Source: an uncultured Mycoplasmatota bacterium
Lineage (GTDB): Bacteria > Bacillota_I > Bacilli_A > RF39 > UBA660
Reading direction: 5' to 3'
Length of the DNA stretch: 39,539 nucleotides
NCBI GenBank assembly: GCA_946497955.1
Contig: CAMMMH010000014.1
Location: forward strand, 1 to 39,539
The notes below the pieces were generated by a model, which was given only the letters and a program-made list of their open reading frames with translations, did not search any database and was not told where the DNA came from. Positions 1 to 39,539 of this stretch are shown here, in pieces. The translations under genes were made by a program, and so were the position numbers. Each line of letters begins with the position of its first letter. Position 1 is the stretch's first letter.

Positions 1-853
<853 letters not shown>

Positions 854-910
854 ATATTTAAAAGTTTAATTATTATAATTTAATCCCGACAACTCAAATA
901 TGACGTTTTG

Positions 911-928
911 CTTAGTTTTCAAAGAACA
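911..928 (-). promoter_or_regulatory. rRNA leader boxA-like antitermination element
   Basis: On the minus strand this reads TGTTCTTTGAAAACTAAG, about 60 bases before the mature 16S. It matches the boxA-type sequence found in rRNA leaders of Firmicutes, where Nus factors load onto RNA polymerase to prevent premature termination. The assignment rests on sequence and position. Confidence 0.7.
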
Positions 929-956
929 TTTTTGCTTTTTCTCAAGCTGCGTTTTT

Positions 957-985
957 AATATACCAAATTCTTTTTGATTTGTCAA
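957..985 (-). promoter_or_regulatory. rrn promoter P5 (closest to 16S)
   Basis: Minus strand: -35 TTGACA at 980-985, 17-base spacer, -10 TATATT at 957-962. An A/T-rich run precedes the -35, like an UP element. Confidence 0.85.
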
Positions 986-1019
986 CACTTTTTTAATTTT
1001 TTTATCGACTTTTTTCTTC

Positions 1020-1049
1020 GGTATATTTGACACTGACAATTAATGTCAA
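1020..1049 (-). promoter_or_regulatory. rrn promoter P4
   Basis: Minus strand: -35 TTGACA at 1044-1049. The -10 is ATATAC (17-base spacer) or TATACC (18-base spacer) at 1020-1026. It is the weakest -10 of the series. Confidence 0.6.
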
Positions 1050-1058
1050 CGCTCCTCC

Positions 1059-1087
1059 ACTATATCAATTTAAAACATTTTTGTCAA
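1059..1087 (-). promoter_or_regulatory. rrn promoter P3
   Basis: Minus strand: -35 TTGACA at 1082-1087, 17-base spacer, -10 TATAGT at 1059-1064, with an A-rich tract upstream. Confidence 0.8.
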
Positions 1088-1153
1088 CTACTTTTTTAAC
1101 TTTTTTCAAGTTTTTTTGTTGTCAATCAGCTCTAAATTTCAGTGACGTTTTCT

Positions 1154-1182
1154 AATATATCAGAGCTACTTCTAACTGTCAA
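1154..1182 (-). promoter_or_regulatory. rrn promoter P2 (in repeat copy 1)
   Basis: Minus strand: -35 TTGACA at 1177-1182, 17-base spacer, -10 TATATT at 1154-1159. It is almost identical to P1 and lies exactly 96 bases downstream of it. Confidence 0.85.
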
Positions 1183-1249
1183 CACTTTTTTTAACTTTTT
1201 TTCAATTTTTTTTATTAACAATTAGCTCTGAATTTCAGTGACGTTTTCT

Positions 1250-1278
1250 AATATATCAGAGCCACTTCTAACTGTCAA
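1250..1278 (-). promoter_or_regulatory. rrn promoter P1 (distal, overlaps the ntdP 3' end)
   Basis: Minus strand: -35 TTGACA at 1273-1278, 17-base spacer, -10 TATATT at 1250-1255. The -35 and part of the spacer are also the last codons and stop codon of the ntdP gene. A 7-base inverted repeat (GCTCTGA at 1225-1231, TCAGAGC at 1257-1263) brackets the -10 and start point. Confidence 0.85.
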
Positions 1279-1834
1279 CATTTTTTTTATTTTTTTTGTT
1301 ATTTTCTAAATATAGGTAATATTTGACCCAGTTTTCAATGTCTTGATTGTTAAAATAATTGCTTTTTGTTCTTATCTCATCTATTAAATCATTTAACTGT
1401 TTTTTTATAATATAATCTATTTCTTTAGGATAACTAAATTTCTTTTTATGATAATTATATTCGTTTTTATCTACAACTTTAAATGCGCCACTAGAAAAGA
1501 CTTTTACATCTAAATCATAGTCAATATATTTTATAGTATTTTCTTCTATTATTATGGGGCTTGCCATATTACAATAATAACATATGCCTCTTCCTTTATA
1601 TTGACCAATGATATTGTACCACTTATGTAAGAAGAAAAATAATATAGCAGGTTCCTTTGTCTTCCATGTATGGCCATCTTTTTCCGTTACTGTGGTGCAA
1701 TTATTAGCAAAGACTAAAACTCCTTTTTTAAAATCGTAATTTAGGAGAGTTGCTTCGTCCCAGGCTTTATAGATTTGGCCATTATGTTTATAACTGTGGA
1801 TTTGATATTTATGACCTATTTTTAATTTTTCCAC
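1268..1834 (-). CDS. ntdP: nucleoside tri-/diphosphate phosphatase NtdP-like (DUF402)
   Basis: This 188-residue protein resembles Bacillus NtdP/YgaC of the DUF402 family along its length. Characteristic stretches are HSYKHNGQIYKAWDE near residues 13-27 and the acidic metal-binding segment YIDYDLDV at 103-110. The family hydrolyses nucleoside tri- and diphosphates with divalent metal in the cytosol. The start is a GTG at 1834 behind AGGAG; the ATG overlapping it is in another frame and stops after four codons. It is the last gene of the gpsA operon. Its final codons and TAG stop lie inside the -35 region of rrn promoter P1, so no terminator separates the two units. The family call is firm; substrate preference is inferred from relatives. 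Confidence 0.85.
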   Translation of the reverse strand: MEKLKIGHKYQIHSYKHNGQIYKAWDEATLLNYDFKKGVLVFANNCTTVTEKDGHTWKTKEPAILFFFLHKWYNIIGQYKGRGICYYCNMASPIIIEENTIKYIDYDLDVKVFSSGAFKVVDKNEYNYHKKKFSYPKEIDYIIKKQLNDLIDEIRTKSNYFNNQDIENWVKYYLYLENNKKNKKNVDS

Positions 1835-1876
1835 ATTTTACCATCTCCTAACTAAAAGAAAGCAAGTTTATTTTAC

Positions 1877-2038
1877 TTACTCCTTTCCAAAATATCTGAT
1901 TGCCCAGCATCCAATTAAAAAAATAATAATAGCAGTTATTACCCAAAAAGCTGGTTCACTTGTATATTTGCTTAAAAAATCGTTAGTTTTATCTCCCAAG
2001 TCATTTAGAAAATCTTTTAAATTAAACAACAATAACAT
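1877..2038 (-). CDS. small single-pass membrane protein, 53 residues
   Basis: This short frame starts at an ATG sharing its A with the TAA stop of the DUF308 gene (TAATG), a typical translational-coupling junction. The sequence has an amphipathic N-terminal half (about 1-28) and one hydrophobic segment at about 31-46 containing ITAIIIFLIG, ending in a short basic tail. I recognise no family. The overlap, position inside an operon and protein-like composition support a real gene. No strong ribosome-binding site is visible apart from GGGAAG, which fits coupling to the upstream gene. Function unknown; the DUF308 neighbour suggests a membrane role. Confidence 0.6.
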   Translation of the reverse strand: MLLLFNLKDFLNDLGDKTNDFLSKYTSEPAFWVITAIIIFLIGCWAIRYFGKE

Positions 2039-2673
2039 TATTTATCATCTTCCCTATCTACTTCTTTTACTACTTTGGCAGTTTTAGTTCTTTTATTCTT
2101 GCCCTCTTTTCTATCAGTACTTATTTCAACACTAATATTACTACTCTTCCTTAAAATAAAACTATTAATTATATCTAAGACTGCATATATTATCATAAAA
2201 AGGCCAATAATTTGGGTTACTACCACGGCACTTGTAAATGGATTAAATAATATTACGACTCCACAAACTAAACATACTATTGCCATAATTAAGGATGGTA
2301 AGAAATATTTGTTATCTAAATTCTTCAATCCAAGAGCTTGTTGTACTTTAAAAGAACTACTTATAATAACAGCAATACCAACAACAATTGGAATAATACT
2401 ACCAATAAACTCAGGTACTGTTACTAAAAATATTCCTGCTACTATACTTACTATACCATATACTATATTTAACTGTACAAAAATGTCTTTGGAACTGTTT
2501 CTTAAAAAGTTTATTATAGCAATGACTCCTAAAGCGATTAGAACTCCTCCTACTAAATAGGAAATTCCTACCAGTGTTTCACTAGATTTTAAGAATAGTA
2601 AAAGACCTAATAGTAACAAAAATATTGAACTTAATAATGATGGCCAAATTACTTTTTTAATCTCTACTTTCAT
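2038..2673 (-). CDS. DUF308 (HdeD-like) multi-pass membrane protein
   Basis: About 211 residues from the ATG at 2673, which has AGAGGAGG six bases upstream; a longer frame to 2739 lacks a site and would run deep into the upstream gene. It has around six hydrophobic helices arranged as short repeats with Gly-rich turns such as GISYLVGGVLIALG and IGSIIPIVVGIAVI, the pattern of DUF308/HdeD proteins. The C-terminal 35 residues are a charged cytosolic tail. HdeD is linked to acid resistance in E. coli; the role in Firmicutes is unknown. The start overlaps the 3' end of the VanZ-RDD gene by 17 bases, so the ribosome-binding site lies within that gene. Confidence 0.75.
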   Translation of the reverse strand: MKVEIKKVIWPSLLSSIFLLLLGLLLFLKSSETLVGISYLVGGVLIALGVIAIINFLRNSSKDIFVQLNIVYGIVSIVAGIFLVTVPEFIGSIIPIVVGIAVIISSSFKVQQALGLKNLDNKYFLPSLIMAIVCLVCGVVILFNPFTSAVVVTQIIGLFMIIYAVLDIINSFILRKSSNISVEISTDRKEGKNKRTKTAKVVKEVDREDDK

Positions 2674-3820
2674 CTTTAACCTCCTCTTTGTTACATTGTA
2701 CCACACTTTTAGTATCTTGACTAGGTTCGTTTTTAGCATCAGATTTTAAATCGTCCATATAGTAAACTGTACTAATGTTTTCTGTTTTAGTTAGTCTTTC
2801 ATATATTAGAGGTTTCTTACGGCCAAAAAATTTTAAGAATATTTCAAAATAAGTATAGATTAAAAAGAGAATATAAAATAACATTACAAGACCATTAATA
2901 TGATTATTATAATTTATTACTATAGGAGGGCCAAAGACAATTAAGAAGTAAAGAATAATTTGTCTTAGAAAGATAGATAAATGTTTATATTTATTTTTAC
3001 TATCTAACTTTATTTTTACAAGATATTTACCAAAGGTATAGCAAGTTATGGTAGGTAATATTATATAGTAGATTACGACGGAGATAACTAAAGGTATTAT
3101 AAAGTCATGAAAATTAGTAATGACTAGGACTATAAACATTAAGGTAGCAAAGACAAAGAGGTCTATTAGAAAAGCAAGAGAGCGTCTATAGATAGAGACA
3201 ACTTTACCTCTTTTATAAGATATTTTATCTATTTCATCTCTATTAGGTAAAAATATTGTAATAATTGGGGTAATTAAGTAACCTATAAAACCTCCTAAGG
3301 TGTTAACCATTAAATCATCAACATCAAAAAGACGGTATGCTTTAGGATAAAGACCATATAATCCCGTTAATTGGGTTAGTTCGAAAAAGAGGCTTAAAAG
3401 AAAAGTATAAATTATAGTAGTATACCACTTTTTCTTGAAATAATATCTTAAATAAATACCAAATGGTATGGTAATAGCAATATTAAAGAGGGTTGTATAG
3501 ACAATTGGTGATTTAAGAAAAGCAAGAACACTACTAGCAGATTTAAAAGCATCTATAAAGTCTCCTAGGAAAGCAAAAGGAATAAGTTGAGGGACTTTTG
3601 TAGGCATGGCTAAGACTTGTTCTTTACTAGGTAAGGGCAATATTACTAAAAAATAGGCTGTTAATAAGTAAAGGATAAAGGTATAGACAATACTACTTCT
3701 TATTAAAGGTACTGAACCATATTTATGATACTCTATTAAAAGATAAGGTAATGTTATTAAGAAAGCTAGTAAGGGAAAGATAAGAAAAGCAGTTTTTATT
3801 GATTCCAAATATACTTCCAT
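2657..3820 (-). CDS. VanZ-like / RDD-domain fusion membrane protein
   Basis: The 387-residue protein has two membrane domains. Residues about 1-190 look like VanZ: four to five helices ending in the conserved stretch SLFFELTQLTG, then FDVDDLMVNTLGGFIGY. Residues about 205-330 are an RDD domain, beginning with YRRSLAFLIDLFVF where R, D and D are the family hallmarks. A hydrophilic tail follows. VanZ gives low-level teicoplanin resistance in enterococci; most relatives have no known function, and RDD domains occur in possible transporters. The start is an ATG at 3820 with AGGAG, eight bases after gpsA. The fold call is strong; the function is open. Confidence 0.8.
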   Translation of the reverse strand: MEVYLESIKTAFLIFPLLAFLITLPYLLIEYHKYGSVPLIRSSIVYTFILYLLTAYFLVILPLPSKEQVLAMPTKVPQLIPFAFLGDFIDAFKSASSVLAFLKSPIVYTTLFNIAITIPFGIYLRYYFKKKWYTTIIYTFLLSLFFELTQLTGLYGLYPKAYRLFDVDDLMVNTLGGFIGYLITPIITIFLPNRDEIDKISYKRGKVVSIYRRSLAFLIDLFVFATLMFIVLVITNFHDFIIPLVISVVIYYIILPTITCYTFGKYLVKIKLDSKNKYKHLSIFLRQIILYFLIVFGPPIVINYNNHINGLVMLFYILFLIYTYFEIFLKFFGRKKPLIYERLTKTENISTVYYMDDLKSDAKNEPSQDTKSVVQCNKEEVKDESRD

Positions 3821-3828
3821 AAATACTC

Positions 3829-4791
3829 CTAGAATAGTTCTAATACTTCATCTAGAGAAACTTTACCGTTAAAGTAGTCTGTTAGTTTTTCTAAAAACTC
3901 TGATGTTTGATTATTCTTTTCTAATAGTTTTGTTAAAGAGTTAATAGCAATACTTCCTTCGACAGTATAATGTTTTTTATAAACATCTGCTTCTTCTTTA
4001 TTAGTATATAAAAGGACTCCATAACTATAATTACGACTAGTTTTACTATTACAAGTTAATAAAATATTCCCTAAAGCTCCATAACATGTTGCTGTTTTAC
4101 TATCTCCTCCTAGTTTAGTTACTAAGTCTTTAGCAAAATTATAAACTTTAGTTAAATAATAAGCATTAGTAGAGTCTCCTCTATATTTACTACTGATACT
4201 TCCCATAAGTATTGCTAAAACATTTTTAATGACACCATATAACTCTAGTCCAATATAATCATCTATTACTTCTATTTCGACATTAGTATCTTTAAATAAC
4301 TCTAACATTAACTCTTTAGTTTTTTCATCTTTTGTGCCAAGTGTTAAGCCGGCTTTACTATTAACGATAAGTTCTTTGGCAAATGTAGGTCCTGCTAGAT
4401 AAGAAACATGACCCTTTAAATTTAATTCATCATAGATTTCTGTCATTAAGAAGTCAGTATTCTTTTCAAGACCTTTAGATACTAATATTACTCTACTATT
4501 ATCTGTTAAATAATCTTTTATTCTAGTTAATACTTCTCTTACATGATTACATGGAATAGCCACTATGATTAAATCAGAGTTATTTAAGGCTTTTTCTAAA
4601 TCCATTGTCACATCTAAATCACTTGCAAGTTCTATTCCTGTTAGAACCCTATCATAAGTATTATTATTAGTTATTTCTAGATATTCTTCTTCAAAAGCAG
4701 TCCAGAAAATAATATCGGCATTACTTCTTTCATGTAATAAATTACCAAGAGCAAGTCCAAAAGCTCCTGTTCCTAAAATTGTTACTTGCAT
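3829..4791 (-). CDS. gpsA: NAD(P)-dependent glycerol-3-phosphate dehydrogenase, divergent
   Basis: A 320-residue protein, close to the family length of about 330. It opens with the Rossmann motif GTGAFG (residues 7-12) and carries VSKGLE, LAGPTFAKEL, the catalytic-lysine block VIKNVLAI, the SRN motif and TVEG. GpsA reduces dihydroxyacetone phosphate to sn-glycerol 3-phosphate, the head-group precursor of phospholipids. Two normally conserved blocks are altered: the GG of the GVELGGALKN-type block is LYG, and GLGDL is replaced by ALGNI. It may therefore be a fast-evolving ortholog. The ATG follows AAGGTGAT, and a promoter lies just upstream; it heads a five-gene operon. Confidence 0.85.
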   Translation of the reverse strand: MQVTILGTGAFGLALGNLLHERSNADIIFWTAFEEEYLEITNNNTYDRVLTGIELASDLDVTMDLEKALNNSDLIIVAIPCNHVREVLTRIKDYLTDNSRVILVSKGLEKNTDFLMTEIYDELNLKGHVSYLAGPTFAKELIVNSKAGLTLGTKDEKTKELMLELFKDTNVEIEVIDDYIGLELYGVIKNVLAILMGSISSKYRGDSTNAYYLTKVYNFAKDLVTKLGGDSKTATCYGALGNILLTCNSKTSRNYSYGVLLYTNKEEADVYKKHYTVEGSIAINSLTKLLEKNNQTSEFLEKLTDYFNGKVSLDEVLELF

Positions 4792-4809
4792 ATTATCACC
4801 TTCATATTA

Positions 4810-4838
4810 ATGATACTAATAACTTAACTTTTTGACAA
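4810..4838 (-). promoter_or_regulatory. sigma-A promoter of the gpsA operon
   Basis: Minus strand: -35 TTGTCA at 4833-4838, 17-base spacer, -10 TATCAT at 4810-4815, about 20 bases before the gpsA start codon. Confidence 0.65.
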
Positions 4839-4877
4839 GAAAAATAATATTACTTATTTGTAAGATTATCAGTATTA

Positions 4878-5275
4878 TTAGTCCTCCTCTATTATTTCAA
4901 CTTGAATGCCATCTGGGTCTGTAATGAAAAAATATGGTTTACCTAGACTACCAATTTTAATATCTATTTCTTGACAAATATTATTTTTAAGAACAAACTC
5001 TTTACCTTCTTCAATATTTTTCACACCTAAAGCAAAGTGCTTTGTACCAACTATTGGTAAATCTGTTGAAACATTTTCAGCTGTTTTAGGTAGTTTACCA
5101 AACTCCTTATAACAAAATATTTCTAATACTACATCATTTAATTTAAGCATATCTATTTTATACTATTATCATCGGCTTTCCATGATTTAAATTTTTTAAA
5201 ACCGAATTTTTGATAAAACTCAATACTTCTAATATTATCTCTAACACTAATTGCAATATGATTTACTTTGAACAT
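4878..5275 (-). pseudogene. VOC (glyoxalase/bleomycin-resistance) family gene split by a frameshift
   Basis: The first piece (5275-5153) starts at ATG after AGGAGG and encodes MFKVNHIAISVRDNIRSIEF, the usual beta-alpha start of a VOC domain. It ends at a TAG after SIK. The second piece (5156-4878) continues in the -1 frame with IDMLKLNDVVLEIF and ends in YFFITDPDGIQVEI, the classic VOC C-terminal strand with its metal-ligand glutamate. Joined by one backward base slip in the A4 run, they give a 132-residue protein of normal length. Loss of one A from A5 is the simplest cause; a sequencing error or real frameshifting are alternatives. The conserved residues on both sides argue that inactivation, if real, is recent. 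It lies 22 bases after the LiaF-like gene. Confidence 0.75.
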
Positions 5276-5297
5276 TTTATCTCCTCCTCTTTTTGAT

Positions 5298-5942
5298 TTA
5301 TTTAATTTCTGTTCCTCCAAAAATAGAAATACCATTAATTGTTAAAGTATTACTTTTCTTTTTATCGGAGGAAAGTGTTTTATTCTCATTGCCTCCAAAT
5401 AGAGCGAATGAGTTAAGTTTTACATTTAAGTTATCATTTACAAAGATACTAGTACCGCCAAAGATAGAATAAGCATTAATTGTTATATCCCCTTTTGACT
5501 CTAAATTTCTTAAATCTAGGTCTACTCCTCCAAAAATACTATAAACATTAGCACCTTTAAAACTAGAGTCAGTTACTCTTTCTTCTAAGCCACTAAAGAT
5601 ACCATAATAGTTTTTTAAGTTATCATCTTTTCTTTTAAATACTTTTTTTACTTTTAAGCTCTCTATAATTATAAATATACCAATAATTATTAAAATTAAA
5701 GGGAAGAAGGCATTACTAAATTCTCCTCTTATAATATTTAGTTCATCTAATAGAAACCAAATTCCTAAATATAAAACAATAGTGTTTGCAAGAGTAAACT
5801 TTCTACCTTTTATAATATAGTATAGAGATGCTGCTATTAGTATTAAGGGAAAAATATAAGAAAAATTAATACTAAATTCGGGAGCAATTATTGATATTAA
5901 AAACAATGCTCCAATTAAAATAAATATTAAACCTATAACCAT
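5298..5942 (-). CDS. LiaF-like membrane protein (envelope-stress sensor family)
   Basis: 214 residues with four hydrophobic helices in the first half (about 1-95), then a soluble beta-rich domain. The second half has four strand repeats with the signature FGG: SIFGGVDLD, SIFGGTSIF, ALFGGNENK and SIFGGTEIK. This matches the C-terminal domain of LiaF and related cell-wall-active antibiotic response proteins. LiaF inhibits the LiaRS two-component system in Bacillus, but no liaR or liaS gene is adjacent, so it may act alone here. Start: ATG at 5942 with AAGGAG. It is followed closely by the broken VOC gene. Confidence 0.75.
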   Translation of the reverse strand: MVIGLIFILIGALFLISIIAPEFSINFSYIFPLILIAASLYYIIKGRKFTLANTIVLYLGIWFLLDELNIIRGEFSNAFFPLILIIIGIFIIIESLKVKKVFKRKDDNLKNYYGIFSGLEERVTDSSFKGANVYSIFGGVDLDLRNLESKGDITINAYSIFGGTSIFVNDNLNVKLNSFALFGGNENKTLSSDKKKSNTLTINGISIFGGTEIK

Positions 5943-5962
5943 AATTACAACTCCTTGCCTTA

Positions 5963-5991
5963 ATTATATAGAATTTAAATTTTATTATCAA
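5963..5991 (-). promoter_or_regulatory. sigma-A promoter of the LiaF-like gene
   Basis: Minus strand: -35 TTGATA at 5986-5991, 17-base spacer, perfect -10 TATAAT at 5963-5968, about 20 bases before the start codon. Confidence 0.7.
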
Positions 5992-6093
5992 CTATTATGT
6001 ATGATTTGTAAGTATTAGTAAATAATATTATTAGTCATATAACCAGTAGTCGTATAGCCAAGCAGTTGTTAAAATTAATTTGAGGGCGATAAA

Positions 6094-6345
6094 ATGAATA
6101 AAGATGGTATTGAGGTTAAAATTGGCGATAGTGCTTTTTACTTTAAACTTGGTAATTTACTCGATAAGAAGAAAATAAGTAAAAATAAACTTAGCCAAGA
6201 TACAGAGACAGATTATAAAGTTGTTACCAGATATATTAATGGTGATTTAACAAGATTAGATATCAATATCTTAGAGCGACTTTGTAATTATTTAGACTGT
6301 GATATCTCTGATATTGTCGAACTTAAAAAGAATGTTTTTAAGTAA
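6094..6345 (+). CDS. XRE/Cro-CI type helix-turn-helix regulator, 83 residues
   Basis: A compact DNA-binding protein. Residues about 16-75 form the five-helix Cro/CI fold: FKLGNLLDKKKISKNKLSQ gives the first turn, VVTRYINGDLTRLD the recognition region, and LERLCNYLDCDISDIVEL the C-terminal helix that is typical of the family. There is no effector domain. The ATG follows GAGGG. It is divergent from the LiaF-like gene with 151 bases between starts. That gap contains the near-direct repeat AGTCATATAACC (6033-6044) / AGTCGTATAGCC (6048-6059), a possible operator. Target genes are unknown; autoregulation or control of the divergent gene are the simplest ideas. Confidence 0.85.
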   Translation: MNKDGIEVKIGDSAFYFKLGNLLDKKKISKNKLSQDTETDYKVVTRYINGDLTRLDINILERLCNYLDCDISDIVELKKNVFK

Positions 6346-6379
6346 AAAAAGTTTAAGATTTAACTCTTAAGCTTTTTTC
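6344..6379. terminator. bidirectional intrinsic terminator
   Basis: A 9-bp stem (6350-6358 with 6365-6373, one G-T pair) with a 6-base loop has A7 on the left and T6 on the right. It can therefore serve both the plus-strand XRE gene and the convergent membrane-protein gene, whose last codons it contains. Confidence 0.75.
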
Positions 6380-7172
6380 TTGGAATAAAATGCTCTATTC
6401 CTTTATATTTATCACGATGTTTAATATAGAAATAACCTAGAATAGAAAAGAATAAGGCTCCTATAAAGTTAACTATTAAATCTTCCATAGTATCTATTAG
6501 ACCTATATCTAGGTAACCATCATGAATAGTTATAGTATCATTACCATAGTAAATAGTAGTTTTATTTATATCTTTAATTATCTCAGGGTCAAAAGCATTA
6601 GAGTTTTTTAAGTTAACTGAAGATATTTTATTTATAATAGTGTCTTTTTGCATATCAGTACTTAAAAGGGAATCAGCAGTGTATTCGAAGAACTCCCATA
6701 TTACTCCAACAGTCATGGAAAAACAAAAGGCAACTAAAGCGACAAAGATAGGACTTAACGCAATATGAACTTTATCAGTTCTATTTAAAATATCGATTAG
6801 GGAAAAACCTATCGCTGCTGCTAGGAAACCATTAAGGGTATGAAGTATCATATCCCAGTTGGGAATAATATTATAGAAGTTTTGGATTTCTCCTAATATT
6901 TCTGCAGAGAAAATGAATAAAAGTATTATTATTTCTAAAACATTAGGAATAGTTACTTGAAACTTATCTTCTATAAAGAATGGGATTACAAATAAAACTA
7001 AAGTTAAAAGGCATAAGAAAACGTTATGATAATTACCAATAAATATTTCTCTTATTAGACAAAGGATAACTAAAAATCTTAAAACTGTATAAAAAATAGC
7101 GACTTTTTTATTTTCTTCTTCTTTATAATATTCTACTAGTCTCTTTTTAAATTCTTTCGCTTTTTTAAACAT
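6360..7172 (-). CDS. multi-pass membrane protein, YjdF/DUF2238-like
   Basis: 270 residues with about seven hydrophobic segments and a charged N-terminus. The segment WDMILHTLNGFLAAAIGFSL, the following WEFFEYTAD, and the late helix with DTMEDLIVNFIGA resemble DUF2238 (YjdF-type) inner-membrane proteins. That similarity is by eye and the function of the family is unknown. Between the WEF motif and the last helix is an extracytosolic-looking loop of about 60 residues. The start is an ATG at 7172 after AGGTGAT. It is alone, divergent from der and convergent with the XRE gene. Confidence 0.55.
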   Translation of the reverse strand: MFKKAKEFKKRLVEYYKEEENKKVAIFYTVLRFLVILCLIREIFIGNYHNVFLCLLTLVLFVIPFFIEDKFQVTIPNVLEIIILLFIFSAEILGEIQNFYNIIPNWDMILHTLNGFLAAAIGFSLIDILNRTDKVHIALSPIFVALVAFCFSMTVGVIWEFFEYTADSLLSTDMQKDTIINKISSVNLKNSNAFDPEIIKDINKTTIYYGNDTITIHDGYLDIGLIDTMEDLIVNFIGALFFSILGYFYIKHRDKYKGIEHFIPRKKLKS

Positions 7173-7222
7173 AATATCACCTTTATATAATTATAGAAGA
7201 TATTTAAATTTGTGTAAAGATA

Positions 7223-7231
7223 TGATACAAT
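7223..7231 (+). promoter_or_regulatory. extended -10 promoter for der
   Basis: The sequence TGATACAAT is an extended -10 element (TGn plus TACAAT) 26 bases before the der start. The region 17 bases upstream (TTTAAA at 7203-7208) is a poor -35, which fits an extended -10 promoter. Confidence 0.45.
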
Positions 7232-7257
7232 ATGTGAAAAGAAAGGAGATGGGACTT

Positions 7258-8565
7258 ATGAAGTTACCAATTGTAGCGATTGTAGGTAGGCCTAATGTTG
7301 GAAAAAGTACTTTATTTAATAAGATAGCTGGGTCTCGTATTGCTATTATAGAAGATGTTCCAGGGGTTACTCGTGATAGACTATATGAAGAAGTAAGTTA
7401 TATGAATAAGCCTTTTTACTTAGTTGATACGGGAGGAATTGACCTTGCTAATGAAAAATTTAATGATGAGATAAAGATGCAAGCAGAGATTGCTATTAAT
7501 GAAGCGGACGAAGTTATCTTTGTTGTAGATGCAAAAGAAGGTATTACTAGTAATGATTTAGTTGTTAGGGATATTTTAAGACGTAGTAATAAAAAAATAG
7601 TTGTAGCGATTAATAAAATGGATAATAAAGATAGTTATGATAATATATATGACTTTTATGAACTTGGTTTTGATAATTATATTCCTATAAGTGCTATTCA
7701 TAATACGGGTTATATTGAACTTATGGATGAAGTAACAATGGATTTTAAAACTAAAGAAGAAACTGACGAAGATACACGTTTAAAAATTGCTATCATCGGA
7801 AGACCTAATGTAGGTAAGAGTTCTTTAACTAATGCTATTTTAAATGAAGAAAGAGTCGTTGTTAGTGATGTGGCGGGAACAACAAGAGACTCTATTAATA
7901 CGGTTTTTAAATATCATGATGAAGAGTTTGTTTTAATTGATACAGCAGGAATGAGAAAAAAAGGTAAAGTTTATGAAAGTGTTGAGAAGTATAGTTTATT
8001 TAGGTCAATGAATTCTATTGATAAAAGTGACATATGTCTTTTAGTAATTGATGCAGAAGATGGTATTAAAGAACATGACAAACATATTGCAGGTTATGCA
8101 ATAGAACGTGGTAAAGGTTTAATTATCGTTGTTAATAAATGGGATGCAGTTAATGATGCTAACATATCTGAGTTTAAAAAACTTGTTAGAAGTGAATTTC
8201 AATTTGCAACTTATGCTCCTGTTGTGTTCTTATCAGCTTTGACTAAAAAGAGAATTCATACTTTAATGCCAGAAGTATTAAAGGTTAAAGAAAATATTAA
8301 GCGAGAGATTAAGACTAGTGTTTTAAATGAAGTTATTGAAGATGCTTATAGTTTAAACCCTGCTCCTAGTTATAAAGGGAAAAGACTTAAGATTTATTTT
8401 GTTAGTCAAACAGGAATTAAGCCTCCTAAGTTTACTTTTAGAGTTAATAGTAAAGGTTTAGTACATTTTTCATATGAAAGATATTTAGAAAATAAATTAA
8501 GAGAGAATTTTGAACTAGAAGGTACTCCTATTGTCCTTCAGTTTAAAAATAGAAATGGAGAGTAA
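7258..8565 (+). CDS. der: ribosome-assembly GTPase Der (EngA)
   Basis: Two tandem GTPase domains are diagnostic of Der. The first P-loop is GRPNVGKST at residues 10-18, the second GRPNVGKSS at 181-189, each with DTGG/DTAG switch II and NKMD/NKWD base-recognition motifs. A C-terminal KH-like domain follows (about 350-435). Der is essential for 50S subunit maturation. The start chosen is ATG 7258, nine bases after AAGGAG, which gives the usual MKLPIVAIVG beginning and 435 residues; the in-frame upstream start would add 16 unlikely residues. A small gene follows after two bases, and spoVIF comes next. Confidence 0.97.
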   Translation: MKLPIVAIVGRPNVGKSTLFNKIAGSRIAIIEDVPGVTRDRLYEEVSYMNKPFYLVDTGGIDLANEKFNDEIKMQAEIAINEADEVIFVVDAKEGITSNDLVVRDILRRSNKKIVVAINKMDNKDSYDNIYDFYELGFDNYIPISAIHNTGYIELMDEVTMDFKTKEETDEDTRLKIAIIGRPNVGKSSLTNAILNEERVVVSDVAGTTRDSINTVFKYHDEEFVLIDTAGMRKKGKVYESVEKYSLFRSMNSIDKSDICLLVIDAEDGIKEHDKHIAGYAIERGKGLIIVVNKWDAVNDANISEFKKLVRSEFQFATYAPVVFLSALTKKRIHTLMPEVLKVKENIKREIKTSVLNEVIEDAYSLNPAPSYKGKRLKIYFVSQTGIKPPKFTFRVNSKGLVHFSYERYLENKLRENFELEGTPIVLQFKNRNGE

Positions 8566-8567
8566 TT

Positions 8568-8753
8568 ATGTTATTTAAAAGAGTTGACCCTAAGACTGAG
8601 TTAGAAGGAATTGATAGAGCGGTAGAAATTTTAAACGATAGATTTCAAAAGAAACTAATTAGTCTAGAAGAATTTAATAAGAAGTCACTTGAGTTTGGGA
8701 AAAGAAAAGCTAAGTGTCTTAAAAAGTTAGAAAAAGGTAACAAAAAATATTAA
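8568..8753 (+). CDS. conserved-looking small protein after der, unknown function
   Basis: 61 residues, mostly helical and highly charged (many K and E). It starts two bases after the der stop, with GGAG inside the end of der, so it is surely cotranslated. A central predicted helix-turn-helix hairpin (RAVEILNDRFQKKLISLEEF followed by NKKSLEFGKR) is reminiscent of SHOCT-type short C-terminal domains (xLKxLLDxGxISExEFexxK), but no partner domain is present. I do not recognise a named family. Tight coupling to der may reflect a translation-related or merely positional association. Confidence 0.65.
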   Translation: MLFKRVDPKTELEGIDRAVEILNDRFQKKLISLEEFNKKSLEFGKRKAKCLKKLEKGNKKY

Positions 8754-8780
8754 ACCTCATACTATAGAAGTAGGAGGTTT
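8752..8780 (+). promoter_or_regulatory. hairpin enclosing the spoVIF ribosome-binding site
   Basis: AAACCTC (8752-8758) pairs perfectly with GAGGTTT (8774-8780) across a 15-base loop. The Shine-Dalgarno AGGAGG (8773-8778) lies in the 3' arm, so the folded mRNA would hide it. The lack of a T run after the arm argues against a simple terminator. Confidence 0.45.
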
Positions 8781-8783
8781 TCT

Positions 8784-9023
8784 ATGTTTGGAGATAGTTT
8801 TTTTAAGAAAGTTGAACAAAAGACTAATGTTAATAAAGATACCATTTTATCTTTAGCAGACAAATTACAGAAAGGTAATATGAAAGATGAGAAAGTACTT
8901 TCAGAAGTAGTTGATGAGATTGCTAATATGACTGGGAAAAGTGTAAGTAGTGAGAAGAAAGAAAAAATAATAAAAACGATTATGAAAGATGAAGTTCCTG
9001 ATAATGTTGATAAAATGTTTTAA
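8784..9023 (+). CDS. spoVIF: stage VI sporulation protein F family (SpoVIF)
   Basis: This 79-residue protein matches the SpoVIF (YjcC) family over its whole length. It shows FFKKVEQKTNV near the start, then LADKLQKGNMKDEKVLSEVV, the basic MTGKSVSSEKKEKIIKTI segment and the short PDNVDKMF end. In Bacillus SpoVIF acts late in the mother cell and helps coat assembly and GerE activity. The ATG follows AGGAGG within a small hairpin. It lies 30 bases after the gene behind der, so it may be read from the der promoter as well as a sporulation promoter inside the upstream gene, which I cannot identify. Confidence 0.8.
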   Translation: MFGDSFFKKVEQKTNVNKDTILSLADKLQKGNMKDEKVLSEVVDEIANMTGKSVSSEKKEKIIKTIMKDEVPDNVDKMF

Positions 9024-9032
9024 ATTTTTTTA

Positions 9033-9148
9033 AAAAAGTATGAATTTTGTAAATTGACCCTATTTTTGGAGGTCAATTTTTAATTTTCCCTTAGGGAATT
9101 TACTAAATTCAGGGCATATTTTTCTCGAATTTACAAAATTCACTTTTT
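9033..9148. repeat. nested inverted-repeat element after spoVIF
   Basis: Outer arms TGAATTTTGTAAATT (9041-9055) and its complement (9128-9142) match perfectly over 15 bases and extend with a two-base bulge into AAAAAGT. Inside are a 9-bp hairpin (9051-9059 with 9071-9079), CCC-TTA-GGG (9088-9096) and the palindrome GAATTTACTAAATTC (9096-9110). The first hairpin is followed by TTAATTTT and may terminate the der/spoVIF transcript. Bases 9051-9055 can pair in either the outer or the inner stem. No open reading frame is present. Confidence 0.7.
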
Positions 9149-9174
9149 GCATTCATTTTCTTTATATGTTAGAG

Positions 9175-9204
9175 TTGTAGACATCTACGTAGAAATATTA
9201 ATAT
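9175..9204 (+). promoter_or_regulatory. possible promoter with overlapping palindromes
   Basis: -35 TTGTAG (9175-9180), about 18 bases, then -10 TAATAT (9199-9204). The spacer holds the overlapping dyads GTAGA-CA-TCTAC and TCTACGTAGA (9177-9193), which could be an operator for the two following genes. Confidence 0.4.
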
Positions 9205-9223
9205 TTGATTGGAGGAATTATAT

Positions 9224-9637
9224 ATGAATGATGAAATAATAAAGTTTAAAAAGGGGAAAACTTTAATAATGATTGCAGAGGGTGACCCTTTAGAAAAGTC
9301 AGGAAAAGCTAGTAAAGAAACCAATAGAAGTGACTATACTGAACCTAGTGATGATAAAGTTAAGGAAGCATTAGATAGCTTAAAAGCAGATGGTATAGAA
9401 GATCTTTATCTATATTGTAGAAAAACTACTACCAATAATTGTAATGAGCCAAAATTAGATAAAGCTTCTTATACGGAAGGACTTGATAGAGGTATTGATA
9501 TTGGTCTTGATTTAGGTGCTAAAGAAAAAAGAGTATCTATTGCCAAGTCTATGATTGAAGATGATGTATCACTTAACAAAGTTGTTAAATATACGGGTTT
9601 AACTTTAGAAGAAATAGATGATTTAGTTTCACTTTAA
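9224..9637 (+). CDS. unknown protein with an Rpn/transposase-like C-terminal tail
   Basis: 137 residues from ATG 9224, eight bases after GGAGG. The N-terminal 85 residues are acidic and polar with no recognised domain; they include ALDSLKADGIEDLYLYCRKT and three cysteines. The last 50 residues, with spaced glycines (EGLDRGIDIGLDLGAKEK) then IAKSMIEDDVSL and YTGLTLEEIDDL, look like the tail found after the nuclease domain in Rpn (PD-(D/E)XK) recombination-promoting nucleases. The nuclease domain itself is absent. The gene is followed 12 bases later by a second protein with the same tail. Its function is unknown; a decayed or re-used Rpn relative is possible. Confidence 0.6.
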   Translation: MNDEIIKFKKGKTLIMIAEGDPLEKSGKASKETNRSDYTEPSDDKVKEALDSLKADGIEDLYLYCRKTTTNNCNEPKLDKASYTEGLDRGIDIGLDLGAKEKRVSIAKSMIEDDVSLNKVVKYTGLTLEEIDDLVSL

Positions 9638-9649
9638 TAGAGGCTTCTA

Positions 9650-9871
9650 ATGAAAATTTTCAAAAGAAAACTTAATAAATCTGAATATTTAAGTATTGAA
9701 GAAATAAAATCGCAATATTATGAGAAAGGCTATGATGATGGAATAAGTGATGGAGACTATGATGCTAGAATAGATATTGCTAAGTCACTTCTTAAGACTA
9801 AGCTTGCAAAAAATGAGATAATTAAAATTACAGGTATTAGTCCCCAGGTATTAAAAGACTTAAATTCGTAA
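9650..9871 (+). CDS. small protein sharing the Rpn-like tail
   Basis: 73 residues, nearly all tail: YEKGYDDGISDGDYDARID followed by IAKSLLKTKLAKNEIIKITG and ISPQVLKDL. It parallels the C-terminus of the preceding gene (AKSM/AKSL, TGLT/TGIS). GAGG precedes the ATG. The last 35 bases overlap the 3' end of the convergent hydrolase gene, and both frames look protein-like there. It may be a partner, a duplication product, or a remnant of the preceding gene. Function unknown. Confidence 0.55.
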   Translation: MKIFKRKLNKSEYLSIEEIKSQYYEKGYDDGISDGDYDARIDIAKSLLKTKLAKNEIIKITGISPQVLKDLNS

Positions 9872-10883
9872 GACAACTTTTAATTAAAGCTTTTATAGTC
9901 TTTATAATATACTTTTTATTAACATCATCTAGTTTATAAATAGCGATTAAGATATTAGGAAGTTTAACTATAAAGTTCTTAGATATTTCATCTAGAGTTG
10001 TTAAGTTAGTTGATTTTAGCACTGTAAAAAGAGAGTCTATAAAGATTTCTCTTTCTTTTTTGGAAAGACTACTAATGAAGTCATTTATAACTTTGTTAGT
10101 GTAGGCAGTACCATCTGATAAGTCCTTTAAGATTATGAAGTTGTTATCTTTAACTAACCAAGAGAAAGGGGCATGTTCTAATATGCCTTTTTCACTACTC
10201 TTTATTATCTTATAATGTTCGTTAGTGTATAAAAGCATGCCTATAATAGATGATGATGGTACTACTTTCTCAATTTTTTCTTTAACACTTTGATAATTAG
10301 AAGTAGTTAAAAATTCTTTCAAGAATCCAGGTCCATCATGAGAATATATCTTAATTACTCTTTTAGATAGTTCTTTATTTAAATTACATCCTGCATAAAC
10401 TGCTAAGTTACCTCCTTTAGAGTGCCCTCCTATATAGAACTTTCTTGGTATTAGTTTAGTTATCTTCTCTACATAGTTTAGGGCTTCTTTTTGAGCTGGT
10501 ACTGGTAACATAAAAGCCATATTAAAATCTTCTTTCCAACCCGTAAGAGTAGAATCTGTTCCTCTAAAAGAAATATACATAGTATTATCAGGAAGTAAGA
10601 AAGTTATAGCAGAGAACTGTTTTTCTATTAAATCATTAGTATCTTCTACATAGAAGCATAGTTCTATATCTTTATAACGATTACTTGCTATAACTCTTTT
10701 AATAAATTCTTTATTCTTTTTAGTTTTAGCAGACTTAAGGACACTTAAATCTTTTAACTTGGTTTTAGTATTTGGAAAATGTAAGTAAGATAAATATGCT
10801 AAGATGAGACTATCTATAATATTAAAAGCTTTTTCAGTAAAAAACTTTTGATTTTTTTCTAAATAGTTTAAAAAATTAGCCAA
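9837..10883 (-). CDS. DUF2974 alpha/beta-hydrolase (lipase-like)
   Basis: 348 residues with the nucleophile elbow GHSKGGNLA (Ser155 in GHSKG) preceded by the strand TMYISFRGTD with an FRGTD oxyanion-type motif. This is the arrangement of DUF2974 hydrolases, relatives of class 3 lipases. Later blocks IYSHDGPGF and the acidic/His residues could complete the triad, but I have not assigned them. There is no signal peptide, so it is probably cytosolic. The start is a TTG at 10883 with AAAGGAG five bases upstream; the ATG just before is out of frame and stops quickly. Substrate unknown. It is divergent from spoIVA and converges with the Rpn-like-tail gene. Confidence 0.75.
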   Translation of the reverse strand: MANFLNYLEKNQKFFTEKAFNIIDSLILAYLSYLHFPNTKTKLKDLSVLKSAKTKKNKEFIKRVIASNRYKDIELCFYVEDTNDLIEKQFSAITFLLPDNTMYISFRGTDSTLTGWKEDFNMAFMLPVPAQKEALNYVEKITKLIPRKFYIGGHSKGGNLAVYAGCNLNKELSKRVIKIYSHDGPGFLKEFLTTSNYQSVKEKIEKVVPSSSIIGMLLYTNEHYKIIKSSEKGILEHAPFSWLVKDNNFIILKDLSDGTAYTNKVINDFISSLSKKEREIFIDSLFTVLKSTNLTTLDEISKNFIVKLPNILIAIYKLDDVNKKYIIKTIKALIKSCLTNLSLLIPGD

Positions 10884-10897
10884 AATTACTCCTTTCT

Positions 10898-10920
10898 TTC
10901 ATAAAAACAAATTTTATGAA
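10898..10920. promoter_or_regulatory. 9-bp inverted repeat between DUF2974 and spoIVA
   Basis: TTCATAAAA (10898-10906) and TTTTATGAA (10912-10920) are perfect complements around a 5-base centre. They lie in the 75-base divergent intergenic region and may be an operator. No convincing sigma-E promoter could be placed for spoIVA: an AAATATT at 10922-10928 resembles a -35, but no matching -10 follows. Confidence 0.4.
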
Positions 10921-10958
10921 TAAATATTTATTAGAATAAGAGAAGAAAGAAGGCTGTG

Positions 10959-12440
10959 ATGTTTATGGAAAAAACAGAAATTATTAAAAATATTGCTTTA
11001 AGAAGTGGTGGTGATATTTATTTAGGTGTTGTTGGAGCGGTTAGAACTGGTAAGAGTACTTTTATTAAGAGAATGGTGGAAACTTTAGTAGTTCCTTATA
11101 TTGAAGATGAATATGAAAAGAAAAGAACACTAGATGAGATTCCTCAAAGTGCTCAGGGTAAGACTATTATGACAACAGAGCCTAAATTCATTCCTAATCA
11201 AGCTGCTAAAGTTAATATTGATGATTTTAGTTGTAATATTAGATTAGTTGATTGTGTTGGTTATGTTATTCCTAATGCTAAGGGGGCAAGTGATGATAAT
11301 GGTCCAAGGATGGTTAAGACTCCTTGGTATGATGAAGAGATTCCTTTTGTAGAGGCTGCTGAAGTTGGTACTGAAAAGGTTATTAAGGATCACTCTACTA
11401 TTGGTATTGTTGTTACTACTGATGGTTCTATTGGTGAGTTTAATAGAAGTGATTATTTAGAAGCTGAGGAGAGAGTTATTGAAGAATTAAAAGCGATTGG
11501 TAAACCTTTTATTGTAGTGCTTAATACAACTCATCCTACTCTACCTGAAACTGAAAGACTTGCTGAATCTATTAAAGAAGCACATAATGTTCCTGTTTTA
11601 CCTATTAATGTAGAGGCTATGAACGAAAGAGAAATGATTAGTATTTTAAGAGAGGCTTTATATGAGTTCCCTGTCTTAGAAGTTAAAGTTAATATGCCTG
11701 AGTGGATTGCCATATTAAATGCTAATAATCCTATTAAACGTAAATATATTGATGTTATAAAAGAAAGTGTTATGGAAGTTGATAAGTTAAGAGATATTGA
11801 AAAGATTACTGACCACTTTAGAAGTAATGATGTGATAGAGAAAGCTTATTTATCTGATGTAGATCCTTCTACTGGTATTGTTACTATTAATTTAGAGGCT
11901 CCTAGTTCACTATATAGTGATGTCTTAAGAAATATTATTAAGATAGATGTTACTAGTAAAGCGGGATTATTATCGCTATTCCAAGACTATGAAGAAGCGA
12001 AGAGTGAATATGACCAGATTAAATATGCTTTAAAAATGGTTAAACAGACTGGTTATGGTGTTGCTACTCCAACGCTTTCTGATATGAAATTAGATACACC
12101 TGAGATTATTAAACAAGGACCCAGATATGGAATTAAACTTAAGGCCGTGGCAAGTTCGATACATATGATAAGGGTCGATGTTAATTCTACTTTTGAACCT
12201 ATTATTGGTAGTGAAGTTCAAAGTAAAGAGTTAATTGATTACTTAATGAGAGATTATGAAAATAATCCTAGTGAGATATGGAAGAGTGAAATATTTGGTA
12301 GAAGTTTAGATAATATTGTTCAAGAAGGAATACAAGCGAAAATTAATTCTATGCCAGATAATATTAGATATAAATTACAACAAACTTTAACTAAGGTTGT
12401 TAATAAAGGTTCTAACAACATGATTGCTATAGTTCTCTAA
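10959..12440 (+). CDS. spoIVA: stage IV sporulation protein A, spore-coat ATPase
   Basis: A near-full match to SpoIVA in length and sequence. It starts (from the inner ATG 10965) MEKTEIIKNIALRSGGDIYL, as in Bacillus, then the Walker A GAVRTGKST (about 24-32), the NTPase domain, and a C-terminal region ending in MIAIVL, which in relatives binds SpoVM. SpoIVA hydrolyses ATP to polymerise on the forespore surface and forms the coat basement layer. The start may be ATG 10959 (five bases from GAAGG) or ATG 10965 (eleven bases). An intrinsic terminator follows at once. Its presence shows the organism can build endospores. Confidence 0.97.
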   Translation: MFMEKTEIIKNIALRSGGDIYLGVVGAVRTGKSTFIKRMVETLVVPYIEDEYEKKRTLDEIPQSAQGKTIMTTEPKFIPNQAAKVNIDDFSCNIRLVDCVGYVIPNAKGASDDNGPRMVKTPWYDEEIPFVEAAEVGTEKVIKDHSTIGIVVTTDGSIGEFNRSDYLEAEERVIEELKAIGKPFIVVLNTTHPTLPETERLAESIKEAHNVPVLPINVEAMNEREMISILREALYEFPVLEVKVNMPEWIAILNANNPIKRKYIDVIKESVMEVDKLRDIEKITDHFRSNDVIEKAYLSDVDPSTGIVTINLEAPSSLYSDVLRNIIKIDVTSKAGLLSLFQDYEEAKSEYDQIKYALKMVKQTGYGVATPTLSDMKLDTPEIIKQGPRYGIKLKAVASSIHMIRVDVNSTFEPIIGSEVQSKELIDYLMRDYENNPSEIWKSEIFGRSLDNIVQEGIQAKINSMPDNIRYKLQQTLTKVVNKGSNNMIAIVL

Positions 12441-12455
12441 CTGAGAACTTTTTTT
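12431..12455 (+). terminator. intrinsic terminator of spoIVA
   Basis: AGTTCTC pairs with GAGAACT around the loop TAACT, followed by seven T. The spoIVA stop codon is in the loop, and the 5' arm encodes its last codons. The end of the convergent gene also lies here. Confidence 0.85.
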
Positions 12456-12844
12456 GTGTCTATAATAATATTAGAGTGTTCTATTAGATGTAAATAATCT
12501 TTTAGACTTAGAGTATCCACATCTATTTTACTTTTAAACTCTGGAAAGTCTGTTTCATCTATTAGTTTTAGATATACTTTTACTTTATCTTTAATAACTA
12601 CTCTTAAATCTACTTCTTCTGAGAAATCAAAGGTGTCTATTTTCTCTACTTTTAAAATAGTTCCTACAATATTATGATGATAAACATCTACTTCGTAAAA
12701 TCCTGGTTCTAATAGATGATATTTATGATTGTAATTTAGAAAGATATGTTTAATTTTAGATATTATTTCTTCTTCTGTTAGACTCTTTAAATCAACTGGC
12801 AATATTAAATAATATAAGGTATCAGATTTTATTATTAACTTCAT
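12437..12844 (-). CDS. hypothetical protein, 135 residues
   Basis: I do not recognise the family. The protein has no membrane segment or signal peptide and looks like alternating beta strands (LIIKSDTLYYLILPVDL, GFYEVDVYHHNIVGTILKVE, LRVVIKDKVKVYLKL) with a C-terminal helix (LSLKDYLHLIEHS). The ATG at 12844 has AGGTGAAG upstream, and TATAAT lies directly before that site, so it may have its own promoter downstream of the ysxC terminator. It is convergent with spoIVA and shares its last bases with the spoIVA terminator. Confidence 0.65.
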   Translation of the reverse strand: MKLIIKSDTLYYLILPVDLKSLTEEEIISKIKHIFLNYNHKYHLLEPGFYEVDVYHHNIVGTILKVEKIDTFDFSEEVDLRVVIKDKVKVYLKLIDETDFPEFKSKIDVDTLSLKDYLHLIEHSNIIIDTKKVLS

Positions 12845-12865
12845 GAAACTTCACCTATTATAGAG

Positions 12866-12904
12866 TATGAAAAAAGACTTAAATCGTGTCGACGCTTAAG
12901 TCTT
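12866..12904 (-). terminator. intrinsic terminator of ysxC
   Basis: AAGACTTAA (12874-12882) and TTAAGTCTT (12896-12904) are perfect complements, and the minus-strand product continues with a T run. The stem contains the last codons and stop of ysxC. Confidence 0.75.
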
Positions 12905-13472
12905 CTATTGTTTTCATTACTTTATCTTTTCCTTCTTTAGTAACACTTGAGAAAATTACTAAGTCATCTCCTACTACTAGATCAAGGGTATCAGTAATCT
13001 GTTTTTTACATTTATCTTTTTTACTTGCTCCTATTTTATCGGCTTTAGTCGCTACTATAGTTACAGGAAGATTATAGTATTTTAAGAAGTTATACATCAA
13101 GACATCATCTTCAGTTGGTTTATGACGAAAATCTACAATCATAAAGACTCTTTTTAACTGCTTTCTAGTCTCTAAATATTCTTCTATCATTTTACCAAAT
13201 TTTTCTCTTCTTTTTTTACTTACTTCGGCATAACCATAACCTGGTACATCTATTAGATAGAACTCTTTATTTACTTCATAGAAGTTAAGGGTTTGGGTTT
13301 TTCCAGGATGAGATGAAGTTCTAGCAAGGTTTTTTCTTCCTAAAAGTGTATTGATAAAACTACTTTTACCAACATTACTACGTCCTACTAAAAGGAATTC
13401 GCTTTTCATATCTTCAGGATATTGACTACGACGGGTAGCCATAATCTTAAGTTCGGCACTAGTTATTTTCAT
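12879..13472 (-). CDS. ysxC: ribosome biogenesis GTPase YsxC/EngB
   Basis: 197 residues, typical for EngB. The P-loop GRSNVGKSS is at residues 30-38, followed by the Thr-bearing switch I HPGKTQTLNF, switch II DVPGYGYAEV and the base-specificity motif TKADK. It is needed for 50S ribosomal subunit assembly. The ATG lies inside the 3' end of nrnA (14-base overlap), with GAGATGAG acting as ribosome-binding site, so the two are translationally coupled. The transcript ends at the strong terminator overlapping its stop. Confidence 0.95.
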   Translation of the reverse strand: MKITSAELKIMATRRSQYPEDMKSEFLLVGRSNVGKSSFINTLLGRKNLARTSSHPGKTQTLNFYEVNKEFYLIDVPGYGYAEVSKKRREKFGKMIEEYLETRKQLKRVFMIVDFRHKPTEDDVLMYNFLKYYNLPVTIVATKADKIGASKKDKCKKQITDTLDLVVGDDLVIFSSVTKEGKDKVMKTIEDLSVDTI

Positions 13473-14424
13473 GTTTACTCATCTCTTTCTTTATATAGTT
13501 TTCTGTTGCATAATCAATATCAGAGATTAAGGCTTCGGCTTCATCAATTGATGATAGTCTTGCTCCACTTGCCATAGCATGACCTCCACCATTATATTTT
13601 TCGGCGATTTTATTAATCTCTGGTCCTCTACTTCTAATATTGACACGAACATTATTGTTTTTAACATCTTCGGTTACAATAATCCAAACTAAGACTTCAT
13701 CTATAAAGTTAAAGTTATTAATCATATTACCTGCTGAGGCACTATCAGCTTTAAACTTAGTAATAATATCATTAGTTAAGATGATATAGGCAACACCATT
13801 TTCTGTTACTTTCATATTTAAAGAGATATATCCTTCTAATCTTACTTCTTTTAAAGGTCTTAAATATAGGTTTGTATAAATATCTGATAGTTTAAGGGGA
13901 TATTTAGATAAATATGTACTTACAAGATTAAAAGTTTTAGAGGTAGAACTATCAAATAGGAATCTATTTGAGTCTGATACTAGTCCATAGTATAAAAGTT
14001 TTGCTATCTCACTATTACATTTTAACTTAGTCTTAAGTAATAGTTCCATCAATATTTCAGATGTACTGCTAGCACTATCATCTATGTATTCTAGGCCACC
14101 AAAGTCTTCTATAAAAGGATGATGGTCTATTTTAATAGTCATACTTGCTTTACTATAATCTTTATAATCTATTCTTTTTTTATCTGGGGTATCTAAAACT
14201 ATTAGAAGAAAGTTATCAAAGTCTTCTAACTTATCTAATTTTCCCATATAGGAAAACTTTGAAGAACCATTACCTACAGCATAAACATTCTTATTAGGAA
14301 ATGTTAATTTAATAGATTCTTTTAAGGCAAGCTGACTCGCTAGGGCATCAGGATCTACTCCTATATGTCTTGCAATTACAATTGTATTATATTTTTTTAT
14401 CTCTTTATATATTTTTTTAAACAT
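13459..14424 (-). CDS. nrnA: DHH-family oligoribonuclease / pAp phosphatase NrnA
   Basis: About 321 residues with the two-domain DHH/DHHA1 layout. The N-terminal domain shows ARHIGVDPDALAS, LDTPD and the DHH motif IKIDHHPF, which bind Mn; the C-terminal domain ends with the substrate loop GGGHAMASGA. NrnA degrades short RNA oligomers from the 5' end and hydrolyses 3'-phosphoadenosine 5'-phosphate. The start may be ATG 14424 or an in-frame TTG at 14436 four codons earlier; the ATG is preferred. It begins just after the ackA stop and overlaps ysxC, so ackA, nrnA and ysxC form one operon. Confidence 0.92.
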   Translation of the reverse strand: MFKKIYKEIKKYNTIVIARHIGVDPDALASQLALKESIKLTFPNKNVYAVGNGSSKFSYMGKLDKLEDFDNFLLIVLDTPDKKRIDYKDYSKASMTIKIDHHPFIEDFGGLEYIDDSASSTSEILMELLLKTKLKCNSEIAKLLYYGLVSDSNRFLFDSSTSKTFNLVSTYLSKYPLKLSDIYTNLYLRPLKEVRLEGYISLNMKVTENGVAYIILTNDIITKFKADSASAGNMINNFNFIDEVLVWIIVTEDVKNNNVRVNIRSRGPEINKIAEKYNGGGHAMASGARLSSIDEAEALISDIDYATENYIKKEMSKHENN

Positions 14425-14437
14425 AACTTCATCCAAT

Positions 14438-15628
14438 CTAACTAATTAATTTAAGGGTATCTAGAGCGATCATAAGCTCCTCATCTGTTGGAACTACATA
14501 AACAGGGATAGTAGAGTCATCACTACTAATCTTTTTAAATTCTCCCATTACTTTATTAGCTTCACTATCTAGTTTTACACCAAGGCATGCTAAGTTCTCA
14601 CAAACTTTCTTTCTAAATGGTTCACTATTTTCACCAAGTCCTGCAGTAAAGCAGATAACATCGGCTCCTCCTAGTAGGACATAATACTCTGCGATATAGT
14701 TTGTAACTGTTCTTGTGTATTTAAGGAAAGCACGTCTTGCCTTAGCTTTCTTTTCTTCATCATCACTATCCATAGCACTTACTATATCTCTCATATCACT
14801 ACTTATTTCACTAAGTCCAAGTAATCCTGATTTTTTATTTAAATCATCTATTACTTCCTTAGCATTTAATCCTTCTTGTTCCATAACATAGGTAATAATA
14901 GAAGGGTCAACATCACCACTTCTTGTTCCCATCATTATACCTGCTAAAGGAGTGAAGCCCATTGAAGTATCAACACATTTACCATCTTTAATAGCAGTAA
15001 TAGAACCGCCATTACCAACATGACAACTAATTATTCTTAAATCATCTCTACCAAGTTTTTCACTGATGGTTTTAGCGATATATCTATGACTTGTTCCATG
15101 AAAACCATATTTTCTAACACCATGAGCTTTATACCAGAAATAAGGTACTGGGTAAAGGTATGCTTCCTCATCCATAGTTTGATGAAAAGCAGTATCAAAT
15201 ACTCCTACCATAGGAACATCTGGTAATACTTCCTTAAAAGCTTGTATCCCTAAGACATTAGCAGGATTATGTAAAGGAGCGAAGTCTTTAAAAGCGATTA
15301 GGTCATTAACTACCTCATCTGTTATTAAGCATGACTCTTTATACTTATCTTTACCATGAACTAAACGATGTCCTACTCCATCTATTTCATCTAATGATTT
15401 AATAATATTAAGACTAACTAGTTTATCTAATAAAATCTTAACAGCCTCTGTATGAGTTGCAAGTTCTGCTTCTGTTTTTATTTTCTCACCATTATATTTA
15501 ATAGTATAACTACTTCCATCTATACCAATACGTTCAAATAGTCCTGAAGCGATTACTTTTTTATCGTCCATATCGAAAAGACTAAACTTCAAAGAACTAC
15601 TTCCTGCATTAATAGATATTATTTTCAT
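14438..15628 (-). CDS. ackA: acetate kinase (copy 1)
   Basis: 396 residues, the normal length. Diagnostic motifs include INAGSSSLKF at the start, VGHRLVHG, DTAFHQTM, YGFHGTSHRY with the catalytic-site His, the nucleotide loop GNGGSI, MGTRSGD with its active-site Arg and the C-terminal VPTDEELMIA. AckA makes ATP from acetyl phosphate in fermentation. The ATG follows AGAAGGAA. A clear promoter sits just upstream within the 88-bp repeat. A second, divergent copy lies 4.4 kb away, across an accessory island; no phosphotransacetylase gene is in the window. Confidence 0.96.
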   Translation of the reverse strand: MKIISINAGSSSLKFSLFDMDDKKVIASGLFERIGIDGSSYTIKYNGEKIKTEAELATHTEAVKILLDKLVSLNIIKSLDEIDGVGHRLVHGKDKYKESCLITDEVVNDLIAFKDFAPLHNPANVLGIQAFKEVLPDVPMVGVFDTAFHQTMDEEAYLYPVPYFWYKAHGVRKYGFHGTSHRYIAKTISEKLGRDDLRIISCHVGNGGSITAIKDGKCVDTSMGFTPLAGIMMGTRSGDVDPSIITYVMEQEGLNAKEVIDDLNKKSGLLGLSEISSDMRDIVSAMDSDDEEKKAKARRAFLKYTRTVTNYIAEYYVLLGGADVICFTAGLGENSEPFRKKVCENLACLGVKLDSEANKVMGEFKKISSDDSTIPVYVVPTDEELMIALDTLKLIS

Positions 15629-15638
15629 ATATATTCCT

Positions 15639-15726
15639 TCTTTCTTTAAATCTACTAGTATTATACTATAGATTAAGGATTTTTCAAAGTATTAGGCAAG
15701 AAAGTTCATAATAAGTGCAGTTATTA
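15639..15726. repeat. 88-bp direct repeat, copy A
   Basis: This segment matches 17390-17477 at 84 of 88 positions (offset 1751). It holds the ackA promoter and, at 15692-15726, a duplicate of the last codons of the RhuM-Fic gene, detached from that gene. The two copies bound the two-gene cassette. Confidence 0.95.
15660..15687 (-). promoter_or_regulatory. sigma-A promoter of ackA copy 1
   Basis: Minus strand: -35 TTGAAA (15682-15687), 16-base spacer, -10 TATAAT (15660-15665). The -10 is at the centre of the dyad TAGTAT-T-ATACTA (15656-15668). Confidence 0.75.
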
Positions 15727-15800
15727 TGGCTTTATCAATAATAATCTTGTAAATAATAATATCTATATATTTTAAACACCTTTCCCTTACAATGAAAAAA

Positions 15801-15809
15801 TGCTATAAT
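15801..15809 (+). promoter_or_regulatory. extended -10 promoter of the 121-residue gene
   Basis: TGCTATAAT is a perfect extended -10 element 24 bases before the ATG, with no good -35 in front. Confidence 0.6.
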
Positions 15810-15832
15810 TCCTTTATAAGGAGTGATTTTAG

Positions 15833-16198
15833 ATGGAAAGTAATAATGTTTTTAAAGTTGGCAAACTACAAAATTTAGATAGTAAAATAGAAGTAAGTGA
15901 GTTAGAAAATGGTTGTTTAGATTTTTTTATCAGTTCTAATTCTAAACAAGATTATTCATTAGAATTTACTAGTGCAATAACTAAAAAAGATTTTTTAGAA
16001 TTTGAACTTGGAAAAGAAATGAATTTACAAAAATTTATTGATACCAATGATATTGTTGTTGGAGAAAATGGGTCATTTAATTTAAATTGCAGTTTTGACT
16101 TAAGGATTAATCACTATATTCCTAATTCTTTTTTGTTAATTCTATCGGTTAGAACAGAAGAAACTTATTTATATATTGAGAATGAATTCAAACTATAA
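15833..16198 (+). CDS. unknown protein in the repeat-bounded cassette
   Basis: 121 residues, no recognised family, no membrane segment. It appears beta-rich (KIEVSELENGCLDFFISSNS, YSLEFTSAITKKDFLEFELG) with an acidic bias and ends in ETYLYIENEFKL, like a small cytosolic domain. The ATG has AAGGAG nine bases upstream and its own extended -10 promoter. It is the only plus-strand gene for several kilobases and converges on the metalloprotease-like gene with a 6-base overlap of 3' ends. Placement in a mobile-looking cassette suggests transfer, but the function is unknown. Confidence 0.7.
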   Translation: MESNNVFKVGKLQNLDSKIEVSELENGCLDFFISSNSKQDYSLEFTSAITKKDFLEFELGKEMNLQKFIDTNDIVVGENGSFNLNCSFDLRINHYIPNSFLLILSVRTEETYLYIENEFKL

Positions 16199-17344
16199 AT
16201 GAGTTTTTTTATTTTGGTCATTTGATAAATTCTTCTCATATTCTTTACGTTCCATAAGATAAAAGGTAGATTCATCAATTCTATTTTTTTTCTGCCTTTT
16301 AGATACTATTTCATAAACAATAGAAGGATATTTACTTCCAAATTCTTTCATAAACTCAATTGTTGCATAATTATCTGCATCTTTTTCTAGTAAAAAACTA
16401 TCATGGTAGGTTATATAAAAACTATAATTTTTATTAATAATATCTTTTTTCATTAAAATTAGTTTCTTAGCTTCATCTGTGAAGTCATCAAATTCTACTT
16501 CTTGCTTAAAATGTCCTATCTCATGAAATAAGTCAAATATTTTGTTTAGTAAATCTTTTTCTGTATTTAATCCATATTCTAAATTATTTAATTCAATACA
16601 GGGAATTTGTCCATTATGTATCTTGAAAAAACTTCCTAATGATACATACCCACTTTTAACATCACTGTTATTAGAGCTAAACATAATAGCAGAATTACCT
16701 TTAATTTCAATCATTTTTTTTGAAAGCATTTCTAAAATATATAATTGTTTATTTCTGGGACTAGATAAGTCTTTAATTGGGTATTTAGAAAAATAATCTA
16801 CTATGTCATACATTAAATATTTTTGACCTTTATATTCTTTATAGATAGCCCTGTTATATGCTTCAAATAAAAATTCTTCTTCTAAAAATAATCTATCATT
16901 ATCTTCTAATTTTTCTTCAGTATTAATTTTTTTAATAAGATAATTATATTTACCAATTACGGCATTATAAATCTGAACTAGTGATTTTCCATTAAAAAAA
17001 TTTATTTCATCCTCATTTTTTGTTTGGGGCAGTTTTTTCCACAAACTAGAATATAAGTAAATACAATACTTATTATTAAAATATTCTCTGACATCTTTTT
17101 CTAAAACAGATTTTAAATATGTATGATATTTATTTAAAAAAGTAATTTCAAAATCCTCTAACTGTTTTTTAGAAGATAAATAAATTAGTCCTTCTTCGAT
17201 TTTTGACTTTTCTTCTTTCTTTTGTTCCATAATTTGAGAAAAATAATTTATATCTGTTACTTTACTGATATCTTTATAAAAATCTAAACATTCAAGATAT
17301 GAAACTTTATTATTAATTTCTTTTAGCAAATTATTTGTTTCCAT
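16193..17344 (-). CDS. putative zinc metalloprotease with HEIGH motif
   Basis: 383 residues. The first 200 are helical and charged without recognised domains. A zincin motif HEIGH (274-278) follows the amphipathic helix LLNKIFDLF, and about 40 residues later LLEKDADNYA (E320, D324) gives candidate third ligands, the order seen in ImmA/IrrE-like and related peptidases (HEIGH, then an E/D-rich helix with A). I cannot assign a family. There is no signal peptide or membrane anchor, so a cytosolic protease is likely. The copy-B repeat supplies a promoter identical in its key boxes to that of ackA. The ATG at 17344 has GGAGATAAA before it. Confidence 0.65.
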   Translation of the reverse strand: METNNLLKEINNKVSYLECLDFYKDISKVTDINYFSQIMEQKKEEKSKIEEGLIYLSSKKQLEDFEITFLNKYHTYLKSVLEKDVREYFNNKYCIYLYSSLWKKLPQTKNEDEINFFNGKSLVQIYNAVIGKYNYLIKKINTEEKLEDNDRLFLEEEFLFEAYNRAIYKEYKGQKYLMYDIVDYFSKYPIKDLSSPRNKQLYILEMLSKKMIEIKGNSAIMFSSNNSDVKSGYVSLGSFFKIHNGQIPCIELNNLEYGLNTEKDLLNKIFDLFHEIGHFKQEVEFDDFTDEAKKLILMKKDIINKNYSFYITYHDSFLLEKDADNYATIEFMKEFGSKYPSIVYEIVSKRQKKNRIDESTFYLMERKEYEKNLSNDQNKKTHL

Positions 17345-17389
17345 TTTATCTCCTGTTACTTTGTTAAGAATATCTAATTCTCTATTAAG

Positions 17390-17477
17390 TCTTTCTTTAA
17401 ATCTACTAGTATTATACTATAGATTATAAATTTTTCAAAGTATTAGGCAAGAAAGTTCATAATAAGTGCCGTTATTA
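17390..17477. repeat. 88-bp direct repeat, copy B
   Basis: Partner of 15639-15726. Here bases 17443-17477 are the genuine 3' end of the RhuM-Fic gene, and the rest is its downstream region with a promoter reading into the metalloprotease-like gene. Confidence 0.95.
17411..17438 (-). promoter_or_regulatory. promoter of the metalloprotease-like gene (copy-B repeat)
   Basis: Minus strand: -35 TTGAAA (17433-17438), 16-base spacer, -10 TATAAT (17411-17416). It is the duplicate of the ackA promoter, with three spacer changes. Confidence 0.7.
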
Positions 17478-18372
17478 AGTCCTTTTCTTTAGGATTTGAT
17501 TCTGCTATTAAAAGAGTTAAGGCAGTTAAAGTGTTATTATCAATTACAAGGTTATTATCTTTATAGAGCATATTATAGTAGTTTAGAAAGTAGATAAACA
17601 TAGTTGCTGCTATACGTTTGTTACCGTCTATAAAGGCATGATTTTTAACTGTCAGATATAAGAAGTTAGCAGCTTTTTCTTCTGTGCTTTTATATAATTC
17701 TTCTCCATCAAAAGTTTGATAAATAGCATCTATAATAGCTTTAAAACCATAATCTCGTTCTAAAGCAAAGATATCACTGCTTTCATTAAATTTAAGGGTA
17801 TTTATTACATTCATGCATTCTTCATAATCTATCTTTTTTAAGCTCTTATTAGTTCCTTTTACTTTTAGAGTTTTATGGTCATAGTCATCTAATAAATCTA
17901 AAGCCTTAGTATATGATGTTATTACTTTTAATACGCCTTTAGCATCCTTATCTTCTAGTCTATCATCTAATCTATTTGCAATATCTATTAGTTCAATAGT
18001 TTTTTCTAGAGCTTTAAGTCTTTTCTCATTAATGGCATAACCTTTAATTAGATAATCTTTTAATATTTTATTAGCCCATTTTCTAAAGGCAACACCATTT
18101 TTTGACTTAACACGATATCCAACAGAAATAATTACATCAAGATTATAGAAAGTAACAGGTTTATCTGAATTAGGAATGTGCAATTTTTGCACATTTGTCT
18201 TCTTGTCTAGTTCTCCTTCTTTAAAAATATTATTTATATGTCTTGTTATAACAGTTCTATCTTTATCAAATAGTTCTGCCATTTGCATTTGATTTAACCA
18301 AACAGTCTCATCTTTCATATTTACTTCTAATTTAATATTTTGATTATCAAAGATAACAATTTCACTTTTCAT
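17443..18372 (-). CDS. RhuM-family protein with C-terminal Fic/Doc domain
   Basis: 309 residues. The N-terminal part (about 5-110) is a RhuM/virulence-type domain with VWLNQMQMAELFDKDRTVITRH, FYNLDVIISVGYRVKSKNGV and FRKWANKILKDYLIKGYAIN. After a helical linker, residues about 180-300 form a Fic/Doc domain with HAFIDGNKR at 245-253, the full catalytic loop. Fic proteins transfer AMP or a phosphate to protein targets; Doc inactivates EF-Tu. RhuM domains resemble phage antirepressors and often bind DNA. It is the third gene of an operon after two ORF6N genes, with GAGGAG inside the upstream gene. Its last codons are duplicated at 15692-15726. Confidence 0.88.
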   Translation of the reverse strand: MKSEIVIFDNQNIKLEVNMKDETVWLNQMQMAELFDKDRTVITRHINNIFKEGELDKKTNVQKLHIPNSDKPVTFYNLDVIISVGYRVKSKNGVAFRKWANKILKDYLIKGYAINEKRLKALEKTIELIDIANRLDDRLEDKDAKGVLKVITSYTKALDLLDDYDHKTLKVKGTNKSLKKIDYEECMNVINTLKFNESSDIFALERDYGFKAIIDAIYQTFDGEELYKSTEEKAANFLYLTVKNHAFIDGNKRIAATMFIYFLNYYNMLYKDNNLVIDNNTLTALTLLIAESNPKEKDLITALIMNFLA

Positions 18373-18375
18373 TTC

Positions 18376-18894
18376 TTAATCCTCCTCTATTTTCTTTATT
18401 TTATTTGTTAAATTTTTCTTTTCTATTAGTTTTTTAAGCGAATCTTCTAAGGCTTTAATTCTCTTATCATGTTCTAATACTAAGTTATTTATGTATTTTT
18501 GTTCAAGTAGATTACTGGATATACTTTTTCTCATTGATACAAAAGCATCCATTATCTTTATGCTAATCTCTTCTGCAACAGGTGTTCTAAGTATTGCTGC
18601 TAACATTGCTACGCCTTGTTCTGTAAAGACATACGGTAGAGTTCTTGACATATTATTTTCTTTTGCGGTTTCAGTTTGAAACCGCAAATAATCATATTCG
18701 TCTTTTGTTAATTGAAACATAAATCTTTCCGGAAATCTATTAATATGTCTTTTCACTGCTAAATTAATAGTCTTAGTTCCATTTTTACATTTGTAAAGCC
18801 TTGCCAAGTCACTATCTAGCATTACTTGCTTACCTCTTATTTCATAAATCATATCCTCTATTTTAATATCTTCTTTTGTAACAACTTCATTCAT
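18376..18894 (-). CDS. ORF6N-domain protein (short paralog)
   Basis: 172 residues. The N-terminal two thirds are an ORF6N domain: MIYEIRGKQVMLDSDLARLY, INRFPERFMFQLTKDEY and LPYVFTEQGVAMLAAILRT are its core blocks. A coiled-coil-like helix follows (SNLLEQKYINNLVLEHDKRI) and the protein ends NKIKKIEED. ORF6N is a phage-associated antirepressor or DNA-binding domain. It is the neighbour and paralog of the longer ORF6N gene: the first 95 bases differ at one site, and the tail corresponds to the long protein's end, so the middle domain appears deleted. The ribosome-binding site AAGGAG lies inside the upstream gene's end. Confidence 0.88.
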   Translation of the reverse strand: MNEVVTKEDIKIEDMIYEIRGKQVMLDSDLARLYKCKNGTKTINLAVKRHINRFPERFMFQLTKDEYDYLRFQTETAKENNMSRTLPYVFTEQGVAMLAAILRTPVAEEISIKIMDAFVSMRKSISSNLLEQKYINNLVLEHDKRIKALEDSLKKLIEKKNLTNKIKKIEED

Positions 18895-19794
18895 CTATTA
18901 GTTCTCCTTATCTATTTTCTTTATTTTATTTATTAAAGTATTTTTTACATCTTCATCGCCTATTAAGGTAATTGAAAATGTTTTATAACCTATTCTATTT
19001 ATGCTGGCTCCACAGTGATAGATAATCTCATCATCTAAGATAAAGTACCTATCATGAAAGGTATTATTATAGTAAACTTGTAAATTATTGTACTGTTTAT
19101 TATATTTTGCAATATCTTGTTCTGTAAGAAGATTATTAGATTTAGTTATAATTGTTACTTTTATTTTCAATCTTTTTATAATATCTAGTATTGTATTATC
19201 TGCATATGCATCTATTATTACAAGATTATTATTTGCACTATTAAATATCTCTTGTATTTTATAATAAGCATCATAAATCTGTCCATTAAAATATATCTCA
19301 TTAACTTTCTTCTTTTCTTCTATTTTTTGAAATGAGTCTTGTAACAATTTAATTTTATATTCATGTTCTAATAGCATATTATTTATGTAGTTTTGTTCAA
19401 GTAAATTATTAGAAATATATTTTCTCATCGCTACAAAGGCTCTCATAATAGCAACACTCATCTCTGAAGCAACATCAGTTCTAAGAACGGTAGCTAACAT
19501 TGCTACACCTTGTTCTGTAAAAACATAAGGCAGTTTACGAATTCCTCCATAGTTATTCCAACTTGAAGTCCCAAATTGGGACTTCAAGTTTAAAAATTCT
19601 TCTGCTTCTAACTGAAAATAAAAATCATTAGGGAATCTATTAATATTTCTTTTTACTGCTTGATTAATTGTTTTTGTCCCATTAGCACATTCATATAATC
19701 TTGCCAAGTCACTATCTAGCATTACTTGCTTACCTCTTATTTCATAAATCATATTCTCTATTTTAATATCTTCTTTTGTAACAACTTCATTCAT
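18800..19794. repeat. 95-bp near-identical 5' ends of the two ORF6N genes
   Basis: 18800-18894 and 19700-19794 differ at one position in 95 (offset 900), while the sequence immediately downstream in the genes diverges strongly. This suggests recent gene conversion or recombination at the 5' ends. Confidence 0.85.
18898..19794 (-). CDS. ORF6N-domain protein with PLD-like C-terminal domain
   Basis: 298 residues. Residues 1-125 are an ORF6N domain like that of the next gene, then a helical linker with NLLEQNYINNMLLEHEYKIK. Residues about 165-290 form a second domain: NNLVIIDAYADNTILDIIKR, a strand VTIITKSN, and FHDRYFILDDEIIYHCGAS, where H247, R249 and D254 resemble a phospholipase D HxK(x4)D half-motif with Arg for Lys. 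Such single-motif domains are found in phage-defence and restriction proteins; catalysis is uncertain. GGAGG lies nine bases before the ATG. It heads the operon, with a promoter and palindromes upstream. Confidence 0.85.
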   Translation of the reverse strand: MNEVVTKEDIKIENMIYEIRGKQVMLDSDLARLYECANGTKTINQAVKRNINRFPNDFYFQLEAEEFLNLKSQFGTSSWNNYGGIRKLPYVFTEQGVAMLATVLRTDVASEMSVAIMRAFVAMRKYISNNLLEQNYINNMLLEHEYKIKLLQDSFQKIEEKKKVNEIYFNGQIYDAYYKIQEIFNSANNNLVIIDAYADNTILDIIKRLKIKVTIITKSNNLLTEQDIAKYNKQYNNLQVYYNNTFHDRYFILDDEIIYHCGASINRIGYKTFSITLIGDEDVKNTLINKIKKIDKEN

Positions 19795-19842
19795 TTACTA
19801 ATCCTCCAAAAGCATATTTTAAATAACTAGTTATTGGTTATT

Positions 19843-19871
19843 ACTCTATAGTATTTATGTTCGAAAGTCAA
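19843..19871 (-). promoter_or_regulatory. promoter of the ORF6N/RhuM-Fic operon
   Basis: Minus strand: -35 TTGACT (19866-19871), 17-base spacer, -10 TAGAGT (19843-19848). A TATAGA two bases upstream is an alternative -10. The start codon is about 50 bases downstream. Confidence 0.5.
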
Positions 19872-19892
19872 GTAAATAATGTTAAAAATATG

Positions 19893-19955
19893 TTACGAGT
19901 TTTCGTAAATCAAATGAGACTTTTATTTTATAAAACAGATTACGAAAATTCGTTA
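19893..19955. promoter_or_regulatory. two palindromes upstream of the ORF6N operon
   Basis: TTACGA-GTTT-TCGTAA (19893-19908) is a perfect dyad. ACGAA-AA-TTCGT (19942-19953) is a second one with the same core, 47 bases away. They lie just upstream of the promoter -35 and are plausible binding sites for an operon regulator, perhaps one of the ORF6N or RhuM proteins. Confidence 0.5.
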
Positions 19956-19957
19956 TA

Positions 19958-19986
19958 ATAAAAAGAACTTGCTATATAAGCAAGTT
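19958..19986 (-). terminator. intrinsic terminator of the second acetate kinase gene
   Basis: AACTTGC (19966-19972) and GCAAGTT (19980-19986) form a perfect stem with a 7-base loop. The minus-strand product continues with CTTTTTATT. Confidence 0.8.
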
Positions 19987-19992
19987 ACTTTA

Positions 19993-21177
19993 TTATTTAG
20001 ATAAATTATATGTATCTTTAGCAATTACAAGTTCTTCATCTGTCGCTAACACATAACTAGCGATAGATGATTTTTTAGTAGTAATTAATCCTTCTTTATC
20101 TTTTCTAACAATTGTTTCTTCATTTAGTTTCTCATCTACTTCTACACCAAGTGGTTTTAATTTATTAAGTACTTCTTTTCTTATAATAGGATCATTCTCT
20201 CCACCACCTGCTGTAAAGATAATAGCATCTACTTTACCTAGTTTTAAGAAGTATTTAGCGATATATTCGGCAATACGTTCAGTATACATATCTATAGCAA
20301 GGACTACTTTACTATCTTTAGCAATGAAAGCTCTATCTATATCTCTTAAATCACTCATACCAGCAATACCTTCAAGGCCACTCTTTTTATTTAATAAGTT
20401 ATCTACTTCATCATAAGACATTCCAGTTTTTTTCATAATGTAGCCTATAATACTATAGTCTATATCACCACTACGTGTTCCCATCATAATACCAGCATTA
20501 GGAGTAAAGCCCATAGATGTAGCGATACATTTACCTTCTTTAACAGCAGATATACTAGCACCATTTCCAATATGACAGATAATTAAATTACCATCTTTAC
20601 CTAATATATCTTTCATTCTAGTTGTTATATATTGGTGAGACAAGCCATGAAAACCATACTTTCTAACATCATATTTAACATACCATTCATAAGGTACTGA
20701 ATATAAAAATTCTTTTTCCTCAATAGTTTGATGAAAAGCTGTATCGAAACAAGCAACCATAGTGGCATTAGGTATAGCTTTAGAGAAAGCTTTAATACCA
20801 ACTATAGCAGCAGGGTTATGAAGTGGTGCTAAATCTTTTATTTTCTCTATTTCTTCTAGAACTCTATCGGTAATAACAACAGAGTGGGAATATAAAACAC
20901 CTCCATGAACAACACGATGTCCAACAGCTTTAATTTCATCTAGTTTCTTAACAATACCTTTTTCCACAAGTTCTGTTAATAAAATATTAACAGCTTTCTC
21001 ATGACTTTCAATTTTCTCTTTCTTATAGATTTTTTCATCATTAACTCTAATAGTATAGTCACTATCAGATAAACCAATTCTTTCAAAACTTCCTTTTGTA
21101 ATTACTTTTTCACTTGGCATATCATAAAGTCTAAACTTTAAGGTACTACTACCAGAATTAACAGCTAATAATATCAT
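19993..21177 (-). CDS. ackA: acetate kinase (copy 2)
   Basis: 394 residues with the full motif set: VNSGSSTLKF, VGHRVVHGG, DTAFHQTI, YGFHGLSHQY, GNGASIS, MGTRSGD and LATDEELVIA. It is a genuine AckA family member, only moderately similar to copy 1, so an old duplication or separate origin. The Ser of the usual NAGSSS start is Thr, and the C-terminal region differs. A sugar-kinase-fold paralog such as butyrate or propionate kinase is a lesser alternative. The ATG has AAAAGGAG. It has its own promoter and terminator, so it is monocistronic. Confidence 0.94.
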   Translation of the reverse strand: MILLAVNSGSSTLKFRLYDMPSEKVITKGSFERIGLSDSDYTIRVNDEKIYKKEKIESHEKAVNILLTELVEKGIVKKLDEIKAVGHRVVHGGVLYSHSVVITDRVLEEIEKIKDLAPLHNPAAIVGIKAFSKAIPNATMVACFDTAFHQTIEEKEFLYSVPYEWYVKYDVRKYGFHGLSHQYITTRMKDILGKDGNLIICHIGNGASISAVKEGKCIATSMGFTPNAGIMMGTRSGDIDYSIIGYIMKKTGMSYDEVDNLLNKKSGLEGIAGMSDLRDIDRAFIAKDSKVVLAIDMYTERIAEYIAKYFLKLGKVDAIIFTAGGGENDPIIRKEVLNKLKPLGVEVDEKLNEETIVRKDKEGLITTKKSSIASYVLATDEELVIAKDTYNLSK

Positions 21178-21193
21178 AATTATCTCTCCTTTT

Positions 21194-21226
21194 ACTTATT
21201 ATATAATAATAAGTAGAAAAGGACAA
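21194..21226 (-). promoter_or_regulatory. promoter of ackA copy 2 with a 9-bp dyad over the -10
   Basis: Minus strand: -35 TTGTCC (21221-21226), 17-base spacer, -10 TATAAT (21198-21203). The dyad ACTTATTAT-ATA-ATAATAAGT (21194-21214) covers the -10 and could be an operator. Confidence 0.65.
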
Positions 21227-21267
21227 AAGTTTTTTTATAATCACATAAATTATTCATTGGTTGTTTC

Positions 21268-21912
21268 TTAACTATTTGTTGTCTCTTCTTGGCTATTGAC
21301 TCCATTAACCACAATCTTTCCGTGATAGTGTTTATTTAAAACATCGTTTCCTACTCCTTCTTTTATCCATACATAGAGAGTATAAGTGGCACTTTTTCCA
21401 GTTTCAAGTGAACCACTAGCGATTTTATAATTAGACTCTTCTATGCTAGAAAGATTAGTAGGTTCTCCTGTATCTAGCTTATATCTTATATAATCTTTAT
21501 TTAATTGATTTCCTGAACAATTATCTTGTTCTATCATATCCTGATCATCTTGAATAAATACTTCATAATCTGCTGCTAGTGTTCCTGTATTTGTTATTGT
21601 AAATGTATATGGTGTTAATTTTACTCCTTCTTCATCGCTCATTGGATATTCTCCATTTAACTTTATTGTGTTAGTTGATTCACCAAAATCTATATTTAAA
21701 GTTCCTACTTTTATAACATTATAATCAGCAGATCTTGATATTGACGTAAAGACGGCATAAGCACTTCCTAATGAAATTATAGTTACTCCTAATATTGAAA
21801 ATAATGTTACTAACAGTTGTCTTTTAGCCATTTTAGTTAGTGCTACTTCTTTGAAATTATATTCTTCTAATTTTTCTTTAGTAATCTTTTTTCTATTGTT
21901 AAACCTTTTCAT
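21268..21912 (-). CDS. secreted TasA/camelysin-like protein with SipW-type signal peptide
   Basis: 214 residues from ATG 21912 (AAGGTG upstream). A basic N-terminus is followed by the hydrophobic stretch LLVTLFSILGVTIISLGSAY and then AVFTS, the typical start of SipW-dependent CalY/TasA proteins. The mature part contains YNVIKVGTLNIDF, FTITNTGTLAADYEVFI and ATYTLYVWIKEG, the beta-sandwich repeats of TasA-like matrix fibre proteins. There is no cell-wall anchor. No SipW peptidase is in the window. It may form fibres or be released by a SipW-like peptidase elsewhere. It lies between ackA copy 2 and the SASP gene with no shared operon. Confidence 0.7.
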   Translation of the reverse strand: MKRFNNRKKITKEKLEEYNFKEVALTKMAKRQLLVTLFSILGVTIISLGSAYAVFTSISRSADYNVIKVGTLNIDFGESTNTIKLNGEYPMSDEEGVKLTPYTFTITNTGTLAADYEVFIQDDQDMIEQDNCSGNQLNKDYIRYKLDTGEPTNLSSIEESNYKIASGSLETGKSATYTLYVWIKEGVGNDVLNKHYHGKIVVNGVNSQEETTNS

Positions 21913-21980
21913 TATAATCAACACCTTATCTTTATGTATAGTATAACAAATAATATAAAAGTAATCTAGTATTTTTTTAT

Positions 21981-22012
21981 ATAAAATAAAAGATAGGCTT
22001 TATAGGCCTATC
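21981..22012 (-). terminator. intrinsic terminator of the SASP gene
   Basis: GATAGGC (21992-21998) and GCCTATC (22006-22012) form a 7-bp stem; the minus-strand product continues TTTTATTTTAT. Confidence 0.8.
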
Positions 22013-22028
22013 GAATAAGTTATATTAC

Positions 22029-22244
22029 TTATTTATTAGTATAACTTCCGCTAACTTGATTTAATCCATTTTGTACTAAACGTCTAGTGATTTCACCACC
22101 AACTGAACCGTTAGCACGACTAGTAGCATCTGGTCCTAAATTAACACCAAATTCGTTAGCTATTTCATATTTCATTTTATCAATAGCTTGTTTAGCACCA
22201 GGAACTCTCATTTTCATTGAACCAGTGTTCATATTGTTGTTCAT
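22029..22244 (-). CDS. alpha/beta-type small acid-soluble spore protein
   Basis: 71 residues from ATG 22244 (GGAGG eight bases upstream; a GTG three codons earlier is too close to the site). It shows the whole family signature: [20 protein letters not shown] with the GPR protease site at E-F, then [18 protein letters not shown] and RRLV. These proteins coat spore DNA, switch it to an A-like form and give UV resistance, then are degraded as amino-acid reserve on germination. It has a good sigma-G-like promoter and its own terminator. Confidence 0.96.
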
Positions 22245-22265
22245 TTGTTTCACCTCCTACACTAG

Positions 22266-22294
22266 TAGAATGTGAAGTTTTTTTAATTTCATAC
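22266..22294 (-). promoter_or_regulatory. sigma-G-like promoter of the SASP gene
   Basis: Minus strand: -10 CATTCTA (22266-22272) matches the sigma-G consensus CATNMTA, and 17 bases upstream is GTATG (22290-22294), one off the -35 GMATR. The leader would be short, about 15 bases. Confidence 0.5.
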
Positions 22295-22318
22295 ATTTTT
22301 TTTACTGGTAATTTTTAC

Positions 22319-23494
22319 CTATAAAATATTTTCATATTTTTTTTCATTCTTATAGATAAAAGTATTATCTATTGTTTCTTTTAAAATCTCTTCATAGTTT
22401 ACTTTTTCTTCTTCTTTTAGAGTCTCATCTAAACTTGGATTAATTATAGGATGTTTTGGTACAAAGACTGTACAACAATCTTCATAAGGCAAGATACTTG
22501 TATTATATGTATCTATTTTTTTAGCGATATCAATTATTTCTAATTTATCTAGACATGCTACTGGTCTTATTACAGGTAAATTAGTAACATTATTTATTAC
22601 ATACATACTATTTAGAGTTTGACTTGCTACTTGACCAATAGATTCACCATTAATTATAACTTTAGCATTATATTTTTCACATAAAGCGGACATTATTCTA
22701 TACATCATTCTTCTCATAATAGTAATAACATAATTAGGTGATACGCTTTTATAGATTTCTTCTTGTATTTTAGTAAATGGTACGATATATAAATTTATAT
22801 CATTTGTATAGACTTTTAACTTATTAACTAAAGTTATTACTTTTTCTCTAGCTTCTAAACTAGTATGAGGTATCGCTTCAAAGTAGACAGCATCAACTTT
22901 TATTCCTCGCTTCATAGCAAGGAATCCTGCTACAGGAGAGTCTATTCCTCCACTTAACATCAATAAGCCTTTTCCTTGGATTCCACTAGGATATCCACCA
23001 AGTCCATTAAATTCATTATAATAGATATAAGTATTCTTTTCTCTTATTTCTACATGAATAATAACTTCTGGATTATTAACATCTACTTTAATATTATCCT
23101 TATTTTTTAAAACTATACCTCCAAATATTTTAGATAATTCCATACTAGTTTTAGGAAAAGATTTATCACTTCTTTTAGTTTCAACTTTAAAAGTTTTAAA
23201 GTTTTGTAATTTAACTGTTTTAATTAATTCATTCTTAATAGAATCTAAGTCACTATTAGTAACATATGCAATATGATATTTATGTATACCAAAAATCTCA
23301 TGTATTTTATTAATAATAGATTCTTCATCTTCTACATTATAATGCATATACATTCTAGACAAATCTTTTTCTATTAAAACATTGAAGTCTTTTAATTTAT
23401 TTTCAATATTTTTTGTTAAAGTTTTAACAAAATAATTACGATTACCTTTTTTAGTAGTTAATTCTCCATATTTAATTAATATTACTTTTTCCAT
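22319..23494 (-). CDS. thiI: tRNA 4-thiouridine synthase ThiI
   Basis: 391 residues: an N-terminal ferredoxin-like region, a THUMP domain (about 60-165) and the adenylation domain with the PP-loop SGGIDSP at 181-187. There is no C-terminal rhodanese domain, as in Bacillus ThiI. It adenylates U8 of tRNA and inserts sulfur delivered by a cysteine desulfurase. The partner desulfurase gene is upstream in the same direction but separated by yhcG. The ATG follows AAAGGAA. Confidence 0.95.
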   Translation of the reverse strand: MEKVILIKYGELTTKKGNRNYFVKTLTKNIENKLKDFNVLIEKDLSRMYMHYNVEDEESIINKIHEIFGIHKYHIAYVTNSDLDSIKNELIKTVKLQNFKTFKVETKRSDKSFPKTSMELSKIFGGIVLKNKDNIKVDVNNPEVIIHVEIREKNTYIYYNEFNGLGGYPSGIQGKGLLMLSGGIDSPVAGFLAMKRGIKVDAVYFEAIPHTSLEAREKVITLVNKLKVYTNDINLYIVPFTKIQEEIYKSVSPNYVITIMRRMMYRIMSALCEKYNAKVIINGESIGQVASQTLNSMYVINNVTNLPVIRPVACLDKLEIIDIAKKIDTYNTSILPYEDCCTVFVPKHPIINPSLDETLKEEEKVNYEEILKETIDNTFIYKNEKKYENIL

Positions 23495-23514
23495 AAACTT
23501 TTCCTTTCTACATA

Positions 23515-23558
23515 TTCATTACGAATTTTTATACATTTTGCACATTTTTCGTAATGAA
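23515..23558. promoter_or_regulatory. 11-bp inverted repeat between yhcG and thiI
   Basis: TTCATTACGAA (23515-23525) and TTCGTAATGAA (23548-23558) are perfect complements around 22 bases. No T run follows on either strand, so it is unlikely to be a terminator. The core TTACGAA/TTCGTAA recalls the dyads upstream of the ORF6N operon. Confidence 0.55.
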
Positions 23559-23571
23559 ATTGATTTAATAT

Positions 23572-24594
23572 TTATTTTAATAATTCTATATTTTTCTTTT
23601 CTTCTTCTACAGCATTTACTAATTCTTGTTCAGTAGGCATATGCAATTTATATTCTGTAGAAAATATTGTTTCATTATCTTCAGGAAGTGTATAGTTAAC
23701 AATAGTTTTATTCTTATCAGTACTTAAAAGAATCCCTATAGTTTTATTTTCATCTTTACTTTTAATATCTCTGTCATAATAATTTACATACATTTGCATT
23801 TGTCCTATATCTTGATGAGTTACTTTACCTATTTTTAAATCTATTATGACAAAGCATTTTAAAAGTCTATTATAAAATACTAAATCAGGGTAAAAGTGTT
23901 CTTCTCCTAGAGTTATTCTAACTTGGCTGCCTACAAACATGAAACCTTTTCCTAATTCTAATAGGAATTCCTTTAAATGTTCTAAGATATTTTTTTCTAA
24001 ATCTGATTCTAAATAATCAGTATTTTCTTTGATATCAAGGAACTCTAAAACAAAAGGGTCTTTTATTAAATCTTTACTTTCTTTTAGTACTTGACCTTTT
24101 TCTATTAAGTCTTTTTTCTTACTTTTATCAGATGACAAAAGTAATCTTTCATATAATAGAGAATTTATTTGTCTTTGTAGTTCTCTAACACTCCATCTTG
24201 AATTAATACATTCATTTAGATAAAAGCTTCGCTTTGACTCTTCATCAATTTTAATTAATTCTAAATAATGTGACCAACTCAATTTGGCAGACACTGTCTT
24301 CCAAATTGGATATGTTAAATAGAATTTTCTCATAGTTCTTAAATTTCTTGATGAAAATCCTTTACCAAATTCTTCTGTTAATTTTTTAGATAATTTATCT
24401 AAAATTGCATCTCCATAGGATGCTCTTTTATCTCCTTTTTGAATATCCATAATAATCTTACCAATATTCCAATATAAATTAAGCATCTCTACATTAACAG
24501 TAGTATATACTTTATTTTTAGCATTAATTACTAATTCTTTAATATTAGCATAAATATTATTAATTTCAGTTTCTTCTATTAATTCTGTAGTCAT
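23572..24594 (-). CDS. yhcG: PDDEXK nuclease of the YhcG/DUF1016 family
   Basis: 340 residues. The N-terminal DUF1016 domain (about 10-160) contains LYWNIGKIIMD, FSSRNLRTMRKFY and SWSHYLELI. The C-terminal PD-(D/E)XK nuclease domain shows YPDLVFYNR (P236-D237) followed by VIIDLK (D252, K254) and HQDIGQMQMYVNYYD, all catalytic-core positions intact. DUF1016 proteins occur with restriction, toxin and phage-defence loci; their activity is not settled. The ATG has AAAGGAGG, nine bases after the desulfurase stop, so it is expressed as part of that operon, splitting the normal desulfurase-thiI pair. Confidence 0.9.
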   Translation of the reverse strand: MTTELIEETEINNIYANIKELVINAKNKVYTTVNVEMLNLYWNIGKIIMDIQKGDKRASYGDAILDKLSKKLTEEFGKGFSSRNLRTMRKFYLTYPIWKTVSAKLSWSHYLELIKIDEESKRSFYLNECINSRWSVRELQRQINSLLYERLLLSSDKSKKKDLIEKGQVLKESKDLIKDPFVLEFLDIKENTDYLESDLEKNILEHLKEFLLELGKGFMFVGSQVRITLGEEHFYPDLVFYNRLLKCFVIIDLKIGKVTHQDIGQMQMYVNYYDRDIKSKDENKTIGILLSTDKNKTIVNYTLPEDNETIFSTEYKLHMPTEQELVNAVEEEKKNIELLK

Positions 24595-24603
24595 AAGCCT
24601 CCT

Positions 24604-25704
24604 TTACAGATTATCTTTTAATATCTTTATAAACTCTTTCGCTTCCTCTAAAGTATTATCTTTAGATAAAGAAAGTCTTAATGATGTTCTAGATATCTCT
24701 TTATCTTTAGTTAATTCATAAATACTTTTAGAGTAATCTTCTTTAGAAGAACAAGCTGTTTTAGTAGATAAATAGACATCATAAGATTCTAATTTATGTA
24801 TCATTGTCTCTGGTTTAATACCTTTAATACTAAAGTTTAAAATATAAGGAGAAGAGTCTAGTTTAGAGTTTATAGTAACTTTATCAAGCTTACTTAACTC
24901 ATATCTTAGATAGTTATTAATCTCTTTTACTTTTAGATAAGCTTTAGGTTGGTCTTCTAAGGCTAAACGTAGAGCTTTAGCAAAAGAGGCGATTATAGGT
25001 AAAGCAGGTGTTCCTGCTCTATATACTGTTTGACTTTCTCCTCCGTTAATTATTGGAGATAAGTTAATCTTCTCTTTTTTTATTAATATAGCAATTCCTT
25101 TAAGACCATTAAATTTATGAGCTGATGCTGAAAATAAATCGACATTAGTTAAATCTACATCTATTTTAGTTAGACTTTGAGTACCATCGACATGGAATAT
25201 GGCCTTACTATTTTCTTTAATTATTTTACCTATAGTGTCTATATCTTGGATTATACCTAATTCACTATTAACATGATGAATAGAAACAAGTATGGGGTCT
25301 AGTTTTAACTTTTCTTTTAAATCATTAATATCTATATGATAGGTGTCATCTAATTTTAAATTAATAACTTCTACATCTTTTAAACTATTTAGAGAATTAG
25401 TAATAGAAGGATGCTCTAAAATAGTAGTTAATATAATTCTTTTTCTATTAGGATAAGCATCTAATACTCCTTTAATCGCTAAATTATTAGATTCACTACT
25501 ACTACTAGTAAATATTACTTCATCTTCTTTTACTTTTAAAAGACTTGCTACTTGTTTAACACTAGCATTCATTAGTTTTCTACTTTCAAAACCTAATTTA
25601 TGAATAGAATTAGCATTACCAATATATTCTTTAGATACCTTAACAAATGTATCTAGGACTTCATCTCTCGCTTTTGTCGTGGCCGCATTATCAAAATATA
25701 TCAC
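24604..25704 (-). CDS. cysteine desulfurase (NifS/IscS-like)
   Basis: 366 residues from GTG 25704, which gives the usual MIYFDNAATT start behind GAGGG; an upstream ATG at 25722 lacks a site. The PLP lysine is K197 in SASAHKFNG, the catalytic cysteine C318 in STKTACSSK, and H98 in LEHPS stacks on the cofactor. It removes sulfur from cysteine as a persulfide for tRNA thiolation, thiamine or Fe-S assembly. The neighbouring thiI makes it the likely ThiI sulfur donor (NifZ-like). Its start overlaps the preceding 99-residue gene by 14 bases. Confidence 0.92.
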   Translation of the reverse strand: MIYFDNAATTKARDEVLDTFVKVSKEYIGNANSIHKLGFESRKLMNASVKQVASLLKVKEDEVIFTSSSSESNNLAIKGVLDAYPNRKRIILTTILEHPSITNSLNSLKDVEVINLKLDDTYHIDINDLKEKLKLDPILVSIHHVNSELGIIQDIDTIGKIIKENSKAIFHVDGTQSLTKIDVDLTNVDLFSASAHKFNGLKGIAILIKKEKINLSPIINGGESQTVYRAGTPALPIIASFAKALRLALEDQPKAYLKVKEINNYLRYELSKLDKVTINSKLDSSPYILNFSIKGIKPETMIHKLESYDVYLSTKTACSSKEDYSKSIYELTKDKEISRTSLRLSLSKDNTLEEAKEFIKILKDNL

Positions 25705-25990
25705 AATTATCACCCTCTTCATTAATTATAGCATAGTTATTTTTTCTTAAGACTTTTTCTGTGGTATTATAATCTCTATATTTATTAAAGACTAAAGACA
25801 TATTTTTAGCAAGAGAAAAAATATTCTTAGTAAATAAAATTTTATTATTAAGAAGATATTTTTTTATATCTTTAATATGAAGAGATTCTAGAATAACTAT
25901 TAGTTCTTCTATATCTGTATTATCTAGAGATGCTATTTCTTTTCTATTAAAGCCTAATCTTTGTAGTATTTTTTTATCATTTATTTTCAT
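25691..25990 (-). CDS. hypothetical protein upstream of the cysteine desulfurase
   Basis: 99 residues, helical, with no recognised family. A pattern of LQRLGFNRKEIASLDNTDIEELIVIL near the start resembles a helix-hairpin or HTH arrangement. The rest is basic then acidic. GGAGGG precedes the ATG. It begins the desulfurase-yhcG-thiI operon and is translationally coupled to the next gene. Function unknown. Confidence 0.6.
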   Translation of the reverse strand: MKINDKKILQRLGFNRKEIASLDNTDIEELIVILESLHIKDIKKYLLNNKILFTKNIFSLAKNMSLVFNKYRDYNTTEKVLRKNNYAIINEEGDNCDIF

Positions 25991-26011
25991 AGGCCCTCCG
26001 GTTAATTAACT

Positions 26012-26040
26012 ATACTACTATTATTTAGACTAAAATGCAA
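26012..26040 (-). promoter_or_regulatory. promoter of the desulfurase-yhcG-thiI operon
   Basis: Minus strand: -35 TTGCAT (26035-26040), 17-base spacer, -10 TAGTAT (26012-26017), about 20 bases before the 99-residue gene. A four-of-six match at each box. Confidence 0.45.
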
Positions 26041-26049
26041 GAAATATTA

Positions 26050-26079
26050 AAAGTTTTGCAATATTTATCACAAAACTTT
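26050..26079 (-). terminator. probable terminator after the OB-fold membrane protein
   Basis: AAAGTTTTG (26050-26058) and CAAAACTTT (26071-26079) are perfect 9-bp arms. The following sequence on the minus strand, TAATATTT, is T-rich but weak. Confidence 0.5.
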
Positions 26080-26665
26080 ATTCTGCAAAGACATTTTCTA
26101 TAGTTAGAGTCTTATTATCATAACTTTTAATTACACCTATAAGAGAGATAGGGGCATTTTTATTTAGTTTTTTTATGTTTTTAGATAAGAGATTTGCTTT
26201 TACAGTTAAATCATATTTACCATCGATATCATCAGTAAATTTTAAAGTAACTGTATTATTCTTATTATTTTTACTAGAGATAGTTCCTGTTAATCTAATA
26301 AATTCTCCTATATGGTTATTATTATCATTAATGATAGAGTAAGCAAGTTCTCTTATAGTAAAGGTTTCAGGATTAGTATTATACTTTATACCCCAAGGGC
26401 CTATAACAGTATCACGTCTACCTACTTTTTGATTATATTTTATTACTTTATAGCCAAGTCCATAATACTCTTTTGTTCCTCCATCATTATAGACTTTAGT
26501 TCTAATAGCAAGGAAAGGACCAATATGAGCTTTAGATACTAATAAAATATCTGTAGTTACTAAGACTCCTATTACGATTATTACTATCATAACAATAGTA
26601 GATATTTTCTTTATCTTTTTCTCTTCTTCTACTGGTATTCCTTCTAACTTTTCTTCTGTTTGCAT
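26078..26665 (-). CDS. membrane-anchored protein with an OB-fold-like domain
   Basis: 195 residues: a short acidic cytosolic start, one transmembrane helix (about 21-45, STIVMIVIIVIGVLVTTDIL), then an extracytosolic region. A first part (about 52-95) has YYGLGYKVIKYN and IGPWGIKY. The second part (about 115-190) contains GEFIRLTGTISSKNNK, VTLKFTDDIDGKYDLTV and ISLIGVIKSYDNKTLTIENV, a pattern like the tRNA_anti-like OB fold. GGGGTG precedes the ATG. It follows ligA by ten bases and is last in that operon. Function unknown; no enzymatic motif was seen. Confidence 0.65.
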   Translation of the reverse strand: MQTEEKLEGIPVEEEKKIKKISTIVMIVIIVIGVLVTTDILLVSKAHIGPFLAIRTKVYNDGGTKEYYGLGYKVIKYNQKVGRRDTVIGPWGIKYNTNPETFTIRELAYSIINDNNNHIGEFIRLTGTISSKNNKNNTVTLKFTDDIDGKYDLTVKANLLSKNIKKLNKNAPISLIGVIKSYDNKTLTIENVFAE

Positions 26666-26675
26666 AATTTCACCC

Positions 26676-28688
<2,013 letters not shown>

Positions 28689-29603
28689 CTATAAGTTTAT
28701 CCACAAGTGTTGTGGATAAAGTCCGGCACTAGTTAATTCTCTTAAAGCTTTTTCCACAGTTTCTTTATCTTCTTTATAAGTCATACCATACCAAGTAGAA
28801 GTTGTATTTATAACATCTATAGTCTTAATGTTCTTCCTAAGACAAGTATCTAAGACATCAGGTATCTGAAATTCATAGTCATCAAGATTTTTCTGATGAA
28901 GTGATAAGAATAAATATAGTTCGTCACTTAAGATGTCAAATAAGTCAGGAGAAAATAGTAAAAGATTCATACATACTAGGGTATCTTCATCTATTTCTTT
29001 ACCATTACTACTATGTAAAGGAGCGGCAATTATTTTATTTCTTTTAGGTGCTACTTTAGACTCTGTTATTCTTAATAATTTATTATCTGCAACTTCCATA
29101 ATACCTCTTTTAGATGTTCCATTAGGAGTTAAGGTGTTACCTACTTTATATCCTACAACACCATAATGATTATAGATGATATCATCTAAGTATTCACTGG
29201 CTTTTAGAAAAGCATCTTTACCATAGTAATCATCAGCATTTATGACTGCGAATGGTTCTTTAATTTTATCTTTAGCACAAAGGATAGCATAGGCAGTACC
29301 TAAAGGTTTAGTTCTTTTCTTTAACAAAGCTTTAAACCTAGTTGGAATATAGTCATCATTTTGAAAAGCATATTCTACTTTAATATAAGGTTCTACTCTT
29401 TTGCCAATGGTTTCTTTAAATTTTTCATAAAAATCTTCTTTAACTATAAAAACAACTTTAGTAAAGCCAGCTTCTATAGCATCATAGATTGAATAGTCTA
29501 TGATGAACTCTCCATTAGGTCCTACTTTTTCTATTTGTTTTAGGCCTCCAAATCTACTACCCATACCGGCAGCCATAATTAATAATGTTTTATCTTTTTT
29601 CAT
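28689..29603 (-). CDS. sugar-phosphate nucleotidyltransferase-like protein (copy 2)
   Basis: 304 residues from ATG 29603, which has TATGGAGG upstream; the longer frame to 29639 is not supported. It opens with the nucleotide-binding signature LIMAAGMGSRFGGLKQIEKV, continues with GTAYAILCAKDKI and VINADDYYG, where the aspartates bind metal and NTP, and ends without a beta-helix acyltransferase domain. It is a stand-alone NTP_transferase, probably activating a sugar phosphate for surface polymers. It overlaps the upstream paralog by 14 bases. The exact substrate is unknown. Two inverted DnaA-box sequences lie in its last codons. Confidence 0.8.
   Translation of the reverse strand: MKKDKTLLIMAAGMGSRFGGLKQIEKVGPNGEFIIDYSIYDAIEAGFTKVVFIVKEDFYEKFKETIGKRVEPYIKVEYAFQNDDYIPTRFKALLKKRTKPLGTAYAILCAKDKIKEPFAVINADDYYGKDAFLKASEYLDDIIYNHYGVVGYKVGNTLTPNGTSKRGIMEVADNKLLRITESKVAPKRNKIIAAPLHSSNGKEIDEDTLVCMNLLLFSPDLFDILSDELYLFLSLHQKNLDDYEFQIPDVLDTCLRKNIKTIDVINTTSTWYGMTYKEDKETVEKALRELTSAGLYPQHLWINL
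28697..28719. repeat. inverted pair of DnaA-box sequences
   Basis: TTATCCACAA (28697-28706) and TTGTGGATAA (28710-28719) form perfect 10-base arms around GTG. Each arm contains the DnaA consensus TTATCCACA. The site is within the end of the nucleotidyltransferase gene, 24 bases ahead of ligA. It may bind DnaA, act as an RNA hairpin before ligA, or be coincidental. Confidence 0.5.
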
Positions 29604-30516
29604 CTTTACCTCCATATAAATTATTACTATATATTTCATCTTTAATCATATTATTTATAGCATTTACTACTAACTCTTTATCTTCTTTATATGTTACTCC
29701 ATACCAGTTAGCATGAGTTTCTATAACATCTACTATAACTCTATTTTCTTTTAATAGTTCATTTAAAACTATTGGTATTAAAAACTCACAACTATCTAGA
29801 TTATCTTTATTATCTTCTAAAAAGATAGGTAGTTTTTCTTCAAGAATGTTAAAAAGACTAGGCGTAAAGAGTAACATGTTCATAGAACAGATAGTATCTT
29901 TTTCTACTTCAAAAGGATTACTACCATCTAGGGGTGATACTTTTACTAAATTGCCATCTAACTCCGTACTACTTTCTATTATTGTGATTAGTTCATTATT
30001 ATCATTTACTTTACAGACACCACGTTTAGCGGCTCCATTTTCCGTTAGAGTATTACCAAGACGATAAGCGATTAAGCCATAATGATTATCTTTAATATTA
30101 GATAGATAATCTGATGCTTTCATATAGGCATCTCTTCCATAAAAGTCATCTGAATTAATGATAGCGAATGGTTCATTAATTTTATTTTTAGCACAAAGTA
30201 TGGCATGAGCAGTACCAAGAGGTTTCTTTCTTGTCTTTAGTAGTTCTTGATACTCTTTAGGTATATTATCATTATTCTGAAAAACATACTCTACTTTTAT
30301 ATGTGGTTCAACTCTTTTGCCAATAGTCTCTTTAAATATATCATAATTTTCTTCTTTTATGATAAAAACTACCTTATTAAAGCCTGCCTTAATGGCATCA
30401 TAGATAGAATAATCTATAATAAACTCGCCATTAGGTCCCACTGGTTCTATTTGTTTTAGTCCTCCAAATCTACTACCCATACCGGCAGCCATGATTAGTA
30501 ATGTTTTATCTTTCAT
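29590..30516 (-). CDS. sugar-phosphate nucleotidyltransferase-like protein (copy 1)
   Basis: 308 residues and clearly a tandem paralog of the next gene: LIMAAGMGSRFGGLKQIEPV, GTAHAILCAKNKI, IINSDDFYG, SMNMLLFTP and WYGVTYKED occur in both. The asparagine-serine version of the metal loop (NSDD versus NADD) is the main core difference. It starts at ATG 30516 with AGGAGG and heads the operon that runs through ligA. Duplicates may act on different substrates or form a hetero-oligomer; no sequence clue decides. Confidence 0.8.
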   Translation of the reverse strand: MKDKTLLIMAAGMGSRFGGLKQIEPVGPNGEFIIDYSIYDAIKAGFNKVVFIIKEENYDIFKETIGKRVEPHIKVEYVFQNNDNIPKEYQELLKTRKKPLGTAHAILCAKNKINEPFAIINSDDFYGRDAYMKASDYLSNIKDNHYGLIAYRLGNTLTENGAAKRGVCKVNDNNELITIIESSTELDGNLVKVSPLDGSNPFEVEKDTICSMNMLLFTPSLFNILEEKLPIFLEDNKDNLDSCEFLIPIVLNELLKENRVIVDVIETHANWYGVTYKEDKELVVNAINNMIKDEIYSNNLYGGKDEKR

Positions 30517-30555
30517 ATGTCCTCCTAGTATTATTTTTCTTATAATTTCAATATG

Positions 30556-30602
30556 TTTTCACAAAATTCCTGTGTTTTTATATGTTATTTTCACAAAATT
30601 CC
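30556..30602. repeat. 15-bp direct repeat upstream of the nucleotidyltransferase operon
   Basis: TTTTCACAAAATTCC occurs at 30556-30570 and 30588-30602, a 32-base period (about three helical turns). The intervening 155-base gap between genes has no open reading frame and no convincing promoter: a TATAAG box lacks a well-spaced -35. The repeats could be regulator sites. Confidence 0.6.
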
Positions 30603-30671
30603 GGCACTTTTCAGCTTGTTTTTCACATTTTTCTGTTTTAGTAAATGTTTATGTGTTATTTTATAAAAATT

Positions 30672-30962
30672 CTAACCATAATATCTTTTTAAGTAAATTA
30701 CTTTGTCATGAATTGATACACCTATTACATCTTCATCATTTTCATCTGCTATCTTTCTACCATAGATACCATCTAATTTTCCAAAGCTAATAACACTATT
30801 GTTAATTTTATTTAATAATTTATTATTTATATAAATAATATCTCCTACTTTAGGCAATTCGTCAATATCATAAAATTCTATATTAATGTTATAGGAATTG
30901 TTTTCATTATCTTTTAATGTATAATTATAGCCATTTATATTTTCTATTATTAATTTAATCAT
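30672..30962 (-). CDS. hypothetical small protein
   Basis: 96 residues with AAGGAG before the ATG. It looks beta-rich and hydrophilic: YNYTLKDNENNSYNINIEF, then DELPKVGDIIYINNKLL, a phrase like the start of an OB or barrel strand, and VIGVSIHDKVIYLKRYYG at the end. It resembles no family I know. It lies 24 bases after the LRR gene and probably shares the pcrA transcript. Confidence 0.6.
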   Translation of the reverse strand: MIKLIIENINGYNYTLKDNENNSYNINIEFYDIDELPKVGDIIYINNKLLNKINNSVISFGKLDGIYGRKIADENDEDVIGVSIHDKVIYLKRYYG

Positions 30963-30986
30963 AATAAATTTTCTCCTTTTTGATAA

Positions 30987-32651
30987 TTATATATGTTTAC
31001 CATTTAGTTTTAATTTTTCTTCTAATTCTGGTATCAATGGTATATTAACTGTATCTATGTTTTTACATTTATCACAGAAGAAGTCTCCTATGATTTGAGC
31101 ATTTGGTAATTCTATACTTGTTAATGACCGGTTCGAATATAGAAAACCGTCACCTATAATTTTAGCATTTGGTAATTCTATACTTGTTAATGAGTTATTA
31201 TATTTGAGAAAGTAGTTACCTATGTTTGTAGCATTTTGTAATTCTATACTTATTAATGAGTTATTAAAATGAAGAAAAAGATTGCCTACACTTGTAACAT
31301 TTGGTAGTGCTATACTCGTTAATGATACGTTATTGAAAAGAAAACGATTACCTACACTTGTAACATTTGGTAATTCTATACTCATTAATAATTTGTTAGA
31401 AAGAAGAAAATCATTACCTATGTTTGTAGCATTTTGTAATTCTATATGTGTTAATGAGTTATTAAAACATAGAAATGAATTACCTATACTTGTAACATTT
31501 GGTAATTGTATTTCTGTTAGTATCTTATTATAATAAAGAAATCTATTACCTATGTTTTTAGCATTTGGTAATTCTATACTCGTTAATGAGTTATTGTGCT
31601 TAAGAAATGAATTACCTATATTCTCAACTTTATCATTTTTTAAAGCGATTATTCTATTATTTTTATCTAAAGTAATTATTACATCTACTTCATCACTATT
31701 ATCAGTTTTTATTAAAATATTTTTATTATCTTTATCATTTTCTATTTTTATATCTTTTATTGTCCCAATTGTATTAGGAAATGAATCCTCTAGTTCCATA
31801 TCATTCCAGTATGTCTGAATTCGCTTGTTTTTTAAATCTAAAATAAAATAATCTAATACTATATATTGTTCATGAGGATATTCTTTCACTTCAAAATTAT
31901 CAATTATTACATTATTTTCACAGTAATAAATATTATTTATTTCATAGTTATATTTATAATATTTTCCATCGTTCGCTCTTACATAACCAGGAATTTCAAA
32001 CGAATTTTGTAAATGGGATTGGTGCATTCCATAATACTTATCAAAGCTATTAGTAAGTCCTGGTATAATATTATCTAAGTTGTTACCAAAAGTTGAATCT
32101 GGATTATTTACAGTATGATTATATCTATTTTTAATAGATAAAGTGTGAGAGTTATCTCTAGTAAACTGAATACTAATTACTGATGTCCCATATTCATCTT
32201 GCCTTTGAGGTTTTGGAAAGTTTTTTCTTTTTATTTCGTCTACATTTTCTTTTATGGCAAAAAATACAAAACACCTATTTAATCTACCGCCACGAAATGT
32301 GCATAACTCCTCTCCAGGAGCATAATATTTCTTGAAACTTTGGATTTCATCCTCGCTATGACATTCATATAGTTTATATCCCGCTTCTTTTAATAATTCT
32401 TCTGGTCTTTTAGATACAACTTCTTCATAGTTATTTTCAACATCAACTTGATTATATATATAATTTTTAAATTCTTCTTCTAGATTATTATCTATAATGT
32501 CTTTAACTAATGATCTGCTTTCTTTAAAGTTATCAAGTAATAACTTTGGTAATAAACCTTCTTGTTCTAATAAAGTAGGAAATAATTCACGACAAAGATG
32601 CATCATTTCTTCGCCATATTTTTTCTTTATTATCTTTAAATCTTTATTCAT
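30987..32651 (-). CDS. leucine-rich-repeat (BspA-type, LRR_5) protein with novel N-terminal region
   Basis: 554 residues, no signal peptide, no membrane segment. The first 340 residues are unrecognised; they include an Arg/Cys-rich CTFRGGRLNRCFVFFA stretch near 117-132 and an aromatic region around 230-275. Residues 345-520 are eight copies of a 22-residue repeat with consensus IGNxFLxxNxSLTSIELPNA, followed by a capping unit with two cysteines (521-554). This is the LRR_5/BspA type, in which a beta strand and turn repeat. Most BspA-like proteins are secreted, but this one appears cytosolic. It starts 11 bases after pcrA with AAAGGAGG, hence the same operon. Function unknown. Confidence 0.8.
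   Translation of the reverse strand: MNKDLKIIKKKYGEEMMHLCRELFPTLLEQEGLLPKLLLDNFKESRSLVKDIIDNNLEEEFKNYIYNQVDVENNYEEVVSKRPEELLKEAGYKLYECHSEDEIQSFKKYYAPGEELCTFRGGRLNRCFVFFAIKENVDEIKRKNFPKPQRQDEYGTSVISIQFTRDNSHTLSIKNRYNHTVNNPDSTFGNNLDNIIPGLTNSFDKYYGMHQSHLQNSFEIPGYVRANDGKYYKYNYEINNIYYCENNVIIDNFEVKEYPHEQYIVLDYFILDLKNKRIQTYWNDMELEDSFPNTIGTIKDIKIENDKDNKNILIKTDNSDEVDVIITLDKNNRIIALKNDKVENIGNSFLKHNNSLTSIELPNAKNIGNRFLYYNKILTEIQLPNVTSIGNSFLCFNNSLTHIELQNATNIGNDFLLSNKLLMSIELPNVTSVGNRFLFNNVSLTSIALPNVTSVGNLFLHFNNSLISIELQNATNIGNYFLKYNNSLTSIELPNAKIIGDGFLYSNRSLTSIELPNAQIIGDFFCDKCKNIDTVNIPLIPELEEKLKLNGKHI
31092..31619 (-). repeat. 66-bp tandem coding repeats of the LRR domain
   Basis: Eight 66-base units in phase, with a higher-order alternation of repeats ending ELPNVTS or ELQNATN. 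The similarity between units is high at DNA level, so slippage or unequal exchange could change the number. These are coding repeats, not a CRISPR array. Confidence 0.85.
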
Positions 32652-32662
32652 AACTTCCTCCT

Positions 32663-34762
32663 TTATACTTTAGTTAAACTCTTATGGTTTTTCATAAGTT
32701 TCTTAACTCCATATGGATGTTTAAAAGCAACTGATACTAGAGAGTTGGTAACATCTACTACTTTACCTGCTCCAAAGTGTTCATGAACTACATAATCTCC
32801 AACTTGATAGTCAACATCTTCATCTCTAATAACATCTTCTTTATTAATATGTTTAACTTCTTCAGCCTTTTTAGTATTACTATCGATTAGACTATCATCT
32901 ATTTCACTTATAAATCTACTTGGAGGATTAATACTATCTTCTCCAAATAGAACTCTTCTTCTAGCATTTAAGAGATATAATTTTTCTTTCGCTCTAGTTA
33001 TAGCGACATAACAAAGTCTTCTTTCTTCTTCTGTTTCACTTGCGCTCATTAAACAGTTGCGATGAGGGAATATTCCTTCTTCTAGGCCTAGAACAAAGAC
33101 TATATCATATTCTAGTCCTTTAACAGAGTGAATAGTCATTAGACTTACTTTGTGACGTGAGTCTTTATATTCATCTTTATCATTAACAAGACTTACTTCA
33201 TATAAGAAGTCTTCTAATGATACTAATCCCATTCTCTCTTCAAAAGCTTTAGTAATAGATTTAAACTCTTCAAGGTTTTCTAATCTTACTTCACTTTCAA
33301 TACTCTTTTCACTCTCTAACTCAGCTTTCATACCAGTAGAGTCTAGGACTTTATCAATTAACTCTGTTAAGGTGACACTTTCTGCTACTTTTTGTAAAGA
33401 GATAATCAAGTCTTTAAACTTTTCTTCTTTACCTCCATCTATCGCTTCAAAGAGGCTTATACCTTCTTTATCAGCTTTTTCGGTTAAGTGTTCTATTGTT
33501 CTTAGCCCTATTCCTCTTTTAGGAGTATTAATAACTCTTAAAAAACTGACATCATCTTTAGGGTTAAAGATTAGTTTTAAATAGGCAAGTAAGTCTTTAA
33601 TCTCTTTTCTTTGATAGAAGCTGAAACCTCCGACAATACGATAAGGAATATTATCTTTTAATAGTTCTTCTTCAATAACACGAGATTGAGCATTGGTTCT
33701 ATATAGTATGGCGATATCGCTAGCATCTTTGCCGCTATCTAAAAGTTTTTTTATCTCCATTGCAGCATAGTGACTCTCATCTTTTTCATCATAGGCTCTA
33801 TAATAGGTTATCTTATCGCCAACTCCCTTAGTAGACCAAAGATTTTTCTCTTTTCTTTTCTCATTATTTTTAATAACACAGTTAGCAGCATCTAATATGG
33901 TTTTAGTAGAACGATAATTCTGTTCTAGTTTAATACTTAAGGCATTAGGATAATCTTTTTCAAAGTTTAAGATATTTTTATAGTTTGCACCTCTAAAGCC
34001 ATATATCGCTTGGTCGGCATCTCCGACAACACAAATATTTTTATATTTAGCACTTATCATTTTAGATAAGATATACTGGGCTTCGTTAGTATCTTGATAC
34101 TCATCTATCAATATGTATTTATAACGTTCTTGATATCTTTGTAAGACATCAGGATACTTTCTAAAAAGGGTAATTGGTAGAAGTAATAAATCATCAAAGT
34201 CCATGGCATTATTCTTCTTTAATTTATCTTCATATTTATAATAGACTTCACTTACAACATTTTCATAGTCGCTTGCGATATATCTTTCATAGTCTTTTGG
34301 AGAGACAAGTTCATTCTTACAGTTACTTATTTTATTTCTAATCGCTTTAGGATTATAGATTTTAGGATCATAGTTTAGACTCTTTAATATTTTCTTGACG
34401 ATAGTTAGAGAGTCATCACTATCCATGATTACAAAGTTATTACTATAGCCTAATTTATCATAGTTTTCTCTTAATATTTTAAGGCCAAATGAATGGAATG
34501 TTGATATTTGAATGTACTTGGCAACACTTCCTATCATTTTATCAACACGTTCTCTCATCTCTAAAGCAGCTTTATTAGTAAAGGTTATGGCAAGTATCTC
34601 ATAAGGAGATATATCTAACTCTTCTATTAGATAGGCAATTTTCGTAGTTAAGACTTTAGTCTTACCAGACCCAGCTCCTGCTAGTATTAAAAGAGGTCCT
34701 TCATTATATAAAACGGCCTTTTTTTGTTCTTCATTTAAGTTATCTAAATCTATATTACTCAT
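32663..34762 (-). CDS. pcrA: ATP-dependent DNA helicase PcrA/UvrD
   Basis: 699 residues with the superfamily 1A layout. Walker A GAGSGKT is at 29-35, then the family Ia TFTNKAA block, DEYQDTN (DEXX box), VVGDADQAIYGFRGA, NYRSTKTIL, the SVKGLEYDIVF block and VAITRAKEKLYL. A C-terminal region ends in a PcrA/UvrD-like Tudor-type segment (QVGDYVVHEHFGAGKVVDV) that binds RNA polymerase in relatives. It unwinds DNA in repair and plasmid replication and clears blocked forks. It starts at ATG 34762; an extended -10 promoter is 23 bases upstream. Confidence 0.96.
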   Translation of the reverse strand: MSNIDLDNLNEEQKKAVLYNEGPLLILAGAGSGKTKVLTTKIAYLIEELDISPYEILAITFTNKAALEMRERVDKMIGSVAKYIQISTFHSFGLKILRENYDKLGYSNNFVIMDSDDSLTIVKKILKSLNYDPKIYNPKAIRNKISNCKNELVSPKDYERYIASDYENVVSEVYYKYEDKLKKNNAMDFDDLLLLPITLFRKYPDVLQRYQERYKYILIDEYQDTNEAQYILSKMISAKYKNICVVGDADQAIYGFRGANYKNILNFEKDYPNALSIKLEQNYRSTKTILDAANCVIKNNEKRKEKNLWSTKGVGDKITYYRAYDEKDESHYAAMEIKKLLDSGKDASDIAILYRTNAQSRVIEEELLKDNIPYRIVGGFSFYQRKEIKDLLAYLKLIFNPKDDVSFLRVINTPKRGIGLRTIEHLTEKADKEGISLFEAIDGGKEEKFKDLIISLQKVAESVTLTELIDKVLDSTGMKAELESEKSIESEVRLENLEEFKSITKAFEERMGLVSLEDFLYEVSLVNDKDEYKDSRHKVSLMTIHSVKGLEYDIVFVLGLEEGIFPHRNCLMSASETEEERRLCYVAITRAKEKLYLLNARRRVLFGEDSINPPSRFISEIDDSLIDSNTKKAEEVKHINKEDVIRDEDVDYQVGDYVVHEHFGAGKVVDVTNSLVSVAFKHPYGVKKLMKNHKSLTKV

Positions 34763-34784
34763 ATTATTACCTACTTCCTAATTC

Positions 34785-34793
34785 ATTATATCA
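34785..34793 (-). promoter_or_regulatory. extended -10 promoter of the pcrA operon
   Basis: Minus strand TGATATAAT is a perfect extended -10; the -35 region is poor. Confidence 0.55.
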
Positions 34794-34807
34794 TTATTTT
34801 AAGGAGT

Positions 34808-34838
34808 GGAAAAGAAAAAGAAGAACTTTACTCTTCTT
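34808..34838 (-). terminator. intrinsic terminator of the DUF2935 gene
   Basis: AAGAAGA (34818-34824) and TCTTCTT (34832-34838) form a stem with a 7-base loop containing the stop; minus-strand tail TTTTTCTTTT follows. Confidence 0.7.
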
Positions 34839-35751
34839 TCATGTCGGCATCTAAGGCATAGAGAAAATAATTTATATTACGATAGAAGTTATCAATGGCA
34901 AGGGGTTCTATTATAAAATATAGTTTAGCATCAAGTAAATCTCTTAACATATTACTTATTAATAACCTTATTCTTCTAATAACAGCGATGCTTCTTTCTG
35001 TTAAGTTCTGTTGATTTTCTGGAGATAGGGGTAGACTATTATAATCTTCTAGTAACTCTGGATAGATTTCATTTAAAATATTATTTAAAACTTCTATATA
35101 GGAAGTAGCATTTGGGTCTATTAGACCTCTTAAGAATGATGTAATCTCATATGCAGTTATATTATAGCCATACTCTGTATCTAAGGCAATGATAGGATCT
35201 TTTTTTATTCTTTCTTTTAATCTGTTTAACTCTCCTATATATAGTTCTATTGTTATAATCATAAAGTTATACATTGTAGGATATGAGTACGAGAATAGAT
35301 TATTAGAAGTCATCTCATCTCTTATTTCTCTTGCAAGGCTTATAAAATCATTTGCAATACTTGTGGCTCTATCATTAATAGATGCCATTGTGTTAATCAG
35401 TTCATCATTTACATCAAAAGTATCTGTAGGAGTAAGTTTAAGTTGCATTTCAGTTATATCGGTACCAAGATTTAGATTAAAAAGTTTTTCTGTTAATCTT
35501 TCTATAGGTAGGGTATACTCTGTATAAAATATTTGATAATTTAGTCCTTTAGATGGTACTTTCCCATTAGTTAAGGTTACTATTTCTCTACCTAAATCCT
35601 GACTTCTTCTAGCGAGAGTCTCAGCTCTTCTTTTATAAGGATTATCTCCATAAAAGGAAAGTTCAATATTAATACAAAAATCTCTTAATGTTCTTAAATA
35701 ATATAGATTAGTATCTATAGACTCTTTATAAAACTCTTCTTCTGTTAACAT
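34828..35751 (-). CDS. DUF2935 family protein
   Basis: 307 residues, helical throughout. It has the two-repeat architecture of DUF2935, with a first bundle (about 1-145: EEFYKESIDTNLYYLRTLRDFC, YTLPIERLTEKLFNLNLGTDI) and a second (about 150-300: MYNFMIITIELYIGELNRLKE, LRDLLDAKLYFIIEPLAIDN). Relatives in Clostridia and Bacilli look like ferritin-like bundles, but the expected metal-binding histidines are scarce here. Function unknown. The ATG follows GGTGAT. It comes after the surface operon's terminator and has its own. Confidence 0.7.
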   Translation of the reverse strand: MLTEEEFYKESIDTNLYYLRTLRDFCINIELSFYGDNPYKRRAETLARRSQDLGREIVTLTNGKVPSKGLNYQIFYTEYTLPIERLTEKLFNLNLGTDITEMQLKLTPTDTFDVNDELINTMASINDRATSIANDFISLAREIRDEMTSNNLFSYSYPTMYNFMIITIELYIGELNRLKERIKKDPIIALDTEYGYNITAYEITSFLRGLIDPNATSYIEVLNNILNEIYPELLEDYNSLPLSPENQQNLTERSIAVIRRIRLLISNMLRDLLDAKLYFIIEPLAIDNFYRNINYFLYALDADMKEE

Positions 35752-35775
35752 TTTATCACCAATTAATTATATGCA

Positions 35776-35810
35776 TGAAAAAAAAGAGATAGTATTTTAA
35801 CTAATCTCTT
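35776..35810 (-). terminator. intrinsic terminator of the sortase operon
   Basis: AAGAGATAGT and ACTAATCTCTT pair with one unpaired base around TTTTAA; the minus-strand tail is TTTTTTTT. The CDS stop is in the stem. Confidence 0.8.
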
Positions 35811-36667
35811 ATGCTTTGATATAATTTATTTAACTCTGTAAGAGGGTTATCTTCAACAGTTTTTTCTTCTTCTTTCGCTTGTTCTTTTTCTTTTTCTTCT
35901 TTTAGTATTTTAACCATAAGCTTATACTCATCTAAGGTAAAGTTTTGTCCTAATAAGTTTATAGCAGGTTGTTCTTCTTTCTTTTCTTGTTTTGGTTCTT
36001 CTATAACAACTTGTTTCTTAGGAACTTTATAAGCTTCTTTAACATCAAAATCATGAATTATATTATAGTTTGTAAAAGATTCTACTTGGATTAAATTATG
36101 TTTATATTGATATTTTCTTATAAGATAGTAAATTCCTAGAACTACCATCCAAAAGACAAAGATAAACATACTTAATTCTAAAAGACTTCTAACAGCATTA
36201 CTACTATATAATTCTGTGATATTAAAGACATCTAGGTTAAGTGTAGCGATTTGTGATATCGCTAATATAAATAAGTACATAATGATAGCGAACGCCGTAG
36301 AATTTATAACTTTTAACTTAAAGTCTGCTTTACTACTAAATATTGTTTTAAATAAAACGACGTTAGTTATAATTAACATAAGAAGATAAATAACAATATT
36401 TGGAAAGTAATAAGTTATAAACACTTCATTAATAGCATAATCTAACAAGGTCATAAAACTACTACCATACTGGAAGGCTATAAAGATAAAGCCTGCTAGG
36501 TATAATAGAATATAAGTTCTTCTACTTTGCTTTCTATTAGAACCATTAGTAGTAATAAATATGATAGTTAGAATTACTATGGCTGCTAATATCATTAGAT
36601 ATAAGTTTTTAGATGTAATTAAATTAAAAACTGTTTGTAATTTTGTTATCAATGATAATGGACTCAT
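35801..36667 (-). CDS. multi-pass membrane protein following the sortase
   Basis: 288 residues from ATG 36667 (AGGGGG upstream; the GTG three codons earlier is inside the site). Six hydrophobic segments are spread over about 1-185, then a cytosolic tail of about 100 residues rich in Lys/Glu/Gln that ends in a coiled-coil-like helix (YKLMVKILKEEKEKEQAKEE). I recognise no family. It is separated from the sortase by 19 bases and shares its terminator, so it belongs to the adhesin operon. It could assist pilin or sortase placement, but that is a guess. Confidence 0.65.
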   Translation of the reverse strand: MSPLSLITKLQTVFNLITSKNLYLMILAAIVILTIIFITTNGSNRKQSRRTYILLYLAGFIFIAFQYGSSFMTLLDYAINEVFITYYFPNIVIYLLMLIITNVVLFKTIFSSKADFKLKVINSTAFAIIMYLFILAISQIATLNLDVFNITELYSSNAVRSLLELSMFIFVFWMVVLGIYYLIRKYQYKHNLIQVESFTNYNIIHDFDVKEAYKVPKKQVVIEEPKQEKKEEQPAINLLGQNFTLDEYKLMVKILKEEKEKEQAKEEEKTVEDNPLTELNKLYQSIRD

Positions 36668-36686
36668 TAATAACACCCCCTTTTAT

Positions 36687-37343
36687 TTATTCGACACTAT
36701 CTAGTTCTGCTATATAAATAGTTTGTGTAGAACTATCATCTTTAGTACAGGTAATTAAGGTAAGTGTCGTCTTATCATAATTTCTCTTAATAGAGACAGT
36801 ACCTGTATTTTTTTGTTTATATATATTTGTTATTTTGTATTTGTAGTTTATACCAGCATAGGTAACTATAGCTTCATCTCCTACTTCTAGTTTGTATAAG
36901 TTTTTAAAGAAAGCTTTCCAACCAGTACCAGAGTGTCCTGCTATTATTAAGTTACCATTAGTAACATCTGGCATATCACTACCTTTTATTATTTCTATAT
37001 TTGCTTCTACGGTATTAAGCTTTGATGTAATATTGTAAAAACCCCTTCTAAACTTTATTTTTGGTATTTCTAAGTAACCAATATAACTTTCAATATCTTG
37101 ATAATTTTTGGTATTTGTTTCTTCTTCATCAGTATTAACTTCTGTAGTGTTAACATCATATATTTCAGTCTCTCGATTATCATATATCTGTTCATTCATA
37201 TAATCATAGGCGAATAGTTTTTTATCACTGATGAAGTTATAAAGAATAAAGAATCCTCCAATTGTTATTACAAAGGCTCCAATAAGAGCGACTGTACTAG
37301 GAGAGATTCTTTTCTTCTTATTTAACTTTTTGTTTTTTGCCAT
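36687..37343 (-). CDS. sortase, probable transpeptidase for the upstream adhesin
   Basis: 218 residues: an N-terminal anchor helix (about 15-36), an acidic linker, and a sortase catalytic core (about 85-215). The catalytic His is H137 in IAGHSGTG and Cys is C199 in TLTLITCTKDD. Where most sortases have the catalytic Arg, in the strand 7-10 residues after Cys, this protein has SSTQTIYIAEL, with no Arg. The start lies inside the adhesin gene: a 26-base overlap in another frame, with no close ribosome-binding site, suggesting coupling. It likely processes the VPFTG signal of the overlapping adhesin. Confidence 0.85.
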   Translation of the reverse strand: MAKNKKLNKKKRISPSTVALIGAFVITIGGFFILYNFISDKKLFAYDYMNEQIYDNRETEIYDVNTTEVNTDEEETNTKNYQDIESYIGYLEIPKIKFRRGFYNITSKLNTVEANIEIIKGSDMPDVTNGNLIIAGHSGTGWKAFFKNLYKLEVGDEAIVTYAGINYKYKITNIYKQKNTGTVSIKRNYDKTTLTLITCTKDDSSTQTIYIAELDSVE

Positions 37344-39408
37344 TGTAGTATACGAATCCTACTCCGGATATTAAAAGCACTGATCCAAATAAAGTACTTA
37401 TTAGGGATTTACTACTTCCAGTAAATGGAACTTCTACTATTTCATTATTTTCAAAGAAAACTAAGGCAGTAGGTGTTTCATCACTGATTGTAAATGTATA
37501 TATTTCATCACTCTTTGTATATCCTTCAGGAGCTTGTTTTTCTTCTACTGTATATTTGCCATCTTTTAATCCTGTAAGAGTGTGTCCTTCTTCTGTTGAT
37601 GTAAACTCATCTACTATATTACCATCACTATCTCTGATTATAAGTACGGCTCCATATATTGGGTTACCTGTTTTACCATCAACTTTAAAGATGGTTACTA
37701 ATTTTTCAATAGCTTTGTTTTCAATTGTAATTTTTGCTTTGTTATTAGTATCACTGATTGTGAAGTTATAAACTTTATCTGTTTTCTCATAACCTTTAGG
37801 AGCAGTTTTCTCTTCTACTGTATATGTTCCATCGGCTAAATTTTCTAAGATGTGTGATTTTGTTGTAGTAGTAAATTCTTCTACAACTTTTCCAGTACTG
37901 TCCTTTACTACTAAGACAGCTCCTGCTACTGGTTTTTTAGTAACTGAATCTATTTTTATAATTTCTGCTGTTTTTTCAATTAATTTATTTTTTATAGTAA
38001 TTTTAGCTTTATTATTTGTATCACTGATTGTAAATTTAAATTCTTCATTTGTTTTCTCATAGCCTTTAGGAGCAGTTTTCTCTTCTACTGTATATGTTCC
38101 ATCAGCTAAATCTTTTAGAACATGTGCACTTGTTGTAGTAGTAAATTCTTCTACGACTTTTCCATTAGCATCTTTTACTACTAAGACAGCTCCTGCTACG
38201 GCTTTACCTGTTTCAGCATCTACTTTTATGATAGTCGCTTCTTTATTGATAGCATCATTTCTAAATCTAATTGAGATATTTCTATTAGTATCACTGATTG
38301 TGAATGTTACTACTTGATCATTTAAGATATAACCAGCTGGTGCTTTAGTTTCTTGTAATGTATAAGTACCATTTGGTAAGTTTTTAATTACATGTGATGA
38401 TGTTGTAGAAGTCCAAGTTGCAACGGTATTTCCAGCACTATCTTTTACTACAAAAGTAGCTCCTGCTAGTGGTTTATTAGTAGCATCATCTATTTTAGTA
38501 ATAGTAACTTTACTTGTTGAAAGTGTTAAATTAGTTTGATCTGTTACAGTCGATGTATCTGGATATAATGCAGAACCAAATACACTTTGTTTTGTTGGAT
38601 CACTTGATTTATACATATAAGCTTTATTTATTGAACCTGTTGCTGTTGCTTTAACTGTAATATTTAAATTACCTACATCAACAGAATCAACTGGTATTCT
38701 AACTTTAAAGCTTTCATTTGTTGCAAATGATGTTTGAGCTGCTCCAGTAGAAGCATTAACTACTGTTGTTCCTGATGGAGCCCCACTTAATGAGATTGTA
38801 TAATTACCTGTTGTATATAATGTTTTTACACTAATAGCATTAGATTCATAATATTTTTTATCACTTGATAAGTTTAGTGAAGTATCATTATTTACTAAAC
38901 TTATAGCTGGAGTAGCATATGAAGTAACTCCTTCAGCTCCTTTTACTAATTTAATAATATATTGTCTTAAATTATGTGGGTCAGAACCTGTTGTTTTAAA
39001 AGCATCTGGTAAATTGTGTGTACCCATGTGTAAATCCATATACCACCATAAAGCTGCTTGTGTAATATAGTAGTCTTTATCAGAATCACCAGTTATACTA
39101 GTTCTAGGAAAACCATTTGATAAGATATAAGCAATTGGTGCAGGTGCTTCTCCTTCTAGTGTCATAGTAACACCATATGGAATACCTAGATTAAAGTCAC
39201 GACAGTAAACATAACCACCTAAACTGCTAGTTAGTTTGCCATAGTGCCAGTTATCAATATATCCTTCAAGTAATTTTTCACTATTTGCAGTGAATGTTGT
39301 TGGAGCAGAAGACGCTGCATTTGCTCCTGTTAAAGTAAATATACCTAGCGTTGCAATTAAAACTGCTAGTATTATTAATTTGAATTTATGCATTTTTAAC
39401 TTTTTCAT
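37318..39408 (-). CDS. thioester-domain adhesin with four SpaA/Cna-B repeats and a sorting signal
   Basis: 696 residues. A signal peptide ends near residue 31 (TLTGANA). Residues about 45-165 look like a class I thioester domain: C69 in YVYCRDF and Q117 in YYITQAALWWYMD could form the internal Cys-Gln thioester that binds host targets covalently. A linker domain follows (about 165-295). Four SpaA/Cna-B units of exactly 90 residues begin at 301, 391, 481 and 571, each with isopeptide Lys (305, 395, 485, 575), Glu (353, 443, 533, 623) and Asn (384, 474, 564, 654). The C-terminus has VPFTG (659-663), a hydrophobic helix and a basic tail. The ATG follows GGGGGG; sortase overlaps the end. Confidence 0.92.
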   Translation of the reverse strand: MKKLKMHKFKLIILAVLIATLGIFTLTGANAASSAPTTFTANSEKLLEGYIDNWHYGKLTSSLGGYVYCRDFNLGIPYGVTMTLEGEAPAPIAYILSNGFPRTSITGDSDKDYYITQAALWWYMDLHMGTHNLPDAFKTTGSDPHNLRQYIIKLVKGAEGVTSYATPAISLVNNDTSLNLSSDKKYYESNAISVKTLYTTGNYTISLSGAPSGTTVVNASTGAAQTSFATNESFKVRIPVDSVDVGNLNITVKATATGSINKAYMYKSSDPTKQSVFGSALYPDTSTVTDQTNLTLSTSKVTITKIDDATNKPLAGATFVVKDSAGNTVATWTSTTSSHVIKNLPNGTYTLQETKAPAGYILNDQVVTFTISDTNRNISIRFRNDAINKEATIIKVDAETGKAVAGAVLVVKDANGKVVEEFTTTTSAHVLKDLADGTYTVEEKTAPKGYEKTNEEFKFTISDTNNKAKITIKNKLIEKTAEIIKIDSVTKKPVAGAVLVVKDSTGKVVEEFTTTTKSHILENLADGTYTVEEKTAPKGYEKTDKVYNFTISDTNNKAKITIENKAIEKLVTIFKVDGKTGNPIYGAVLIIRDSDGNIVDEFTSTEEGHTLTGLKDGKYTVEEKQAPEGYTKSDEIYTFTISDETPTALVFFENNEIVEVPFTGSSKSLISTLFGSVLLISGVGFVYYNGKKQKVK

Positions 39409-39440
39409 TTAAAATCCCCCCAATTTGTTTTTGTGCCTAT

Positions 39441-39469
39441 ATTATAGCACTTTTTTTTTAAATATGCAA
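39441..39469 (-). promoter_or_regulatory. promoter of the adhesin-sortase operon
   Basis: Minus strand: -35 TTGCAT (39464-39469), 17-base spacer, -10 TATAAT (39441-39446) with an extended TGC. About 32 bases ahead of the start codon. The remaining 70 bases to the window edge contain no gene that I see. Confidence 0.8.
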
Positions 39470-39539
39470 TATATTTCGAAAAATATGTGACTTTTTTTTC
39501 AAAATGTCCGCTTTTGTATTTTCGTTTACAAAACAAAAT

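Follow-up and report, generated by a model that had tools for sequence, protein, structure and literature searches.

Results

Two 88-bp direct repeats are located at positions 15639-15726 and 17390-17477 of the window, the whole 39,539-nucleotide stretch of DNA analysed here. Pairwise comparison showed that the two copies are identical at 84/88 positions without gaps, which confirmed the agreement reported in a preliminary description of this DNA. The repeats start 1751 bp apart, and the 1663 bp between them (15727-17389) form an insert that is missing from relatives with a single copy. Downstream of the left repeat lies ackA1 (14438-15628, minus strand), whose product we take to be an acetate kinase, following the name given by the earlier reader. 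On the other side is the RhuM-Fic gene (17443-18372, minus strand), and its final 35 bp (17443-17477) are inside the right repeat. The left copy occupies the normal place of ackA1 and contains a promoter-like site, while the right copy comprises the RhuM-Fic 3' end together with a promoter-like site reading into the first gene of the insert. When 200,000 random pairs of 88-base segments were drawn from the window at distances of 500-6000 bases, the mean identity was 26.6 and the maximum 48 of 88. The 88-bp direct repeats are real and well above chance.

Repeats were also scanned in 439,539 bases of the same genome (the window and 20 further 20-kb stretches, out of 1.72 Mb), and at thresholds of at least 40 bp and 78% identity nine pairs were found, the window pair among them. 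The other eight comprised a 71-bp pair in ORF6N genes, a 40-bp pair in locus L117, five pairs in L118 and one in L123. At L117 (G000:C9), the 40-bp direct repeat (95%; 16709-16747 and 17684-17723) surrounds a WG-repeat gene, and a phage-type integrase gene (18032-19789) adjoins this repeat-flanked gene. L118 (G000:C10) carries two similar 165-aa genes (632-1129 and 1444-1941) with short repeats around them, and their products are presumably similar to the ToxN/AbiQ toxins found in type III toxin-antitoxin systems. In the window itself, two adjacent nucleotidyltransferase-like genes at 28689-30516 appeared similar by eye.

Two convergent frames were found between the repeats. The larger one (16193-17344, minus strand) encodes a 383-aa M78-like metallopeptidase with HExxH followed by ExDAD, which we take to be the active-site motif and its downstream acidic ligand; H274, E275, H278, E320 and D324 were invariant in 5/5 rows of the M78-like alignment. 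Against Peptidase M78 (PF06114) the window protein scored 16.4 bits, below the curated Pfam cut-off of 22, and four of the five M78-like members matched this family at E values up to 0.1 (best 0.0045, 17.2 bits). The second frame, orf121 (15833-16198, plus strand), encodes a 121-aa protein with two weak relatives in the family, neither of them near an M78-like gene. Neither insert gene contained an integrase or transposase domain in the Pfam search, so the earlier statement that the cassette has two genes and no integrase held. Terminal inverted repeats were not found in the insert by a scan of limited sensitivity, which at its threshold also missed the control locus L101.

Each repeat copy contains the promoter-like site TTGAAA-16-TATAAT, recognised by its match to the consensus. 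The site at 15660-15687 (minus strand) reads into ackA1, and that at 17411-17438 (minus strand) lies upstream of the M78-like gene. These two were the top scorers of 24 sites in 2.3 kb, while shuffled sequences gave 17.7. Judged by sequence, the right copy would thus place an ackA-type promoter-like site before the M78-like gene, and ackA1 would retain its own.

The repeat DNA was matched in 29/35 genomes of the genus and had no match in the remaining six. A single match was present in 25 genomes, over the full 88 bp in 16, over 86 bp in G007 and over 51-78 bp in eight. Two copies were present in the window's genome (G000), G032 and G019, and G004 had a complete copy plus a split one. For 12 of the 25 single-match genomes, the site of the copy was RhuM-Fic, or a fragment of this gene in G011 and G014, with ackA1 adjoining it, and G008 and G012 showed uninterrupted read-through from ackA1 to RhuM-Fic. 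The M78-like gene was present in 4/35 genomes, namely G000, G032, G019 and G004. Since relatives without the genes have a single copy, the genes entered this site and left the ends of both neighbouring genes complete. The preliminary description had regarded the left copy as a detached duplicate of the RhuM-Fic end; it is indeed detached from RhuM-Fic, but it stands at the normal place of ackA1, and the right copy at that of RhuM-Fic.

The position of the insert was identical in all four carriers, the left part in G004 being on another contig. There, the left copy is split by an insertion sequence (end of L028, start of L062), with at least 27 bp of target on both sides. Three carriers were assembled under different sample names, which makes a single assembly error unlikely. 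The same genes without the repeats, which the earlier reader would have counted against its reading, were not seen in the genus, where 4/4 carriers have the repeats; a distant relative at L074 lacks them. The ackA2-ackA1 interval as a whole is variable, with zero to three ORF6N genes (18376-19794 in the window), RhuM-Fic present or absent and the M78 unit in four genomes, and G030 has a different insert in this interval.

Next, the repeat copies were compared with 13 single-copy alleles. The carrier that has diverged most, G004, showed a difference between its copies at 1/88 positions (the left copy read as two pieces), as expected of a duplicated target. The copies differed at 4/88 positions in G000, 3/88 in G032 and 5/88 in G019, and in these three genomes the left and right copies were closest to different single-copy alleles. 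The left copies of G032 and G019 had no differences from the G006 allele, and the right copy of G019 had none from the G012 and G028 alleles. Such mismatch could mean that one side was replaced later by recombination, or that there were two source alleles from the start.

The insert was much less diverged than its flanks, suggesting lateral spread after insertion. Between G000 and G032, 4/1663 positions differed in the insert, compared with 53/1201 in the left flank and 26/895 in the right flank; between G000 and G019 the values were 14/1663, 52/1201 and 113/895. For the same two pairs, synonymous differences were found in 2 and 4 of 383 codons of the M78-like gene and in 39 and 38 of 396 codons of ackA1. 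Divergence was likewise low in part of the ackA1 start beside the left copy, above all in G032, which indicated that the tract does not end exactly at the repeat on the left side. In none of the best trees for ackA1, the DHH gene and ackA2 (23, 21 and 15 rows) did the carriers form a single clade; three of the four grouped in the ackA2 tree, and the well-supported branches alone are compatible with one origin. These results suggested that the unit probably moved between lineages by homologous recombination after insertion, the alternative being loss.

A pattern scan of genome contigs gave five M78-like loci, three of which are the genus carriers. At L073, an M78-like relative with 53% of residues identical lies between 109-bp copies at 96% identity. 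The downstream copy forms the beginning of an intact gene, presumably for an inositol-monophosphatase-like protein, of which the upstream copy matches no more than the first 25 codons. The M78-like gene, present at both duplications, is separated from the L073 repeats by 8 bases on each side, so at that locus the gene by itself makes up the inserted unit. The length of the duplication thus differs between the two insertions (88 bp in the window, 109 bp at L073), and the likeness of the two repeats is at chance level, as 63-266 of 300 shuffles reached the local alignment score. The 98 relatives searched yielded no empty site close to that at L073.

No flanking repeats were found at L074. L075 (G059) carries an M78-like relative with 31% identity, and copies of about 35-43 bp of the preceding gene's 3' end recur behind the M78-like gene and again behind the genes that follow, which we assume to be XRE/BroN-like. 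These copies, at 4583-4625, 5903 and 7192, are weak and old. As a side observation, the recurring 3' tails resemble an array of inserted units.

A long abutting duplication was therefore present at 2/4 independent M78-like loci, and since the window was picked for its repeat, the unbiased proportion is 1/3. The gene itself is rare, being found in 2/386 sampled genomes of the family and 2/385 of the order, with the window's genome counted in each. RhuM-Fic served as a control: among the 28 family loci that were fetched, some with short flanks, four were flanked by direct repeats of 30 bp or more at 78% identity or above, and at one of these the repeat was 60 bp or longer. In this last case (L159), the repeat was 68 bp at 82% and did not abut the gene, and there was a further 77-bp pair at 76.6%. 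By a similar measure, repeats of at least 30 bp were present at 3/4 M78-like loci (window, L073 and L075) and of at least 60 bp at 2/4. This excess is suggestive only, given that its repeat was the reason for choosing the window and that only one of the other three loci has a long repeat.

Long repeats were also seen elsewhere in the genus. At L101 (G008:C50), exact 122-bp direct repeats (1202-1323 and 3373-3494) flank an IS1634-family element, which showed that long duplications do arise in this genus. Six of the eight IS1634-family loci had no end repeats, some of them being cut by contig ends. Separately, at L063 (G018:C61) the 3'-terminal part of a cupin-like gene, in 176-bp copies (87.5%; 1719-1894 and 3041-3216), is found on both sides of a broken RhuM-Fic gene; this locus is perhaps another long-target-duplication insertion with other cargo.

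Discussion

The arrangement at this locus is best explained by insertion of a gene unit with a long target duplication, to which we assign a probability of about 0.7. The two target strands would have been broken at points about 90-110 bp from each other, and filling of the gaps would have followed once the gene unit was joined in. The M78-like gene would be driven by the copied promoter, with ackA1 still served by its own, and homologous recombination within the repeats or close to them would account for the later spread. The repeats may also permit clean loss of the unit. Its excision between them is possible, and the 1751 bp that the preliminary description predicted for it is arithmetically correct. 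Two unrelated targets, each with its own duplication, argue against a fixed attachment core, and the differing duplications fit the copying of whichever target was hit. The points against this explanation are the 3-5 mismatches in 88 positions between the copies in three genomes, whose two sides match different alleles, the lack of repeats at L074, the weak ones at L075, the missing empty site for L073 and the grouping of three of the four carriers in the ackA2 tree.

Another explanation, which we consider rather unlikely, is a Campbell-type addition, in which circular or end-joined DNA with the genes and one relative's 88-bp segment recombined by homologous crossover at the single copy and so produced two. 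The left and right copies matching different extant alleles in three genomes would agree with this, and so would the far lower divergence of the insert than of either flank, which is what travel without the flanks would produce. However, the first circle must already have contained the target segment, a second, unrelated segment would be required for the L073 relative, and the copies in G004 differ at only one position. The preliminary description had favoured entry by restoring the target end at att-like sites. The single-copy relatives do support entry with the neighbours' ends complete, whereas the att-like, integrase-type part of the claim is not supported, since no integrase domain is present and the core at L073 is different. 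If an integrase had acted in trans on an att-like 88-bp core, the restored gene 3' end would be accounted for, as this is a feature of many attachment sites, and a phage-type integrase is encoded elsewhere in the genome. Nevertheless, the insert has no integrase domain, and the 109-bp repeat at the one other insertion resembles the 88-bp repeat no better than shuffles do, which makes such integration very improbable.

It is equally hard to credit that an IS1634-family transposase catalysed the insertion. Such enzymes can yield long target duplications, and the family scored over its cut-off in 8/35 genomes of the genus, including the carrier G032, with the exact 122-bp repeats on one G008 copy and repeats of at least 55 bp on one G009 copy at a contig end. 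Against this, G000 had no match, end repeats were present at only 2/8 loci examined, the end core TTTGACAGTT was absent from the three inserts searched, and the insert showed no terminal inverted repeat in the scan that missed its control L101. It is also conceivable, although doubtful, that the M78-like gene is a minimal mobile gene, whose product or DNA ends promote insertion with duplication of about 100 bp without transposase or integrase, preferring sites just after a promoter.

To our knowledge, the entry of transposase-less genes with copying of about 100 bp of target has remained unexplained since the Helicobacter case. Insertion with long target duplication was reportedly described by Nobusato et al. 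in 2000 and Furuta et al. in 2010. According to the excerpted text of PMC3874152, the insertion of some restriction-modification (RM) systems is accompanied by target duplications that are long, of the order of 100 bp, and variable. The Helicobacter case is described in the excerpt of PMC1643837, and this excerpt and that of PMC3031569 mention it with a citation of Nobusato et al. 2000. The present locus is alike in having a gene unit between direct repeats of the order of 100 bp, a single copy where the gene is absent, and no mobile-element genes. It differs in that the cargo is an M78-like metallopeptidase gene with a small gene, not restriction-modification, and in that the host is an uncultured Bacilli genus. 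We read this locus as a further case of this already described kind of insertion. The literature retrieved on long target duplication in general carried titles mainly on RM systems, Helicobacter and insertion sequences, with one on transposed plant genes.

Two other known systems share some features with the locus. IS1549 and IS1634 have direct repeats of 8-514 bp, for which the excerpt of PMC2266710 states that no mechanistic model was proposed at that time. Their long, variable direct repeats are alike, but they are transposons with a transposase and inverted ends, and the insert shows neither. Minimal mobile elements of Neisseria are by definition incorporated solely by homologous recombination (excerpt of PMC3898611), and the locus resembles them in that two conserved genes, ackA2 and ackA1, enclose whole-gene cassettes that differ between genomes. 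The definition in that excerpt does not include target duplication. Homologous recombination fits the spread of the insert but does not by itself explain the duplication.

A duplicated promoter-like site would allow an incoming gene to be expressed without harm to its neighbour. In the same genus, the IS1634-type element with its exact 122-bp duplication is available for comparison. The M78-like genes represent one rare gene family with two such insertions at unrelated targets, and close relatives of one of the two still have the single-copy site.
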